Source: Aerococcus urinae
Lineage (GTDB): Bacteria; Bacillota; Bacilli; Lactobacillales; Aerococcaceae
NCBI RefSeq assembly: GCF_001543175.1
Contig: NZ_CP014161.1
Coordinates: forward strand, 930,001-994,000
Length of the DNA: 64,000 nucleotides
Direction of reading: 5' to 3'
Shown: positions 1 to 64,000 of the stretch, in pieces
Numbering within the stretch: the first letter of the stretch is position 1
Layout of the letters: the number at the start of each line of letters is the position of its first letter
Notes under the pieces: generated by a model
Database searches by the model: none
What the model saw: only the letters and a program-made list of their open reading frames with translations
What the model was told of the DNA's origin: nothing
Translations under genes and position numbers: made by a program

Positions 1-1
1 A

Positions 2-1453
2 GGTCAATTTAGCACTAAACCATCTTGGAAGCGATTCTTATCAACCTTATTAGCTATCGCTATAACAGCTTTAGTGACTTTCTTTGTCACTAATTATCTG
101 ACCACAGGACGATTACCTTGGCAAATTCACGCTCAAAATACCATGTCTACCCAGGAAATTAATAAACTACAAAAAACATTTTCATTAATTACAGAAGGCT
201 ATATTGGTGACGTTGACCGAGAAAAATTAATTGATGGTGCCTTAAAAGGAATGACGGAAGCCGTTGATGACCCCTATACGACTTACTTGCATGGCGATGA
301 ATCTTCTCAATTAGACCAAGCCATTGAGGCTAATTTTGAAGGTATTGGCGCGCAAATTACAGTAAGGGATAATCAAATTGTGGTTATTAGCCCCATTAAG
401 GGCAGTCCAGCTGAAAAGGCAGGCATACAAACCGACGATATCATTAAAAGTGTTAATGGTGAGTCCTTGGAAGGAAAAAATGCCCAAGAAGCTGCTAATA
501 TGATCCGAGGAGAAGCGGGAAGTCAGGTCCAATTAGTGATTGAACGCGCTGGCAAACAGCGAGAGATGACCTTAACCCGAGAAAAAATTCCCCTGCAAAC
601 GGTCTATAGTCATCAAATTGAAGGCCATCCCGAAATTGGTCTCATTCAAATTTCTTCTTTCTCTGAACCTACCGCTAAAGATGTCCAGGAAACGGTTAAG
701 AGCATGCGCGAGGAAGGTGTTAAATCCTTTATCTTCGATGTTCGTGGCAATCCTGGGGGCTTACTCAGTTCAGCAATTCAAATTTCAAATTACTTCTTAT
801 CCGACGGAGATACTATTGTTCAAATTGAAGATAGCCAGGGCAATCGGAAGAAGATTCAAGCCGATAAAAGCAAGATGGGGGACTTTAAAATTGATGAACC
901 CAGTGTCCTCTTGATTGATAAGGGGAGTGCAAGTGCTTCTGAGATTCTAGCAGGTGCCTTACAGCAATCTGCCCATATTCCAGTCATTGGCAGTCAAAGT
1001 TTTGGTAAGGGTACCGTCCAAACAGTGGTCAAATTGGATGATAAGGACCAATTAAAAATAACTTATGCTCATTGGTTAACTCCTGATGGGTCTTGGATCC
1101 ATAAGCAAGGCATTAGCCCAAATATCGAAGCCAAACTCCCTGATTATTCAGAACTTTCCTTAGTTGATGGCAGTCAAAATTACCAATTAGGGGAAGAATC
1201 TGATAAAATAAAAAATATCCAAGCGCAACTTGCCTTATTAGGCTATCTGGAATCTGATCAAGTACAAGGAAAATTTGATGAACAGACTCAGATAGCCCTG
1301 AAGGCTTTCCAAGCAGATCATGAGCTTGAAAAAACTGGTCAAGTGAATGATGAAACTGCGCAAGCCTTAACTCGTGTGTTAAGAGACTATATTTTAGCCC
1401 ACGATACCCAAAAAGATAAAGCTGTTGACTATTTACTTGAGCATGCACAATAG
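2..1453 (+). CDS. S41 C-terminal processing peptidase (5' end outside window)
   Basis: Membrane-anchored serine protease of the CtpA/CtpB family, acting at the outer face of the membrane. The reading frame is open from the first base of the window, so the start lies upstream; the visible N-terminus (Lys-Arg followed by a hydrophobic run to about base 110) is the membrane anchor. A PDZ domain follows (around 'GSPAEKAGIQTDDIIKSVNG'). The catalytic core has the Ser in 'KGSASASEILAG' and the Lys in 'SFGKGTVQT'. The last ~65 residues form a peptidoglycan-binding PGB_1 domain (repeat around 'LALLGYL' and 'ALKAFQADH'), as in Bacillus CtpB-like enzymes. It sits 17 bp before lepB, so a secretion/processing unit is likely. 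The family assignment is firm; the substrate is unknown. Confidence 0.93.
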   Translation, partial: GQFSTKPSWKRFLSTLLAIAITALVTFFVTNYLTTGRLPWQIHAQNTMSTQEINKLQKTFSLITEGYIGDVDREKLIDGALKGMTEAVDDPYTTYLHGDESSQLDQAIEANFEGIGAQITVRDNQIVVISPIKGSPAEKAGIQTDDIIKSVNGESLEGKNAQEAANMIRGEAGSQVQLVIERAGKQREMTLTREKIPLQTVYSHQIEGHPEIGLIQISSFSEPTAKDVQETVKSMREEGVKSFIFDVRGNPGGLLSSAIQISNYFLSDGDTIVQIEDSQGNRKKIQADKSKMGDFKIDEPSVLLIDKGSASASEILAGALQQSAHIPVIGSQSFGKGTVQTVVKLDDKDQLKITYAHWLTPDGSWIHKQGISPNIEAKLPDYSELSLVDGSQNYQLGEESDKIKNIQAQLALLGYLESDQVQGKFDEQTQIALKAFQADHELEKTGQVNDETAQALTRVLRDYILAHDTQKDKAVDYLLEHAQ

Positions 1454-1470
1454 AAGAAGGTTTTAGATTA

Positions 1471-1998
1471 ATGAAGAAATTTCTTAGTGGTATTGGAGAA
1501 ATCATTATTATTGTAGCGGTTGCCCTCCTACTCTATCTAGGGATTCGCCATTTCATCGGTTTTCAATTTACTGTTAGAGGGGCCTCTATGAATCCCACAA
1601 CCGAGGATGGCCAGCATCTCATCGTTAGCCGCCTGGGGGATGTGGACCGTTTTGATATCGTTGTATTAGATGCTCCGGATAATAGCGGGGATAAATATAT
1701 CAAAAGAGTTATAGGTATGCCAGGAGACAAGGTGGAGTATCGTGATAATCAATTATATATTAATGACCAAGCGTACGATGAGCCTTATCTCAATGAATTA
1801 AAAGCCGAAAATCCTGGGAAATTAGTGACTGAGAATTTTACTATTGAAAAAGTTCCCGAAGATTCCTATTTTGTAATGGGAGATAATCGACCAGTTTCAA
1901 AGGACAGCCGTGCTTTTGGGCCAGTAGCTGGTGATCTCATTTACGGAGAAGTTAATTGGAGGATTTGGCCTTTTGATGAAGCCGGTCGAATTGAGTAA
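1471..1998 (+). CDS. lepB: Signal peptidase I
   Basis: Type I signal peptidase (S26), which removes signal peptides from secreted preproteins on the outer membrane face. The protein is 175 aa, the usual size for Gram-positive SipS-type enzymes. One N-terminal membrane helix (about residues 8-30) precedes the catalytic Ser39 in 'RGASMNPT'. The catalytic Lys78 is in 'YIKRVIGMPGD', and the C-terminal conserved box is 'GDNRPVSKDSRAFG'. The ATG follows an AGAAGG site after the upstream protease. The two genes are only 17 bp apart and probably cotranscribed. Confidence 0.95.
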   Translation: MKKFLSGIGEIIIIVAVALLLYLGIRHFIGFQFTVRGASMNPTTEDGQHLIVSRLGDVDRFDIVVLDAPDNSGDKYIKRVIGMPGDKVEYRDNQLYINDQAYDEPYLNELKAENPGKLVTENFTIEKVPEDSYFVMGDNRPVSKDSRAFGPVAGDLIYGEVNWRIWPFDEAGRIE

Positions 1999-2019
1999 TA
2001 GAATAATTGAATGGATGAG

Positions 2020-2052
2020 AAGGCAGTTTCAAAGATGTAGCTGCCTTTTCTT
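2020..2052 (+). terminator. Hairpin between lepB and rbgA, weak terminator
   Basis: AAGGCAG at 2020-2026 pairs with CTGCCTT at 2041-2047 across a 14-nt loop and is followed by a short T-rich run. The stem is only 7 bp and the rbgA ribosome site starts directly after it, so it may only reduce read-through. Confidence 0.4.
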
Positions 2053-2070
2053 ATGAGGAAGGTGAAGAAA

Positions 2071-2952
2071 ATGAGCACAATACAATGGTTCCCTGGCCAC
2101 ATGGCCAAGGCTAAAAGACAAGTTCAAGAACAATTAAAGAGTGTGGATTGGGTAGTAGAAATTCGTGATGCCCGTATCCCTATAGCCAGTAAAAATCCTT
2201 TAATTGATCAGATTATTCAACATAAAAAGCGCTTAATTGTCTTAAATAAAGCCGATTTAGCTGATCCTATTCAAAATAAACTGTGGCTAAATCACTTAAG
2301 AAACAAAGATACCGATGCCATTGCTATCGATAGTAAAAATAATAAAGAAATCAAGAAGCTCCGCCATTACCTCTTGGAAGTGACTGGTGGCGAGCGGAAA
2401 AAATGGCTAGACAAGGGCATGAAACAAAAAACGATACGTTTAATGGTACTAGGGATTCCTAACGTGGGTAAGTCGACCCTGATTAATCAACTGACTCATA
2501 AGAAATCAGCAAAAGTAGGGAATCGCCCTGGTGTTACCAAAGGACAGCAATGGGTACAAATTGATAAAGACTTTTCTTTATTGGATACCCCTGGCATCCT
2601 CTGGCCTAAATTTGAAGACCCACTGGTGGGGATGAACCTCGCTCTGACAGGAGCTATTAAAGATACTCATTACTATAGTGATGACATTGCTCTTTATGCC
2701 ATGCAATTTATGATGGATTATTATATGGAAGACTTTTGTCAGTTTTTTAATTTATCAGAAGAGGAAGCCCAACCGCCTTATCCTGAATTAATGATGTCAT
2801 TGACAAATAAAATGGGAATGAAAGATGACTATGAGCGCTTTAGCGACTGGCTAATTCGTGAACTTCGTAGTGGAAAAATTGCGCCAATGACCCTTGATCG
2901 TTATGAAGATTATCGACTGGAACAAGCTGAGGAAGGATCAGCTGATGACTAA
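2071..2952 (+). CDS. rbgA: Ribosome biogenesis GTPase RbgA (YlqF)
   Basis: Circularly permuted GTPase needed for late assembly of the 50S subunit. The permuted motif order is visible: G4 (NKAD, about residue 59) comes before G1 'GIPNVGKSTLIN', then G2 'PGVTKG' and G3 'DTPG'. The N-terminal 'WFPGHMAKAKR' is the RbgA signature, and the C-terminal domain is the ANTAR-like half. I chose the ATG at 2071, not one 18 bp upstream, because it has the AGGAAGGTG ribosome site at normal spacing and gives the family N-terminus; length 293 aa. It overlaps rnhB by 8 bp, the same order as in Bacillus. Confidence 0.95.
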   Translation: MSTIQWFPGHMAKAKRQVQEQLKSVDWVVEIRDARIPIASKNPLIDQIIQHKKRLIVLNKADLADPIQNKLWLNHLRNKDTDAIAIDSKNNKEIKKLRHYLLEVTGGERKKWLDKGMKQKTIRLMVLGIPNVGKSTLINQLTHKKSAKVGNRPGVTKGQQWVQIDKDFSLLDTPGILWPKFEDPLVGMNLALTGAIKDTHYYSDDIALYAMQFMMDYYMEDFCQFFNLSEEEAQPPYPELMMSLTNKMGMKDDYERFSDWLIRELRSGKIAPMTLDRYEDYRLEQAEEGSADD

Positions 2953-3721
2953 AGATAAGCTAACCGTACAAGCGATCAAAGACTACTTGAAACAGGACCT
3001 ATCAGCCATTGATACCGACTTAGTGGCTAGCTGGCGATTAGACCAGCGACAGGGCGTTATCAAGGCTTTACGCCAGTATGATCGCCGTTTGACTAAGGAG
3101 TCAGAGCGTCAAGAACATATACGTTATATGAACCAAATTGAAACTGACTTACATGCTCAGGGCTTTCAATATATTGCCGGTGTAGATGAGGTCGGACGTG
3201 GTCCCTTAGCTGGGCCAGTGGTCACTGCGGCAGTCATTTTAAAACCCAAGCGCCCCCTATTTGATTTGCGCGATTCTAAACAACTTAGTCAAGCCCAACG
3301 GCAAAACTTAATTCCTTTGATTAAAGAGAATAGTGTCGCTATAGCTATTGATGTCCAAGATAATGAGGCCATTGATCGCTACAATATTTTAAATGCCACC
3401 AAACGCTCAATGATGAATAGTATAAAGAAATTAAGTCCGCAAGCAGAATATGTTTTAATTGATGCTGTCGACCTTCCCCTAGATATCCCTCATAGTAGTC
3501 TCATTAAGGGGGATGACCGGGTAAGCGCAATCGCTGCTGCTAGCATTATCGCTAAAGAATATCGTGACCAAATCATGCGTGACTATGCTAAGCAATATCC
3601 AGCTTATGGCTTCGACCGCAATGTCGGTTATGGGACCAAGGAACATCTTAAAGCAATAGAGACTTATGGGCCTTGCCCCATCCATCGGAAAAGCTTTGCA
3701 CCAATTAAGAATTATTTTTAA
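2945..3721 (+). CDS. rnhB: Ribonuclease HII
   Basis: Removes RNA from RNA/DNA hybrids and single ribonucleotides from DNA. It is 258 aa. The active-site motif 'GVDEVGRGPLAGPV' gives Asp81 and Glu82; further acidic residues are Asp174 in 'VLIDAVDLP' and the Asp in 'AKEYRD'. The N-terminal ~70 residues form the extension usual in Gram-positive RnhB. The ATG at 2945 overlaps the rbgA stop and is preceded by GAGGAAGG at good spacing, so translation is probably coupled. Confidence 0.95.
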   Translation: MTKDKLTVQAIKDYLKQDLSAIDTDLVASWRLDQRQGVIKALRQYDRRLTKESERQEHIRYMNQIETDLHAQGFQYIAGVDEVGRGPLAGPVVTAAVILKPKRPLFDLRDSKQLSQAQRQNLIPLIKENSVAIAIDVQDNEAIDRYNILNATKRSMMNSIKKLSPQAEYVLIDAVDLPLDIPHSSLIKGDDRVSAIAAASIIAKEYRDQIMRDYAKQYPAYGFDRNVGYGTKEHLKAIETYGPCPIHRKSFAPIKNYF

Positions 3722-3770
3722 TGAAATTGTCATCCTTTTACGGCTGAATAGGCTATGAAAGGGTGGTTAT

Positions 3771-4655
3771 ATGTATGATGAAAGGAATTATCAAGGTGCT
3801 AGGCAAGTACTCATTCATTTAACGGAGTCTGCCATAGTGGGTTATGAGGATCGAGTCCAGGTGTTTAAAGGCTTATTAGAGAATCCTGATTATCAAGGGG
3901 TGCTGAGAACGTATTTAAAAGAGAGAAAATATTATCCTGAACTCCTTCGCTTTTTGAGCCAGAGACCTTGGTCTTTTTATCAAAACTATTATGAGAAAGA
4001 GAAAATTTTCCCCATCACTTACTTCGATCCTCAATACCCAGACCTTTTAAAAGAAAGTTATAAACCGCCTTTGGTTTTATTTTGTCAGGGCAATATTGCC
4101 TGGTTAAAGGCCGATAGTTTATCTATTGTTGGTGCGAGAGATTGTAGTAACTATGCCCAAAAAGTTATTGATAAACTGGTGCCAAATCTTGTTAACTCTT
4201 TAGTTATTGTGAGTGGTTTGGCTCGTGGAGTTGACAGCCTTGCCCACCGCGCCAGTATTCAAAATTCAGGCAGAACCATCGCTGTGATAGGGACCGGTCT
4301 AGCTAAGTTTTACCCTAAAGAACACCGCGCTTTACAAGATTTTATTGCTAAAAATCACCTGCTAGTCTCGCCACTGCCTAGTTTTACCGGGGTGAAAAAG
4401 TGGCATTTTCCTTACCGAAATGAAGTGATTGCGGGACTTTCCAGGGCCACCTGGGTTATTGAAGCTAAGGAAAAATCGGGCAGTTTAATTACTGCTAATT
4501 ATGCCTTACAGGCCAATCGCGAGGTTTTGGCTACTCCAGGTGATATATTTAGTATCCGTTCCCAAGGCACTAATGCTTTAATTCAGGCAGGGGCCAAACT
4601 GATTAGTGAAGCGGATGATATCTTAGAGACTTATCGTTATCCTTCTTTTATTTAA
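3771..4655 (+). CDS. dprA: DNA-processing protein DprA (Smf)
   Basis: Rossmann-fold protein that loads RecA on incoming single-stranded DNA in natural transformation. Length is 294 aa. The diagnostic stretches are 'SIVGARDCSNYA', 'SGLARGVDSLAHRASI', 'AVIGTGLAKFYPKEH' and 'EVLATPGDIFSIRSQGTN'. The typical nucleotide-binding Gly-rich loop is present. The start ATG has a GGGTGG site. With comEB later in the window it suggests the organism keeps part of a competence gene set. It lies between rnhB and topA, a common Firmicutes order. Confidence 0.95.
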   Translation: MYDERNYQGARQVLIHLTESAIVGYEDRVQVFKGLLENPDYQGVLRTYLKERKYYPELLRFLSQRPWSFYQNYYEKEKIFPITYFDPQYPDLLKESYKPPLVLFCQGNIAWLKADSLSIVGARDCSNYAQKVIDKLVPNLVNSLVIVSGLARGVDSLAHRASIQNSGRTIAVIGTGLAKFYPKEHRALQDFIAKNHLLVSPLPSFTGVKKWHFPYRNEVIAGLSRATWVIEAKEKSGSLITANYALQANREVLATPGDIFSIRSQGTNALIQAGAKLISEADDILETYRYPSFI

Positions 4656-4673
4656 CAGCTAAAAATCTTATAT

Positions 4674-4702
4674 TTGACAAGGTTAAAAAATTCGCCTATG
4701 AT
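4674..4702 (+). promoter_or_regulatory. topA promoter
   Basis: TTGACA at 4674-4679, a 17-nt spacer and TATGAT at 4697-4702. This is a near-consensus housekeeping promoter about 40 bp before the topA start. Confidence 0.8.
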
Positions 4703-4742
4703 ATGAAGCGTTTAAATCTCCCAAGAAGAGAGGAGCATATTA

Positions 4743-6833
4743 TTGGCTACAAAAAGAAAGAAAACACCTAAAAAAGATTTAGTGATTGTCGAATCACCAA
4801 CGAAAGCAAAAACGATTGAGAAATACTTAGGACGTAAATATAAAGTGGTGGCAAGTAAGGGCCACTTACGTGATCTTCCTAAAAGTAAAATGGGAATAGA
4901 TATCGAAAATAATTATGATCCCCATTATATTACAATTCGTGGTAAGGGAGATACGATCAAAGATCTTAAAAAAGAAGCTAAAAAGGCAAATAATATCTAC
5001 TTAGCTTCTGACCCGGACCGGGAAGGAGAAGCGATTGCTTGGCACTTAGCCCATATTTTAAAATTAGATCCCGAAGAAGACATCCGGGTCACTTATAATG
5101 AAATTACCAAGGATACGGTTAAAGAAGCGATTAACAATCCACGTGCCATCGATAAGGACTTGGTGGACGCTCAGCAGGCAAGACGGATCTTAGACCGCTT
5201 GGTGGGCTATAATTTGTCCCCAATTTTATGGGCTAAGGTCAAGAAAGGCCTATCCGCTGGACGGGTACAATCCGTTGCCTTAAAAATGGTCGTTGACCGC
5301 GAAGAAGAAATCCGTAACTTTGTGCCTGAAGAATATTGGAGCATTGAAGGGGTCTTTCAAAAAGGAAAAGAAACTTTCAAGGCCAATGCTTCCAAATTTA
5401 AGGGTGAAAAAATTGATCTAAAAAATGAAGATGATGTTAAAGCCTTAATGGCTAACCTCAGCAGTGATCAATTTGAAGTTCAAAATTTGACCAAAAAGCA
5501 AAGAAAACGAAATCCGCAAAAGCCATTTACGACTTCTTCCCTCCAACAAGAAGCTTCCAAACGCTTACGCTTTAGAACGCGAAAGACGATGATGGTTGCC
5601 CAACAGCTCTATGAAGGGATTAAATTAGGCAATGAAGGGACAGTCGGTTTAATTACCTACATGCGTACAGACTCTACCCGGATCTCTGAAGGTGCTAAAC
5701 AAGAAGCTGGCCAATTTATCCAAGACAAATACGGTAAGGAATATATTGGTAAGGGGACTAGTGGGGCCAGCGGGCAAGGTGCTCAGGATGCCCATGAGGC
5801 TATTCGTCCAACTTCTGCCTTTCGCCATCCCGATAACGTAGAAGCTTATCTCAGTAAAGACCAGTTCAAGTTATATAGTCTGATCTGGTCCCGCTTCATG
5901 GCTAGTGAAATGGCACCGGCTGTTTATGATACGGTGGCTTGTGACCTGGTTCAAAATGATGTGAGTTTTAGGGCAAATGGATCAAAAATTAAATTTACTG
6001 GTTACCTTAGAGTTTATCCGGATAATAATGAAAAGGATAATCTCTTGCCAGAACTAGAAAATGGTGAAAAGGTAAAGAGTAAAGAATTAACTCCAAACCA
6101 ACATTTTACCCAACCACCAGCTCGCTATACTGAAGCTAGCTTAATTAAGACTCTAGAAGAATTAGGGGTTGGACGTCCTTCTACTTACTCACCAACTTTA
6201 GAAACCTTGATTAAACGCTACTATGTTAAATTAGAAGCTAGACGCTTTGAACCCACTGAATTAGGTGAGATTGTTAATAGTTTAATTTCTGAATTTTTCC
6301 CTGATATTGTTGATCCACAATTTACCGCTAACTTGGAAGATGAATTAGACCATGTGGAAGACGGTAATAAGAATTGGATAGACGTCGTCGATGCTTTCTA
6401 TCAACCTTTTAGTAAGGATATTGAAAAAGCTGACCAAGAAATGGAAAAAATCGAAATTAAAGACGAACCAGCAGGCTTTGATTGTGACGTCTGTGGCCAT
6501 CCAATGGTAATTAAATTAGGACGTTATGGGAAGTTTTATGCATGTAGTAATTTTCCTGATTGCCGTAATACTAAAGCCATTGTTAAAGAAATCGGCGTGA
6601 ATTGCCCAACCTGTAAGGAAGGACAAGTTGTCGAACGTAAATCGAAGAAAAAACGGATCTTTTATGGTTGTTCCCGTTATCCTGATTGTGATTTTGTCTC
6701 CTGGGATAAACCGGTGGGCCGATCCTGTCCTAAATGTGACCATTACTTGGTTGAAAAGAAAAAACGCGGCTCTAAACAAGTGATTTGTAGCAATTGTGAC
6801 TATAAAGAAGATGTCCAAAAAGGCGATGATTAG
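4743..6833 (+). CDS. topA: DNA topoisomerase I
   Basis: Type IA topoisomerase that relaxes negative supercoils. It is 696 aa. The Toprim domain opens with '[17 protein letters not shown]' and contains '[14 protein letters not shown]'. The catalytic Tyr306 lies in 'YMRTDSTR'. Three C-terminal zinc-ribbon repeats are seen: CxxC...CxxxxxC pairs near residues 580, 625 and 660, the last of the form CPKC...CSNC. The start is TTG at 4743, behind a GAGAGGAG site and its own promoter. It is followed by a strong terminator, so it is a single-gene unit. Confidence 0.96.
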
Positions 6834-6852
6834 AGCGTTTGCTGACAGAATA

Positions 6853-6890
6853 GAAACCTGATAATCGAAGAGGATTACAGGTTTTTATTT
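6853..6890 (+). terminator. topA terminator
   Basis: AAACCTG-(A)-TAATC pairs with GATTA-CAGGTTT around a GAAGAG loop, followed by TTTTATTTTT. A 12-bp stem with one bulge and a T tract: a good Rho-independent terminator. Confidence 0.9.
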
Positions 6891-6946
6891 TTACTCAGTA
6901 AAAGGTAAATTAACTTTATAAATGTTTTGAAAATTCCGACAATTAC

Positions 6947-6975
6947 TTGAAAAGAGCGCCTTAATATGGTAGATT
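6947..6975 (+). promoter_or_regulatory. xerC-codY promoter
   Basis: TTGAAA at 6947-6952, 17-nt spacer, TAGATT at 6970-6975. It sits just upstream of xerC and after the topA terminator, so xerC-codY is read from its own promoter. Confidence 0.6.
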
Positions 6976-6996
6976 ATATGAGCTAAGAGGGATTTT

Positions 6997-7926
6997 ATGA
7001 CTTTTGAAAGTTATCGAAAAAGGTTAAAAGAATATATAAAAGATGAGAAACATTATAGTGATCAGACCTTAAAGGCGTATTTAAGCGATTTTGATGACTT
7101 TATCTATTTTATTAGTGATGAACTATTAATAAGCGATTTCAAGCAGTTAAGTTACCGAGATATTCGCCTCTATTTAAGTCACCTGCAAAGAAAGGGCCTG
7201 AGTCGTAAAAGTTTAGCTCGGTATTTAAGTAGCTTGAGAACCGCCTTTAATCGTTTTCTTGACCAAGGCCTGGTTGATGACAATCCGTTTACCTATGTTC
7301 AAGCGGCTAAAACGGGACTAAAATTACCCGATTTTTTTTATGAAGCTGAGTTAGATCCCTTGTTTGAGGCGGCTAAGGGGCCGCGAGCCCTGGATAAGCG
7401 AAATATAGCGCTGTTAGAATTCTTATATGCGACTGGTGCTCGGGTGAGTGAATGTACTAACTTGACCATAAGGCAAGTGGATCTTAAAAATTCTATTGTC
7501 TTACTGCATGGCAAGGGGAGCAAAGATCGCTATGTTCCTTTTGGATCCTATTGTAAAAAAGCATTGGAGGAATACTTGGATTCTGGCCGACCTGATCTCT
7601 TAAAGGGCCATGATCATGAGTACATTTTCGTTAATAGTCGGGGAGAAGCCTTGACTCCATCAGGCGTGACTTATATTTTGAATGATTTAGTCAAAAAAAG
7701 CGCCATTAACCTGGATATTCATCCCCATAAATTACGCCATTCTTTTGCTACCCATCTCCTTAACCATGGAGCCGATATAAGGACAGTACAAGAATTATTA
7801 GGGCACTCAAGTTTATCTAGTACGCAAATTTATACCCATATGTCAAAAGAATCTTTAAGAAATAATTATTTAAAATACTTTCCAAGAGCTAAGCATAGTG
7901 ATGTACATAAGGAGGACAAAGAATGA
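6997..7926 (+). CDS. xerC: Tyrosine recombinase XerC (CodV)
   Basis: Site-specific recombinase that resolves chromosome dimers at dif. It is 309 aa with an N-terminal SAM-like core-binding domain (about residues 1-90). All catalytic residues are present: Arg149 in 'GARVSE', Lys173 in 'HGKGSKDR', His244 and Arg247 in 'HPHKLRHSF', His270 in 'LLGHSS' and Tyr279 in 'IYTHMS'. Its position directly before codY supports XerC rather than XerD. Its stop overlaps the codY start as ATGA, so the two are translationally coupled. Confidence 0.92.
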   Translation: MTFESYRKRLKEYIKDEKHYSDQTLKAYLSDFDDFIYFISDELLISDFKQLSYRDIRLYLSHLQRKGLSRKSLARYLSSLRTAFNRFLDQGLVDDNPFTYVQAAKTGLKLPDFFYEAELDPLFEAAKGPRALDKRNIALLEFLYATGARVSECTNLTIRQVDLKNSIVLLHGKGSKDRYVPFGSYCKKALEEYLDSGRPDLLKGHDHEYIFVNSRGEALTPSGVTYILNDLVKKSAINLDIHPHKLRHSFATHLLNHGADIRTVQELLGHSSLSSTQIYTHMSKESLRNNYLKYFPRAKHSDVHKEDKE

Positions 7927-8744
7927 TAGCTGAATCGGTAGAGAGCGTTTTAGAAAAAATTAGAGACATTAATAAGGTTATCCGCGAAGGGAATATTTAT
8001 GATGATGAGATGGCAGATTTTCCCTTTCAAAAGTTAGTCCGTTACTTAGCGGAAAATTTAGAGGCCAACGCTTATTTAGTATCTGTTGAAGGAGAACTAT
8101 TGGGGTATTTTGCTATTTATGAGGAAATCAATAGTGAGCGGACCGAAGCGATGATGCAAGCCCACCAACTCGACCCCAATTATTTAGATATTATCTCACC
8201 GATCCAAGAAACCAAGTCAAACATTCCAACTTCAGATGACCGGACGATCTTGGCCTTGGAATTTCGTGATAAATTTAACAAAGGTATGACCACCATTATT
8301 CCTATCTATGGTAATACCACCAAATTAGGCTATTTAATCCTAGCTCGTCCCTATGAAGACTTTAATTGCTATGACCTAATTCTTGGTGAATATGTGGGGA
8401 CGGTTCTAGCCATGGAGATGGTGTTTATTAAACGCCGTCGTCAAGAGGAAAAAGAACAGAAAAAACAAGTGGTGGATTCAGCTATTCGCTCACTTTCTTA
8501 TTCGGAATTAAATGCCTTATATGTTATTTTTAAAGACCTAGAAGAGCCACGTACCCGCATAACAGCCTCTAAAATTGCTAAGGAAGAGAATATTACCCGT
8601 TCTGTGATTGTAAATGCCTTACGAAAAATGGAATCTGCTGGGGTATTTACTTCCCGCTCTTTAGGGATGAAAGGGACCCATATTGATACTCAGAGTAAAG
8701 AAAACCTGGAGTATTTGAAAAAACGTTTAGCAGAAGAAGTTTAA
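7923..8744 (+). CDS. codY: Global regulator CodY
   Basis: GTP- and branched-chain-amino-acid-responsive repressor that controls nitrogen and amino-acid genes on entry to starvation. It is 273 aa, slightly longer than the ~260 aa of Bacillus because of a longer N-terminus. The N-terminal GAF domain carries 'NKGMTTIIPIYG' and 'LGEYVGTVLAMEM'. The C-terminal winged helix-turn-helix has the family-diagnostic 'NITRSVIVNALRKMESAG' and 'SRSLGMKGT'. An AAGGAGG site inside the end of xerC drives the ATG at 7923. Unlike in most Firmicutes, no hslVU lies between xerC and codY. Confidence 0.96.
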   Translation: MIAESVESVLEKIRDINKVIREGNIYDDEMADFPFQKLVRYLAENLEANAYLVSVEGELLGYFAIYEEINSERTEAMMQAHQLDPNYLDIISPIQETKSNIPTSDDRTILALEFRDKFNKGMTTIIPIYGNTTKLGYLILARPYEDFNCYDLILGEYVGTVLAMEMVFIKRRRQEEKEQKKQVVDSAIRSLSYSELNALYVIFKDLEEPRTRITASKIAKEENITRSVIVNALRKMESAGVFTSRSLGMKGTHIDTQSKENLEYLKKRLAEEV

Positions 8745-8747
8745 AGC

Positions 8748-8779
8748 AAAAAAATCGCGCCAGATGACGCGATTTTTTA
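8748..8779. terminator. Bidirectional terminator codY / plsY
   Basis: AAAAAATCGCG and CGCGATTTTTT flank an 8-nt loop. The A and T tracts on both sides allow it to serve both converging genes. Confidence 0.85.
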
Positions 8780-9388
8780 TTGTTTATTTTTTTTGTAGCC
8801 CAGGCCAAATGGCACTTTAGCTTCTTTACCGGCTAGGATGCGTTTAATATTATCTTTGTGGCGGTAAATGATTAGAAGGGTAATGAATAAGATCAAAATC
8901 CTAATCAAAACAGCATAATGAAAAGAAATGATAGAAGCTGCGATCATGGCTATAATGCTCGCTAGACTAACCATTCTAAAAAGATAGAGAACAATGAAAA
9001 AGACCGCAATCCCTCCTAAGGAAGCCAGGGGCGCCAGAGCTAAACCTACGCCAAAACTGGTCGCTACGGCTTTTCCACCTTTGAAGTGGAGAAAAAGTGA
9101 AAAGGTATGGCCTAAGATAGCCGCTAAACCAAAAAGCATGCTATCAATATCAGTAAAGTGAGAACTGTAATTAGCGATAAGAACCGGTAGCATTCCCTTT
9201 ACCATATCGCACAGGAATACTAATAAGCCACCCTTGGGACCAAAGGCACGGAAGGCGTTGGTCGTACCAATATTTCCTGAGCCCACCCCGCGAATGTCTT
9301 TGTGGTAAAGATACTTACCGATAACCACACCGAATGGAATTGAGCCCATTAGATATGAAATAAATAGGAAGATAAGATTAATTATCAT
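8777..9388 (-). CDS. plsY: Glycerol-3-phosphate acyltransferase PlsY
   Basis: Integral membrane enzyme that transfers acyl from acyl-phosphate to glycerol-3-phosphate, the first committed step of phospholipid synthesis. It is 203 aa with about 5 membrane segments. The three conserved cytoplasmic motifs are seen: 'GSIPFGVVIGK', 'GSGNIGTTNAFRA' and 'GHTFSLFLHFKGGKA'. The ATG follows AAGGAATC. It is divergent from parE, an arrangement shared with streptococci and enterococci. Confidence 0.95.
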   Translation of the reverse strand: MIINLIFLFISYLMGSIPFGVVIGKYLYHKDIRGVGSGNIGTTNAFRAFGPKGGLLVFLCDMVKGMLPVLIANYSSHFTDIDSMLFGLAAILGHTFSLFLHFKGGKAVATSFGVGLALAPLASLGGIAVFFIVLYLFRMVSLASIIAMIAASIISFHYAVLIRILILFITLLIIYRHKDNIKRILAGKEAKVPFGLGYKKNKQ

Positions 9389-9462
9389 TAGCTGATTCCT
9401 TTCTATTCAGTTATTGGTATTATAGCATAAGTCAAAGGGAGCGTTTGAGCGAGAAAAAAATT

Positions 9463-9490
9463 TTGCAATTTAATGAAATTAAAGTATTAT
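9463..9490 (+). promoter_or_regulatory. parE-parC promoter
   Basis: TTGCAA at 9463-9468, 16-nt spacer, TATTAT at 9485-9490, about 40 bp before the chosen parE start. Confidence 0.6.
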
Positions 9491-9530
9491 GGTAAATATG
9501 CATATAAATAGGTTAGAGGAGATGCACTGC

Positions 9531-11606
9531 ATGGCAATAAATTCTAAGGCAACTTATGATGAGTCATCCATTCAAATATTAGAAGGCTTAGAAGCGGTTC
9601 GTAAGCGACCAGGAATGTATATCGGGTCAACCGATAATCGCGGCTTACATCACTTGGTCTATGAGATCGTAGACAATTCTATTGATGAAGCTTTAGCAGG
9701 CTACTGTGATGAAATTTCTGTGACCATTCATGAAGATAATAGCGTGACGGTAACTGATAATGGACGGGGAATGCCCATCGGTAAACATAGTAGTGGCAAA
9801 CCAACTGTTGAAGTGATCCTGACCGTCCTTCACGCGGGAGGAAAATTTAGCGAAAGTGCTTATAAGACCTCTGGAGGGCTCCACGGAGTAGGATCTAGTG
9901 TTGTTAATGCCTTATCTGATTCCTTAGAGGTCACCGTTTACCGGGATAATAAAAAGTATTACCAAAGCTTTAGTCAGGGCGGTAAGCCCCATAAGCCTAA
10001 GTTAACCAGCCATAAAAGTAAGCAGACTGGAACAAGTATTCACTTTCACCCCGACCCTAAGATCTTTGGTGCTACGGAATTTAACAGTGACACCATTAAA
10101 GAACAATTAAGAGAAAAGGCCTTTTTAACTAAAGGTTTAGCGATTCATTTTACTGATGAAAAAAATGCTAGCCAGGAAAGCTTTCACTATGAAGATGGTC
10201 TGGTCGAATTTATTCATTATTTAAATGAAAATAAAGAAGTTCTCCAAGAGGTCACTTATATTGAAGACAAGGATAAAAGTTCTAATATCGAAATGGAATT
10301 AGCCTTTCAATATAATGATGGCTATTCTGAGACCATCTTGTCCTTTGTTAACAATGTGCGTACGCCAGATGGTGGGACCCATGAAACGGCTTTAAAAACC
10401 GGGATGACCAAGGCCTTTAATGAGTATGCTAGAAAGGTTAATCTGATTAAACCCAAGGAGAAAAACCTAGAAGGATCAGATGTTCGTGAGGGCTTTACAG
10501 CGGTCATCTCTGTTAGGATTCCTGAAGAAATCTTACAGTTTGAAGGACAAACCAAGGGGAAATTAGGGACGCCACAAGCGCGTTTAGCCGTAGAAAATAT
10601 GGTGAACACCCATTTATCGATCTATTTATTAGAGAACGGCGAAATAGCGCAGATGTTAGTTCGTAAGGCCTTAAAAGCGCGCCAGGCCCGAGAAGCAGCC
10701 CGTAAGGCTAGGGAGGAAAGTCGCCATGGCAAAAAGGGTAAGAGTAAAGAAACCTTACTTTCCGGTAAACTCACTCCCGCACAAAGTAAAAATACCAAGA
10801 AAAATGAGCTCTTCTTGGTCGAAGGAGATTCAGCGGGCGGATCAGCTAAACTAGGGCGGGACCGTAAATTCCAAGCTATCCTTCCGTTAAGAGGAAAGGT
10901 TTTAAATACGGAAAAGGCAAGCCTAACCGATATCCTTAAAAATGAAGAACTAAACACCATTATCCATACCGTAGGTGCAGGTGTGGGACCAGAGTTTGAT
11001 ATCCATGACTCTAACTATGATAAAGTGATCATCATGACCGATGCGGATACTGACGGTGCCCATATTCAAGTCTTACTCTTGACTTTCTTTTATCGTTACA
11101 TGCGCCCCTTAATCGAAGCGGGCAAGGTTTATATTGCCATGCCGCCTTTGTATAAACTCTCCCGAGGTAAGGGCAAGAATGAAAAAATTGCTTACGCTTG
11201 GACCGATGAAGAACTGGCCCAAGAAACTAAAAAGTTTGGTAAGGGCTATACCCTGCAACGTTATAAAGGTTTGGGGGAAATGAATGCTGACCAATTATGG
11301 GATACCACTATGAATCCTGAAACTCGCACCTTAATTCGTGTCACCCTCGATGACTTATCGCAAGCTGAAAAACGGGTATCTGTGTTGATGGGAAATAAGG
11401 TTGAACCACGGCGGGATTGGATTGAAGATAATGTCCAATTTACCATGGATGAAGAAGATAAGTTATTGGAGCACGCCAACCATGAAGAGAACGATGCGAT
11501 CGAAGCTAGTGAGTTAATCGCTCAATCGGACCAAGTCACAAGTATGAGTGATCAGGAAGGGCAAATTGATTTATTTGATGAAGGAGCTGAAGTGAATGGC
11601 GATTGA
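9531..11606 (+). CDS. parE: DNA topoisomerase IV subunit B
   Basis: ATPase subunit of topoisomerase IV, which decatenates daughter chromosomes. The GHKL ATPase domain has '[13 protein letters not shown]', 'DNGRGMPIG' and '[15 protein letters not shown]'. The Toprim domain has '[15 protein letters not shown]' and '[10 protein letters not shown]', and the end has '[18 protein letters not shown]'. I chose the ATG at 9531 (691 aa) because AGAGGAG lies 9 nt before it; an in-frame ATG 42 bp upstream has no site. ParE rather than GyrB is indicated by the neighbouring plsY and the directly overlapping parC. Confidence 0.95.
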
Positions 11607-14052
11607 TATTCAAGAACTAAGCCTTGATGAAGTGATGGGCGATCGTTTTGGTCGTTATTCCAAATATATTATTCAGGATCGCGCTTTGCCGGATATCAGG
11701 GATGGACTCAAACCGGTTCAACGGCGTATTTTATATGCCATGTACCATGATGGCAATACTTCAGACCATGCTTTTAGAAAGTCTGCCAAAACTGTTGGGA
11801 ATGTGATTGGGAATTACCACCCTCACGGGGATAGCTCAGTTTATGAAGCTATGGTTAGAATGAGTCAAGCTTGGAAAAATCGCATGCCCCTGATTGATAT
11901 GCATGGGAATAATGGATCCATGGACGGCGACCCTGCGGCAGCCATGCGTTATACTGAAGCACGCTTATCCAAGTTGGCTGATGAACTGCTTAAGGACTTA
12001 AACAAGGATACTGTCGATACTATCTTGAACTTTGATGATACTGAGGAAGAGCCGGTTGTTTTACCTGCTGGCTTTCCCAATTTATTAGTCAACGGTTCTC
12101 AGGGGATATCAGCAGGTTATGCCACTGAAATTCCCACCCACAACCTAGGTGAAGTGATTGATGCAGTAAATTACTATATTGATCATCCCAAGGCTAAGGT
12201 GGAGACATTGATGAAATATCTTCCTGGACCTGATTTTCCGACAGGTGGCATTATCCAAGGGAAAGATCAGCTGATTAAAGCCTATAAAACAGGGCGTGGT
12301 AAGGTAGTAGTTCGGGCACAAACGGAAGTGGAGTCGCTTAAAGCAGGGCGTAAACAAATCGTGATTACTGAGCTGCCTTTTGAGGTCAATAAGGCTGATT
12401 TGGTTCGTAAGATGGACGAATTACGTCTCAACCGAAGTATCGATGGGGTCCTGGAAGTCCGTGATGAATCTGACCGATCTGGCTTACGTATTATTGTCGA
12501 ATTGAAGAAAGATGCTGATGCTGGACAGATTTTACAGTATTACTTTAAGCATACTAATTTACAAATTAACTATAATTTCAATATGGTGGCCATTAACAAG
12601 CAACGTCCGGAACAGGTTGGTTTAATTGCTATTATTCAAGCCTATATCGACCACCGCAAAGACGTGGTGAGTCGCAGAACCCAATATGACTTAAACAAGG
12701 CCCAAAGCCGCCGCCATATTGTTGATGGTTTGATTAAGGCGATTTCCATTCTTGACCAAGTGATTGCAATTATTCGCAACAGTTCTGATAAAAAGGATGC
12801 CAAAAATAATCTGATCAGTGAATATCAATTTTCTCAGGCCCAAGCAGAAGCCATCGTCACCTTACAGCTCTATCGCTTAACTAATACTGATATTACAGCT
12901 TTACAAGAAGAAAAGTTATCCTTAAATGAAGCCATTAATCAATACCAAGCCATTTTAAGCGATGAGTCTATTCTGATGAAGTTAATTCAATCAGAATTGA
13001 AGGCTATCAAAAAAGCTTATGCTACTGACCGCTTGACTAAGATTGAAGCTGAGGTAGAAGAAATAAAAATTAAGAAGGAATTTTTAATTCCTGATGAAGA
13101 GGTCGTTACTGTAGTGACCCGGGGCGGTTATATTAAGCGCTCTAGCCTAAGAAGCTACCAATCCTCTAATTTCTCTGACTTAGGCTTAAGGGATGGCGAC
13201 CATGTCTTATACTTAGCCGCGCATTCAACTTTAGATAATTTAGTCCTTATTACTAATAAAGGAAATTATGTTTTCCAACCGGTTTATGAAATGCAAGAGC
13301 TCCGCTGGAAAGACCTTGGCGAACACCTTTCCCAACGCATCCCTATTGCTTCCGATGAGAAGATTATCCAAGTCTATCCCTACGCTAAGGATAGTCAAGA
13401 TACGATTGTCCTTGCTACTCGAGAAGGGATGATTAAACAAAGTAAGCTCAGTGAATTGAAGAAAATCCGGGGCCATAAGAATAAAGCTTCTCAAATTATG
13501 CCTTTATCCAGTCCGCTGGATGAGGTGGTTAATTGCTATTTAGTCAATAACCAAAGCGATAAGCAAAATGGCGAAGTGATCTTATTTACTGCCTTAGGTT
13601 TTAGCCTGCGTTACCAAATCAGTGAGATTAATACGGTCGGTTTACGTGCCAAGGGTGTTATTTCAATTAACCTCAAAGACCAAGACCAAGTGATTAATTT
13701 TGTCTACCAAGACCAGGTGGATGAAGACCAACAAATCCTTCTTGCTACGCAGCGAGGCTATATGAAACGGATTCGCTGGCGGGATATTCAAACCATGACC
13801 CGGGCTAAGCGGGGACTGATGGTCTTACGTGAAGTTAAATCAAAACCCCATCGTCTAATTCAGGCTCTAGAAGTTAAATCCACCCAAGAAGTCTATGAAT
13901 TATATACCAGTAACGGGGAATTAAGTCAGATTAAAGCAGTCGATGTCCCTCTTCATGAACGTTATAGTAACGGCTCACAAATTATTGTCGAAGAGCGTTT
14001 AGGTGAATTGCTTGATGTCATTCCTCTCTACCATAAAGATCCAGAAAAATAA
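11596..14052 (+). CDS. parC: DNA topoisomerase IV subunit A
   Basis: DNA-cleaving subunit of topoisomerase IV. It is 818 aa. The catalytic Tyr119 is in '[14 protein letters not shown]'. The quinolone-resistance region reads '[15 protein letters not shown]', giving Ser80 and Glu84, the usual susceptible residues. The C-terminal half (from about residue 490) forms the beta-pinwheel with repeated 'VTRGGYIKR', 'ATREGMIKQ' and 'ATQRGYMKR' blades. It overlaps parE by 11 bp, so the subunits are translationally coupled in equal amounts. Confidence 0.95.
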
Positions 14053-14185
14053 GCTATCAATTCCCTGGATTTACGATTTATTCTATTAACAATTGCAGCT
14101 GCTTTTGTTACACTAAATATAAATTTGAAATAATTCTTTTGAATATTTTATTTAAACTATTCAGATTTAAAAGATAGGAGTTATT

Positions 14186-15121
14186 ATGAGTAAAATTTTA
14201 ATTTTTGGTCATCAAAATCCTGACATGGATGCCATTACCAGTGCTATTTCCCTAAGTTATTTATTAAACACCCTAGGTTATGAAACCGAACCGGTTGCCT
14301 TAGGAGAAGCTAACGATGAAACAAAATATGCCTTAGACCATTTTAATCATGAAGGCTTGCGTGTGATTGAAAAAGCCGGCGATGAAACTGATACCGTGGC
14401 TTTAGTGGACCATAACGAATTCCAACAATCCGTTTCCGATATTAAAGACCTTAATGTCTTTGCCGTGGTTGACCACCACCGGGTAGGCAACTTCGAAACC
14501 TCTGCGCCACTTTACTACATTGCTAAACCCTTAGGATGTACCCAAAGTGTTATCTATGACCTTTACCAAGAAAAAGGCGTCGAAATTCCTCAACAAATTG
14601 CTGGATTAATGCTATCAGGAATTATCTCTGACACCTTACTCTATTCTTCCCCAACCTGTACCGAAAAGGATAAAGAAATCGCTAAAAAATTAGCAGAAAT
14701 TGCTGGAGTAGACGATGAAAGCTACGGAACCGAAATGCTTAAGGCCGGTGCTAATGTCGATGATAAGTCAGCTGAAGAAATTGCTGATGGCGATGCTAAA
14801 TCCTTTAGTATGGGAGGCAAAGAAGTCCGTATTGGCCAAGTGAATGTGGTCGATGCTAACGATGTCATCAAACGCAAAGATGAAGTCCTTAAAGCTATGA
14901 AAGAATTACTCATTAACAACAATTATGACGCTTTCTTATTAGTGATTACCAACATTTTAACTAATGATTCAGAAGGACTTTTAGTTGGCGATGATTCCTT
15001 AACTAAAAACTTTGAAAAAGCCTTTGATGTTGATGTCACCGACCATCAATTAGCCTTGAAGGGCATTGTTTCACGTAAAAAACAAATTGTTCCTCCATTA
15101 ACATACTCATTTGAGGGCTAA
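14186..15121 (+). CDS. ppaC: Manganese-dependent (family II) inorganic pyrophosphatase
   Basis: Cytoplasmic enzyme hydrolysing pyrophosphate, a DHH-superfamily protein of 311 aa, the usual length. Metal ligands are in 'GHQNPDMDAI' (His9, Asp13, Asp15), 'LVDHNE' and 'VVDHHRVGNF'. The C-terminal DHHA2 domain ends with 'SRKKQIVPPL', the substrate-binding Arg/Lys motif. It has a GATAGGAG site and a strong terminator, so it is probably monocistronic. Confidence 0.95.
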   Translation: MSKILIFGHQNPDMDAITSAISLSYLLNTLGYETEPVALGEANDETKYALDHFNHEGLRVIEKAGDETDTVALVDHNEFQQSVSDIKDLNVFAVVDHHRVGNFETSAPLYYIAKPLGCTQSVIYDLYQEKGVEIPQQIAGLMLSGIISDTLLYSSPTCTEKDKEIAKKLAEIAGVDDESYGTEMLKAGANVDDKSAEEIADGDAKSFSMGGKEVRIGQVNVVDANDVIKRKDEVLKAMKELLINNNYDAFLLVITNILTNDSEGLLVGDDSLTKNFEKAFDVDVTDHQLALKGIVSRKKQIVPPLTYSFEG

Positions 15122-15165
15122 TTGCCTAATTACAATGAAGTAAGTTAACTTAATAGTAGGGGATT

Positions 15166-15194
15166 GAAGCTGGACTAAGAGTCCGGCTTTTTTA
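15166..15194 (+). terminator. ppaC terminator
   Basis: AGCTGGAC and GTCCGGCT pair (one G-U) around TAAGA and are followed by a T6 tract. Confidence 0.9.
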
Positions 15195-15383
15195 ATAATT
15201 CTAGCTATTTTATAAAAGAAAGTTTTATTAGAGAAATTGTGATCTTAAAATTTTTAAGATTTTACGACACTTCAGCTCAAGATTTAGAGGTTTCTTGACA
15301 TAGTAATGACCTTATTTATTGATTTAAACTAGTATTTGTCTCAATAAATTTCAAATTGTTTGAATATTAAAACAAGAAAAGCG

Positions 15384-15412
15384 TTGACATTTATCATTTT
15401 CCTGCTTATGTA
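15384..15412 (+). promoter_or_regulatory. Promoter of the TrpXYZ-like leader
   Basis: TTGACA at 15384-15389, exactly 17 nt, then TATGTA at 15407-15412. Transcription would start near 15419, giving a leader of about 350 nt before the first transporter gene. The 190 bp between the ppaC terminator and this promoter hold no gene I can see, only a second TTGACA at 15295 without a good -10. Confidence 0.65.
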
Positions 15413-15429
15413 AAAAGGACGTAAGAGAA

Positions 15430-15513
15430 ATGTTAAACATCCAATTCAATTCGCATAGGGTTTTATCTTTAGATATCACCACTAATACATATTACTATAG
15501 CTATTTTAGATAA
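15430..15513 (+). CDS. Candidate tyrosine-rich leader peptide
   Basis: A 27-codon ORF starting ATG at 15430, about 10 nt after an AAGGA ribosome site and just downstream of the promoter. Its last codons are TAT TAC TAT AGC TAT TTT AGA TAA, that is Tyr-Tyr-Tyr-Ser-Tyr-Phe-Arg-stop. Four Tyr and one Phe in six codons directly before a series of hairpins is the layout of an attenuation leader peptide. Tyr codons are AT-rich, so chance is possible in this base composition; the support is the combination of promoter, ribosome site, hairpins and terminator in front of an aromatic-amino-acid-type importer. Confidence 0.45.
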   Translation: MLNIQFNSHRVLSLDITTNTYYYSYFR

Positions 15514-15710
15514 TGTTTGTAGCTGTGACACTATCATAGGTACAAACAAACGCAAGTTTTTGTATCTATGATGGCTACAGTTTTTATGTGTTCAAGCCAT
15601 CTGGAATGATAAATTCTAATGGCTTGAGGCGAATTCTTTTGGAATACACTCGTAAAAGGTTCAATTAGTTTTTATCGAAACTAATTGAACCTTTTTTTTT
15701 TTTTTTTTAA
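15514..15710 (+). promoter_or_regulatory. Structured leader RNA with three hairpins and intrinsic terminator
   Basis: Hairpin A: 15518-15546 pairs with 15559-15579 (a 14-bp upper stem, an 8-nt bulge and a 6-bp lower stem) and is followed by T5. Element B: CAAGCCAT at 15593-15600 pairs with ATGGCTTG at 15619-15626; GTGTT at 15588 and AATACAC at 15643 may close it. Terminator C: 15654-15671 pairs with 15678-15695 around TTATCG, followed by T17 (15692-15708). Alternative pairings exist: 15495-15512 (Tyr codons) with 15563-15580, and GATGGCT at 15570-15576 with AGCCATC at 15595-15601. It has no T-box sequence and matches no riboswitch I recognise. Alternatively it is a separate small RNA. Confidence 0.65.
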
Positions 15711-15770
15711 GACTATATCGTAAGAAATAAAGGAATCAGTGTTTTTATACACGAGAAAGAGGAGATTATG

Positions 15771-16724
15771 ATGAAAAAGCAAGTGGTAAAAATAATGAGT
15801 TTAGGAGCTTTAGTCCTTGGGTTAATGGGCTGTGGTCAAGGGGAAGAGAAAGATCAAAAAGAGATTGGTATCATTCAATACGCCGAGCACCAGGCACTTA
15901 ATGATGCCCGTGAAGGTTTCCTAGAAGGATTGGCGGAAGGCGGCTTAAAAGATGGCGAAAAGATCAAAGTCGACTACCAAAATGCCCAAGCAGACCAATC
16001 CAATCTCAATAGTATTGCTCAGGGGATGAAAGGGCGAAAAGACCTTGTCTTTACGATTGCCACTCCTGCTGCCCAAGCAGCACTCAATGCTGATAAGGAA
16101 ACTCCTACTTTATTTACTGCAGTCACTGACCCTGAATCCGCTAATTTAGTGAAATCAAACCAGCAACCAGATACTAATGCTAGTGGAACCAGTGACAGGG
16201 CGCCTGTTGAAAAAGCGGTTGACTTGCTCTTAAAGCTCAACCCAGAAATTAAGACAGTCGGTATGCCTTACAATTCAAGCGAAGTGAATTCAGAAATCCA
16301 ATTTGCTGCTTTTAAAGAATACGCTGAAAACAAGGGACTTAAAGTCGAAGCTCAAACGGTAACCACAACCAATGAAGTACAATCCGCAATCACTGCTTTA
16401 GCTAAAAGGGTAGACGGCATTTGCTTACCCACTGATAATACAATTGCTCAAACCATTCCTACTATCGGTAAGGTAGTTAAAGAAGAAAAAGTTCCAACTA
16501 TTGGCGCAGAAAGTACTCATATCGAGGGTTGTTTAGCTACTTACGGAGTTAATTTCAAGAACTTAGGGCGTCAAACCGCAGAGATGGCTATTAAAATTTT
16601 AGAAGAGGGTGCTGACATTAGTAAGATGCCAGTCGAAAGTGCTGATGAATTCGAATTACAAGTCAATGAAGAAATGGCAAGTGCCCTTGGTATCGATACC
16701 GAGCAGTTGAAGAAGGGAGAGTAA
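15771..16724 (+). CDS. TrpX-like ABC transporter substrate-binding lipoprotein
   Basis: Extracellular lipid-anchored binding protein of the ABC_sub_bind family (PF04392 type), the family of streptococcal TrpX. It has a lipoprotein signal ending at the lipobox 'LMGCGQ' (Cys at about residue 22). The binding-domain stretches 'LFTAVTDPESANLV' and 'GICLPTDNTI' are typical of the family. Two adjacent ATGs exist at 15768 and 15771; the second has better spacing to AGAGGAG. It is followed after 4 bp by the permease gene. The substrate is probably an amino acid; the Tyr-rich leader upstream hints at an aromatic one, which is inference. Confidence 0.85.
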   Translation: MKKQVVKIMSLGALVLGLMGCGQGEEKDQKEIGIIQYAEHQALNDAREGFLEGLAEGGLKDGEKIKVDYQNAQADQSNLNSIAQGMKGRKDLVFTIATPAAQAALNADKETPTLFTAVTDPESANLVKSNQQPDTNASGTSDRAPVEKAVDLLLKLNPEIKTVGMPYNSSEVNSEIQFAAFKEYAENKGLKVEAQTVTTTNEVQSAITALAKRVDGICLPTDNTIAQTIPTIGKVVKEEKVPTIGAESTHIEGCLATYGVNFKNLGRQTAEMAIKILEEGADISKMPVESADEFELQVNEEMASALGIDTEQLKKGE

Positions 16725-16728
16725 GATA

Positions 16729-17619
16729 ATGGCTATCATTATTTCTAGTATTTCACAAGGTTTAATGTGGGCTATCTTAGCCTTTGGGGTTTATTTAAGC
16801 TTCCGAATTTTAGATATTGCAGATATGTCAGCTGAAGGAAGTTTTCCTCTCGGTGCAGCTGTTTGTGCCAAGCTAATTATTTCCGGTTTCCATCCCATAT
16901 TAGCTACGCTAATCGCCTTTTTTGCAGGTATGCTAGCCGGGGCTGTCAATGGATTTATGATTAATAAGATGCATATTCCAGCCTTACTATCGGGAATTTT
17001 AACCATGACCGGGCTCTATTCGGTTAACATCCGCATCATGGGGCAAGCCAATACGCCGCTTTTGGGTGAAGCTAGTCTTATGGACATTCTCTATCGCTTG
17101 GGTTTGGATTCAACGATGGCTTCTTTAATCGTTAGTTCTATCTTTGTTGTTTTGGTCATTTTTATTTTAGTTGTATTTATGAATACTGAATACGGTTTAA
17201 GCTTACGGGCTACAGGGGATAACCCCTTAATGGCGGAAGCCAATGGGATTCGAACAGATCAAATGAAATTAGTTGGTCTAATGATCTCTAACGGTTTGAT
17301 CGCTTTATCCGGTGCGATTATCTGTCAGAATAATGGCTATGCGGATATCGCCATGGGGACAGGAACCATTGTTATTGGTTTAGCAGCAGTTATTATTGGC
17401 GAGGTTATTTGCCGCAACTTAAGCTTCGGTAAGCGCCTAGTGACGATCGCCTTAGGAGCAGTCATTTATCGCTTAATTATTGACTTTATTATGCAACAGC
17501 AAATCATTCCGGTCTTGCCAAGCGATATAAAAATTCTATCTTCCCTAGCCCTAGCGATTATTCTCTTTGCTCCTTATGCCAAGAGTCAAATTGACCGCAA
17601 GAAAAATCAAAATAAATAG
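16729..17619 (+). CDS. TrpY-like ABC transporter permease
   Basis: Integral membrane subunit of the same importer, 296 aa, of the branched-chain-type permease fold (BPD_transp_2), with about 8-9 hydrophobic segments. The conserved cytoplasmic loop is 'LSLRATGDNPLMAEANG', which contacts the ATPase. It is tightly packed between the binding-protein gene (4 bp) and the ATPase gene (12 bp), so the three form one transcript. Confidence 0.87.
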   Translation: MAIIISSISQGLMWAILAFGVYLSFRILDIADMSAEGSFPLGAAVCAKLIISGFHPILATLIAFFAGMLAGAVNGFMINKMHIPALLSGILTMTGLYSVNIRIMGQANTPLLGEASLMDILYRLGLDSTMASLIVSSIFVVLVIFILVVFMNTEYGLSLRATGDNPLMAEANGIRTDQMKLVGLMISNGLIALSGAIICQNNGYADIAMGTGTIVIGLAAVIIGEVICRNLSFGKRLVTIALGAVIYRLIIDFIMQQQIIPVLPSDIKILSSLALAIILFAPYAKSQIDRKKNQNK

Positions 17620-17631
17620 AAAGGTGTTTTT

Positions 17632-18441
17632 ATGTCAGAACTATTAAAATTAAGCAAAGTAAATAAAACCTTTAATACTAATAGTGCCAATGAAAATCAC
17701 GTCATCAAAGACCTTGATTTGACCATTCATGAAGGTGAATTTGTTTGTGTCATTGGTTCCAACGGTTCCGGAAAGTCAACTCTTTTGAACCTTATTGCTG
17801 GCACTCACCCAGTGACTTCCGGGCAGATCTTTTTAAAGGGGCAGGAAATTACACAGGATCCTGCCTATAAACGCGCGGGACAGGTCAGTCGGGTTTTTCA
17901 AGATCCTCAAATGGGGACCGCTCGTAATTTAACCATTGAAGAGAATCTGGCTATTGCTTATAAGCGAGGTAAAAAACGAGGATTTACTCACGCAGTAACT
18001 GAAGATATGCGGCAAATATTTCTAAAGGAATTAAGCCGACTGAATCTGGGTCTGGAAGACCGTTTGACCACGCCAGCGGCTAATTTGTCAGGTGGTCAGC
18101 GTCAGGTCTTAACCCTCATGATGGCTATTCTAGAAAAGCCAGAACTTTTACTCCTGGATGAGCATATTGCTGCCTTGGACCCCCGGACCAGTGCTATGGT
18201 GATGGACTTAACGGACCAGTTAATTTCAGAACATCAATTAACCAGTTTAATGATTACCCATGATATGAATGATGCCTTAAGTTATGGGAACCGTTTAATT
18301 ATGCTGCATGAAGGACGGATTGTCGTTGATGTGAGTGGAGATGATAAAAGCAAATTGTCAGTCGAAGATCTTATGGAACTCTTTAAAAAGAGTGTTGGTA
18401 ATCAATTAGTCAGTGATGAATTATTACTCAATACGAAGTAA
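17632..18441 (+). CDS. TrpZ-like ABC transporter ATP-binding protein
   Basis: Cytoplasmic ATPase of the importer, 269 aa. Walker A is 'GSNGSGKST', the signature is 'LSGGQRQ', Walker B is 'LLLLDEHIAALDP' and the H-loop is 'MITHDM'. The Walker B Glu is followed by His where many importers have Pro or Ala, which is also seen in this subfamily. AGAAAGGTG precedes the ATG. A strong hairpin after the stop ends the operon. Confidence 0.92.
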   Translation: MSELLKLSKVNKTFNTNSANENHVIKDLDLTIHEGEFVCVIGSNGSGKSTLLNLIAGTHPVTSGQIFLKGQEITQDPAYKRAGQVSRVFQDPQMGTARNLTIEENLAIAYKRGKKRGFTHAVTEDMRQIFLKELSRLNLGLEDRLTTPAANLSGGQRQVLTLMMAILEKPELLLLDEHIAALDPRTSAMVMDLTDQLISEHQLTSLMITHDMNDALSYGNRLIMLHEGRIVVDVSGDDKSKLSVEDLMELFKKSVGNQLVSDELLLNTK

Positions 18442-18459
18442 AAGAAGCCCATAAAGAGC

Positions 18460-18497
18460 AGCCCAGTGAATCGATAACCAATCCACTGGGCTTTTTA
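18460..18497. terminator. Terminator between the ABC operon and the rpiR-type gene
   Basis: AGCCCAGTG at 18460 and CACTGGGCT at 18484 form a 9-bp stem followed by T5. It terminates the importer operon; on the other strand the tail is weaker. Confidence 0.85.
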
Positions 18498-18512
18498 ATA
18501 ATTGATTGCTTG

Positions 18513-19202
18513 TTATCTATCTAATCTTTTCAGGGAATCAGCGATTAATTCCTCAAAATAAATAAGTGTTAGGCCAAAAAAGACTTGGGCCTTGTATTCC
18601 TTATAACGAAAAATAGAATACGATTTTGTATCGATGGTTAATTGAGCGTTTTTTTGCAGCTGACCACTCGGATTACCGGTAAATACCATATATTCTACAC
18701 CGTTCTTATGGGCAAGCTGGGCTAAGCGCACGAGGTACTCGGTCTCTCCAGAATGACTAATGAAAATAATAACTGCTTCATCAGCAAAGGTTTTATTGAT
18801 GAATTCCTCGTAAGTATTACTTATGGAGCGAAAACCAAAAGTATTTAAGAGGTCAGACATATAATTAGCTAAGTGTAATGAAAAACCTAGACCCATAAAA
18901 ATAAATAGCTTATCCTGGTATTTTTCAATCATTTTATAAAAATCATCACCATAGCAATCGATGATTGATTGTTGGCTAACGTGCATTTCTTTTTCACGCT
19001 CTTGGTTAAATTGAAATAATAATTCACTATAACCGGAGAAGTTCATCTTCTTGGCCAGATGAATAATGGTTGCAGGTGACACATAGGCTTTTTCTGCTAG
19101 CTCGCGGATGGTTAACTTGGCATCAGATTGGATTAAATGCTTTAAAATATCAACTTCAGTGTCAGTTAAATGATATTTACTGATAATACGGTCTAATTTC
19201 AT
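18513..19202 (-). CDS. MurR/RpiR-family transcriptional regulator
   Basis: A 229-aa DNA-binding regulator. The N-terminal helix-turn-helix (HTH_6) is at about residues 20-55 ('IRELAEKAYVSPATIIHLAK'). The C-terminal SIS domain (residues ~85-225) contains 'VIIFISHSGETEYLV', the phosphosugar-binding loop. It is divergent from the flavoprotein gene across a 218-bp gap, so it probably controls that operon. RpiR regulators normally sense phosphosugars, which does not fit a dicarboxylate-type operon well; the real ligand is unknown. Confidence 0.85.
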   Translation of the reverse strand: MKLDRIISKYHLTDTEVDILKHLIQSDAKLTIRELAEKAYVSPATIIHLAKKMNFSGYSELLFQFNQEREKEMHVSQQSIIDCYGDDFYKMIEKYQDKLFIFMGLGFSLHLANYMSDLLNTFGFRSISNTYEEFINKTFADEAVIIFISHSGETEYLVRLAQLAHKNGVEYMVFTGNPSGQLQKNAQLTIDTKSYSIFRYKEYKAQVFFGLTLIYFEELIADSLKRLDR

Positions 19203-19420
19203 TTAATTACCTCATTATATTTATTAATAAATTACATTATAACATTTTTACAATAATCCTTGATAGCGATTACTTTAATCACTAATAAGTTATTTTCTAT
19301 TTTGTTTAGTTTGAAATTGAACATGTTTATATTAACTCCTAAAGTATAGTAACAGCTATTCTTAATATGTTATCCTTATCACGAACACAGGTTATCTATT
19401 TATTTTTAGGAGGTATAAAG

Positions 19421-21292
19421 ATGACAAAAGGTCTTTTTGAACCAGGTAGTTATTCTGTTAGAGCAGCAGGACACAATGGGTCTTTACCTATGGAAGTCAC
19501 TCTGACTGACGATCGCATTAAGAGTATTGAGATTGATACTAGTGGTGAAAGTAAGGGAATCACTTCACCAGTCTTTGAAAGAATTCCTAAAGCAATTATT
19601 GAAGGCCAAACCCTCAATGTCGATACCGTCAGTGGAGCGACAGTAACCAGTAAGGGGATTTTGGCAGGTGTTGCCGACGCTATTGAAGCAGCCGGTGGGG
19701 ACCCTGAAGAATTCCGTAATCGCCCTAAATACCAAGCTGATCAAGCTGACAGTCCTGATGAAAAAAGTGCTGATGTGGTTGTATTAGGTTCAGGTGGAGC
19801 CGGTTTATCAGCAGCTATCGGTGCTATTGATAAGGGAGCTAAGGTCATTCTTCTTGAAAAATTCCCTTCACTCGGCGGAAATACCACACGGACAGGGGGA
19901 CAAATTAACTCTGCTGACCCTGAATGGCAAAAAGGCTTTGATGCTTTTCCAGGGGAAGTTAATAACTTAAAGGGAATTTATCAAATGGATGAAGCGAACA
20001 TTCCAGAAGCCTATCGCCCACAATTCCGTGAGTTAAAAGACGAGCTAGAAAAATACTTCGCTGATATGGAAAAAGGAGAAAATTACCTCTTTGATTCAGA
20101 AAACCTCTTCTGTATCCAAACCTTATTAGGAGGAACGCGGAAAGACTTAGATGGTCATGTTACCTATGGTAATTACGACTTAGTATCTAATTTAACCCAC
20201 AAAGGTCGTCAAACCATTGAATGGATGAAAACCAAGGGTGTTGAATTTGATGAAGAGCATGTTACTGAACCTGTAGGAGCTTCCTGGCGTCGTGCCCGTG
20301 AACCAATTCCTACTGGTGGTTACGGCTTTATTGACCCCTTGCAAAAATACTTTACCCAACAAGGTGGAGAAATTATTACTGACTGCCAAGCTAAAGAATT
20401 ACTGGTAGAAGACGGTAAAATTGTTGGTGTGAAAGCTCAATACAGTAACGGCAACGACTTAACTGTTCACGCTAAGAGTGGGGTAGTTATGGCTACTGGT
20501 GGCTACTCAGCTAACTATGAAATGGTCAAAAAATATGATAATTACTGGGGTAATCTTCCTGAAACGATCCCAACAACCAATTCACCAGCCTTAACCGGTG
20601 ATGGTATTGCAATGGGGCTATCAGTTAATGCAGCTCTAGTAGATATGGGCTTTGCTCAATTAATGCCTAGTGCCGACCCTATTACAGGTAATATCTTTAG
20701 TGGGATTGACTGTCCACCTTCTGATTTCGTCTTTGTTAACTTAGAAGGTAAACGTTTTGTTAATGAATATGGGACTCGTGACCAACTTTGCCAAGCAATT
20801 TTTGACCAAGGCGGCTTGATTTACAATATTTCTGACAAGAATATTGCGGCAACCCGTTTCAATTCTACTGATGAACAACTCGAAAATGATATTAAAAATG
20901 ATGCTTGCTTTAGAGCAGATACCTTGGAAGAACTTGCTGAACAAATTAATATTGATCCTGAAGTTCTGGTTGATACCATTGAGAAATATAACCAATATGT
21001 TGAGGATGGACACGATCCTGAATTTAATAAGGGTTCATTCAACTATAAGGTAGAGGTTCCTCCATTCTACGCGACTCCAAGAAGTCCTGCAACCCATCAT
21101 ACCATGGGTGGTTTGAAAATCAATGTGAATGCCCAAGTAATCAATGAAGCTGGTGAAGCTATTGATGGCTTATTTGCAGCTGGTGAAGTTGCAGGTGGTA
21201 TTCACGCAGGAAACCGTCTTGGTGGAAACGCCCTAATTGACATCTTTACTTACGGAAGAATTGCTGGCGAAAACGCTGCAAGCAATCGATAG
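19421..21292 (+). CDS. FMN-binding/FAD-dependent fumarate-reductase-like flavoprotein
   Basis: Soluble flavoprotein of the fumarate/urocanate reductase type, 623 aa. The N-terminal FMN_bind domain carries the flavinylation motif 'DTVSGATVTS' (residues 68-77), where ApbE attaches FMN to a Thr. The FAD_binding_2 domain begins at 'GSGGAGLSAAIG' (residue ~123). The active-site region has 'ATHHTMGGLKIN' and the end has 'GNRLGGNALIDIFTYGRIAG'. No signal peptide, so it acts in the cytoplasm, perhaps as an NADH-linked electron sink. The ATG at 19421 follows TAGGAGG; an earlier in-frame ATG has no site. The substrate (fumarate, urocanate or another unsaturated acid) cannot be read from sequence. Confidence 0.88.
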   Translation: MTKGLFEPGSYSVRAAGHNGSLPMEVTLTDDRIKSIEIDTSGESKGITSPVFERIPKAIIEGQTLNVDTVSGATVTSKGILAGVADAIEAAGGDPEEFRNRPKYQADQADSPDEKSADVVVLGSGGAGLSAAIGAIDKGAKVILLEKFPSLGGNTTRTGGQINSADPEWQKGFDAFPGEVNNLKGIYQMDEANIPEAYRPQFRELKDELEKYFADMEKGENYLFDSENLFCIQTLLGGTRKDLDGHVTYGNYDLVSNLTHKGRQTIEWMKTKGVEFDEEHVTEPVGASWRRAREPIPTGGYGFIDPLQKYFTQQGGEIITDCQAKELLVEDGKIVGVKAQYSNGNDLTVHAKSGVVMATGGYSANYEMVKKYDNYWGNLPETIPTTNSPALTGDGIAMGLSVNAALVDMGFAQLMPSADPITGNIFSGIDCPPSDFVFVNLEGKRFVNEYGTRDQLCQAIFDQGGLIYNISDKNIAATRFNSTDEQLENDIKNDACFRADTLEELAEQINIDPEVLVDTIEKYNQYVEDGHDPEFNKGSFNYKVEVPPFYATPRSPATHHTMGGLKINVNAQVINEAGEAIDGLFAAGEVAGGIHAGNRLGGNALIDIFTYGRIAGENAASNR

Positions 21293-21322
21293 TCTTTAGA
21301 ACGAGGAAAGGTGTATTAATTT

Positions 21323-22657
21323 ATGGAAGTTATTGGTATTATTGGGCTAATTGTAGCCATAATTAGCGTGATTTACCTTTCATTTAAAGGTTTAAGCATG
21401 GTAGTGGCAGCGCCACTATCTGCTTTAATTATTATCTTATGTAACCAAATGGATATCTTTGGATCATTAATTGGTCCAGAAAATTCCTATATGGCAGGAC
21501 TGGCCGGCTTTTTAATTAAGAACTTTGGGATTTTCATCCTTGGTGCTATTTTAGGCCAATACATGGATAAAAGTGGAGCAACTGTTTCTATCGCTAACTT
21601 TATCTTAGATAAAGTCGGAACTGAAAGTGCCTATAAAGTGCTGGTAGCCTTAACCTTTATCGGGGCCTTATTAACCTTTGGTGGTATTAGTATTTTTGTG
21701 GTTTTCTTTACTCTAATTCCTCTTGCCAGACCGATTTTTAAGAAATTAGATATTAACTGGAAATTATTATCTATTCCATTATATTTAGGAGCCGGAACTT
21801 TTACCATGTCCATGATTCCGGGGACCCCGTCCGTACAAAATGCTATCCCTACAACGACACTAGGCACGAGCTTAACGGCTGCTCCAGTGCTTGGGATTAT
21901 TTCTACTGTAGTCATGCTGGGCTTTGGCCTATGGTATATGAAATACGAACTCGACAAGAGTCAAGCAAAAGGGGAAGGTTTCTATTCATATCTTGAAGGA
22001 GATACGAGTCAGATCGAAGAAGATGTCGTTGAACATTCTGATAATGACTTACCATCCTTTGTGACCAGTATTATTCCTTTGGTTATTTTAATTGCGACTA
22101 TTATGATTTTTTCAAATGTTGATAATATTATCTTAATTGCCTTAACCATTAGCATTGTATTATCTGCATTCTTATTTAAATCTTATTTACCGAAACAAAC
22201 AGAAGTCTTAAATGCTGGTGCTACAGGCTCAGTAGGCTCTTCCTTTGGGGCAGCAAGTGCTGTAGCCTTTGGGGCGGTATTAACCAGTGCACCAACCTTT
22301 GACGCGATTAAACAAGCCATCCTTAATATTCCTGGACCACCATTAGTGAGTTTAGCGGTTGCAACTGCTATTCTTTCAGGGGTTATGGCTGCTTCAGGTG
22401 CCATTGGGACAGTTATTACCCAATTAGCACCAACTTACTTATCAATGGGGATTCCAGCTGAAATTATCCACCGTATCGTTGTTATTGGTGGTGGAGTAAT
22501 TACAGTTGTTCCTCAATCAGGAGTTGTCTTAACCTTTAACAATATTAGTGGCTTAGACTTCAAACATGGTTTTAAAGAAGCATTTATTGTAAGTAACGGT
22601 GGCTTCTTATTATCCTTAATCGTTACTGTCATTGTGGCACAAATCTTCTACTTGTAA
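21323..22657 (+). CDS. GntP-family permease
   Basis: A 444-aa membrane protein with about 12 hydrophobic segments, related to gluconate/organic-acid:proton symporters (COG2610 type). The family stretches are 'FGGISIFVVFFTLIPLARPI' and 'MIPGTPSVQNAIPTTTLGT', and the C-terminal 'GVITVVPQSGVVLTF'. It lies 30 bp behind the flavoprotein gene and shares its terminator, so it most likely imports the acid that the flavoprotein reduces. The substrate is not known. Confidence 0.85.
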   Translation: MEVIGIIGLIVAIISVIYLSFKGLSMVVAAPLSALIIILCNQMDIFGSLIGPENSYMAGLAGFLIKNFGIFILGAILGQYMDKSGATVSIANFILDKVGTESAYKVLVALTFIGALLTFGGISIFVVFFTLIPLARPIFKKLDINWKLLSIPLYLGAGTFTMSMIPGTPSVQNAIPTTTLGTSLTAAPVLGIISTVVMLGFGLWYMKYELDKSQAKGEGFYSYLEGDTSQIEEDVVEHSDNDLPSFVTSIIPLVILIATIMIFSNVDNIILIALTISIVLSAFLFKSYLPKQTEVLNAGATGSVGSSFGAASAVAFGAVLTSAPTFDAIKQAILNIPGPPLVSLAVATAILSGVMAASGAIGTVITQLAPTYLSMGIPAEIIHRIVVIGGGVITVVPQSGVVLTFNNISGLDFKHGFKEAFIVSNGGFLLSLIVTVIVAQIFYL

Positions 22658-22687
22658 GATTTAACAAGCTTTAAATAGCCCCCAATT

Positions 22688-22726
22688 AAAGAACAGGATT
22701 AGAAAGTCCTGTTCTTTTTCTTTTTC
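22688..22726 (+). terminator. Terminator after the flavoprotein-permease operon
   Basis: AAAGAACAGGA pairs with TCCTGTTCTTT around TTAGAAAG, with a T-rich tail TTTTTCTTTTTC. The ~180 bp from here to folP hold no further gene. Confidence 0.9.
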
Positions 22727-22905
22727 TATGGTGCGCCTGGTATGGGGGGAATATCTCGGTGGTAAAATTCTAGCTTTTCGATCACACTATAAAAGTATTC
22801 CAAACGATATGCTTTATATGCTATTATTTTATAATACCTAGAAGTCAGTAGTTATTCAAAAAATGCTGAGTTAATGGTGAATATGCTAGTTAAGAGAGGG
22901 AAATT

Positions 22906-23739
22906 ATGCATAGTTTTGTTTTAAGAGATGGTAGAAAGATCGATTTTCAACAAACTGAAATTATGGGGATTATTAATATTACTAAAAATTCATTTTACAA
23001 AGAATCTCGTGTTTCAGAAGAAAGTTTAATGCAAAGGGTAGATCAGTTTATTCAAGAAGGTGCCCTTATTTTAGATATTGGAGCAGAATCAACACGTCCC
23101 GGCATTGATCCAGTCGACGAAGATACTGAAATTGAAAATATCCAAAAAGCAGTAAGTATGATTAGAGAAAAATATCCTAAGGTCTTGTTGTCTATTGACA
23201 CTTATCGGGCCACAACGGCGGAAGCCGCTATATTAGCCGGTGCGGATATTATTAATGATATTTCTGGACTCACTTTTGATGAAAGAATGGCTGATGTAGT
23301 TGCTAAATATCAAGTGCCTATAATTATTATGCATATAAAAGGCAAACCTAAAGACATGCAAAATGATCCGCATTACGATGACTTAATTACTGAAGTCGAA
23401 GGATTTTTCAATCGCCAAATTCAATTAGCCCTTGATCACGGCGTTCAAAGAGATAAGATTATTCTAGACCCTGGTATTGGTTTTGGAAAAAATTATGAGC
23501 ACAATGTTAGTTTAATTAAGAATATCGACTTTATGAAAAAATATCAGCTTCCTATTCTTCTGGCAGTATCCAGAAAGACCTTTATCGGTCAACGTCTAGG
23601 GGGATTAGAACCCAGTCAGCGTTTGGAAGGGACAATTGCTGTTTCCTGTTTTGCAGCCATGAAAGGAATAGAAATGGTGCGGGTTCACGATGTTAAAGAA
23701 AATTTACGCGCGGTTCGCGTGATGGAGTTATTTAAATGA
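22906..23739 (+). CDS. folP: Dihydropteroate synthase
   Basis: Joins p-aminobenzoate to the pterin pyrophosphate in folate synthesis and is the sulfonamide target. It is 277 aa. Recognisable motifs are 'ILDIGAESTRPG', 'SIDTYRA', 'NDISGL', 'IIMHIKG', 'DPGIGFGK' and 'VSRKTFIG'. The first conserved loop reads 'NITKNSFYKES' where most enzymes have N-x-T-P-D-S-F-S-D-G, so Pro, the first Asp and the later Asp-Gly are changed. The other key residues are intact. AGAGAGGGA precedes the ATG. It overlaps folK by 4 bp. Confidence 0.94.
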   Translation: MHSFVLRDGRKIDFQQTEIMGIINITKNSFYKESRVSEESLMQRVDQFIQEGALILDIGAESTRPGIDPVDEDTEIENIQKAVSMIREKYPKVLLSIDTYRATTAEAAILAGADIINDISGLTFDERMADVVAKYQVPIIIMHIKGKPKDMQNDPHYDDLITEVEGFFNRQIQLALDHGVQRDKIILDPGIGFGKNYEHNVSLIKNIDFMKKYQLPILLAVSRKTFIGQRLGGLEPSQRLEGTIAVSCFAAMKGIEMVRVHDVKENLRAVRVMELFK

Positions 23740-24209
23740 AAACAACAGTGTATTTAGCGATTGGTTCTAATATAGGAGAGCTCAGCAAGAATCTAGATCA
23801 AGCTGTGCAAGCCGTTGATGCCCTGGAAGGCACAAAAGTCACTAAAAGATCAGCCAATTTATCTAATGCCGCTTACGGGGTAACTGATCAAGATGATTTT
23901 CTCAATGGGGTTATCGAAATCATAACGGATTTAGCTCCCTTGGATTTATTAAAAGCTATAAAGAAGATCGAAAAAGAAATGGGGCGGACAGAGACCTATC
24001 GATGGGGTCCACGTCTTATAGATATTGATATTATCTTTTATGGAGACATAGTCTTGGATAGCCAAGAATTGACGATTCCACATATCGACATGGTCAATCG
24101 CGACTTTGTCTTAGGGCCTTTAAAAGAAATCGCTCCTAATAAAAAGCATCCCATCTACAAAAAGACGGTAAGCGAATTGTACCAAGACTTAATTGATCGT
24201 AATCAATAA
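23736..24209 (+). CDS. folK: 6-hydroxymethyl-dihydropterin pyrophosphokinase
   Basis: Transfers pyrophosphate from ATP to the pterin, the step before FolP. It is 157 aa. The N-terminal 'IAIGSNIGELSKNL'-type motif (read as LAIGSNIG) and the HPPK signature 'WGPRLIDIDIIFYG' are present. It overlaps folP as ATGA, so they are coupled. No folE, folB or folC lies next to them; this is a minimal two-gene folate unit in this window. Confidence 0.94.
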   Translation: MKTTVYLAIGSNIGELSKNLDQAVQAVDALEGTKVTKRSANLSNAAYGVTDQDDFLNGVIEIITDLAPLDLLKAIKKIEKEMGRTETYRWGPRLIDIDIIFYGDIVLDSQELTIPHIDMVNRDFVLGPLKEIAPNKKHPIYKKTVSELYQDLIDRNQ

Positions 24210-24220
24210 AATATTAGAAG

Positions 24221-24272
24221 TAGCGTTTATTAGCTCGAATTGCAAAAGCAAGCTAATAAACGCTATTTATTG
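24221..24272 (+). terminator. folK terminator
   Basis: TAGCGTTTATTAGCT at 24221-24235 pairs perfectly with AGCTAATAAACGCTA at 24251-24265 across a 15-nt loop and is followed by TTTATTG. Very stable stem, weak T tract. Confidence 0.7.
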
Positions 24273-24786
24273 TACTTGAGTTAAAGAAGGAGGTAAAAAT
24301 TATTGCTTAGTTACTATCGATAATATATATTATGTTAACTAGAAAAGATAAAAAATAATTATTCTCTAAACGATTGCAATAATTAAGATTCAATGCTGAA
24401 TGAAACGATAAATTCAATTAGTGAATTTAAGTCGCTCATTAGATCGTGGCGTATCATGTTAGCTCGCATATTATTAATGGTCTTGGCCAACAATAGCTTA
24501 TGTCTATCTCGGCTTGGAGATAAGTATCTTTCAAAGCATAGCACCATGTTTCTTCATGGAATAATCCGCTCGCTGGTCTCTGGGAAGCGTAGCCGACTAG
24601 ATATGATTTAAAACGATCTTACTCGTTTTGCTTTACGCTATATAATTATCAAGGATCTTTTATAGCAATATTTTAACTATTTATTCTCTGACTTGTAAAG
24701 ATTATAGCATGTAAGGAATCACTAGATTTACAGCTCTTATGCTGAAATTGCAGTAAAATCGCCCTCAATTCATCTGAAATCACAAT
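24273..24786. other. Gene-poor, probably decayed stretch
   Basis: About 500 bp without a convincing gene. It begins with a consensus ribosome site (AAGGAGG at 24287) followed by only a 6-codon TTG frame ending at 24320. A plus-strand frame at 24393-24611 and a minus-strand frame at 24383-24547 (54 codons, containing 'RHKLLLAKTINNMRANMI') overlap each other; neither has a ribosome site or a family I recognise. A small AAAACGA/TCGTTTT hairpin lies at 24611-24630. I read it as remains of one or more lost genes. Confidence 0.4.
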
Positions 24787-24826
24787 AAAAAGTCTAGGTA
24801 TCGAAAAGGCTCCTAGACTTTTTATT
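24787..24826. terminator. Terminator of the orphan gene at 24836-25252
   Basis: AAAAAGTCTAGG and CCTAGACTTTTT flank a 13-nt loop; tails on both strands are suitable. Confidence 0.88.
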
Positions 24827-24835
24827 ACTCATTAA

Positions 24836-25252
24836 TTAATCATTTAAACTTTCTTTCACATAAATATAGGCGTACCATTCTAGACCAAATTCTCGAAACA
24901 TTAGTCGATAAATCTCTTGCCAATGCTTATTATTGTTAAGTAAATAAACTTGGTCAAAAAAGTCTTGATTATATTGGTCTGTACCAATAAAGTCGTTTTT
25001 CATGCCAACTAAATATTTAATGTGACCATCTGCTAATAAATCTAATATAGCTCTTAAATGATCGGCTACATAATAAGTACCTGGATGATAAGGTAATTTT
25101 TTATTGGCTTCAATGCCATAATCTCCAAAAATACTATTATTTGATTCCTTGAAATCAGGATTAGACCAATCTAAAGCCAAAATATGCCAGTCTCCATAGG
25201 TGTCTAATTGACATGGAATATTTAAAGCAAATTGACCACTAAGATATTTCAT
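24836..25252 (-). CDS. Hypothetical protein, no recognised family
   Basis: A 138-aa soluble protein rich in aromatic residues (for example 'LDTYGDWHILALDWSNPD' and 'FREFGLEWYAYIYV'). No signal peptide, membrane segment or known motif is visible. A GTG nine bases upstream (25261) could also start it; I prefer the ATG at 25252 behind AGGTAGTG. It has its own terminator, so it is probably expressed. It stands beside a broken ABC exporter and an S66 peptidase, which may be coincidence or point to a former peptide export or immunity locus. Function unknown. Confidence 0.6.
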   Translation of the reverse strand: MKYLSGQFALNIPCQLDTYGDWHILALDWSNPDFKESNNSIFGDYGIEANKKLPYHPGTYYVADHLRAILDLLADGHIKYLVGMKNDFIGTDQYNQDFFDQVYLLNNNKHWQEIYRLMFREFGLEWYAYIYVKESLND

Positions 25253-25423
25253 TTTGATCACTACCTAATCTATACTATATCTCTATGATAACTTTTTTAC
25301 TTATCTGGTGAATGAAACCATTCAAATAGATCTATTTTCCTCCACCCTAGCCTACTTTATTTCGATAATAAAAGCAATAAAACCGGGTATGCCAAATCTT
25401 ATAGAGCATTAGTTAAGTATGTA

Positions 25424-26975
25424 TTAGCTAGCAAAATAGTGATTTAAGTCAATTACTTCATCAAATTGTTTACCTGCTCGATCAATATCGACATGGGTAA
25501 CGTAAATAATTGTTTTATCTAAATTAATTAGTTTGTTTTCAATCTTTAATAAGGTTTCATAATCAATACCAGCAGAAAATTCGTCTAGTAGTAGAATATC
25601 ATTTTTCATTCGGAAAGAGTTACTTCTTCACTGGAAATCATCATTTTTAAACTGTCCTTGTTTGCCCATTGTTTTAGTTCAACAAAACTTAAAACTTCAA
25701 ATAGCTCTTTATAGGAATAATTATTAGAAAATAAGGTCAGATTATCTTTCAGACTAGCACTAAATACATGGGGTTGCTGTGGGACATAGCCTATGTGTTC
25801 AAAAAGGTTACTTTCTTTAATAGTTGTAATATCGACACCATTTATTTCTACGCTGCCTGCATAGTCATTTTGCTCTCTTAAAATAGCTTTCAAGATGGTG
25901 GTCTTGCCAATACCACTCTTTCCCTTTAATAAGTACTTCTTATTTTTATGAAAGGAGACATTAAGCGCCTTAGTCCCCTTCCTATTCTTTAAAACAAAAT
26001 TATGAAATGAAATGACCTCAAACTTGCTTTGTGTGTTTGTAGCTTGATCGACCTGGGTAAATTCTTGGGAAAGTGAATCTAATACCTTTTTACCGTTAAT
26101 ATACTTTGCTAGTAAATCAGAAGAGCTGTATATTGGGAATGCTATTCTAGCTAGTAACTGCGAAAATGCAATCATTCCGCCTAGGGTGAGTTGACCATAT
26201 ATAATAAATAAACCGCCTATGATCCAAGTCCCAAAATAAAGAAGATTGGAAAATAGTTGATTCAAGCTGACAACCCTATATTGTGCTTTTTCAACTTGAA
26301 TTTGTTTCTGTAAAAGTTTTAAGGTCTTGGTTTCAAATAATTTAAAAATACTAAATTCTTTATTGGCCACCCGCCAGTCTGCTGCCCCATTAATTAAATC
26401 TTGAATGCTGGCTACTGATGAATTCGTTTCATTGCTAAGCTCCCCTTGCTTTTCTTCAAGGGTATTTTTAAAAATAAATGCCACCAATAGATTGGGTAAA
26501 CTCAAAAGAATTGATAGGAGTGATAGGATTGGATTGAAGAATAATGAAACGATCACTGCTACTAGTAATTGACAAATTAAATAGCCACCCCAATAAATCG
26601 AGTAAAAATAATTGGCTTCGACTTGATCGATTTGTGTGGTTAGCGAAGCTAAAAGTTTATCGTTCTTTTCCCCGGTTAGTAGATTAAGCGGTACTTTCTG
26701 AATATTTGCTTACGGAAAACATAGGCTGATTTTTTGCTTAATACAGAAGTTAATAATTGCTGAAAATAATAGATAAGTGTTTGAACTAATATAAATATAA
26801 TAGTAAAGAAAGACACCATAATATATCTGCTTTTACCTAAATTAATAGCATCTATAATAAATTGCATTAAGAAAGCTTCACTGACCATAGCTATAGACAA
26901 TAAAGAGGTCAAGAAACTAAAAATTAATATATTTTTTTTTAATATTCTATATATTGCTTTCATAATTTTCTCCAT
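25424..26975 (-). pseudogene. Broken ABC exporter (fused permease-ATPase)
   Basis: Three consecutive frames together make one ABCB-type half-transporter. The N-terminal membrane part runs from 26975 to a frameshift near 26690-26705, where the sequence changes frame from '...FRKQIFRK' to 'VPLNLLTGEKND'. The second frame carries the other membrane segments, Walker A 'LKGKSGIGKTT' and the Q-loop region 'GYVPQQPH'. It ends after 'VTLSE' at 25606. The third frame gives 'NDILLLDEF' (Walker B) and 'YVTH' (H-loop). The expected signature loop GG-x-Q/E-R plus ~10 residues between 'LS' and 'KNDILLLDEF' is missing, an out-of-frame deletion of about 37 bases. Two independent lesions make it non-functional. 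Confidence 0.88.
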
Positions 26976-27163
26976 TATTTTTGATTGGTTTATTTTGGCG
27001 CCCTAAAATAACTTTGTCAAGACTTATATAACTTTTTAGTCAAATAAAGGGTTAAGCCAATAATTACTTAATGTAGTAACAAAAAGCTAATAAATGGATA
27101 CTTTCAAGTCCTTTTACTGTGTAAATCTTCTGTTAATTAATAAATGATCCATATGGACAGCAT

Positions 27164-27196
27164 AAAAAAGCACAATAGAATGTACTCTACTGTGCT
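27164..27196 (-). terminator. Terminator of the S66 peptidase gene
   Basis: On the minus strand AGCACAGTAGA pairs with TTCTATTGTGCT (one G-U) and is followed by T6. The rest of the ~295-bp gap between the pseudogene start and this gene shows only AT-rich sequence. Confidence 0.8.
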
Positions 27197-27271
27197 AGCT
27201 CCTTGGGCGATTTTATTCTTACTCTAATCTCTAATTCAAAATACAGACGATTTAGCCATCAATTAATGCAA

Positions 27272-28132
27272 TTAGTCTTTTAATGATAGGTCTTGACCAA
27301 TGATTAAAGGCAATGAATCCTTTTGGTGGCCAATGGCTTCCGTCGATACTAAGGGTAATTCAGGACTGACGTATTCACTGACGATATCTATAAGACAATC
27401 TCTGCCTATTTGATTATCTAATTCAGTAAAAGATCCTAATATTAAGCCGCTGATGTCTTCAAATACACCTAATTGCTGTAATTGAGCGAAGTAAGTTCTA
27501 ATACGGCCTTCCAGACCGCTGTAACTTTCTAAAAATAAAAATTTTCCCTTTAGATCTGGCCAATAAGCGGTTCCAGCTAATTTGAGGAAACAGCGAATGT
27601 TACCACCTAAAACTTGACCACTTACGGCACTTCCCTGAATAAATTTAGAATTTTCCTGGATAAACTTGTTGACTACATCATTTGTGTCCCTATCATCTAT
27701 AAGACTTCTAAAAGCTTCAAATTGTCTATGACTACTTTTATCAACCAAGTGCCGCACTTGAAAGAGTACTGAGCTTTTACCGGTTTGAGTATAAATTGCG
27801 TTAATCACCGTGGTTAAATCAGAATAGCCAAATAATTTGCAGGAAGAATTTTTAATTGCTTTATAATCTAAATAGCAAATAGTTTCATTAGCTACATCTC
27901 CTCCTGACAAATCGAAGATAAAATTAATTGCCGGATTTTTAAAATACTGGTTAACTATTTCAGCTCGTTTTTTGGCATTAACTGCTCCAATCCTAGAGTC
28001 GCTAAATAAGGCATCTGCTTGGTAGTGTACTTTAACAGAAAGATTTTCTAACAGCTTGATTAAGTTTACCAGTGTTTTCTTTTCTTTATTGCTTAGACCA
28101 TTAGATAAGGCAACTAAGGCAATTTCTTTCAT
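27272..28132 (-). CDS. S66-family serine carboxypeptidase (LdcA/MccF-like)
   Basis: Cytoplasmic Ser-His-Glu hydrolase of the family that trims murein tripeptide links (LdcA) or cleaves microcin C (MccF). It is 286 aa, near LdcA length. The nucleophile is in 'LFGYSDLT', the Glu in 'LFLESYSGLEG' and the His in 'EAIGHQKDSLPLIIG'. The N-terminal substrate segment 'IFDLSGGDVANETICYLDY' replaces the usual GGYN/GG box, with Asp-Val-Ala instead of the common Ser-Asn/Asn-Ser. Family is firm; whether it recycles cell wall or gives resistance to a peptide antibiotic is open. Confidence 0.85.
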   Translation of the reverse strand: MKEIALVALSNGLSNKEKKTLVNLIKLLENLSVKVHYQADALFSDSRIGAVNAKKRAEIVNQYFKNPAINFIFDLSGGDVANETICYLDYKAIKNSSCKLFGYSDLTTVINAIYTQTGKSSVLFQVRHLVDKSSHRQFEAFRSLIDDRDTNDVVNKFIQENSKFIQGSAVSGQVLGGNIRCFLKLAGTAYWPDLKGKFLFLESYSGLEGRIRTYFAQLQQLGVFEDISGLILGSFTELDNQIGRDCLIDIVSEYVSPELPLVSTEAIGHQKDSLPLIIGQDLSLKD

Positions 28133-28306
28133 GATACTCCCCTATTCTTGCATCTTACTTACTATTCTATCAAATTAAAGTTACTATAATTATACATATG
28201 ACCATCATTTAACTTCAACTCCTTCGATAATTTTCATTTAATTCGCTAAAATGAGACTAGTATGGTAAGTTGAACGAAATATCAGTTTATTAGAGAGGTG
28301 TAAATA

Positions 28307-28846
28307 ATGGATTATAATGAGGTATTAGACTTTTGGTTTAAAGAACTGGACCCGAAACAGTGGTTCAACGGTGGCGATCAAGTGGATCAGCAAATTATAG
28401 AAAGGTTCTCTGACCTACATAGCCAAGTTGCCGCTGGTGAACACGCAGATTGGCGTCAAGATGCTAAAGGTAGGCTAGCTGAAATTATTGTATTAGACCA
28501 ATTCTCCCGTAATATCTATCGCAATAGTGGCCAGGCCTATGCTTATGACAATATGGCCCTGGCTTTAGCCCAAGAAGGCATTGAACACGCTGATTTAAAT
28601 GATTTGACAGTTGAAGAGCGTGGCTTCTTCTATATGCCCTTTATGCATTCAGAATCGCTTAAAATACATGAACAAGCTCTAGATCTCTTTGCTTCTGAAC
28701 CCGGACTGAGCCAGCGCTTAAAATATGAAAAAATGCACTATGATATCATTAAAGAATATGGTCGCTATCCCTACCGCAATGAATACTTAGGGCGTGAAAA
28801 CACTCCTGAGGAAGAAGAATACTTAAAACATAATGAAGGCTTCTAA
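28307..28846 (+). CDS. DUF924 family protein
   Basis: A 179-aa all-helical (TPR-like) protein of unknown role, widespread in bacteria. The family stretches are 'VLDFWFKELDPKQWF', 'LAEIIVLDQFSRNIYR', 'GFFYMPFMHSESL' and the C-terminal 'FGRYP'-type box seen here as 'YGRYPYRN'. AGAGAGGTG precedes the ATG. It is a single-gene unit closed by a bidirectional terminator. No function should be assumed. Confidence 0.88.
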   Translation: MDYNEVLDFWFKELDPKQWFNGGDQVDQQIIERFSDLHSQVAAGEHADWRQDAKGRLAEIIVLDQFSRNIYRNSGQAYAYDNMALALAQEGIEHADLNDLTVEERGFFYMPFMHSESLKIHEQALDLFASEPGLSQRLKYEKMHYDIIKEYGRYPYRNEYLGRENTPEEEEYLKHNEGF

Positions 28847-28854
28847 AGCGATAA

Positions 28855-28893
28855 AAAAGGACTTCACCCTAATTATGATGAAGTCCTTTTCTT
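28855..28893. terminator. Bidirectional terminator DUF924 gene / esterase gene
   Basis: AAAAGGACTTCA and TGAAGTCCTTTT form a 12-bp perfect stem around a 12-nt loop, with A and T tracts on both sides. Confidence 0.9.
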
Positions 28894-28908
28894 CTGCTTT
28901 AATTGTAA

Positions 28909-29655
28909 TTATAAATTTTTTTGGATAAAGTCGACCGATTTCTCAATGATATCAAAAGGAACCCAGTGGTCTTCTTCCTCATAAATGTAGTATGAGATGT
29001 TAACCCCCTTATTATCCGCTTGTATTTTTGGGATAAGCTGGCGATTAATATCTGTATTTATCCAGTTATCCTTGCCCCCATTATAAACAAAGAATGGAAG
29101 ACCCTCTAGCTGATCGAGATGGTCGGCTAGGTTCCAGCTACGGATAAAGGCTAAGTCTTCATTTACATTTTGACTAGCTTGGTCTTGGTTATATAATTGC
29201 CCTAATTGTTCAACCGCATCAATGGCAGCAATGTATTGGACTGCCCCATCTAACTTATGGCCATTCTTAGCAATAATTAAACCAGTCGTGAGCCCACCCA
29301 TTGACGTTCCAAAAATAGCCAAGTGCTTAACACTATAAGCTTCTGTTATGGCCTGAACTAAGCGTGGAAATTCTTCTACATTATGCTTTAGAACGGATGC
29401 CAGGTCTTTTTCCATTTGATATTGGTAATTATTGGGGCGCCGTTGTCCATGGAGATAGGCATCAGGGATAACCACATGAAAGCCTGCCTTAGCAAAAGCG
29501 ATGGCTTGGGTTAGAATTGATTCTTTGACATTTGTCCAGCCGTGATAGCCAATAATAAAGTCCTTTAATTTATTACTCTGTCCTTCCATAAATACCTCTA
29601 AGACAGGAATATCAGAAAAGACATTATAACGGACAGTATAATTTGTAGCCGTCAT
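28909..29655 (-). CDS. Alpha/beta hydrolase, YitV-type esterase
   Basis: A 248-aa cytoplasmic serine hydrolase. The oxyanion region is 'IGYHGWTNVKE', the nucleophile elbow 'FGTSMGGLTTG', the acid probably the Asp in 'YNGGKDNWINT', and the His in 'EEEDHWVPFD'. The length and 'YLHGQRRP' fit the YitV/prolyl oligopeptidase-like group. It lies only 16 bp behind the last opuC gene and shares its transcript, an odd partner for an osmolyte importer. Choline- or acylcholine-ester cleavage would fit but is only speculation. Confidence 0.85.
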   Translation of the reverse strand: MTATNYTVRYNVFSDIPVLEVFMEGQSNKLKDFIIGYHGWTNVKESILTQAIAFAKAGFHVVIPDAYLHGQRRPNNYQYQMEKDLASVLKHNVEEFPRLVQAITEAYSVKHLAIFGTSMGGLTTGLIIAKNGHKLDGAVQYIAAIDAVEQLGQLYNQDQASQNVNEDLAFIRSWNLADHLDQLEGLPFFVYNGGKDNWINTDINRQLIPKIQADNKGVNISYYIYEEEDHWVPFDIIEKSVDFIQKNL

Positions 29656-29671
29656 GCAATTCTCCTTTCAC

Positions 29672-30343
29672 TTATTTATTCTTACTTGCATTAGGACTGA
29701 GCCGTCTTTCTAGTAATTCCATCAGATAATCAGCCACGATAGACATTAAGGCGATCGGGATTACGCCAGCTAAGATAATACTGGTCCCTTCCGAAGCGTT
29801 AACACCCCGGGTTAAAATGGAACCTAGTCCCCCTGCTCCAACAAAGGTACCAATGGTAGCAATCCCAATGGCAGTAATGAAAGCATTTCGAATACCTCCT
29901 AAAATGACCGGGAAGGCTAAAGGAAATTCAACTTTTAAAATCACTTGCATCTTAGTCATGCCCATGCCCTTACCAACATCAATGATGCCGGCATCGATAT
30001 TTCTAACCCCAGTATAAGTATTTCGTAGAATCGGCAATAAGGAATAGAGGAAGACGGTTAAAACCACCAGATTTGACCCTAGCCCTAAGTAAAGCATCAA
30101 TACAGACAATAAGGCCAAGGCTGGAACGGTTTGAATAATATTTGCGATACTAATCACGACATTGGCTAGTTTTTCCCGTCTAGCAATGTAAAAACCTAAT
30201 GGGATAGCCAATAAACAGGCAAATATGGTGCCATACAAGGCCATTAGCATTTGTTGAAAGAATTGACTAATGACATAAGAACTATTTTCTGAATAATAAT
30301 AGAGTAATTGTTGCCATACACTTAAATCCGTGATATCAGCCAT
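29672..30343 (-). CDS. opuCD: Osmoprotectant ABC transporter permease OpuCD
   Basis: Membrane subunit of the glycine betaine/carnitine/choline importer, 223 aa with about 5-6 membrane segments. The EAA loop is 'IIDVGKGMGMTKMQVILKVE' and 'GIATIGTFVGAGGLGSILTRG' is typical of OpuC/ProW permeases. It begins 2 bp after the end of the binding-protein gene. It resembles the other permease OpuCB, as expected for a heterodimeric channel. Confidence 0.92.
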   Translation of the reverse strand: MADITDLSVWQQLLYYYSENSSYVISQFFQQMLMALYGTIFACLLAIPLGFYIARREKLANVVISIANIIQTVPALALLSVLMLYLGLGSNLVVLTVFLYSLLPILRNTYTGVRNIDAGIIDVGKGMGMTKMQVILKVEFPLAFPVILGGIRNAFITAIGIATIGTFVGAGGLGSILTRGVNASEGTSIILAGVIPIALMSIVADYLMELLERRLSPNASKNK

Positions 30344-30345
30344 GT

Positions 30346-31302
30346 CTATTCAACCTCCTTTTTTCTGACTGGTTCTAAGTAAGGTTCTTTGTTTTCAAAA
30401 TAATTATTACGTAGTAACCATTCCTTAGCTACTGTACTAGGTTCTAATAAGTAATTATCAGCGGTAAAGTTTAGCCGTTGCATTTCTTCATTACTGATCG
30501 CTCCTGCAAGTTTGGCCATGACCTTATCCAGGTCAGGATATCTGGCACGTATCTCATTGGTAGCTACAGGACTAGCGTCATAAGGAGGGAATAGGTGTCT
30601 GTCGTCTTCTAAGACCTTGAGATCTTCAGAGATAATTCTTCCGTCGGTTGAATAGCCTAAGGCAACATCAATTTCTCCATTAGCTATGGCTGTGTAAACC
30701 AACCCAATGGCCATGGGGTAAAGGTTATCAAAGTCAAAACCGTAAGTTTGGACAAAGCCATCATAGCCGTCCCCTTCGCGTTCGAGCCAGGAGTTATCGA
30801 CTCCCACCTTAAAGGTATCGGCATATTGTTCTAAATCGCTGACCTTTTCAAGGCCTAGTTCCTCCGCATCTTCTCGCCTTACCATAAAGGCATAGGTGTT
30901 GGCAAAGCCATAAGTAGGATACCAGGTTTGGTCAAACTCTTCTTCAAAGCCTTTAACGACTTTTTCAAGCGCGAGTTGGGGATCTGTAATCGGTTCTTGG
31001 CCCAATTCACCTGTCAAGCTGGTCCCTGTATAACGGACTGAAGCCACGTTTGCATCTCCGGTTTGAAGGGCGGCGTGGTTCATCGATGAGGAACCGAGGT
31101 TAGTAATCCGATTAGCATCAATAGGTATATAGTGTTCTACCATGCCTTCAACAATGAAGCCCATAATTTCAGCTTCTGTACTACCTAAGCTGGCAATGGT
31201 TATAGTATCCGAATCAGCAGCATTAGATAAACCGGGTAAGGAACAACTAGACAATAAGACGACACTAAAGAGAGTGAGAATTCTTTTAATAATACGTTTC
31301 AT
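30346..31302 (-). CDS. opuCC: Osmoprotectant-binding lipoprotein OpuCC
   Basis: Extracellular lipid-anchored binding protein for quaternary ammonium osmolytes, 318 aa. The signal peptide ends at the lipobox 'LLSSCSLPG'. The OpuAC-type domain has 'SLGSTEAEIMGFI', 'WYPTYGFANTYAF' and 'ALGYSTDGRI'. I place the start at the ATG at 31302, behind GAGGAGG; an upstream GTG frame would spoil the signal peptide. It starts 2 bp after opuCB. Confidence 0.92.
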   Translation of the reverse strand: MKRIIKRILTLFSVVLLSSCSLPGLSNAADSDTITIASLGSTEAEIMGFIVEGMVEHYIPIDANRITNLGSSSMNHAALQTGDANVASVRYTGTSLTGELGQEPITDPQLALEKVVKGFEEEFDQTWYPTYGFANTYAFMVRREDAEELGLEKVSDLEQYADTFKVGVDNSWLEREGDGYDGFVQTYGFDFDNLYPMAIGLVYTAIANGEIDVALGYSTDGRIISEDLKVLEDDRHLFPPYDASPVATNEIRARYPDLDKVMAKLAGAISNEEMQRLNFTADNYLLEPSTVAKEWLLRNNYFENKEPYLEPVRKKEVE

Positions 31303-31304
31303 GC

Positions 31305-31952
31305 TTAAGCCGCCTCCTCTTTTGATGACATTTGAGGTGAGGACCATTGTTCAACTTTCCCCATGATAAAATCAACTACTAAGGCCAGTATGGTTACTGG
31401 GATCGTTCCACCAAAGATGAGGTCAGCTCTAAAGAGGTTTAGACCATTAAAGATCATTTCTCCTAAGCCCCCACCACCGATATATGCCGCTAGCGTGGTC
31501 CAGGCAATCACATAGACCGCTGATAAACGCACCCCAGCCATAATCACGGGCGTAGCTAAGGGAAGTTGCACTTTCCAAATTAATTGCCAAGGGGTCAAGC
31601 CCATGCCCTTACCTGCATCTAAGAGATCAGCACTTACCGAAGTCATTCCTAAATAAGTATTTCTAAGAATGGGCAGTAAGGAATAGAGGAATAAGGCTAT
31701 AATCGATGGTGTCCTTCCCACACCAAAGAAAGGGATCATTAAGGCTAAAAGTGCCATAGTGGGAATAGTTTGTAAGATACTTACTAAACTAATAAAACCA
31801 CCGGCATATTTTTGATGTTGAGATAGAAAGATTCCCAAAGGAATAGCAACGGCGATTCCCAAAGCTAAGGAAATGAGGGAAATACTAATGTGCTGGCCTA
31901 AAAGTCTTAAAATTTCATCGCCTTCTTGTTGTAAAAATTCTATCATACTCAT
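31305..31952 (-). CDS. opuCB: Osmoprotectant ABC transporter permease OpuCB
   Basis: First permease of the osmolyte importer, 215 aa. The cytoplasmic loop 'LLDAGKGMGLTPWQLIWKVQ' parallels that of OpuCD, and 'LAAYIGGGGLGEMIFNGLN' is the conserved glycine stretch. It overlaps the ATPase gene by 4 bp (ATGA). Confidence 0.93.
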   Translation of the reverse strand: MSMIEFLQQEGDEILRLLGQHISISLISLALGIAVAIPLGIFLSQHQKYAGGFISLVSILQTIPTMALLALMIPFFGVGRTPSIIALFLYSLLPILRNTYLGMTSVSADLLDAGKGMGLTPWQLIWKVQLPLATPVIMAGVRLSAVYVIAWTTLAAYIGGGGLGEMIFNGLNLFRADLIFGGTIPVTILALVVDFIMGKVEQWSSPQMSSKEEAA

Positions 31953-33124
31953 TCAGTCCCCTCTTCTTGACTGGTGACTGTTTCTTCTGAATTATCTTCT
32001 TCACTATCATCGCCCCAGACACTATCGTAAACAAAGTTAACTAAAGCACTGCGGGTGACAATACCGGTTAATTGCCGGTCACTATTGACAACTGGAATAT
32101 TAGGCAAAGCCCCTTTTAGGATACGTTGCATGGTATCTTGGACCAAGTCATCCTCTTGGACTGGATAAGTCCTTTGGTCCATTACCGCACTGACAGAAGC
32201 ATCACGGGATTGTTCATGAGTAATGGTTTCCAGGCTAATCCTTCCCATTAGATGACGATAATCATCAATCACAAATAGCGAATCGACACGGTTATTGCGC
32301 ATAACTCGAATAGCATCGCTAATCGATTTGCCTAAACTAATCGTTAAGGGATTTGTGTTCATAATTTCCTTAACAGTGATGATATTGGCCCGAGCCTGCA
32401 TGAGACGGTCTTCACCTAAGAAATCGCGGACGTAGTCGTCTGCAGGATTTTGAATAATATTATCTGGAGTATCATATTGAACCAGATCGCCATCCCGCCA
32501 AATCGCAATTCGGTCTGCCAATGCGAGTGCCTCATCCATATCATGAGTCACAAAAACAAAGGTTGACCCATATTCTCTTTGTAAATCTTTGACGAGTTCT
32601 TGTAAGGAATCTCTGGTGATGGGATCCAAAGCTCCAAAGGGTTCATCCATTAAAACAATTTCTGGATTCGCAGCTAATGCGCGGATAACCCCAACCCGCT
32701 GTTGCTGCCCTCCTGATAGTTCAGAAGGATAGCGGTCAAGGAAATCTTCTGGTAATTCCACTCGCTTTAATAAGCGATGGGCGATTCTTTTACATTCTTC
32801 TTCGTCAACTTTGAGTAAGCGTGGTACGGTAACAATGTTATCGTAAATCGTCATGTGGGGCATGAGCCCAATTTGTTGGATGACATAACCAATTTTACGC
32901 CTTAAATCAACGGGATTAAGGTTGGTGGTCTTTTGTCCATTAATTAATATGTCCCCAGAACTGGGATCATGCATCCGATTAATCATACGGAGTGCGGTAG
33001 TTTTCCCGCTACCCGATCGTCCGATAAAACAAACAAACTCACCATCATTAATCGTTAGCGACGATTTCTTTAAGGCCTGGACATTACCAGGATAAATTTT
33101 CTCAACCTGATCAAATTCAATCAT
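31949..33124 (-). CDS. opuCA: Osmoprotectant ABC transporter ATPase with CBS domains
   Basis: Cytoplasmic ATPase of the osmolyte importer, 391 aa. Walker A 'GRSGSGKTTALR', signature 'LSGGQQQRVG', Walker B 'IVLMDEPFGALDP', H-loop 'FVTHDMDEA'. Two C-terminal CBS domains (residues ~250-370) include 'NNRVDSLFVIDD' and 'LTGIVTRSALVNF'; in OpuA/OpuC they sense ionic strength or c-di-AMP. An acidic tail follows. First gene of opuCA-CB-CC-CD plus esterase. No clear promoter or operator could be assigned upstream. Confidence 0.95.
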   Translation of the reverse strand: MIEFDQVEKIYPGNVQALKKSSLTINDGEFVCFIGRSGSGKTTALRMINRMHDPSSGDILINGQKTTNLNPVDLRRKIGYVIQQIGLMPHMTIYDNIVTVPRLLKVDEEECKRIAHRLLKRVELPEDFLDRYPSELSGGQQQRVGVIRALAANPEIVLMDEPFGALDPITRDSLQELVKDLQREYGSTFVFVTHDMDEALALADRIAIWRDGDLVQYDTPDNIIQNPADDYVRDFLGEDRLMQARANIITVKEIMNTNPLTISLGKSISDAIRVMRNNRVDSLFVIDDYRHLMGRISLETITHEQSRDASVSAVMDQRTYPVQEDDLVQDTMQRILKGALPNIPVVNSDRQLTGIVTRSALVNFVYDSVWGDDSEEDNSEETVTSQEEGTE

Positions 33125-33231
33125 AGAATCTCCTTCTTTTTAAATTATTATTCCTGTAAATATTTTTCATAGTTTTAATATATCAATAAAATAAAAAGAA
33201 TACAATTCTATCAAATAAATCCTCATATAAT

Positions 33232-33303
33232 CAAAAAAGCTGGAATTGACTAAAAAGTTCTTCTGTGGTAAATCAATTACCCCTTCAACTTTTCAATCAA
33301 CTT
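33232..33303 (-). terminator. Terminator of the YxjG-type gene
   Basis: On the minus strand a long stem (AAGTTG / CAGCTT, ATTGA / TCAAT, AAAAGTT / AACTTTTT) encloses a small GGTAA/TTACC hairpin and is followed by T6. The region between here and opuCA shows nothing else. Confidence 0.6.
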
Positions 33304-33361
33304 CAGCGTCTTAAGCGTTGTTGTAATTGCTAAGGCTTAGTAAATTTTTGTGAGCGGCTAC

Positions 33362-34498
33362 TTAGGCATCTTCGCCCCATACTTCTTTTGCAACTTCGAT
33401 TAATAATTTTATTTTTTTCCATTGGTCTTCTTCACTGATCTTATTGCCAATTTCATTGGAAGAAAAGCCACATTGAGGGCTAATACTTAAACGATCTAAG
33501 GGAACATATTGACTGGCTTCTTTAATCCGGGCGATTAGGTCGTCTTTGCTTTCTAATTCAGCTGACTTTGTTGTGACTAAGCCTAAGACGACATGCTTGT
33601 CATCAGATACAGTCTTTAGAGGTTCAAAAGTTCCCGCCCGCTCAGAGTCATATTCTAGGAAGTAGGCATGGACATTTTCTTGATCAAATAAGGGGCTTTG
33701 TACGGTGTCATAGCCTCCTGAAGCAAACCAAGTTGAGCGGAAATTTCCCCTACAGATATGGGTGTTGATCCTTAAATCGGAAGGTTTATTTGCGATAACT
33801 GCATTATTGACGCGGGCATAAAGGGCTTTTAATTCTTCGATTTTCCCTTGGCTATATTCACTTCCATCGTAATCTTTACCCCCAGCTAAACGTCCCCAAG
33901 TACAATCATCAAATTGAATGGTCCGACAGCCTGCTTGATAGAGGTCTTCAATGACTTGGCTATAGGCTTGGGTAATATCAGCTAATAAGTCGTCTAATTG
34001 GCTATATATCCCCTGAGTATATTCCTTATTAAAGTCACGTAAAACCTCTTGCAAGAATTGAGCTGGCGCTGGAATGGTTTGCTTAACGTCAACATGATCA
34101 GAAGCATGCGCTTGGGTAAATTTGAAATGATTCACAAAAGGATGGTTATCACCATTTATTTTATCAACAATTCGGCTGGTCACGGCAAAGACTTGTTCTC
34201 CGGAGAATTGAGTTCCCGCTTCTACTTCAACACGGTCAACACCATTGAGTCCCCAGAAGAAGTCAAAATGCCAACTTTTACGGCGAAATTCACCATCCGT
34301 GATGGTCTTTAAACCAAGGGCTTCTTCTTTTTTGATCAGGTCAATAATCGCTTGGTCTTCTAAAGTTTTAAGTTCTGAATATTCAATTTCTTCGTTTTCA
34401 AATTTCGCTCTTGCATCAATGAGCTCTTGGGGACGTAGAAAAGACCCCACATGGTCATAACGAAACGGTGATTGTTTTAACTGAGTAAATTTTGGCAT
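33362..34498 (-). CDS. Cobalamin-independent methionine synthase-like protein (YxjG/YxjH type)
   Basis: Single-domain homologue of the C-terminal half of MetE, 378 aa, as in Bacillus YxjG/YxjH. The zinc ligands expected for homocysteine binding are visible: His and Cys in 'INTHICRGNFR' and Cys in 'ISPQCGFSS'. 'TDGEFRRKSWHFDFFWGLNG' is the family start region. The start is ATG at 34498 behind AAGGAG; a GTG 9 bp upstream is less likely. Without a MetE N-terminal domain it may use a methyl donor other than polyglutamyl-methyltetrahydrofolate. The methionine T box in front shows it responds to uncharged tRNA-Met. Confidence 0.9.
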   Translation of the reverse strand: MPKFTQLKQSPFRYDHVGSFLRPQELIDARAKFENEEIEYSELKTLEDQAIIDLIKKEEALGLKTITDGEFRRKSWHFDFFWGLNGVDRVEVEAGTQFSGEQVFAVTSRIVDKINGDNHPFVNHFKFTQAHASDHVDVKQTIPAPAQFLQEVLRDFNKEYTQGIYSQLDDLLADITQAYSQVIEDLYQAGCRTIQFDDCTWGRLAGGKDYDGSEYSQGKIEELKALYARVNNAVIANKPSDLRINTHICRGNFRSTWFASGGYDTVQSPLFDQENVHAYFLEYDSERAGTFEPLKTVSDDKHVVLGLVTTKSAELESKDDLIARIKEASQYVPLDRLSISPQCGFSSNEIGNKISEEDQWKKIKLLIEVAKEVWGEDA

Positions 34499-34531
34499 AA
34501 TTAGCACTCCTTTTATTTTTAATTGATGTCA

Positions 34532-34803
34532 TAAAAAAATCCCATCCCTGGAACAATAATCTTTCCTAGGGACGGGATAACCGTGGTACCACCCTGATTA
34601 CTCCTCTATTGCTAAAGGAGTCACTTATACAATCTGTATCAATTGCTGCAAAGTAACGGTTGCTACCGTTTAGAAAGCCGACACCTTCTAAAACCTCCGA
34701 GTTCATCTTCACTGATTCCATCGTCATTAGCTCTCATCCCTACTAATTTTCTGTAAACGCTTTGAATAAGCTACTCTTCTCATCACAGTTAATTTATTTA
34801 TTT
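34532..34803 (-). promoter_or_regulatory. Methionine T-box leader
   Basis: Canonical T-box antiterminator sequence AGGGTGGTACCACGG (minus strand 34595-34581), followed by a terminator formed by 34565-34577 and 34540-34551 with a T7 tail. Stem I begins with GATGAGAAGAG (34785-34775). In its 3' side, within GAAGATGAAC (34710-34701), the likely specifier is ATG at 34706-34704, i.e. methionine. Uncharged tRNA-Met would stabilise the antiterminator and allow transcription of the YxjG-type gene. The 200 bp further upstream to 35033 show only a hairpin CTTGGT/ACCAAG near 34994-35011 without a T tract. Confidence 0.92.
34745..34765. promoter_or_regulatory. Overlapping CodY-box-like and cre-like sites
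   Basis: 34745-34759 matches the CodY consensus AATTTTCWGAAAATT at 12 of 15 positions. 34752-34765 matches the CcpA cre consensus TGWAARCGYTWNCW at 13 of 14. They lie about 40-60 bp downstream of the predicted transcription start, inside T-box stem I, where a bound protein could act as a roadblock. AT-rich chance matches are possible. Confidence 0.3.
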
Positions 34804-34810
34804 GTTTTAT

Positions 34811-34839
34811 AGCATAGCAAGGCTTTGTCCTAAAGGCAA
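34811..34839 (-). promoter_or_regulatory. Promoter of the T-box leader
   Basis: Minus strand TTGCCT (34839-34834), 17-nt spacer, TATGCT (34816-34811). The predicted start near 34803 fits the 5' end of T-box stem I. Confidence 0.55.
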
Positions 34840-35033
34840 ATCACTTTATCATCATTCTAGAAAGATGGACCGGAAGATCGATCACTATTGATTAGGTAAA
34901 AGCTTGATAAATCAACAGGTCATTGACTAAAATTTGGTTAGTGATCGTTACACCCTATCTTATCAGATATATTTTTGATATCTATTGGTAATGCTTGGTC
35001 TCAAAACCAAGAGGATTATAAAAACACATCAGC

Positions 35034-35720
35034 TTATGATTGCTTATTCTTATCTAAAAAGTAAGCAACCGCAAATGAAATTACCATGGCAGAAATTAAG
35101 ATATAAGATTGATATTGACTGTAGGCTGCAGGGCCTAAAAATAAGAATAAAGCTGCCGTAAAAATTAAAGGGGCAATGGCAATCTTCTTATTATTCAGTA
35201 ACTGAGGGACTGTTATAGCACCAAAAAGAGCTGGCGTAATATGGTCAAAACCCGGTTTAAGGACAGGATGGTTTAAGATAGGCACTAGCCAGGATCCAAT
35301 TAAAAATACCCCTGCGGCTAAAACTACGATAGTCACCAGTGAAGAGATCCCCACACAAATTATGGCAATCACATCCCCCTTCTCGCTCCCTGGACTGACC
35401 CCGGCAATTTTTTGTCCAGCTACCGTCACTGGCATCTTCATGTTAGTTATATTCCCGGTAATTGAACTCAAATACATGGCTCCAGAACCAAAGATGGGAT
35501 AGAAGGACAGGTTCTCTACCACTGCCATAGGTAGAAAAATAGCGATTAAACTACTCCCGGCCGCTAAAGCCTTAGTAAAGGATAAACCGACTCCATACCA
35601 ATAAGCCGTCCCTATCGGCACCATAAACATGGCAATTAAAGCAATTATACTGGTGATCTTGCCTAGGCGGTTGATTTCTTGAGAAAATTCTTTTGAAGTA
35701 CGTGTTTTTTTATCGTTCAT
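35034..35720 (-). CDS. Uncharacterised membrane protein, partner of DUF5058
   Basis: A 228-aa protein with about 6-7 hydrophobic segments and a short charged N-terminus. Glycine-rich 'FYPIFGSGAMYLSSITGNIT' and 'SPGSEKGDVIAIICVGISS' may line a channel. No family name comes to mind with certainty. It starts 12 bp after the DUF5058 gene and ends the operon. The pairing of two different membrane proteins behind a peptidase suggests a two-subunit transporter for the peptidase substrate or product; that is inference. Confidence 0.65.
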   Translation of the reverse strand: MNDKKTRTSKEFSQEINRLGKITSIIALIAMFMVPIGTAYWYGVGLSFTKALAAGSSLIAIFLPMAVVENLSFYPIFGSGAMYLSSITGNITNMKMPVTVAGQKIAGVSPGSEKGDVIAIICVGISSLVTIVVLAAGVFLIGSWLVPILNHPVLKPGFDHITPALFGAITVPQLLNNKKIAIAPLIFTAALFLFLGPAAYSQYQSYILISAMVISFAVAYFLDKNKQS

Positions 35721-35732
35721 AGGCTAAACTCC

Positions 35733-36458
35733 TTAAAATATTTGTGCTTGTAGGATGACGGCTCCCATCCCTACTATCAAAGCAATGGGTAGGGAATAAT
35801 CTTTTAGGCTAGTCCAGCCAAAGCGCTTAGCTAAGAAATCGATGATTAAAGTCGTCAGCCCGGCAGCTAAGAAAGCCACTAGGGATGAGATATTTTCCGT
35901 ATTAAATACATAAGGTGTCGATAAGGTAATTAACATTGCTGTAAATAAAGCGCCAGATACTAAAGCGACCATGTTAGTATTATGACTCTCTTCCTTAGCC
36001 TTTTGGGAGACTTGGTCTAGTTTGTCCATAAAGAGAATGTTAAATAGTATCCCCCATATGATTCCAATTGTCATCACAAACATGATAATGATGAAGACTT
36101 CTGGGGTTAAGTTAGGGTCTGAAATATCAGTAAGTCCCTGACTTTGAGCAGCTATATTAGCAGCCATTCCCTCATAGCCGGCTGAACCAACAATCGATAG
36201 TCGCAGCCAAGGAAAGTATTTCCCTAAAGGCACAGATAAGGCTAGCATCATTACAATAATCGGCAGGGAAGGAACGACAGACAACATGGCACTATTGGTC
36301 ATCGCCCTTTTTAAAGTTTTCTTGGTCATTCCCAATTCTAGTCCTCGATTATAGGCTTTCTTGATAAACAAGATAGCCTGAACGCTAACAATTAAAATGA
36401 CAATAGCACAGAGGAAGAAAACGATTGAGCTATTAGCAATTTCTAAGTAGTGATTCAT
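35733..36458 (-). CDS. DUF5058-type membrane protein
   Basis: A 241-aa membrane protein with about 6 hydrophobic segments and a long loop around residues 95-120 ('MAANIAAQSQGLTDISDPNL'). From memory it resembles the DUF5058 family; no function is established. It lies between an M20 metallopeptidase gene (35 bp upstream) and a second membrane protein (12 bp downstream), and the three appear to be one operon. Confidence 0.65.
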   Translation of the reverse strand: MNHYLEIANSSIVFFLCAIVILIVSVQAILFIKKAYNRGLELGMTKKTLKRAMTNSAMLSVVPSLPIIVMMLALSVPLGKYFPWLRLSIVGSAGYEGMAANIAAQSQGLTDISDPNLTPEVFIIIMFVMTIGIIWGILFNILFMDKLDQVSQKAKEESHNTNMVALVSGALFTAMLITLSTPYVFNTENISSLVAFLAAGLTTLIIDFLAKRFGWTSLKDYSLPIALIVGMGAVILQAQIF

Positions 36459-36493
36459 AGGCAGTCCTCTTTCATTTAGCTTAGATGGGTATT

Positions 36494-37654
36494 TTATTTA
36501 AGATAGTTTAGGGCTGTTTCTTTATAGATATCAACGAAAGATAAGAATTTATCTAATTCAACATATTCATTTTCTTGGTGAGCAACTGAGGGTTCTCCTG
36601 GTCCATAAACCGCTAAATCATAGTCTTTACCAATTTGACCGAAGTTAGAAGCATCTGTTGCTCCTCCAGTAACGGTAAGCTCTAACCCATGATTGACACT
36701 GGATTGGATAGCTTTTATTAGATCGTTATCTTCTGTTGAGGTTGCTGGTGGATTATTTTGGAGAAGATTTAATTCTAAATATCCCTCAGTCTTAGCGTTT
36801 AGCTCTTCGATACTGTCATTAATTATCGATAAAACTAACTCATTGTCCGCTTCGGGAACGGTCCGGGTATTGGCTTTCATCTTTACTAAGCCAGCCACAC
36901 TATTGATTTGGGTTCCGCCTTCGATCACTGTATTGACATTGAGGGTTTTTCCTAGGTCAGTATTATATGCGGATTTTGTATTAAAGCTTTCATCAAAGCG
37001 CTGATTGCTTAAGTTGATATAATCCACCATTAATTGCAAGGCATCAATGCCCACTTCTGGCATAGAAGAGTGAACAGTTTTCCCATGAGCAATAATTTCA
37101 TATTGGATGGATCCCTTATGGGCATATACCACTGACTCACTGCCTGAAGGTTCTGCAATTAAAAAGCCATCAGCATCATCTAAATAACCTGATTCGACTA
37201 ATTGTTTCGACCCATACATGCCGATTTCTTCACCAACCGTTAGTGCTAAGCGTAGGCAACCTTTAAAATTAGCACCGGCTTCCTTTAATTCAATGGCGGC
37301 CAAGACCAAGTCAACCAATCCAGACTTCATGTCTGAAGTCCCCCGGCCGTAGATTTTCCCATCATGAATTTCTCCAGCAAAAGGTGGATAAGTCCAGTCA
37401 TTATGGTCGCCTGCAGATACGACATCAAAATGTCCTGAATAGACCAAGACCTTTCCTTCTCTACCTTCACTACCATAGATATTAGCAATAAGCGAAGAAC
37501 GCCCAGTTTGGTATTCAATAATCTCACTCTCAATACCATACTTTGCTAGTAAGCGGCTAAAATATTCAGCAACTTCTGCCTCCTGATCATTTTCGCTTTC
37601 AATAGCTAACACGTCGCGTAAAATTTGTAATTTTTCCTCATCCGTAAACAGCAT
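36494..37654 (-). CDS. M20-family metallopeptidase (ArgE/DapE-like)
   Basis: Zinc-dependent amidohydrolase/peptidase, 386 aa. The metal ligands are in 'VYSGHFDVV', 'YGRGTSDMKSGLVDL' and 'LTVGEEIGMYGSKQL', with the catalytic Glu pair in GEE. The dimerisation domain covers residues ~180-290. The C-terminal His is in 'PSVAHQENEYVEL'. Automatic tools would call it succinyl-diaminopimelate desuccinylase, but its operon with two membrane proteins argues for a scavenging peptidase or deacylase for an imported acylated amino acid. AGGAGG precedes the ATG. First gene of its operon. Confidence 0.88.
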   Translation of the reverse strand: MLFTDEEKLQILRDVLAIESENDQEAEVAEYFSRLLAKYGIESEIIEYQTGRSSLIANIYGSEGREGKVLVYSGHFDVVSAGDHNDWTYPPFAGEIHDGKIYGRGTSDMKSGLVDLVLAAIELKEAGANFKGCLRLALTVGEEIGMYGSKQLVESGYLDDADGFLIAEPSGSESVVYAHKGSIQYEIIAHGKTVHSSMPEVGIDALQLMVDYINLSNQRFDESFNTKSAYNTDLGKTLNVNTVIEGGTQINSVAGLVKMKANTRTVPEADNELVLSIINDSIEELNAKTEGYLELNLLQNNPPATSTEDNDLIKAIQSSVNHGLELTVTGGATDASNFGQIGKDYDLAVYGPGEPSVAHQENEYVELDKFLSFVDIYKETALNYLK

Positions 37655-37784
37655 AAGAATGCCTCCTTTATTATGTTACAAATTCTCATTCAAAATTCTT
37701 TATTTTTTTTAATAATACCATAAAAAGGAAAAATTGGTTAGATATTCTTACATAAAAAATAGTTTAAAATGAATAAAATCTAGC

Positions 37785-37821
37785 TAAAAATAAAAAGAGC
37801 TCATGGCCTAACCATGAGCTC
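37785..37821 (-). terminator. sodC terminator
   Basis: On the minus strand GAGCTCATGG pairs with CCATGAGCTC around TTAGG and is followed by TTTTTATTTTT. Confidence 0.92.
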
Positions 37822-37847
37822 ACAGTGTCTATAACCTACTTAATCGC

Positions 37848-38318
37848 TTATTTAGCTGGGAAGATAACGCCACCTAATTGACGACCACCAGCATCCCCTG
37901 TAGGTTGGGAAATATAGTCATCTGCACCAGTGTGAACAATTAGGGCTGTCCCGTTGCCTTCATTATGAAGAGAATATTTAGCATCCTCTTTTAGAGAAAG
38001 GCCTTCAATTTCGTAGACTCCTTTAAAGTCACCACTAGCTGGTACTTCAATGTTTGGTAAGTCACCTAAGTGAGGACCATTTTCTGATTTTTTACCATGG
38101 TCAACACCTGTTGGGTTGAAGTGACTTTTTGCATCAGCAAATTCTTCTTCTGGAGATGCAGCACCATATTCGTGAATGTGCATTGCAAATTCACCTTCTG
38201 GTAAACCGTGAAAATCTACAGTAACTTTTACCTTACCGTCGCCTTCTTCAAAAGTAGCGGTACCTGAATCTTCACCTTTTTGATTAAGCATGTTAACAAC
38301 AACTTTTTCATCTGACAT
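37848..38318 (-). CDS. sodC: Cu,Zn superoxide dismutase-like protein, cytoplasmic and cysteine-free
   Basis: Converts superoxide to peroxide and oxygen if active. It is 156 aa from the ATG at 38318 (AAGGAG 8 nt before). All metal ligands are present: His47, His49, His66, His74, His83, Asp86, His129, and the guiding Arg146. However, both cysteines of the conserved disulfide are replaced: 'HIHEYGAAS' has Ala where 'G-x-C' is usual and 'GGRQLGGVI' has Gly instead of Cys. There is also no signal peptide, while most bacterial SodC are exported. It therefore looks like an intact metal site in a disulfide-free, cytoplasmic fold. Confidence 0.85.
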   Translation of the reverse strand: MSDEKVVVNMLNQKGEDSGTATFEEGDGKVKVTVDFHGLPEGEFAMHIHEYGAASPEEEFADAKSHFNPTGVDHGKKSENGPHLGDLPNIEVPASGDFKGVYEIEGLSLKEDAKYSLHNEGNGTALIVHTGADDYISQPTGDAGGRQLGGVIFPAK

Positions 38319-38393
38319 ATGCAAAACTCCTTTCCTCTTTAACTATTATCATCATATCATTTTTATTTGATAAAGAACAAATAATATGCTTTG

Positions 38394-38858
38394 CTACCAC
38401 TCTTGACTGGAAAGATAACGCTGGCGTTTATTTTCCAGTTCAGGGATATTTTCTGCCATAAAATGATTCCAAAGTTTTTTATTGTTACCGTGCCGGGCAA
38501 TGATATTATTATCTGGCTTATTTTCACTATTCCTGCTTGCTTCCATACGAACTTGGTAGTCATCCCACACCACTTCGAGAAATTGGTCCAGGTTTTCCAG
38601 AGTAACTTCATTATTTAGGCGATAATTATTGGCTTGACGTATCAGAGTCTCTTTTTGCCGGTCACTTTCAAATCCAGCTAAATAGCCATGAATAACCATG
38701 TAGAAGGCAATTTCATCGCTAATCCCTTTAAAATTGAAAGCAATACTAATCCCTGCCTGAGCTAGCTCATCATAATTAATAGTTTTTACGAGGTCTAGGT
38801 ACTGACCAAATTGGCTTTTTAAGATCAGTTGTTTTTTTTGACTTGCTCCTAATGACAA
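38394..38858 (-). CDS. Hypothetical protein of the MoxR/VWA operon
   Basis: A 154-aa soluble, charged, probably helical protein. No family, signal or membrane segment is recognised; 'FLEVVWDDYQVRMEAS' is a typical stretch. Its start lies 21 bp after the stop of the VWA gene, with GGGGAG before the ATG, so it is the third gene of that operon. By position it may be an adaptor or substrate of the MoxR/VWA pair. Nothing in the sequence names a function. Confidence 0.7.
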   Translation of the reverse strand: MSLGASQKKQLILKSQFGQYLDLVKTINYDELAQAGISIAFNFKGISDEIAFYMVIHGYLAGFESDRQKETLIRQANNYRLNNEVTLENLDQFLEVVWDDYQVRMEASRNSENKPDNNIIARHGNNKKLWNHFMAENIPELENKRQRYLSSQEW

Positions 38859-38879
38859 AGTTTTTTCTCCCCTTTATAA

Positions 38880-40439
38880 CTAGCTATGACGCTTTTGCTT
38901 AATTATCCGGTGATTATATTTTTCATCTTGGCGTAAGTATAATAATTTTCCCCCGCTATCGGTAGATAGTGGCGAGGGCTCCTTAGGGTCAGCTGTTGTC
39001 AGCACCCAGTACATGTTTTGATAACCGTAACGCTCAAAACCGTCATCGCCGTAACCATCAGTAAAATAGACAGATACTGAATTTCTATCATTAAACCCAT
39101 TTTCATGTAACCATTCAAAAGCTGGTGCAAAACTGGTTCCTCCCCGACCCTCAAATTGGAACTGGTCGACATTACTTTGATCCAGTTTTTTAACACCGAC
39201 CACCTGGGTATCTACTTGGACCACCCAAATATCAGTCCCTAAAGTTTTATTAATATTAGCAAGCTCTGCTAAGCTGTATGCTAAGGCCTCAGCATTTTGC
39301 GAAGCACTGGTATCAATGAAGGCCACTAATTGGGCAGCAGTATCTAAAGTCCTTCCCGGTAGGTCGATTCGATAAGGTTGGCGGCGATTGACCCGGTTTT
39401 TGGAATAGCGATAAGGAATTGGTGCTTGACCCAAACCGCGCATGATAATGTCCTTCCAATTCAGAGAACGTTGCTTAAAGAGAACTTGAACTTTTTCTTT
39501 AATATTACCACTGAGATGTTGGCGCATTTCTTCATCCATATTTTCATAAGCCTTACGTACAATACCGTTGATAATTTTTCGGTGTAAGTCATTATTCTTA
39601 CTTTGGGGAATAACAGGCTGCATGGAATGATTTTTCTTCATTTCATCATTTAATTGCTCTGCCGATTCAATCCGCAATTCCCGAGCTTTTTCGGGGTCAA
39701 AATTTTTGCTGAGTTGACTATAGGTATCATTCATATCCCCACTGCCCTTCATCTTCTCAAAGGTTGACCATACCCGATCATGGCTATGGTGTTTGGGGTC
39801 ATCGCGAGCAGCTTTCAGCTCTTGATAGTAATATAATGAACCCTGTTTCTCGTTAAGGGAATTTTTAGACAGCAATTGCTTCATACTATCTAAACTGGCG
39901 GCGTGGTCTGGGAGGTTATCGATGTATTGATTGACTTCAGTATCCATGGCCACACTCATCATTTTGCCATCCTCTTCATTGAGGAAGGCCCAGTCATAGT
40001 CAGTCAAATGATTAAAAATAATATGGTAACAAATTTGACGGATGCCAGCTAACATTTGTTTTGGACCCTGATAGTACATGAAAAAGAGCACTGGATTAAC
40101 TGACAGCGTTAAGCTAGTCCCCTCAACGCTAACGTTAAGCGGTTTAGCCAGGTCCTCAGACATCCTGCGGTCCATCTGGAATAAAACTCCAGCAAAAAGA
40201 ACGTCTCCAGCTCCCTGATAAGAACGATTTGCCATGAGTTTAGCGCATAAAAGACCAATAAATTCATCCATTAGCTGAGAAAATTTATCATAATCCTCCG
40301 ACCAGCCAAAATTCATATAGGTGATGAAGGCATAATTTAGTTCACGAAAAAGCTGATTGATATCATCATAAAAAAGATCCGTCTTATGGCTTTTATCTAC
40401 CTTTTCTTCCTGAATAGGTTGGCTCTGCATTCGATTCAT
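38880..40439 (-). CDS. VWA-domain protein with degenerate metallopeptidase-like region (DUF2201 type)
   Basis: A 519-aa cytoplasmic protein. The C-terminal VWA-like domain (residues ~370-510) has a full MIDAS-like set: 'AFIDTSASQ' (DxSxS), 'GRGGTSFAP' and 'FTDGYGDDG'. The N-terminal part resembles the putative metallopeptidase region of DUF2201, but where HExxH is expected it reads 'QICYHIIFNHLTDYDW' (His139 and His144, no Glu), so it is probably not a protease. The start is ATG at 40439 with GAGGTG; an earlier GTG is less likely. It follows the MoxR-like gene by 41 bp, the usual MoxR-VWA chaperone pairing. Confidence 0.85.
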   Translation of the reverse strand: MNRMQSQPIQEEKVDKSHKTDLFYDDINQLFRELNYAFITYMNFGWSEDYDKFSQLMDEFIGLLCAKLMANRSYQGAGDVLFAGVLFQMDRRMSEDLAKPLNVSVEGTSLTLSVNPVLFFMYYQGPKQMLAGIRQICYHIIFNHLTDYDWAFLNEEDGKMMSVAMDTEVNQYIDNLPDHAASLDSMKQLLSKNSLNEKQGSLYYYQELKAARDDPKHHSHDRVWSTFEKMKGSGDMNDTYSQLSKNFDPEKARELRIESAEQLNDEMKKNHSMQPVIPQSKNNDLHRKIINGIVRKAYENMDEEMRQHLSGNIKEKVQVLFKQRSLNWKDIIMRGLGQAPIPYRYSKNRVNRRQPYRIDLPGRTLDTAAQLVAFIDTSASQNAEALAYSLAELANINKTLGTDIWVVQVDTQVVGVKKLDQSNVDQFQFEGRGGTSFAPAFEWLHENGFNDRNSVSVYFTDGYGDDGFERYGYQNMYWVLTTADPKEPSPLSTDSGGKLLYLRQDEKYNHRIIKQKRHS

Positions 40440-40480
40440 CGCTCTCACCTCTTTTATTCCTTTTCTTAGTCCCAGAATTA

Positions 40481-41689
40481 TTAGTTGGTGTCTTCTAAGT
40501 TTGATCCACTGGCCATAGTAATGGCATAGGCCTTATCAATAAAGCGTTTATCCTCACTGAGTCCTGCCCTTAATTCTTCCAAGGGACTTCCTGCTTCAGC
40601 TTGCATTAAGCGAGTGACTAGGGAATAGATTAGGTCGGGGTCAGCAAGTAAAAATAAATCAACATAGCGGCTAAGTAGATATTTATCCTTGATGAGCTCC
40701 TTATGATCCAATAGCGATTGCGTTAAGTCTTGAATAATTCTTTTCTTCCTAATCGCAGGCATTTTTAAAAAACGTTCTTTGATTGATTCAGGTAAGTCCG
40801 CACTATCTAAATTAATAATTTCTTTAGGACTAATGTAGTCTCCTTGGTGATTTTCTAGATAAGACAAGAAGACTTGCCCAGCCTCTTCACCAATACAGCC
40901 GTCGATCCCTTCAACTAAGAAGGCGAGTAAGTCATCATCTTTAATTTGTGTAGGATCAATTCCTATGGCTTCATAATCATAGAGCAAGTGGGATAAACGC
41001 TCATATGCACGAGGAGTTGGGTTTTTATCACGGGTTTCATCAATAACAATGAAATATTGACGCCCTTCTGCTTGAAGATAGTTCTTGACTAGCGGATGAA
41101 TATTAGTCTGACCCGATTCATTCTCCTGGTCAGCAAAGCTTTCAATCCAATGGTCTAAATTAGCTCCCATCCGAATGCGCATGGTCCGGTCATTAATCGC
41201 TAAATCACGTGCACTGGTTGCATAAGCGTTGCCTTCAAAACCTTCTGTATCGCTAGAAGGGTTCTCTGCGGTAATAATAATGACATTATCGGGTAAGTGA
41301 ATTCCCATCAGATGACGTTGTAATACCAAGTTCATGAGTTCGCTTTGAACCATGGCAATGGGACGGTTAAATTCATCTAAAAATAGGATCACCTTACGGT
41401 CAGGGTTTGCTCTGGCTTCATCAACTGCCCCTTGAATTTGGGGGTTGAGATAATATTCAATGCGGTCCTCTTTGGGGATAGGCATGGTTAAGTCTCCTGG
41501 TTGTAGTAAGGAACAGGTCATTTCATAAAACCCATAGCCCAAGTCTTGGGCTAAATTTTGTACCAGTTGCGTCTTACCGATCCCGCCGTGTCCAACAATA
41601 TCTACTACAATATCTGATTCAGCTTCTAATAGTAATTTCATTCCTTTATAAACGGCTTGATAAGTTAGTCCTGGTGTACGATCGGCCAT
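40481..41689 (-). CDS. MoxR-like AAA+ ATPase
   Basis: A 402-aa AAA+ protein. Walker A 'GHGGIGKTQ' is at residues ~33-41, Walker B 'ILFLDEFNRP' near 100, sensor 1 'IITAENPSSD'. The family works as chaperone with VWA-domain proteins, for example in metal-cofactor insertion or stress responses. It is the first gene of a three-gene operon with the VWA protein and a small unknown protein. The C-terminal 130 residues are helical and not recognised. Confidence 0.88.
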   Translation of the reverse strand: MADRTPGLTYQAVYKGMKLLLEAESDIVVDIVGHGGIGKTQLVQNLAQDLGYGFYEMTCSLLQPGDLTMPIPKEDRIEYYLNPQIQGAVDEARANPDRKVILFLDEFNRPIAMVQSELMNLVLQRHLMGIHLPDNVIIITAENPSSDTEGFEGNAYATSARDLAINDRTMRIRMGANLDHWIESFADQENESGQTNIHPLVKNYLQAEGRQYFIVIDETRDKNPTPRAYERLSHLLYDYEAIGIDPTQIKDDDLLAFLVEGIDGCIGEEAGQVFLSYLENHQGDYISPKEIINLDSADLPESIKERFLKMPAIRKKRIIQDLTQSLLDHKELIKDKYLLSRYVDLFLLADPDLIYSLVTRLMQAEAGSPLEELRAGLSEDKRFIDKAYAITMASGSNLEDTN

Positions 41690-41866
41690 TTCAAAACCTC
41701 TTTCTTCATTAATCTCTAAGGGATATTATAGCTAAAAGCCCAGCTTATTCCTATTGATGTGTTTAGCGAAGTTAACTTAAAGTGACTAAGATTATTTTTT
41801 ATGGGGGTTGTGTGCTAGAGTTAAGTTAAATGAGAATCTAAGTAAAATCATAAGAAAGGAAAAATT

Positions 41867-42688
41867 ATGACTGAAAGCTTTAAAGAAATCAAATTAATTG
41901 CTAGTGATATGGACGGGACCCTCTTAAGTGACCAAGGCGAATTGCCTAAGGAACTAAAATCCTATGTGGATGACTTGCAGGACCAAGGGGTTATTTTTGG
42001 AATTGCTTCAGGGAAACCCTATTATGCCCTAGAAGCAGTCTTTAAAGATCGGATAAAAGAAATGGCCTTAGTCTGCTCTGGAGGGACCTTCGTTAGCTAT
42101 GAAGAAGAGACTATTTATAATTCAACCATTAGCCAGTCAGCTTATAGGGAGCTGATTAGTTTAATTAAAGGGGCCTCTAAAGGAATCCCCGCTCTAATAG
42201 CTAATGATAAGGCTTATTTTGATAGCCAAGCGAAACCCTACTACAATGATTTTAGTGACTATGTAAAAATCGAATTTGTTGATGACTTAGGTCAAGTAGA
42301 AGCTGAAGTAAATAAAGTCACTGCCTATTTCCCTGACTATGACAATAAAGACTACCTCCAAGAGTATCAAGAGCAAATTTCCGCTCCTTACACCGTGATG
42401 CCTAGTGGCGCAAAGTGGATTGATATCACTATGGAAGGCCAATCAAAGGGTCACGGTTTAGATAAATTACTGGAAAAACTTAATTACTCCCCTAGTGAAT
42501 TAGTCGTTATTGGCGATAGTGGGAATGATACGGAAATGCTCTCCTTAACCCCTCACTCCTTTGCCATGAAGAACGCAAGTGACCAGGTCAAATCTTACGC
42601 CAACTATACAACCAGCCAAAGCAACAATGATCAAGGCGTTCTTGAGGTCTATAAAAAGGTACTAGCTGCTAGGAAAGAAAGCAAGTAG
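41867..42688 (+). CDS. Cof-type HAD phosphatase
   Basis: Class IIB HAD hydrolase acting on phosphorylated sugars or cofactors, 273 aa. Motif I 'ASDMDGTLLSD' gives the nucleophile and acid Asp pair. The conserved Lys is in 'EGQSKGHGL' and motif IV is 'VIGDSGNDTEML'. The cap domain lies in residues ~90-190. AAGGAAAAATT precedes the ATG. The next gene on the same strand, 67 bp on, is a sugar-amine kinase. Exact substrate cannot be read. Confidence 0.92.
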   Translation: MTESFKEIKLIASDMDGTLLSDQGELPKELKSYVDDLQDQGVIFGIASGKPYYALEAVFKDRIKEMALVCSGGTFVSYEEETIYNSTISQSAYRELISLIKGASKGIPALIANDKAYFDSQAKPYYNDFSDYVKIEFVDDLGQVEAEVNKVTAYFPDYDNKDYLQEYQEQISAPYTVMPSGAKWIDITMEGQSKGHGLDKLLEKLNYSPSELVVIGDSGNDTEMLSLTPHSFAMKNASDQVKSYANYTTSQSNNDQGVLEVYKKVLAARKESK

Positions 42689-42755
42689 TCCCCTTAAATA
42701 TCTTATAGAGTATCAATTAATTTATGAATAAAGTAAAGCGAAAGGAGTCCTATTA

Positions 42756-43628
42756 ATGACGAAAATCAACCGTCAATGGATCAGTCAATTACCAGTGAAG
42801 GACATTCAAAAACTTCATCCCGTTTCAGGTGGAGACGTCAACGATGCTTATCGCATCGATAGTAATAATGGCCCTTATTTTCTCTTGGTTCAAAAGAATA
42901 CTCCGGCTTCCTTTTATGACAGTGAGGTTACTGGTCTTAAGGCCTTTGAAAAGACAGGTATCACTGCACCAAAAGTGATCAGTCAGGGGGAAATTAATGG
43001 TGACGCCTATCTTCTCTTGACTTATCTCGATGAAGGCTTTTCAGGAGACCAAAAGCGTTTGGCTGAATTAATCAGTAACTTACACCATGTCCACAACGAC
43101 AATGGTCAATTTGGCTTTGAACTGGATTATCAAGGGGCGAGTTTGACTTTTTCAAATGCCTGGAGTTCCTCCTGGTCTGACTTTTTCATTAAACAAAGGC
43201 TAGACCCCCTCCATGATTATCTGATGGACCACCAACTATGGCAACAGGACGAAAGTGATGCCTACCAAGAAATTCGCGCCATCATTATAGATAGCTTGAG
43301 CCAGCATAAAAGTCACCCTTCCCTCCTACATGGCGACTTATGGTCAGGTAATTTTATGTTTTTAAGCGATGGTCGACCGGCTATCTTTGATCCTGCCCCT
43401 TTTTACGGCGATCGTGAGTTTGATATTGGGGTCTCCATGGTCTTTGGCGGTTTTAACCATGATTTTTATCAAACCTACCAAGCCCTTTACCCTATGGCAG
43501 CAGGCTATGAATTACGCTTAAACTTTTATCAGTTATATTTACTCATGCTTCACCTGGCTAAGTTTGGAAAGGTGTATTATGACAGTGTCGACGCCACTAT
43601 GAAAAGAATAAAAGTAATGGCTAAATAG
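42756..43628 (+). CDS. Fructosamine kinase family protein
   Basis: Kinase-like fold protein that in this family phosphorylates glycated amines (ribulosamine/fructosamine) so that they break down, repairing glycated protein. It is 290 aa. 'LHPVSGGDVNDAYRI' is the family's N-terminal Gly-loop, 'LLHGDLWSGNFMF' the catalytic loop and 'PAIFDPAPFYGDREFDIG' the metal-binding box. AAAGGAG precedes the ATG. The gene ends 4 bp from a convergent gene with no visible terminator. Confidence 0.92.
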   Translation: MTKINRQWISQLPVKDIQKLHPVSGGDVNDAYRIDSNNGPYFLLVQKNTPASFYDSEVTGLKAFEKTGITAPKVISQGEINGDAYLLLTYLDEGFSGDQKRLAELISNLHHVHNDNGQFGFELDYQGASLTFSNAWSSSWSDFFIKQRLDPLHDYLMDHQLWQQDESDAYQEIRAIIIDSLSQHKSHPSLLHGDLWSGNFMFLSDGRPAIFDPAPFYGDREFDIGVSMVFGGFNHDFYQTYQALYPMAAGYELRLNFYQLYLLMLHLAKFGKVYYDSVDATMKRIKVMAK

Positions 43629-43632
43629 GCCT

Positions 43633-43995
43633 TTACTCTTTCTTAGTAGGCATTTTAAGAAATAACCATAACCCAAATATTATACCAATGGCAACAATTA
43701 GTAATCTTACAGGCTTAAGTGGGACAAAATAAATGGATATAGCCATCACGGTATAGGTAATGAGTATAATTTGTACTTTCTTTTTTAAAGGAATCCCACC
43801 ACCATCTTCAAAATCTGCTCCATAATATTGGTAGATTTTTGTACTTTTCAGCCATTGATCAAAGCGCTTAGAGCTACGCGCAAAGGCCCAGGCTGCTAAT
43901 AGCATGAATGGAGTTGTTGGTAATACAGGGATAAAGGTTCCCAAGGCACCTAGAGCGAAGGAAGTCCAACCTAAAATGAGATAAAAATAACGCAT
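43633..43995 (-). CDS. YbaN family (DUF454) inner membrane protein
   Basis: A 120-aa membrane protein with about 3-4 hydrophobic segments. 'LGTFIPVLPTTPFMLLAAWA' and 'FARSSKRFDQWL' are the DUF454 signature. Function is unknown in the whole family. It converges on the fructosamine kinase gene with a 4-bp gap. Confidence 0.88.
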   Translation of the reverse strand: MRYFYLILGWTSFALGALGTFIPVLPTTPFMLLAAWAFARSSKRFDQWLKSTKIYQYYGADFEDGGGIPLKKKVQIILITYTVMAISIYFVPLKPVRLLIVAIGIIFGLWLFLKMPTKKE

Positions 43996-44226
43996 TCAAC
44001 CAGCTCCTTTAAAATATAGGTTATATCTATAATAACAGTAAAAGAGCCTGAAGATAAGAAATAATCCATAACTATTATATTCTATTTATTTTCTCAATAG
44101 TGTAGACATTTTGCCAAATTCATTTTACAATGAATAAGAAAGCGTTTAATTTTTAATCACGCTAAATATCAAATAATCAAATTGTTAAACAGGAAATCCC
44201 TGGCTTAGCGAAAGGAGTTTTTTTAA

Positions 44227-44778
44227 TTGAAAATTGTCGGTATTATTGGTAACAATGCTTCTAAGTCTCATAACCGTCTTTTAATTGAACATATGGCCAA
44301 TAAATTCGGTGACGAAGTTGAATTTGAAGTTGCTGAAATTAATGAAATCCCTCTATTTAACGCAGATTACATGGGACAAGATGTTCCTGATGTGGTCAAT
44401 GAATTAGCTGACAAAATTGAAGCTGCTGACGGCGTTGTTATTTCAACAGCTGAATATGACCACGCTATTACCGCCGCTCTTAAGAGTGTCATCGAATGGT
44501 TATCAAGTGTTCGTAAACCTTTCCAAAACAAACCTGTGATGATTGTGGGGGCTTCATTAGGTACCCTAGGTTCTGTTCGTGCCCAAGATAACTTACGTAA
44601 CATTTTCACTTCTCCAGGTTTATATGCTAGAGTTTTCCCAGGTGCAGAATTTTTAATGGGACAAGCTGCTAACAAATTTGACGAAACCGGTCGCATGACT
44701 GATGAAGGGACAGATAAATTCTTAGACATGCTCTTCCATCAATTCCTTGATTTCGTTAAAGAACAACAAGAAGACTAA
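44227..44778 (+). CDS. NAD(P)H-dependent FMN reductase (flavodoxin fold)
   Basis: Flavin-binding oxidoreductase of the NADPH_dep_FMN_red family (azoreductase/quinone reductase type), 183 aa. The FMN phosphate loop is 'GNNASKSHNRLL', and 'ISTAEYDHAITAALKSVIEW' the second flavin-contact stretch. The start is TTG at 44227, behind AAAGGAG; no ATG or GTG fits. A site GAAAGCGTTT near 44140 looks like a poor cre. A strong terminator follows. Confidence 0.87.
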   Translation: MKIVGIIGNNASKSHNRLLIEHMANKFGDEVEFEVAEINEIPLFNADYMGQDVPDVVNELADKIEAADGVVISTAEYDHAITAALKSVIEWLSSVRKPFQNKPVMIVGASLGTLGSVRAQDNLRNIFTSPGLYARVFPGAEFLMGQAANKFDETGRMTDEGTDKFLDMLFHQFLDFVKEQQED

Positions 44779-44798
44779 TTGATCATTCACTTCTGTAT

Positions 44799-44842
44799 GC
44801 CATAGCTGTTGGATTCCCAGCAACTATGGCTTTATTTTTATT
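44799..44842 (+). terminator. Terminator of the FMN reductase gene
   Basis: GCCATAG-C-TGTTGG pairs with CCAGCA-A-CTATGGC around ATTC and is followed by TTTATTTTTATTTTT. Confidence 0.9.
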
Positions 44843-44869
44843 TTTAGTATATATTCAGGAGGTCAACTT

Positions 44870-45508
44870 ATGCTCAAAGTATCCCGAGTCGTTACTGAGG
44901 TCTTGGAAGCTAATACCTATCTAGTCTATAACGAGCAAAATAAAGAAGCCCTAATTATTGATCCCGGTTCTTCAGCGGGCAGAATTCGTTCTGAAATTCA
45001 AAAGCTACAACTAAAACCCCTAGCTGTCTTAATTACTCATGGTCATTGTGACCATATCGGTGCCCTAGACGATATCCGTCAATATTACCAAATTCCGGGC
45101 TATATTAATCAAGCTGAGGCGCCCTGGTTAAGTGATCCTATGTATAACATGAGTCCCTTTATTGGTTTAGGTCACTTGACTTTTCAAGCGGCAGATTCTT
45201 ACTACCAAGATGACCAGGAGCAAAGTATAGGAAGCATTGGCTTTATCCCCATCCATACACCAGGTCATACTCAGGGAAGTACTTGTTTATTCTTTAATAA
45301 CAGCGACCAGCCCTTTATGATGACTGGTGATACCCTCTTTAAAGGAACGATCGGTCGAACCGATTTTCCGGGTGGAGATACCCAAGCGATTATGCAAAGT
45401 ATTCCCCGAAAAATGTTTACTTTACCAGACCAGACCCTGGTTTATCCAGGCCATTACGGGTCTTCTACCATTGCTGAAGAAAAATTAACAAATCCCTTTT
45501 TTAATTAA
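44870..45508 (+). CDS. MBL-fold metal-dependent hydrolase (YqgX/glyoxalase II-like)
   Basis: Metallo-beta-lactamase-fold hydrolase, 212 aa. Metal ligands: 'THGHCDHIGAL' (HxHxDH), 'IHTPGHTQGST', 'MTGDTLFKGTIGRTDF' and 'VYPGHYG'. The short length lacks the C-terminal substrate domain of true glyoxalase II, so it belongs to the YqgX-like group, which hydrolyses thioesters or similar compounds. AGGAGG precedes the ATG. Confidence 0.9.
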   Translation: MLKVSRVVTEVLEANTYLVYNEQNKEALIIDPGSSAGRIRSEIQKLQLKPLAVLITHGHCDHIGALDDIRQYYQIPGYINQAEAPWLSDPMYNMSPFIGLGHLTFQAADSYYQDDQEQSIGSIGFIPIHTPGHTQGSTCLFFNNSDQPFMMTGDTLFKGTIGRTDFPGGDTQAIMQSIPRKMFTLPDQTLVYPGHYGSSTIAEEKLTNPFFN

Positions 45509-45511
45509 ATA

Positions 45512-45571
45512 GAAAAGCACCCTTCAACGATCACTTATCCTTAAAGGTCATGTTGAGGAGTGCTTTTTATT
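45512..45571. terminator. Bidirectional terminator MBL gene / prolyl aminopeptidase gene
   Basis: AAAAGCAC-C-CTTCAAC pairs with GTTGAGG-A-GTGCTTTTT (one mismatch, one G-U) around a loop of about 23 nt. Confidence 0.82.
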
Positions 45572-46510
45572 TTATTGGGCTAATTGGTCCATAATCGCTA
45601 CGATTGTTTTTAACATTTCAGGATCGTAAGGGCTATGACCACTGGCTTCTACCAGATGTAAATTCGATTTTGGACATGCTTGGTGGAGTTGATAGGCTGA
45701 ATTTGGTGGGCAAATGACATCATACCGGCCTTGGACAATTTCCATCGGGATATCATTAAAGCGGTGAACATTATTTAAAATATAATTATCTTCTTCAAAA
45801 AACATATGATTTTCAAAGTAATGCGATTCTAAAACGGCTGTCGCTTCTTCACTTGGACTCAGTTGGTCTTCTTCGGGAAAATGAGGCAGTAGAGTCAACA
45901 AGGAAGATTCCCACTTGGTCCAATACCTACATGCCGCTTGATGAGCTTCTTTATCTCCCTGATGGATTTTTTGGTAATAAGCATGGACGCAATTTTTTTG
46001 CTCTTCATCACTCAAGAAAGACAGGTATTTTTCGTAAGCTTCGGGATAAAATTTAGCTGCCCCACCTTCATACAACCAATCAATCTCTTCTTGACGCCCT
46101 AGAAAGATCCCTCTTAGTATTAATTGTTCCACCCGTTCAGGATGTAAAATGGCGTAGACCAAAGCCAAGGTCGACCCATAAGACCCACCAAAAACAAACC
46201 AGTTGTCATAACCATAGTATTCACGGATCAGTTCCATATCGCGGACACTATCAAAAGGTGTATTATTCTCGGTAGATAAAAAAGGCTTACTCTTCCCTGT
46301 CCCTCGTTGGTCAAATAAAATAATATGATATTTTTCAGGGTCGAAAAATAAGCGGCAACTTGGAGTAATCTCACTCCCAGGACCTCCATGTAAAAAAATA
46401 ACTGGTTGCCCTTTTGTGTTTCCACAGTCTTCGACATACAATTTATGCTGATCGTCCACTTGTAAGTAAAAGCTTTGATTAACTTCTGTATTTTGATAAC
46501 CTGCTTCCAT
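45572..46510 (-). CDS. pip: Proline iminopeptidase (prolyl aminopeptidase)
   Basis: Cytoplasmic S33 alpha/beta hydrolase that releases N-terminal proline from peptides, 312 aa. 'FLHGGPGSEITPSCRLFFDP' is the oxyanion region, 'VFGGSYGSTLALVYA' the nucleophile elbow, 'GRYDVICPP' the acid and 'EASGHSPYD' the His. 'LRGIFLGRQEEIDWLYEGGA' is typical of the proteobacterial/lactobacillar Pip type. GAAAGGGG precedes the ATG. Single gene. Confidence 0.93.
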   Translation of the reverse strand: MEAGYQNTEVNQSFYLQVDDQHKLYVEDCGNTKGQPVIFLHGGPGSEITPSCRLFFDPEKYHIILFDQRGTGKSKPFLSTENNTPFDSVRDMELIREYYGYDNWFVFGGSYGSTLALVYAILHPERVEQLILRGIFLGRQEEIDWLYEGGAAKFYPEAYEKYLSFLSDEEQKNCVHAYYQKIHQGDKEAHQAACRYWTKWESSLLTLLPHFPEEDQLSPSEEATAVLESHYFENHMFFEEDNYILNNVHRFNDIPMEIVQGRYDVICPPNSAYQLHQACPKSNLHLVEASGHSPYDPEMLKTIVAIMDQLAQ

Positions 46511-46658
46511 TGTCTAACCCCTTTCCTAATAACTGCACTAACTTTCTCTTTATAGTATACCCTAAAGCTTGTTTCGTCTATTAAAATAATTAAGTAAATT
46601 CATAAAGGAAGTAATGGTTTAGAACTTTTAAGGTAAACTCTGCCGAGCGATTAGTATA

Positions 46659-46703
46659 TAAAAAGGCCTAGCAGTAGACGATTTGTTCCACTACTAGAAC
46701 CTT
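46659..46703 (-). terminator. Terminator of the glucose PTS gene
   Basis: On the minus strand AGG-TT-CTAGTAGTGG pairs with CTACTGCTAG-G-CCT and is followed by TTTTTATA. Confidence 0.75.
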
Positions 46704-46728
46704 TAGTTAAGTAATGCTAATTAACACA

Positions 46729-48876
46729 CTATTCCTTATTTAATAAGGCTTCGCCGACCTTTTCGCCAGCTTTGACTTGTTTTTGGTCAAGAACATCGAA
46801 GCTATGAACCTTATCACTATTGGTTAAGACAACCATAATGTCACAAGCTTTACCTTTAGCTACGATACTTGCTAGGTCCATTTGAGCTAACGGATCCCCA
46901 GGTTTAACACTTTGTCCTTCTTCAACTTGAATATTAAAGCCTTCTCCCTTGAGTTCAACCGTGTCTAAACCCATGTGAACGAGGATTTCAAGCCCTTCAT
47001 CACTTTGGATACCAAGGGCATGCTTAGTTGGAAAGATGTTTAAGATTTTCCCACTTACTGGCGCGACCACTTGGCCTTGACTAGGTTGGATAGCATAGCC
47101 GTCCCCCATCATCTTTTGAGAGAAGACCTCATCTTCAACCTTATCAATGCTAATGACCTCACCATCTGCAACCGCATAAAGTTCTACAGGGATACCATCT
47201 AAAATCGCTTGATTATTAACGACTTGAGCTGATTCCTTGGGATCTTCTGCTTGGTTTTCGTTCACGACTGTTGCCGCTGTTTTGGGGGCTTGGCCACTTT
47301 CGATGAATTCAGTGACTTGGGTCTTAATGGTTGACACTGTAGTTCCATAGATGACTTGGACACTATTACCACGGACCACAACGCCGGCTGCGCCAGTGGC
47401 TTGTAGGGCTTCCTTATTAACCTCATCACCGTTTTTGACCGTTACCCGTAGACGGGTGGCACAATTATCAACATCGACAAGGTTATCGGTACCACCCAAA
47501 CCGCTAACAATTTGATAAGCTCTTTGATCATTTTCACTCAAGCCATTAAGCGCATTTTTGTTTCGGAATTCTTCTTTAGTATGTAATGAAGTATCTGCTT
47601 TTCTTCCTGGAGTATCCAAGTCAAATTTCTTTATAATCCAATGGAAGAGGAAGAAATAGACAATGGCGTAAATAATACCGATAATAACCACTGGAATCCA
47701 ATGTGTTCTTGCATTGCCTGGCAAGACGCCGTAAAGAATAAAATCAATTAAACCTCCTGAGAAAGTTAGTCCAACCCCTACTCCGGCAATATGGACTAAG
47801 ACAGTAGATAAAGCAAAGAGAACACAATGCACCCCAAAATAAAGTAAAGGAGACGCAAATAAAATAGTAAATTCAATCGGCTCCGTAATCCCCGTAACAA
47901 TTGAGGTTAGGGATGCAGAAAATAATAGCCCCTTGACCATGGTCTTCTTATCTGATCTAGCGGCCCGGTACATGGCGTAGGCAGCAGCTGGTAAGGCAAA
48001 GATCATTTCTGGAAATTGGAAGGCAAAGAATCTAGCTGCATCGGGAGAAATAGCTTCTCCAGCCTTTAATTGGGCAAAAATAATATTTTGGGCGCCCACA
48101 ACAGTGGTCCCATCAACGACAGCAGTCCCTCCTACAGCGGTTTGCCAAAATGGTAAATAAAAAATATGATGCAATCCAAATGGAATTAAGGCACGATAAA
48201 TATAACCGTAAAGGAAGGTCCCTAAGTGGCCAGTATTAGCGATAACCTGACCGAGATTAGCAATTCCAGCAGCGAAATACGGCCAGATAAAAGATAAAAT
48301 AAGTCCACTAAGAACTCCAGCAACTGCTGAAACAATTGGGACAAAATGAGTGCCGGCAAAAAATGACAAGGCATCAGGGAGTTCGATCTTGTAATAACGA
48401 TTATGTAGCCAAGCCACTAGACAGCCAATAATAATCCCACCAAAGACACCGAGGTTCATGGTATGCTCAAAGCCAAGTAATGAAGTAATCAATCCTGGTA
48501 TTTTTTCCAATTCTTCTAAACCACGGAGGTGGATGATGGAACTAGATAGTGAGGCGTACATCATAAAGTAGCCCACCACGGCTGATAAGGCTGCCACCCC
48601 TTTCTCGCTTTTAGCCAAACCTAAGGCAATGGATATAGCAAACAATAAACCTAGGTTATCAAAGACAACGGCTCCGCAGTCTCCTAAAACGCTTAAAATA
48701 CTATGGAGCGGCATTCCCGGCGAAAGAATATTTTCTAAGTGATACATTTTCACAAATGTTTCACCTGTAAAAGAAGCTGATATACCTAGAAATAAACCAG
48801 CTAAGGGTAAAATTGAAATTGGTAACATAAAGGTTTTTCCTAAACGTTGCAAACTTTCAAAAAGTTTCTCTTTCAT
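46729..48876 (-). CDS. ptsG: PTS glucose-type transporter EIICBA
   Basis: Membrane permease-phosphotransferase that imports and phosphorylates glucose or a related sugar, 715 aa. The EIIC domain (residues ~1-400) has about 10 membrane segments and 'GITEPIEFTILFASPLLYFG', the substrate-site Glu. EIIB (~450-530) has the phosphorylated Cys in 'VDNCATRLRV'. EIIA (~570-700) has the phosphorylated His in 'ILVHMGLDTVEL'. Domain order C-B-A is as in Bacillus PtsG. AGGAGG precedes the ATG. A cre-like site lies ~90 bp upstream. Glucose is the best guess; another glucoside is possible. Confidence 0.9.
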   Translation of the reverse strand: MKEKLFESLQRLGKTFMLPISILPLAGLFLGISASFTGETFVKMYHLENILSPGMPLHSILSVLGDCGAVVFDNLGLLFAISIALGLAKSEKGVAALSAVVGYFMMYASLSSSIIHLRGLEELEKIPGLITSLLGFEHTMNLGVFGGIIIGCLVAWLHNRYYKIELPDALSFFAGTHFVPIVSAVAGVLSGLILSFIWPYFAAGIANLGQVIANTGHLGTFLYGYIYRALIPFGLHHIFYLPFWQTAVGGTAVVDGTTVVGAQNIIFAQLKAGEAISPDAARFFAFQFPEMIFALPAAAYAMYRAARSDKKTMVKGLLFSASLTSIVTGITEPIEFTILFASPLLYFGVHCVLFALSTVLVHIAGVGVGLTFSGGLIDFILYGVLPGNARTHWIPVVIIGIIYAIVYFFLFHWIIKKFDLDTPGRKADTSLHTKEEFRNKNALNGLSENDQRAYQIVSGLGGTDNLVDVDNCATRLRVTVKNGDEVNKEALQATGAAGVVVRGNSVQVIYGTTVSTIKTQVTEFIESGQAPKTAATVVNENQAEDPKESAQVVNNQAILDGIPVELYAVADGEVISIDKVEDEVFSQKMMGDGYAIQPSQGQVVAPVSGKILNIFPTKHALGIQSDEGLEILVHMGLDTVELKGEGFNIQVEEGQSVKPGDPLAQMDLASIVAKGKACDIMVVLTNSDKVHSFDVLDQKQVKAGEKVGEALLNKE

Positions 48877-48965
48877 TGTTTTTTTCCTCCTTCTATCAAT
48901 TTACAATTAAGAACACCCTAACTAGTTTAATCATAAAATTAAGCCTTTTCAATAACCCTTTTGTT

Positions 48966-48979
48966 ATAAAGCGTTTCCA
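48966..48979. promoter_or_regulatory. Possible cre (CcpA) site upstream of the PTS gene
   Basis: Read on the minus strand TGGAAACGCTTTAT matches TGWAARCGYTWNCW at 12 of 14 positions, with the central AACGCT intact. Distance to the PTS start codon is about 90 bp. Confidence 0.4.
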
Positions 48980-48999
48980 ATACCCATATCTGGACAAAA

Positions 49000-49043
49000 A
49001 AAGAGAGTCAAGCTCCTTTTATGGAGATTTGACTCTCTTTTGC
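49000..49043. terminator. Terminator between the 147-aa gene and the PTS gene
   Basis: AAAGAGAGTCAA and TTGACTCTCTTT form a 12-bp stem with a ~17-nt loop. It terminates the minus-strand gene at 49058-49501 with tail TTTTTTT. Confidence 0.88.
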
Positions 49044-49057
49044 CTTTAACTAAAATT

Positions 49058-49501
49058 TTATTGACCTAATTTTTTGATGAGTTGTCCGCGTTCGTTATAG
49101 ATATATTGGCGAGCCTTTTGGCTGTCATTCATAGCTACAATCAGGCGGTCACGATAAGGTTCGGCTAACTCATCAAAAAGATAATAATCGTCATCGACGT
49201 CATATTTGTTTCTTTCCGCCTCAATTTGACCGGGTTTCCTTAAAGTATAGGATTTTTTAGGCAGCTGGCCATCTAATTGTTCCTCCTCAATCCGATAGAC
49301 ATAATTATCATCTTCGTATTGGATTTCTAAAGCTCCGGTATTCGTGCGAACAGTTTGGACATTGTCATATTTGTCCTTTTGTAACTCCCACCAAGCTTTA
49401 ATTCCTGCTAATGCTTCCTCTTCACTCGCAAAGGTCCCGTGTTCTTTACGGACGTCATCACGTTTGTTTTCCCAGTACACGGTATAAACGGTTTGTGACA
49501 T
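49058..49501 (-). CDS. Hypothetical protein, highly charged
   Basis: A 147-aa soluble protein, rich in Asp, Glu, Tyr and Lys, with no signal peptide, membrane helix or cysteine. Stretches such as 'VYTVYWENKRDDVRKEHGTF' and 'IYNERGQLIKKLGQ' do not recall a named family. AGGAAGCG precedes the ATG. It lies 65 bp behind mprF on the same strand and is closed by a terminator, so it could be cotranscribed with mprF or stand alone. Function unknown. Confidence 0.7.
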   Translation of the reverse strand: MSQTVYTVYWENKRDDVRKEHGTFASEEEALAGIKAWWELQKDKYDNVQTVRTNTGALEIQYEDDNYVYRIEEEQLDGQLPKKSYTLRKPGQIEAERNKYDVDDDYYLFDELAEPYRDRLIVAMNDSQKARQYIYNERGQLIKKLGQ

Positions 49502-49566
49502 GATATCGCTTCCTTTCCTATCGTCGTTTCTATTTAGTGTAATCGAAATCCCTTAAAAAATAAACA

Positions 49567-52050
49567 TTAATCCCTTGTCTTGTGAGTAATGTCTAATAAA
49601 CTAATTAAAACCTTAATTAAAGTGGTTTGATTAGGATAAATAATGTAGCGGTTCTCCCACTCAGGACGGAATTTAGATTTGTAGGCACGTAATCCTTTAA
49701 AGCCATAAAAACGATTACCAAAATCATATACCAGATGTAGTGTCTTATCCCGAGGGCTGGCATACGATTTTGTCCCGACATTAGCCAAAGGGGCCATTCC
49801 CAAAACAAAGCGGTGGTAACCAAGGTCCTTGGCCCATTGCAATAACTGCAAAATTAGCATCTGCATAACATCACCGGCATCATGACTGATATAACGCATT
49901 AAATCAATTGAAATCATATCTTCCGATATCGGCATAATACTTGCAAAAGCATAGATCGCCTCCTCATCTCTTAAGACGGCAATCCGCTCTCTGGCTAGAT
50001 AGTCCTCATAGAAAGCCCCCATGGAAAAGCTCATTTCTTCTCGCTTATTAAGCCACTGATCAGAAATTTGTCGCAAGTCATGGATAAATTCGTCATTATA
50101 AGGAGGTTGATAAATTTCAAAATAGAGTCCGGCTCGAGTCATGTCATTGCGAACGGAACGGCGATTTTTATTTTTTTTGCCTTCAAAAGTAAATTCGTCC
50201 AAATCAATAATCGCTGACTCCCCTATTTTCAAGGTTGCGTAGCCTAAACTACAAAAGGCATCAAGGTAATGAGGGGTAACCTCATAAAAGCCCACAGCCA
50301 TATCCATGTGTTCGGCATATTCCAAAAATTCTTCTAAGGCGCTAGGAAAATCCTGACTGTTACCAATAGGGTCTCCTAAGGCAATTAAATTATCGGATGA
50401 GGGGCGGTATAAAATAGCCACAGTTTGTTCAGCGTTAAAAAAGATCATCTTATCTTTCAAATAAACTAAGTGGCTATATTCGCTTCCCCCATATTCAGCG
50501 ATAAGCTGTTCATAAAGATTAATTTCATCTAGGGAAGGTGGTAGAAAGTCCAACCGTTCACTGCGACTAAATAGCACTAAAATCGTCAACAAACTGGCAA
50601 TCACCAGATAGAAAAAAATGTGTAAAGGATTTAATAAATAGACATGGCGAGTGAAAGGCATATGTCTAAAGTGCCCAGTGATTAAAAAGATGATTAACAA
50701 AAGGCCTGCACAGGCGAAAAAGCTGAGTAAAATATTCCTACGATTCAGTGCCAAATGATTGCGAGTAAAGAGAAAACGGGACTGATATAGTAAATAAGTC
50801 GACAGGAGTAAGAAAATGGCTTCTTCATAGTCTAAGCCCTTGATCATACAAGCAATGGCTCCTAGGGGTAAGAGAATAAGTGTCAGCCATAAGGCCCTTC
50901 TAATCCGCTTGAATAAGCCAAAAGATAAAATAAAGGCAGTACAGCCAATTAAAAGCACCAAAAGAATGGAGACACTCTGTAAAGATCTAGGAATCAGGTA
51001 TTTAAGCAAATGAATCCGCTCAGGAACAGCTGGTGAAATCACTGAAGAAATTAAAACCAAGCCGTTAACTAAGAGTAAAAAGGAAACAAAGCGAACAATC
51101 CACTTTCCCCAAGCCTTTATCTTCATATCTTCTTCGAATAGTTTACTGGTAAACCAGTTATGGAAAACATAGAAACAAGCTAATAACCAGGGAATGACAT
51201 AGTAACATACCCGGAGGATAACAATGGCTGCTAAAACTTGATCGGGATTATAACCGGCATTTTGCATCATTAATAATACTGTCAGGTCAAAGGTCCCCAA
51301 ACCTCCAGGAATAAAACTTAAAATCCCTACGACGTTAGCGAAGCTATAAACCATCATGGCGAATATCGGCGATAAGTGCGGCATAAAAATTAACATCACA
51401 ATATAAAAATAGGTGAAAGAAGCTACCCAGTCACACAGCGAAGCAGATAGGTAAGCAAATTTCTTCTTCCAAGTGATAGCTTCTAGGCCAAATTTTTCCC
51501 CCAATTTTCTGGCTAAGGGCAACTTATCATAGAAAAAATACAAAGGCAGGTAGAGTAAATAAATTACTGGAAGTAATAGTGAATAACCATCAATTTTCCC
51601 TGATAATAAAACAATTAATAATAAGACGCCTAAACCTAAGAAACTGGCAAACCAGGTTTCTAAGGAAATTTGTAAGGCTTGCTTAGGCTTCAGACCATGT
51701 TTTTGATAAAAATTATTTCTGAGAGCAGCCCCTGTAAAGCCACTTAAGCCGATAAATTCATTAAATGCTTGGCTTATCCAGCCCATTTGTAAAATTTTAT
51801 AGCTATGGGCAGTCACCGTGTAGTTACGGGTAGCGACATAGTCATACCACCCGTTAAAGCTAAAGCCTAATAATCCAAAAATGACTAAGGCCAGGCGTGT
51901 AAAGGCAGGTAGATCAGCTAAAGAATCAAAAAACAAGGACCAATTAATTGACCGTAACTCATTCTGAATGAGATAACCGAAAAATAAGATCAGTAAAATA
52001 TAAAATACTATCTTAATAATTTTATGATAGCGATTATAAATATCTTTCAT
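49567..52050 (-). CDS. mprF: Phosphatidylglycerol lysyltransferase/flippase MprF
   Basis: Makes lysyl-phosphatidylglycerol from Lys-tRNA and flips it to the outer leaflet, lowering negative charge and giving resistance to cationic peptides and daptomycin. It is 827 aa, full length. The N-terminal two thirds hold about 13-14 membrane segments ('FIPGGLGTFDLTVLLMMQNA' is in the flippase part). The C-terminal cytosolic synthase (about residues 510-820) has 'LIALGDPIGNSQDF', 'RRSVRNDMTRAGL' and 'WLNKREEMSFSMGAF'. The transferred amino acid (Lys or Ala) cannot be told by eye. It has no strong ribosome site before its ATG. Confidence 0.92.
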   Translation of the reverse strand: MKDIYNRYHKIIKIVFYILLILFFGYLIQNELRSINWSLFFDSLADLPAFTRLALVIFGLLGFSFNGWYDYVATRNYTVTAHSYKILQMGWISQAFNEFIGLSGFTGAALRNNFYQKHGLKPKQALQISLETWFASFLGLGVLLLIVLLSGKIDGYSLLLPVIYLLYLPLYFFYDKLPLARKLGEKFGLEAITWKKKFAYLSASLCDWVASFTYFYIVMLIFMPHLSPIFAMMVYSFANVVGILSFIPGGLGTFDLTVLLMMQNAGYNPDQVLAAIVILRVCYYVIPWLLACFYVFHNWFTSKLFEEDMKIKAWGKWIVRFVSFLLLVNGLVLISSVISPAVPERIHLLKYLIPRSLQSVSILLVLLIGCTAFILSFGLFKRIRRALWLTLILLPLGAIACMIKGLDYEEAIFLLLSTYLLYQSRFLFTRNHLALNRRNILLSFFACAGLLLIIFLITGHFRHMPFTRHVYLLNPLHIFFYLVIASLLTILVLFSRSERLDFLPPSLDEINLYEQLIAEYGGSEYSHLVYLKDKMIFFNAEQTVAILYRPSSDNLIALGDPIGNSQDFPSALEEFLEYAEHMDMAVGFYEVTPHYLDAFCSLGYATLKIGESAIIDLDEFTFEGKKNKNRRSVRNDMTRAGLYFEIYQPPYNDEFIHDLRQISDQWLNKREEMSFSMGAFYEDYLARERIAVLRDEEAIYAFASIMPISEDMISIDLMRYISHDAGDVMQMLILQLLQWAKDLGYHRFVLGMAPLANVGTKSYASPRDKTLHLVYDFGNRFYGFKGLRAYKSKFRPEWENRYIIYPNQTTLIKVLISLLDITHKTRD

Positions 52051-52077
52051 AATATAGAATGTTCCTTTATTTTTTTA

Positions 52078-52111
52078 TAATTAAAATAGGAGTCATACTA
52101 GACTCCTATTA
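52078..52111 (-). terminator. Terminator of the lipid kinase gene
   Basis: On the minus strand AATAGGAGTC pairs with GACTCCTATT around TAGTAT, followed by TTAATT. It separates the lipid kinase gene from mprF. Confidence 0.78.
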
Positions 52112-52171
52112 CTTTTCCTTAGTATACACTAAAGCCTTATTAAATTGTCTTAAATTTATTTAAATTAGCCT

Positions 52172-53077
52172 TTATTGAACTGCCTGGGTCTTAGGGACAT
52201 AGAAATTAATGTGCTTAGGCAATAATTCAATTTCGCATGGCAGATAAGGACCATCATTTCCATCAATATCGACCTGGGTTTCATTATCATCAGAATTCGT
52301 GATGGTTAACTTGGAACAGGCAAAGCTTTTGATCGAGTCATTATCTTCTAATTGACCAAAAAGAATATCCTTAAGGGCAGATAATTTTGCCCCGGTTGAC
52401 TCATCAGTTAAGATGTACACTTGAAATTGACCGTCTTGTAAATTGCTTTGTTCATTAGAGAAGACCAAGTTTCCCACTTGGTTAGTTAATAGCACAAATA
52501 CATGACTGGCTTGCCCTTCAAAACTTTCGCTATCAGATACTATTTTGATAGGATGGGTATCATCCTTAGGAAGGGCCGATAAAATATTTTTGAGGTAAGC
52601 AAAGGAGCCAAATTGTGATTTCTCTTCGGAACTGGTTCCCGTGGTGGCTTCAATTAACTTGCCAAAGCAAACATAGTAATTGAAATATTGATCATTACAG
52701 CGACCAATATCTAAGCTATGGCTTTCTTCTAAATCTAAGTCCTCGATATACTGATCAATATCTTCAGAAATATTAAATAATTGGGCAAAAGTATTGTTGG
52801 TTCCTGCTGGGAAGAAACCTAAAGTGGGTCGGTAGTCCTGGCCGGCGATCCCATTAACCGCTTCATTAATGGTTCCATCGCCACCAACAGTAAATAAAGA
52901 ATCATAATGGTCTTGACAGGCTTCCTGGGCAAACTTCAAGGCATCATTGTCCCCTTCAGTCTTTTTTATATCGACTTGGTCAAACTTACCGTTGAGAAAA
53001 TCAGCCAGCTGTTTACCGTACTCCTCGCCTTGATTATCTCCAGATCCTGGATTGACAATTATCATAACCTTCCTCAT
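52172..53077 (-). CDS. Diacylglycerol kinase family lipid kinase (DgkB/YegS-like)
   Basis: Soluble DAGK_cat-domain kinase that returns diacylglycerol to phospholipid synthesis or acts on a related lipid, 301 aa. The nucleotide-binding motifs are 'IIVNPGSGDNQG', 'FTVGGDGTINEAVNGI' (GGDGT) and 'LGFFPAGTNNTFAQLF'. The C-terminal 'QVDIDGNDGPYLPCEIELLP' is the metal/lipid part. Two adjacent ATGs (53080, 53077); the second is better placed behind GAGGGGG. It neighbours mprF, another phospholipid gene. Confidence 0.9.
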   Translation of the reverse strand: MRKVMIIVNPGSGDNQGEEYGKQLADFLNGKFDQVDIKKTEGDNDALKFAQEACQDHYDSLFTVGGDGTINEAVNGIAGQDYRPTLGFFPAGTNNTFAQLFNISEDIDQYIEDLDLEESHSLDIGRCNDQYFNYYVCFGKLIEATTGTSSEEKSQFGSFAYLKNILSALPKDDTHPIKIVSDSESFEGQASHVFVLLTNQVGNLVFSNEQSNLQDGQFQVYILTDESTGAKLSALKDILFGQLEDNDSIKSFACSKLTITNSDDNETQVDIDGNDGPYLPCEIELLPKHINFYVPKTQAVQ

Positions 53078-53162
53078 CATTATCCCCCTCTTTTAACTAT
53101 TGTAATTTAATTGTACAGATTATTTTGCCTATTTAACAGTCTAATCCCCTGTCTATGCTGGG

Positions 53163-53789
53163 CTAATTTTTCCAGTTAATAAAACCACGACAGGCATTGA
53201 GTGAAAAGACGAAATACATGATGGCCATTTGTGGTACCCCCTGCATGAGGAAAATGTACAGGGAGATAAGATTAGTGATTAACCACAAAATCCAGCTGGC
53301 TCGTTTTCTTTGCACCAATTGCATGTATTGAGCAATGATCGCTGTCGCATTATTAAAGGCATCCCAGAAGATAAATACGCCACCGAGAAAATAAGAAACG
53401 GTTCCCAAACCAAAGAACCCCACTAAAACAGCGAAGCCTACTAAACGCCAATTCGTCTTTTCGTCTACAATAAGCTCCCCGGATTCATCTTTATGGTGTT
53501 GCCATTGTTGAAAACCAAAAATTTGGGTAAATAAATAATAAATGCTGGTAAACATGTCACCAAAGATCCGATTACGACCAGCTACTATAGCAGCTGAGAT
53601 ATTTTGAATCGCGTTAAAAATAAAATTTCCTTGCCACTTCTTAGCTAAACCAATAACCCCAATCAGCCCCATCCAGGAAACTAAGTTAGGTAAATTAAAC
53701 CAACCATTTTGAAAAGACCCCCAGGCTGTGATGGCAACTAATAAAATATCAGTGATTAAATTAAGACTTTGACGATATTCTTTTTTCAC
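53163..53789 (-). CDS. pnuC: Nicotinamide riboside/mononucleotide transporter PnuC
   Basis: Membrane facilitator for the NAD precursor nicotinamide riboside, 208 aa with about 7 hydrophobic segments. The family boxes are 'FNAIQNISAAIVAGRNRIFG', 'FTQIFGFQQWQHHKDESG' and 'NNATAIIAQYMQLVQRKRAS', which include the substrate-binding Trp/Asn residues. AGGAGGATC precedes the ATG. No NiaR or other regulator is nearby. Confidence 0.92.
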   Translation of the reverse strand: MKKEYRQSLNLITDILLVAITAWGSFQNGWFNLPNLVSWMGLIGVIGLAKKWQGNFIFNAIQNISAAIVAGRNRIFGDMFTSIYYLFTQIFGFQQWQHHKDESGELIVDEKTNWRLVGFAVLVGFFGLGTVSYFLGGVFIFWDAFNNATAIIAQYMQLVQRKRASWILWLITNLISLYIFLMQGVPQMAIMYFVFSLNACRGFINWKN

Positions 53790-53967
53790 TCAATTGATCC
53801 TCCTATATGTATATTTTTATCGAATGAGAGATAAACCTGTTAAATATCTTACCATGGAAAATTTACTCCTACTAGTCAAAGTTAGAGCCTCAGGCTATTA
53901 TTGATTATAAGTGTTTAGATTGCTAAAATAATAATAAAGAAAACGTTTATATAAGGGAGGAATATTT

Positions 53968-54396
53968 ATGTCAATAAAAAGAAAAATTTTAGTTGCTGTC
54001 GACGACTCTGACCAAGCTCGCGATGCTTTTGTTGAAGCGGCCACTATCGCCAAAGCTAAAGAAGCCAACTTGTACCTGATATCTGTTATCGATGAAGATA
54101 TCTTATCTAACCGTGAAGAAAGTGATTATTCTCACAGTCTCGTTGGGCAACGGCAAGAGTTACTCAATAATTACCGTCAACTTGCCAAGGATCAATTTGA
54201 CTTTGACCAAGTCAATGCTGAGGTCTTTGTAGGCGAGCCTAAGCGACAAATCATTCACCTTTTGAAGGAAGACCCCGCCTTTGAACTGATTGTTGTTGGG
54301 GCAACTGGGAAAAACGCTAGAGAACGTCTCTTTATGGGCTCCGTTTCTCAATTCGTTGTCCGTCACTCCCCTGTTTCGGTGCTCATTGTACGCTAG
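53968..54396 (+). CDS. Universal stress protein A family, first copy
   Basis: Small cytoplasmic ATP-binding stress protein, 142 aa. The family loop G-x2-G-x9-G-S is intact in 'VVGATGKNARERLFMGSVSQ', and the N-terminal 'ILVAVDDSDQA' carries the adenine-contact Asp. GGGAGG precedes the ATG. An imperfect cre-like AAAACGTTT lies near 53939. It is followed 15 bp later by a second UspA gene; the two differ clearly in sequence, so they may form a heterodimer. Confidence 0.9.
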   Translation: MSIKRKILVAVDDSDQARDAFVEAATIAKAKEANLYLISVIDEDILSNREESDYSHSLVGQRQELLNNYRQLAKDQFDFDQVNAEVFVGEPKRQIIHLLKEDPAFELIVVGATGKNARERLFMGSVSQFVVRHSPVSVLIVR

Positions 54397-54411
54397 TAAG
54401 GAAGGTTAATT

Positions 54412-54846
54412 ATGCCAAAGAAAACTATCCAAAAAATAATGGTACCTATTGATGGTTCTGAGCCCGCCAAGGCTGCCTTTGAACAAGCCCTTGAATATGC
54501 TCATATTTATCAAGCGAAACTCTATATTTTTAGTGTAGCTGCTGATTTCTTACGCTATGATTTTGATGACTTTAATTTAAAAGCCCATGACCATGAATTA
54601 TGCGCCTACCAAGAATTATTAAAGAATTACCAAAAACAAGCTCAAGAAGCCGGAATTAAAGATATCGCCATTGAGGCCCGCCCCGGAGATCCTAGAAAAG
54701 AAATTCTTGACTTTGCCAACCAACATGAAATTGATTTAATTATGATGGGTTCGACCGGTAAAGGTGTACTCGATCGTTTACTCATTGGCTCTGTTTCTGA
54801 ATATATTATGATCCATGCAGCCTGTGATGTTTTCATTGCTAAATAA
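54412..54846 (+). CDS. Universal stress protein A family, second copy
   Basis: A 144-aa UspA protein. The ATP loop is intact in 'MMGSTGKGVLDRLLIGSVSE', and 'IMVPIDGSEPA' begins the fold. It has a Cys near the end ('HAACDVFIAK'), absent from the first copy. Second gene of a two-gene unit ended by a strong terminator. Confidence 0.9.
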   Translation: MPKKTIQKIMVPIDGSEPAKAAFEQALEYAHIYQAKLYIFSVAADFLRYDFDDFNLKAHDHELCAYQELLKNYQKQAQEAGIKDIAIEARPGDPRKEILDFANQHEIDLIMMGSTGKGVLDRLLIGSVSEYIMIHAACDVFIAK

Positions 54847-54858
54847 TTCCTGCTTAAC

Positions 54859-54897
54859 AAAAAAAGAAGCTGGCCACCCTGCCAACTTCTTTTTTTG
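54859..54897 (+). terminator. Terminator after the stress-protein pair
   Basis: AAAAAAAGAAG-C-TGGC pairs with GCCA-A-CTTCTTTTTTT around CACCCT (one mismatch). Confidence 0.9.
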
Positions 54898-54935
54898 TAA
54901 AAATTTACTTATATTTAATAGAAAAGGTGTTTTTA

Positions 54936-55583
54936 TTGCTTTTAAATGATTCAGAAACTTTATCCGTTCTGAAAGAAATTATGGTCCTCTTTCCCGACGC
55001 TGGCCCTAGCTTAAACTTCAATTCTGTTTACCAATTACTCATCGCTGTGATGCTCAGTGCTCAATCCACCGATAAAAAGGTTAATGAAGTGACCCCTGAT
55101 CTTTTTAAAACTTTTCCTACGCCCGAACACTTGGCCAAAGCCAGTCCTCTGGATATTGAACCCTTTATCAACCAACTAGGCCTTTATCATAGCAAGGCGC
55201 GTTATTTGCATGCAATGGGTCAACAGTTAATCGACAAGTATAGTGGACAAGTTCCCAATCAACGTAAAGATTTAGAAAGTCTAAGTGGTGTGGGGAGAAA
55301 AACAGCTAGTGTCGTCCTCAGTCTAGGCTTTGACCAGCCAGCCTTTGCTGTCGATACCCACATCAGTCGCATAGCAAAACATCATCACTTTGTCGACCCA
55401 AATGCTACGGTAAGAGAAGTGGAAAAACGAATTACTAAGGTCCTGCCTGCTAGTGAATGGAAGGATGCCCACCATGCTTTAATTGCCTTTGGCAGGAGGA
55501 TTTGTACTGCCCGTAACCCTCAATGCTATCGTTACCCGCAATTATTTCCCTACCAAGAAAAGGAGACAAAGCGAAATGATTGA
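54936..55583 (+). CDS. nth: Endonuclease III-like glycosylase with altered cluster motif
   Basis: Base-excision repair glycosylase/lyase for oxidised pyrimidines, 215 aa from a TTG start at 54936 (AAAGGTG 6 nt before; a GTG at 54927 overlaps that site). The helix-hairpin-helix Lys122 is in 'SGVGRKTASVV' and the catalytic Asp in 'FAVDTHISRIA'. The usual C-x6-C-x2-C-x5-C iron-sulfur motif reads C190-x6-C197-x2-Y200-x5-Y206: the last two cysteines are tyrosines (TAC, each one G-to-A step from TGC). The [4Fe-4S] cluster is thus probably absent. It overlaps the next gene by 8 bp. Confidence 0.9.
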   Translation: MLLNDSETLSVLKEIMVLFPDAGPSLNFNSVYQLLIAVMLSAQSTDKKVNEVTPDLFKTFPTPEHLAKASPLDIEPFINQLGLYHSKARYLHAMGQQLIDKYSGQVPNQRKDLESLSGVGRKTASVVLSLGFDQPAFAVDTHISRIAKHHHFVDPNATVREVEKRITKVLPASEWKDAHHALIAFGRRICTARNPQCYRYPQLFPYQEKETKRND

Positions 55584-56175
55584 TGAAATCGATAAAGCAA
55601 AAGCTAGTCTACGCAAAAAAATAAAAAGCAAGCGTCAAGGCCTCCCACAGTCTTATTATCAATGGGCAAATGAAATCATTAGCTATAAATTAGTCAACTT
55701 TTCGATTTTTAACCAAGCTAAGCATATATTACTCTTTGCCAGTCTGCCCTTTGAATTTAATACCCAAGAACTGATTGATTTTTGTTTTAAACAAGGAATT
55801 CAAGTTGTTCTTCCCCGAGTTCAGGGAAAGTCACTAGATTTGCACTATATTGATGAATCGACCACTTATCAAAAAAGCAAATATGGTATCTGGGAGCCTC
55901 AAGCTAATAGTCCCCAAGCTGACATTAGTAAGGTTGATCTCATCATTTTACCCTGCTTAAGTTGTAACCGCCAGGGGCAACGTTTAGGTTATGGTGGAGG
56001 CTATTATGACCGTCTCTTGGCTGATTTTAAAGGGACCACCATTATTCCTTACTTTGATAAACTAATGAGCTCAAATATTCCTTGCAATGACTACGACGTA
56101 AGAGTAGATTACATTATAAGTGAAAGTGGTTTCTTTTCGACTAGCGAATCAAATGATCAACCTTTCCCTGAGTAA
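55576..56175 (+). CDS. fthC: 5-formyltetrahydrofolate cyclo-ligase
   Basis: ATP-dependent enzyme that returns 5-formyl-THF to the active folate pool, 199 aa. 'KASLRKKIKSKRQGL' is the basic N-terminal helix, 'FASLPFEFNTQELI' the substrate region and 'RQGQRLGYGGGYYDRLL' the ATP-binding signature. I chose ATG 55576, inside the nth end, because it has AAGGAGACA; an open frame upstream is read-through of nth in another frame. Its 3' end overlaps the convergent ybaK-type gene by 35 bp. Confidence 0.93.
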   Translation: MIDEIDKAKASLRKKIKSKRQGLPQSYYQWANEIISYKLVNFSIFNQAKHILLFASLPFEFNTQELIDFCFKQGIQVVLPRVQGKSLDLHYIDESTTYQKSKYGIWEPQANSPQADISKVDLIILPCLSCNRQGQRLGYGGGYYDRLLADFKGTTIIPYFDKLMSSNIPCNDYDVRVDYIISESGFFSTSESNDQPFPE

Positions 56176-56599
56176 CTTTTATTAGAGCTCTAGGATCCAG
56201 ACCAATTTGTTTGCCCCGTTCACCAGCACTGACAAATATTTTCTCTTCCTTAAGACAAGAGTCATTGTACCAAGTCCGATAATTTTTCTTCATACCTAAA
56301 GGCGAACAACCGCCCCTCATATAGCCGGTGAGGCCCAATAGCTCCTTAACATGGACTAATTCAACTCGCTTACTATTAATGATACGGGCGCATTGCTTAA
56401 GGTCAAGCTCTTGGTCAAGCGGTATCACAAATACAACGATTTCATGGTCATGGCTTCTGGCCACCAAGGTCTTGTAGGACGATTTCCCTGCTTGCAGTTG
56501 AAAACTACCATCTCTATATGGAATGGTGGCTTCTTCATAAGGGATCTTGGCCTGGTCTAAGAGGCGCATAGCATTGGTCTTTTTATGTTTTTTACTCAC
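56141..56599 (-). CDS. ybaK: Cys-tRNA(Pro)/Cys-tRNA(Cys) deacylase (YbaK/EbsC)
   Basis: Editing protein that hydrolyses Cys mis-attached to tRNA-Pro, 152 aa, of the YbaK/ProX superfamily. Family stretches: 'AMRLLDQAKIPYEE', 'YKTLVARSHDHEIVVFVIP' and 'GYMRGGCSPLGMKKNYRTWY'. It starts inside the end of nnrD (8-bp overlap), so the two are cotranscribed. Its 3' end overlaps fthC. Confidence 0.92.
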   Translation of the reverse strand: MSKKHKKTNAMRLLDQAKIPYEEATIPYRDGSFQLQAGKSSYKTLVARSHDHEIVVFVIPLDQELDLKQCARIINSKRVELVHVKELLGLTGYMRGGCSPLGMKKNYRTWYNDSCLKEEKIFVSAGERGKQIGLDPRALIKVTQGKVDHLIR

Positions 56600-57449
56600 G
56601 TTCTGCCTCCATCTCTTTCATGACTCTGGGTAAGAGATCAGCGATTTGACTAGGACGAACAATATATTGATCTTGGTAAATACAGTCTGCAATATAACTA
56701 TGGAGAAAAGTCGCTGTCTTCAAAGCGGCCTCATGATCTGTATATTGGCCCATAAAGCCACAAACCATCCCAGTCAAGGTATCCCCCATTCCACCAGTTG
56801 CCATACCAGGATTGCCGATAGCTAATTGATAAAAGTTTGAATGGTCAGCAAAATATAAACGGCTAGGTGCTCCTTTAAGGACCAAATTCAGTTGATATTG
56901 GTTAACGAATGATTGGATTCCTTCATTATCGTGATAGGAAATTTCACCATGCGATAAGCGTTCCCATTCCCCATAATGTGGAGTCAAAACGAGATATTTT
57001 GCCTGGGATAATTGGTCTAAGCCCTGGTCTTTTTGACTTAGAATAGAAATCGCATCAGCATCAATTACCAATATTTTGTCAGCAATAACTTGTTTAATGA
57101 GTAACATAATCTGGTTAAAGCGTGAATGGTCGCGACCAAAGCCTGGTCCGATGCCAATCACATCAGCCTTTTCAATGGCCTTCTTCAAGCTATCTTGTCG
57201 ACGCCAATCACTAACCATCACTTCAGGTAAAACGCTATGGATGGCAGGCCGGTTTACTGGATCGGTAAAGACAGTCGTCAGTCCTGCCCCACTATTGACA
57301 CAAGCCATCGCGGCCATCTGAATTGCACCACCCATGGACTGATTGCCTCCGATCAGAACAACATTGCCGTAGTCACCCTTATATGAATTGGCTTGGCGCT
57401 TGGGAAAATGTTGAATAATTTCAGATTTATTAATTTCAACTTCCTCCAT
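56592..57449 (-). CDS. nnrD: ADP-dependent NAD(P)H-hydrate dehydratase
   Basis: Repairs damaged NADHX/NADPHX, 285 aa, a ribokinase-like YjeF C-terminal domain protein. Visible motifs: 'GNVVLIGGNQSMGGAIQMAA', 'IGIGPGFGRD' and 'NPGMATGGMGDTLTGMVCG' (the ATP/catalytic Asp box). The epimerase half NnrE is not fused here. First gene of a pair with ybaK. A terminator of gdhA lies just upstream. Confidence 0.93.
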   Translation of the reverse strand: MEEVEINKSEIIQHFPKRQANSYKGDYGNVVLIGGNQSMGGAIQMAAMACVNSGAGLTTVFTDPVNRPAIHSVLPEVMVSDWRRQDSLKKAIEKADVIGIGPGFGRDHSRFNQIMLLIKQVIADKILVIDADAISILSQKDQGLDQLSQAKYLVLTPHYGEWERLSHGEISYHDNEGIQSFVNQYQLNLVLKGAPSRLYFADHSNFYQLAIGNPGMATGGMGDTLTGMVCGFMGQYTDHEAALKTATFLHSYIADCIYQDQYIVRPSQIADLLPRVMKEMEAERE

Positions 57450-57488
57450 TTGCTCATCCCTTTCTCTTTGCCCAGTATATTTTGATTA

Positions 57489-57524
57489 CGAAAAAGAGCG
57501 ATTTTAATCATCGCTCTTTTTCAA
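57489..57524. terminator. gdhA terminator
   Basis: AAAAAGAGCGAT and ATCGCTCTTTTT form a 12-bp perfect stem around TTTAATC with tracts on both strands. Confidence 0.92.
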
Positions 57525-57546
57525 CAATATACTCTTTTTAAAAGGA

Positions 57547-58893
57547 TTAAACAAGTCCTTGAGATAACATCGCTTGAGCAACTTTACTAAAACCAGCAAT
57601 GTTTGCCCCTGCAATTAAGTTGTATGGGTCATTGGTATATTTTTCAGCGGCTGAAGTCGCTTGTTGATAGATATTGTCCATGATGTCTTGTAATTTTTGG
57701 TCCACTTCATCAAAAGTCCAAGATAATCTTTGGCTATTTTGAGACATTTCTAGGGCTGATACGGCCACACCACCGGCATTAGCTGCTTTAGCTGGTCCCA
57801 CAAATACGCCAGCTTCAAGAAGGGTATCTGTAGCAGCTTTATCTAAAGGCATATTGGCTCCTTCAGAAACATATTTAACCCCATTCTTAACAGCTTGTTC
57901 CGCGCCAGGTTTTTTCACTTCATTTTGAGTAGCACATGGCATAGCCACATCAACATCAATGGCGTGATCCCAAACTACCCCTTCGTAGTAGCTGGCACTT
58001 GGGCGTTCCTCAGCATAAACCTTGATACGTTCACGTCTGTTTTCCTTGACGTCTTTTAGTAAATCAATGTCGATGCCTTCTTCATCCACGATGTAACCAT
58101 TGGAGTCAGAGACTGTAAGAACAGTAGCGCCAAGTTCTTGAGCCTTTTCAGCAGCATAAATAGCCACATTACCAGCCCCAGAGATCATAATCCGTTTGCC
58201 TTCAATAGCTTCTCCCTTGGCAGCTAACATATTATTCAAGAAGTAAACTGCCCCATAGCCAGTGGCTTGGGTACGAGCGAGTGAACCTCCATAAGTTAAA
58301 GGTTTTCCGGTAATCACACCATTTTGGAAACCATTTAGACGTTTATATTGGCCGTATAAGTAGCCAACTTCACGGGCACCCACACCAATATCCCCTGCTG
58401 GAACATCCATATCAGGACCGATATATTTTTGTAATTCGGTCATAAAGCTTTGACAAAAGCGCATAATTTCTTGGTCAGATTTCCCCTTAGGATCAAAGTC
58501 AGAACCACCCTTACCTCCGCCAATAGGTAAGCCGGTTAAGCTGTTTTTAAAGATTTGTTCAAAACCTAAGAATTTTAAAATACTCTTATTAACGGTTGGA
58601 TGGAAACGTAGACCACCTTTATATGGCCCAATTGCTGAATTAAATTGAACACGAAAAGCGGTGTTAACTCGCGCCTTACCTTGATCATCCATCCAAGGCA
58701 CTCTAAACTCAATGATACGTTCTGGAATAGCTAAAATTTGTAATAGGTTAGCCTCAATATATTCGGGATGTTCTTCAAAAACAGGTTCAACACTATCTAC
58801 AAATTCATGAAGGACTTGTAAAAATTCTGGTTCCTGTTCATACTTCTTATCCCACAATTGACGTGTTTCTTGAAGATATTCTTTTGCGTTCAT
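57547..58893 (-). CDS. gdhA: NADP-type glutamate dehydrogenase
   Basis: Hexameric enzyme for reductive amination of 2-oxoglutarate, 448 aa, the usual size of the small anabolic type. The catalytic Lys is in 'GLPIGGGKGGSDFDPKGKSD', the acidic partner in 'DVPAGDIGVG', and the dinucleotide fold in 'MISGAGNVAIYAAEKAQELG'. A site 'TYGGSLARTQATGYGAVYF' is the family substrate loop. It is a single gene and a likely CodY target in this group, but I see no clear CodY box upstream. Confidence 0.94.
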   Translation of the reverse strand: MNAKEYLQETRQLWDKKYEQEPEFLQVLHEFVDSVEPVFEEHPEYIEANLLQILAIPERIIEFRVPWMDDQGKARVNTAFRVQFNSAIGPYKGGLRFHPTVNKSILKFLGFEQIFKNSLTGLPIGGGKGGSDFDPKGKSDQEIMRFCQSFMTELQKYIGPDMDVPAGDIGVGAREVGYLYGQYKRLNGFQNGVITGKPLTYGGSLARTQATGYGAVYFLNNMLAAKGEAIEGKRIMISGAGNVAIYAAEKAQELGATVLTVSDSNGYIVDEEGIDIDLLKDVKENRRERIKVYAEERPSASYYEGVVWDHAIDVDVAMPCATQNEVKKPGAEQAVKNGVKYVSEGANMPLDKAATDTLLEAGVFVGPAKAANAGGVAVSALEMSQNSQRLSWTFDEVDQKLQDIMDNIYQQATSAAEKYTNDPYNLIAGANIAGFSKVAQAMLSQGLV

Positions 58894-59012
58894 ATTACAT
58901 TCACACTTTCTATTGAGTATAGATATAAACTGATAAAACCTATTCCTATGGAGAACGATTAAATCATATGAAGATTATAGCAGATAATGAATTAGATGTC
59001 AGACAATTCTGA

Positions 59013-59525
59013 TTATGAAAACGAATTCTTTTCTTTACTCTGTTTTTCCTTCTCACAATTGAGTAAATTTTGTTGGTGAAGTTGATGGAAGAAATCATCT
59101 TCTAACTGTCTCTTCCAGACCGTTACCCCGGTTTTTTGGTAGAGTTCCAGGGCGTAAGGATGATTATGGTAGTCATAGAGATAAGATACTTTTTTTATTC
59201 CAGCTTGAATAATTTGCTTGGTACAAGGCAAGCAAGGAAAGTGCGTCACATAGATTTCAGCGCCCTCAGTAGAAACGCCAAATTTAGCGCACTGAATAAT
59301 TGCATTCATTTCAGCATGGATCGTGCGCACACAATGCCCATCTTCCAAATAACATCCCCCTTCACTACAATGGGTCTCTCCGCTGACAGAACCATTATAG
59401 CCTCCAGCAATAACACGATTATCTCTAACGATCACAGCGCCCACCATCAAACGGTCACAAGTGCTCCGCATCGATAAAACCAAGGCTTGTGATAAAAAAT
59501 ACTGATCCCAAGGTATACGCTTCAT
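59013..59525 (-). CDS. comEB: dCMP deaminase / competence protein ComEB
   Basis: Zinc-dependent deaminase turning dCMP to dUMP, 170 aa. The zinc site is 'VRTIHAEMNAI' (HAE) and 'FPCLPCTKQI' (PCxxC); an upstream 'THCSEGGCYLEDGHC' is the extra zinc or allosteric segment of the family. I chose ATG 59525 with AGGGGGA 5 nt before; 10 extra codons upstream have no site. It is the only com gene besides dprA here; comEB may serve nucleotide supply rather than DNA uptake. Confidence 0.93.
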   Translation of the reverse strand: MKRIPWDQYFLSQALVLSMRSTCDRLMVGAVIVRDNRVIAGGYNGSVSGETHCSEGGCYLEDGHCVRTIHAEMNAIIQCAKFGVSTEGAEIYVTHFPCLPCTKQIIQAGIKKVSYLYDYHNHPYALELYQKTGVTVWKRQLEDDFFHQLHQQNLLNCEKEKQSKEKNSFS

Positions 59526-59682
59526 GGCTATCCCCCTATTTCTTGATACCCTCATTATACCAAAGCTTAGGGCCTTGAAAAGTAATAGAACCTTTATTGT
59601 GATTTTCTAGCAATCGCTAATCCTCCATAAGAAAAATTAAAAGAACTCAAATTTTATTTTAAAAGATGAGATAATGTCCAAT

Positions 59683-59712
59683 AAAAAAGACTGTGACACA
59701 GTCACAGTCCTT
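59683..59712 (-). terminator. Terminator of the PPOX-type gene
   Basis: On the minus strand GACTGTGAC and GTCACAGTC flank TGT, followed by TTTTTTATT: a 9-bp perfect stem with a T tract. Confidence 0.92.
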
Positions 59713-59726
59713 TAGAACGTTCTTAA

Positions 59727-60149
59727 TTATTCACCAAAAGAAAATTCTTCTTTAACGTGGTTTTGAAGGTGTTGGTATGAACCTTCTCCTTCATATAATT
59801 GGAAGGCTTGAACGGTTGCACGTTCTTCTTCATCAGGATAAACATCTTGTACAAATGGGTTGTCTTTCAAGATTGCTTCAAGATGTTCTTTTCCAATTTC
59901 ACGAACAGTACCTTGTAAACGAATCACTTCAATACCATCTTCTTTTAACATACCAGTAATCGCAATCTTAGGATTATTGGTTAATTGTTTATAGAAGTTA
60001 GTGGTAGGAGCTGTCATGAAGAATACCCCATGTTCATTGGCTACACCAACATTAGCATAACGTGCATCTGCTTCTCCGTCTTCATTTACGGTTGAGAATA
60101 CACAAGCCCCAATATTTTCAAGAACATTCATATAATCTTTTAATTCCAT
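59727..60149 (-). CDS. Pyridoxamine 5'-phosphate oxidase-like FMN-binding protein
   Basis: Split-barrel flavin-binding protein, 140 aa, of the PPOX superfamily. 'GACVFSTVNEDGEADARYAN' is the N-terminal FMN-phosphate stretch, 'GVFFMTAPTTNFYKQL' and 'KIAITGM' the core. Members bind FMN, F420 or heme and serve as general-stress oxidoreductases; it is not a true PdxH. The ATG has AAGGAATG. It is a single gene with its own terminator. Confidence 0.85.
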   Translation of the reverse strand: MELKDYMNVLENIGACVFSTVNEDGEADARYANVGVANEHGVFFMTAPTTNFYKQLTNNPKIAITGMLKEDGIEVIRLQGTVREIGKEHLEAILKDNPFVQDVYPDEEERATVQAFQLYEGEGSYQHLQNHVKEEFSFGE

Positions 60150-60289
60150 ATAATCATTCCTTTCTCATTACTTTATCATCATTATAGCATAATTAAGTTA
60201 TAAACGAAAAGATAAGGCTTACAATCAAGGTTTTTAGTAATTCTTGGGCTTCTTTGCTATAATAATAAGCTAGGAAAGTAGGTGATTCC

Positions 60290-61945
60290 ATGTCTTATGA
60301 TGGACTATTTATTCATGGACTTATACAAGAATTAAACGCTTGCTTGGCTGGGGGAAGAATCTCAAAGGTGCAACAACCCTACGACCAAGAAATTCTTCTT
60401 ACCGTTCGGTCAAATCGCAAAAATTATAAATTACTACTCGCAGCGACGCCACAAGCCCCCCGCGTTCAGCTTACTAATCACCAATATAGTGTGCCAGATA
60501 GCCCACCCAATTTTTGTATGTTTTTACGTAAACATATTGATGGAGGAAAGATTATCGATTTCAGTCAATATGAAAACGACCGCATAATTATTATCAATAT
60601 TGAAAGCAAAAATGAATTGGGAATTAGTGAACCTTATAAACTCATTATTGAAGTCATGGGTAGACGCAGTAATATCCTAGTTCTTAATCAGGATGGTAAA
60701 ATTGCCGACCTCATCACAAAAATAGATATTAGCCAAAACCGATTCCGTACCCTCCTACCAGGAGCTACTTACCATCTGCCTCCTCAAGGGAATAAGGTCA
60801 ATCCTTTTACTATCAACCCCAATGAGCATGACCTTAAGGCTGACGCTAAAGAAATACAGAAAACCTTTATGGGATTTGGCAAAGATAGTGCGGTAGAATT
60901 AGCCCAGAGACTGACTGAATCCCAAGATAAAAGTGCGACTTTCACTGCCTTTCTCAATGCTTTTGACCAATCCCAACCAACCCTGAGTCAAAATGATGGT
61001 CAGGTCACTGCAACAGCTTTTCCCTATCAAAGCCTAGGTGGAATGCAAACCAGTTATGAAACTTTTACCCAGCTCCTCGATGACTACTATGAAAAGAAAG
61101 CCCTCTTTTCAAGGGTCAACCAGGTAAGTGAACAAATTAGCCAGGTTGTTGCTCAACGGATTAAGCATAATCAACGAAAATTAGCTAATCTTAAGCAAGA
61201 TATGGAAAAAAGTAAACAGGCTGAAGACTATCAAATAAAAGGTGAAATTTTGACCACTTACCTCTTTCAAGTGGAAAAGGGAATGACTAGTGTCCAATTA
61301 CCTAACTATTACGCTAATAATAATCTCATCGATATTGCACTCGATCCTTTACTAGAACCTTCCCAAAATGCCCAAAAATATTTCCAACGTTATCGCAAAC
61401 TAAATACGGCAAAACAGCATATTAAGGAACAAAGCCAAATTGCCCAAGCAGAATTAGATTATTTAGAAAGCGTTCAAGATCAAATTGAAATTGCTGAACC
61501 CAATGAGTTAGAAGATATTCGTCAAGAACTTATCCGTGAAGGCTATATTAAACAACAAAAACATAATCACCATAAACGCAAGAAACCTTTAAAACCGAGA
61601 CACTATCAAAGTAGCTTAGGAAATAATATATACGTTGGTCGCAACAATACGCAAAATGATGAACTCACCACGAGACGGGCTAACAAAAACCACTACTGGT
61701 TTCACGTTAAAGATATTCCAGGCAGTCATGTGATTTTAGAAACTGACCAGCCTAGTGATGAGGAAATCATCGAAGCAGCGACCTATGCCGCTTATTTTTC
61801 TAAATACCGGCAGGCTAACAATGTCCCTGTGGACTATACTCAAGTCAAACATGTAAAGAAACCGAACGGTGCTAAACCTGGCTTTGTTAATTACTTTGAG
61901 CAAAAAACAGTCTTCGTGAGTCCCAATGCCCATTTACAGGCTTAA
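60290..61945 (+). CDS. rqcH: Ribosome quality control protein RqcH (NFACT, FbpA-like)
   Basis: Binds obstructed 50S subunits with peptidyl-tRNA and adds Ala tails to stalled chains; homologues were first called fibronectin-binding proteins. It is 551 aa with NFACT-N (1-~240), helical coiled middle (~265-430) and NFACT-R (~435-540, 'NIYVGRNNTQNDELTTRRAN' and 'DYTQVKHVKKPNGAKPGFVN'). The residues needed for Ala tailing, Asp97-Arg98 in 'YENDRIIIINI', are in place. GTAGGTG precedes the ATG, and TATAAT at 60258 is a likely -10. Single gene before lexA. Confidence 0.94.
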   Translation: MSYDGLFIHGLIQELNACLAGGRISKVQQPYDQEILLTVRSNRKNYKLLLAATPQAPRVQLTNHQYSVPDSPPNFCMFLRKHIDGGKIIDFSQYENDRIIIINIESKNELGISEPYKLIIEVMGRRSNILVLNQDGKIADLITKIDISQNRFRTLLPGATYHLPPQGNKVNPFTINPNEHDLKADAKEIQKTFMGFGKDSAVELAQRLTESQDKSATFTAFLNAFDQSQPTLSQNDGQVTATAFPYQSLGGMQTSYETFTQLLDDYYEKKALFSRVNQVSEQISQVVAQRIKHNQRKLANLKQDMEKSKQAEDYQIKGEILTTYLFQVEKGMTSVQLPNYYANNNLIDIALDPLLEPSQNAQKYFQRYRKLNTAKQHIKEQSQIAQAELDYLESVQDQIEIAEPNELEDIRQELIREGYIKQQKHNHHKRKKPLKPRHYQSSLGNNIYVGRNNTQNDELTTRRANKNHYWFHVKDIPGSHVILETDQPSDEEIIEAATYAAYFSKYRQANNVPVDYTQVKHVKKPNGAKPGFVNYFEQKTVFVSPNAHLQA

Positions 61946-61959
61946 CCAAGCAAGGAAAG

Positions 61960-61973
61960 CGAACGCACGTTTG
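61960..61973. promoter_or_regulatory. LexA (SOS) box of lexA
   Basis: CGAACGCACGTTTG fits the Gram-positive SOS consensus CGAACRNRYGTTYG at every position. Its last bases form the -35 hexamer of the lexA promoter, so bound LexA would block RNA polymerase, giving autoregulation. Confidence 0.93.
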
Positions 61974-61999
61974 CACAAAGCTTCGAGCTATGATACAAT
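61971..61999 (+). promoter_or_regulatory. lexA promoter
   Basis: TTGCAC at 61971-61976, exactly 17 nt, TACAAT at 61994-61999. The transcript would begin near 62006 with an ~85-nt leader. Confidence 0.88.
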
Positions 62000-62090
62000 A
62001 AAACCAACAATTAGAAACGCTTGAAACATTTTTATAGTATAAGAATGAAACGACTCGGATAATATATATGGAAAGTTTCGGTGAAACAAT

Positions 62091-62702
62091 ATGAAAGAAA
62101 GACCCTTACAAGTCTTACAATGCATTTATGATAGTGTAAAAAATCAAGGCTATCCCCCCACAGTTAGAGAAATATGTGACCAGGTTGGCCTAGCTTCGAC
62201 TTCTACAGTCCATGGCCACCTCAACCGGTTAGAAGCAGGTGGTTATTTATTCAAGGATTCTACTAAACCCAGAGCCTTAGAAATTACTCATAAAGGTCTA
62301 AAGATGTTAGGCGTAGACCAACCCGGTATTCCCATTATTGGGACGGTTACTGCCGGACAGCCTATCGATGCCTATGAAGATGTGGATGGCTATTTCCCCA
62401 CTCCACCAAGTCTTAATAGTCAAGATGGCGAATATTTCATGTTGCAAATTCGCGGAGAAAGTATGATCGAAACCGGTATCCTTGATGGGGACTATGTCAT
62501 TGTTCGCCAACAAAGTTCGGCATCTAATGGTGATATTGTCATTGCTATGACAGATGATGACGAAGCTACCTGTAAACGTTTCTTCAAAGAAAACGGTCAC
62601 TTCCGCCTCCAACCTGAGAATGCTAGTTTAGAGCCAATAATTCTTGATGAGGTCACCATATTAGGTAAAGTCGTTAGCCTTTACCGCGAACATACTTTTT
62701 AA
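62091..62702 (+). CDS. lexA: SOS repressor LexA
   Basis: Represses DNA-damage genes and cleaves itself on RecA filaments, 203 aa. The N-terminal winged helix has '[20 protein letters not shown]'. The cleavage site is Ala88-Gly89 in 'GTVTAGQPI', the nucleophile Ser124 in 'RGESMIETG' and the general base Lys162 in 'EATCKRFF'. It is autoregulated through the box at 61960-61973. No umuD/C or dinP lies next to it. The ribosome site is weak (GGTGAAAC). Confidence 0.95.
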
Positions 62703-62706
62703 AGCA

Positions 62707-62755
62707 AAAACCGCTCTCTAAGTCAGTGTGAATGACTTAGAGAGCGGTTTTATTT
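62707..62755. terminator. Bidirectional terminator lexA / apt
   Basis: AAACCGCTCTCTAAGTCA pairs with TGACTTAGAGAGCGGTTTT around a short loop: an 18-bp stem, one of the strongest in the window. Confidence 0.93.
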
Positions 62756-62776
62756 GGATTGTAAGCTTTATTACCA

Positions 62777-63292
62777 TTATCCATAATTAATGAGTGACAG
62801 AATATCTAAGTCACTAATTAATTGACGACCTTTAAGGCCTTCTAATTCAATAATAAAGGCAGCACCAACGACTTCACCACCGAGTTCTTCAACGAGTTTT
62901 TTAGTGCCACGAATGGTCCCACCAGTGGCCAAGAGATCATCAACAATGAGGACTTTTTGCCCAGGTTGAATAGCATCTTTATGAATTTCAATAGTATTGC
63001 TTCCATATTCTAAATCATATTCAATGCTGACTTTTTCACGAGGTAATTTATTTTTTTTGCGAGCAGGAACGAAGCCCTTATTTAAAGCATAAGCTACTGG
63101 ACAGCCAACGATAAAGCCCCTAGCCTCTGGACCAATGATCACATCTACTGATTTTTCACGAGCAAAATCTGCAATTTTATTAACTGCATATTGAAAAGCC
63201 TCAGGATCCTGGAGTAAAGGCGTGATATCTCTAAAAATAATGCCTTCCTCAGGGAAATTAGGAATATCCTTAATGTAGTCTTTTAAGTTCAT
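62777..63292 (-). CDS. apt: Adenine phosphoribosyltransferase
   Basis: Purine salvage enzyme making AMP from adenine and PRPP, 171 aa. '[18 protein letters not shown]' is the N-terminal base-contact loop, '[17 protein letters not shown]' the flexible core and '[13 protein letters not shown]' the PRPP-binding motif. Its ATG overlaps the recJ stop (ATGA), the recJ-apt order of other Firmicutes. A relA gene does not follow, unlike in Bacillus. Confidence 0.96.
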
Positions 63293-64000
63293 AAATTATC
63301 CTCCTGGAAAAAATACCGTGTTAAATTATCTATGGTTTCATTTAAAAGAAAGTTTTCTTTTTCAATTCGCTTTGCCCAATTTTTAAGAGTAGTCGATTCC
63401 TTTAAATCGATCTTATTCTGGCCTGGACGAATACGATAAATCTGGCCATCTTGTTCTAAAAGCTCTGCTTCAACTAAAACTTTTAGCAATAAGTTAAGGA
63501 GAGGGAGCGGTATCTTTAGATACTGAGCCAAATCTGCCTTTTTCCCGGTCAAATCAAGTTCTTTATAGAATATAAAATAACGATAAAGCAAAGCAAAGTG
63601 ATCGCGAGTGGGCATACCGATTTTTCTTGCTGATATCGGACTATATGAAAACAGATAGATCGTTTCTATATTCTCATTATGAACGAAGTCTCTTAGCTTT
63701 TGCAAATTTTTTGGTAGTTCAAAAATAACTAACTGGCTATAATGTTCCCTGCTCTGCTTCAAGTCTTCTTCCCCTATTAAACAAGATTGACTAGGAATCT
63801 GCTCCTTATATTGAGCGATTAAGGACTTGCTTTCAAAATAATAATAACTTTGGGAAAGGGAAAAAATAAGGTCAGGATTTTTTTCTCTCCGCCAGTCAAC
63901 GATTATTTTTTGATCGCTAGCCATATCGAGCAAAATGGCTTGTGGCCGACTATTTCCCTGCCAGGTATTAATGGATGCTTCGACAACCAGATCAACACTT
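63289..64000 (-). CDS. recJ: Single-stranded-DNA exonuclease RecJ (C-terminal part)
   Basis: Only the 3' end is inside the window; the frame is open to base 64000 ('[20 protein letters not shown]' upstream of residue 'ILLDMA'), so the start and the DHH/DHHA1 catalytic domains lie beyond. The visible part begins at the end of the OB domain ('[11 protein letters not shown]') and continues into the Gram-positive RecJ C-terminal domain ('[16 protein letters not shown]', '[14 protein letters not shown]'). RecJ works in recombination and mismatch repair. A TTG at 63933 is not a real start. It is coupled to apt. Confidence 0.88.

Follow-up and report, generated by a model that had tools for sequence, protein, structure and literature searches.

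A candidate family of ribosome-mediated attenuators with exchangeable leader codons in Lactobacillales

Which signal governs the ABC_sub_bind importer genes of Aerococcus urinae, and how is it read? In the 64,000-nucleotide stretch analyzed here (the window; all coordinates are positions within it), these genes follow a short, tyrosine-rich open reading frame (ORF) and a terminator. The original prediction described a promoter, a ribosome site, a 27-codon ORF, hairpins and a T17 terminator, and took the locus for a ribosome-mediated attenuator, a reading that is largely supported here. All of these elements lie where it had placed them, with a poor −10 box, and the downstream importer indeed comprises ABC_sub_bind, BPD_transp_2 permease and ABC ATPase genes. 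The features are as follows, with peptides here and below written up to the stop codon.

15384..15412, + strand: putative promoter TTGACA-17-TATGTA (TTGACA 15384-15389, 17-base spacer, TATGTA 15407-15412); the −10 is weak and not among the promoter-scan picks
15414..15419, + strand: Shine-Dalgarno (SD) site AAAGGA of the leader ORF, ten bases 5' of the ATG at 15430
15430..15513, + strand: leader-peptide ORF of 27 codons, MLNIQFNSHRVLSLDITTNTYYYSYFR, in the same frame in relatives
15490..15510, + strand: regulatory codons Tyr-Tyr-Tyr-Ser-Tyr-Phe-Arg, at the aromatic-codon positions of 138 non-redundant aromatic leaders
15495..15512, + strand: segment 1, within the ORF, partner b (covariation helices 1 and 2; own pairing better than swapped in 87/88)
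15515..15527, + strand: segment a, partner a'; a ribosome at the stop codon would cover it
15535..15547, + strand: segment a', partner a or b (a':b own better than swapped in 70/88)
15559..15580, + strand: segment b, partner 1, a' or 3 (covariation and own-versus-swapped pairing)
15594..15606, + strand: segment 3, partner b or 4 (covariation and own-versus-swapped pairing)
15614..15625, + strand: segment 4, partner 3, or 5 as antiterminator (4:5 own better than swapped in 78/88)
15654..15708, + strand: intrinsic terminator, arms 5 and 6 (15654-15695) plus T tract
15768..16724, + strand: ABC_sub_bind (PF04392) lipoprotein, predicted to bind tyrosine, with Glu248 and Phe263 at two specificity positions
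16729..17619, + strand: permease BPD_transp_2
17632..18441, + strand: ABC transporter ATPase

The promoter is the weakest part of the window leader, its TATGTA lacking the last T. The terminator at 15654-15695 contains 19 pairs, with 17 T at 15692-15708, and the 298-nt leader folds at −99.8 kcal/mol versus −52.1 (sd 4.9) for shuffles (z −9.7). Scans of the leader region returned terminator-like and promoter-like sites in numbers not above those of shuffles, and the case for an attenuator thus rests on fold and conservation. No T-box (RF00230) match was found in the leader by the same window scan that did detect one at 34565-34795, and the leader falls below the gathering cut-offs of both RF02863 (sRNA_2410) and RF04312 (trpB motif), so that neither is listed for it in the Rfam scan. 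A plasmid search with leader plus gene gave two weak matches only, both inside the gene. The T-box at 34565-34795 (minus strand, 104.8 bits) precedes a cobalamin-independent methionine synthase-like gene at 33362-34507.

Relatives of the leader were initially collected by searching the importer protein in 60 related genomes and reading the upstream regions. These leaders share the anatomy of the window leader; their peptides vary for the most part, with ends that are alike (YYFSYFR, FYFSYFR, FFFSFFR and KYYFSFFR). Covariance model R1, built from 20 leaders and with E-values from a short calibration, matches 262 of 395 genomes of the order and 63 of its 80 genera, the window leader (15384-15708) included. 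R2, built from 99 leaders and run against 398 genomes of the class, matches 36, six of them from outside the order. Among the matches listed, a pattern scan placed such leaders in Enterococcus, Streptococcus (S. pneumoniae, S. mitis), Tetragenococcus, Vagococcus, Atopobacter, Aliicoccus, Clostridium and Eubacterium multiforme. Peptide-leader attenuation had been expected to be rare in Lactobacillales; if the family works as proposed below, its presence in 262 of 395 genomes contradicts that expectation. In the literature searched, as far as the text of the sources was accessible, we found no account of this leader family as an attenuator.

Altogether, 232 leaders were gathered, of which 209 have distinct cores. 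The sample is non-random: 23 are first relatives or paralogues, 100 were taken from both extremes, strong and weak, of the match lists, 80 are named leaders found by the aromatic pattern (which inflates the aromatic class) and 29 come from later lists. With a lenient finder, an ORF and a hairpin followed by T were detected in 205 of the 209. Irregular members include L313, a model match with no ORF called, L135, whose ORF runs beyond the expected stop, and L207, which contains N. Leader ORFs range in length from 11 codons to 30, with most between 16 and 23. A best SD-ATG could be assigned to 168 leaders, and in 157 of them it shares the reading frame given by the RNA model, where chance predicts one third; the test omits 16 branched-chain leaders because the model start shifts there. 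All 157 in-frame ORFs are open, and a further 25 leaders lack an SD-ATG. Aromatic codons stand mostly at −2, −3, −5 and −6, and often −7, from the stop (138 non-redundant aromatic leaders). The homologues therefore retain start, frame and aromatic run before the stop, and loss of these was what the original prediction had named as evidence against its attenuator reading. Its tyrosine run needs rewording: what is conserved is an aromatic run, in which Tyr and Phe are interchangeable, up to the Phe-only FFFSFFR of the close relatives L033, L034, L039 and L041.

Outliers mark the edge of the family. L046 and L319, from the same genus, retain the architecture with rewritten stems, and neither R1 nor R2 matches the genome of L046 (G008). 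The genome of L044 (G018) likewise has no R1 or R2 match; in it, another short ORF, MQPQTKVPQSHHQ, plus a terminator stands ahead of an ABC_sub_bind gene, with the scaffold absent.

Analysis of the covarying structure supports a set of competing helices. In the model structure, 94.3% of cells are paired, versus 83.1% after shuffling and 26-42% when the alignment is slid, and 31 of 34 model pairs show changes on both sides; the alignment was fitted to the model structure and is hence biased toward it. In an own-versus-swapped test, the duplex energy of each leader's own segment pair was compared with that obtained using segments of other leaders, among 88 non-redundant leaders. The own pair was better in 87 (1:b), 84 (a:a'), 70 (a':b), 73 (b:3), 87 (3:4), 78 (4:5) and 88 (5:6) leaders, with P values for the seven helices of 1.5e-5 to 1.9e-16. 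Six of seven control pairs gave no signal, and the remaining one, 1:4, gave a weak one (50/88, P = 0.0097). Because adjacent helices are mutually exclusive along a chain, the segments would form a relay of seven helices. The predicted hairpins and terminator are thus present, in the form of this relay and not of one terminator with one competitor. By eye, the window's own 4:5 helix is bulged.

Based on these data, we propose that the leader is a transcription attenuator worked by the translating ribosome, a reading to which we assign a probability of roughly 0.87. RNA polymerase would make the leader while a ribosome trails it on the 27-codon ORF. A shortage of charged tRNA-Tyr, or less strongly of charged tRNA-Phe, would halt the ribosome on the Tyr/Phe codons, where it would cover segment 1 only. 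Helix a:a' would then form ahead of the ribosome, leaving b free to pair with 3 and 4 free to pair with 5, so that arm 6 is left without a partner and transcription reads through into the importer genes (ON). With charged tRNA, the ribosome would reach the stop and also cover a, allowing a':b, 3:4 and 5:6 to form and transcription to terminate (OFF). Without translation, 1:b enclosing a:a' would be followed again by 3:4 and 5:6 (OFF). The same scaffold with Ile/Leu, Trp or His codons stands before matching genes, and the codons would accordingly act as an exchangeable specifier.

Folding calculations on the family agree in direction with this proposal. In 205 leaders, the transcript was cut ahead of arm 6 and the ribosome edge was shifted along it. 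Arm 5 was held upstream with a mean probability of 0.55 with no ribosome, 0.71 with the ribosome at the regulatory codons and 0.60 at the stop; the stalled value exceeded that without a ribosome in 169 of 205 leaders and that at the stop in 159 of 205. With the ribosome edge beyond a', the mean rose to 0.76, which we read as the modeled state in which a:a' has already closed. For the window leader taken alone, the states barely differ (0.34-0.51 over the Tyr codons, 0.35 at the stop), and in its whole leader the probability is 0.005. We also considered the single-sequence equilibrium fold of the window as proof of the switch and rejected it: 3:4 persists with a ribosome on the Tyr codons, and the antiterminator is absent. 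This result counts against the proposal; since these equilibrium folds keep 3:4, prior formation of a:a' would be required for switching.

We next consider how the codons relate to the gene downstream. Leaders were classed from the last 11 residues with thresholds chosen after the data were seen, giving 178 aromatic, 16 branched-chain, 9 Trp, 1 His and 2 unclear leaders and 3 with no ORF called (n = 209). Downstream genes were named from their similarity to 26 representatives drawn from the set, of which 23 were verified by NCBIfam/Pfam (the exceptions being L132, L237 and L317), some under the curated family cut-off, such as hisZ, livJ and pheA. Aromatic leaders, which spell Tyr/Phe, precede ABC_sub_bind genes (115), aroE (24), DAHP synthase (8), solute-binding family 3 (6), sodium symporters (5), aminotransferases (4), pheA (4) and aroC (2). 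Single cases are aroB, aroK, a fusion of MFS transporter and chorismate mutase, a transketolase, a peptide transporter, a BcaP-like permease, a DASS transporter and an importer permease, and two are unassigned. For 41 of the 178, the gene is aroE, DAHP synthase, pheA, aroC, aroB, aroK or the MFS-chorismate-mutase fusion. Branched-chain leaders, which spell Ile/Leu, precede livJ (8), ilvA (3), ilvE (2), ilvB (2) and an OppA-like gene (1). Each of the nine Trp leaders stands ahead of ABC_sub_bind (TrpX), and the His leader L304 (FHHHHRFKGL), from one weak match (40.9 bits, E 3.2e-4), stands ahead of hisZ. Among the 209 leaders, zero ilv or livJ genes follow an aromatic leader and zero aromatic-biosynthesis genes follow a branched-chain leader (Fisher 15/0 vs 0/42, P = 4.5e-14, a value that ignores kinship, with several gene families on each side). 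Judged from these assignments, the amino acid spelled by the peptide usually matches the one made or imported by the gene it would control. The aromatic leader L130 counts against the match, the permease behind it being of the BcaP-like, branched-chain kind (577 bits; its cut-off is 690), as do the single aromatic leaders ahead of the peptide transporter and the DASS transporter. With Tyr and Phe mixed, the aromatic leaders may sense either tRNA. The leader ahead of the MFS-chorismate-mutase fusion (L125) ends VYYFDFAYFK, and the one ahead of the transketolase (L300) ends RYYYFGWFS; the latter would link a sugar-phosphate enzyme to aromatic amino-acid supply.

This exchange of codons bears on a possible nascent-peptide arrest of the TnaC and SpeFL type, in which the peptide acts with a free amino acid to hold the ribosome on the stop codon. 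Arg, encoded by AGA, is the last residue of most peptides (aromatic leaders, 103 of 138; branched-chain, 14 of 15; Trp, 7 of 9), a constancy that such arrest could account for. Arrest peptides depend on specific residues, however, whereas Tyr, Phe, Ile, Leu, Trp and His interchange here according to the downstream gene. Moreover, the AGA sits within a helix, and an imported amino acid would induce its importer when already plentiful. We regard arrest as quite improbable.

The Trp leaders connect the family to the trpB motif (RF04312), for which no leader ORF is described in the sections available to us of the report of Narunsky et al. (2024, PMC11109978). The P1 stem of the motif corresponds to a':b here and its second hairpin to the terminator; the Rfam model begins at a', thereby excluding the peptide, segment 1 and a. 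Against a cut-off of 59 bits, RF04312 gives the Trp leaders L295-L298 scores of 59-69, while L133 and L309 fall below the cut-off and L126, L310 and L311 are unmatched. In the order, RF04312 has matches at E <= 0.001 in 113 of 198 genomes and matches over the cut-off in 41 of 198; in the phylum, 5 of 398 genomes are matched. Some of these matches are aromatic leaders. In the host genome, the trpB leader scores 51.3 bits, the trpX leader 50.1 and one aromatic leader 38.2, with a cut-off of 59. The trpB-like gene, named by eye, has the Trp leader L325, MNNAFQSWQKWHRK, plus a terminator (G000:C1:1970194-1970295, minus strand), and trpX has the Trp leader MSLKQITTFSWQIRMV. We examined 32 trpB-motif loci, mostly the best-scoring ones. 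An ORF containing one Trp or more was present at every one of them; at three loci it appeared only after the demand for a ribosome site was dropped.

Trp leaders of the trpB-motif type seem shorter: b would pair directly with the 5' arm of the terminator, with 3 and 4 omitted, so that two steps of the relay are lost and its sign is unchanged. Among 27 distinct such leaders, own pairing exceeded swapped pairing in 24 (a':b), 21 (a:a') and 27 (5:6); for b:5 it did so, barely, in 16 of 27 (P = 0.049), and two controls were negative.

The trpB motif has been published as a strong riboswitch candidate, with a classic attenuator left open in the parts of that report available to us (PMC11109978), and a metabolite-binding riboswitch beside which the ORF is incidental would suit a leader that is highly structured, widespread and placed before amino-acid genes. 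An incidental ORF is hard to reconcile with the in-frame SD-ATG in 157 of 168 leaders, with an ORF having at least two Trp in its last nine codons at 25 of 32 trpB-motif loci versus 2 of 160 shifted controls, or with a codon class that tracks the downstream gene, and we consider this reading very improbable. In place of it, attenuation by a translating ribosome offers tRNA-Trp charging as an answer to the printed question of which signal the trpB motif reads.

By sequence, sRNA_2410 (RF02863; Sinel et al., 2017) likewise looks like part of the leader family, being the same RNA as the aromatic leader. It is annotated as a stand-alone sRNA, yet in L193, the leader of an Enterococcus lactis ABC_sub_bind importer whose ORF ends NFYFSYFR and whose 206 bits are the highest among the loci scanned, the match begins in the last codons of the ORF; L036, L143, L158 and L202 are also above the cut-off of 61 (L036, a paralogue, at 63.4 bits). 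That the RNA acts in trans, as its Rfam label implies and as the 195-nt E. faecium RNA with its two transcripts (Sinel et al., 2017, PMC5593968, in the part of the article available) might suggest, is highly improbable, given that this top match is an importer leader, that the position ahead of matching genes is retained across genera and that a terminated leader would resemble an sRNA. A terminated attenuator leader would explain sRNA_2410, which would then be re-labelled as a leader. At gathering score, no Rfam family was found in the nine branched-chain loci scanned.

Attenuation by a translating ribosome is classically of the E. coli trp, his, phe and ilv type, in which, as here, a short ORF rich in codons of the pathway precedes mutually exclusive hairpins and an intrinsic terminator. 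The E. coli trp attenuator has three helices, versus the seven-helix relay of the present leaders, and, unlike the classic cases, one scaffold here recurs in many genera with its codons swapped among Tyr/Phe, Ile/Leu, Trp and His. T-boxes are regarded as the main sensors of tRNA charging in Firmicutes, and the leader family points to a second, ribosome-read charging sensor, common in Enterococcus, Streptococcus, Vagococcus, the family of A. urinae and their kin. Gram-positive cases are outlined, in the portions of the sources available, for a leucine-rich attenuator peptide of S. aureus (PMC5794164), the Corynebacterium ilvB uORF (PMC10272879; described in PMC11109978) and His leaders in Bacillus, Peptostreptococcaceae and Erysipelotrichales (PMC2965389, PMC9413887). 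By its description in the available part of PMC8632094, the uORFC-13-1 motif before aroF in Acholeplasma is alike, a candidate uORF with Phe codons, DAHP synthase and a terminator, known from 24 examples in one genus plus environmental DNA. T-boxes, such as that of S. suis trpXYZ, resemble the leaders in their exchangeable specifier codon, their sensing of tRNA charging and the overlapping gene families (PMC9382623, as far as available); in the present leaders, the codons would instead be read by the ribosome. The original prediction placed Trp T-boxes ahead of trpXYZ in related bacteria; one does precede trpX in S. suis (same source), and many tryptophan relatives in the order have a leader of the present kind with Trp codons.

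Taken together, we think it probable that the leaders form an unrecognized attenuator family that spans the order and uses a single scaffold with exchangeable codons (Tyr/Phe, Ile/Leu, Trp, His). The family would be a counterpart of the T-box that is read by the ribosome, would extend to Clostridium and other Bacilli, and would include Rfam sRNA_2410 and the trpB candidate. The codon swaps on one scaffold would provide a natural series for changes in attenuator specificity, and the codons suggest likely substrates for poorly characterized ABC importers.

For the window importer, the best PDB match of the binding protein is CD0873 (6HNI, E 3.4e-79, compared with 4.2e-54 for SP1069). According to the available part of PMC6816091, tryptophan is held by Gln-284 in SP1069, a position taken by Tyr in the proteins that bind Tyr or Phe, and in CD0873 the hydroxyl of tyrosine is held by Glu-263. 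When the pocket positions were transferred by alignment, the window protein fitted the CD0873-type rule: its residue opposite Glu-263 is Glu, and the Trp position is not occupied by Gln. Among 98 importers, Gln occupies the Trp-pocket position in 9 of 9 with Trp leaders versus 0 of 89 others (which include one with an unclear leader and one with no ORF), and the nine form a single clade (support 100/99). The tree neighbours of the window importer have Tyr-rich leaders (L002; L046, RYYRNYYG; L319, RYYRGYYG), but at the position of the window protein's Glu, the importers of L046 and L319, whose leaders are Tyr-only, carry Ser. In the sister group, with Phe-only (L033, L039) and mixed (L004, L035) leaders, Phe takes that place. 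Glu/Asp/Thr versus Phe/Val/Ala in the pocket tracks Tyr minus Phe in the leader (P = 0.0098, 8 versus 10 rows chosen post hoc, most rows being uninformative Ser), a relation that is suggestive only.

The host genome (99.99% complete) was searched for chorismate synthase and prephenate dehydratase with no match, and for prephenate dehydrogenase it gave a sub-threshold match only. On this basis, the host probably must import Tyr and Phe; three aromatic leaders occur in this genome, each ahead of an importer. The pocket Glu and the host's lack of a chorismate synthase match lead us to predict a tyrosine importer. In view of the pocket Glu, the likeness to CD0873 and the Tyr-rich tree neighbours, we judge it likely that the importer carries tyrosine, and the window switch is predicted to induce it when Tyr-tRNA is scarce. 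Tyr rather than Phe for this copy gains backing from the pocket Glu, short of proof.

Behind the importer lie an RpiR-type regulator (18513-19202, minus strand) and an FMN_bind/FAD_binding_2 flavoprotein (19367-21292, plus strand). In Tetragenococcus halophilus L195, a transposase-like ORF, recognized by eye, stands immediately behind the leader. In L033-L036, the ribosome site of the leader ORF, GGAGCATG, could by eye pair with CATGCTC within the ORF, possibly as a second layer of control.
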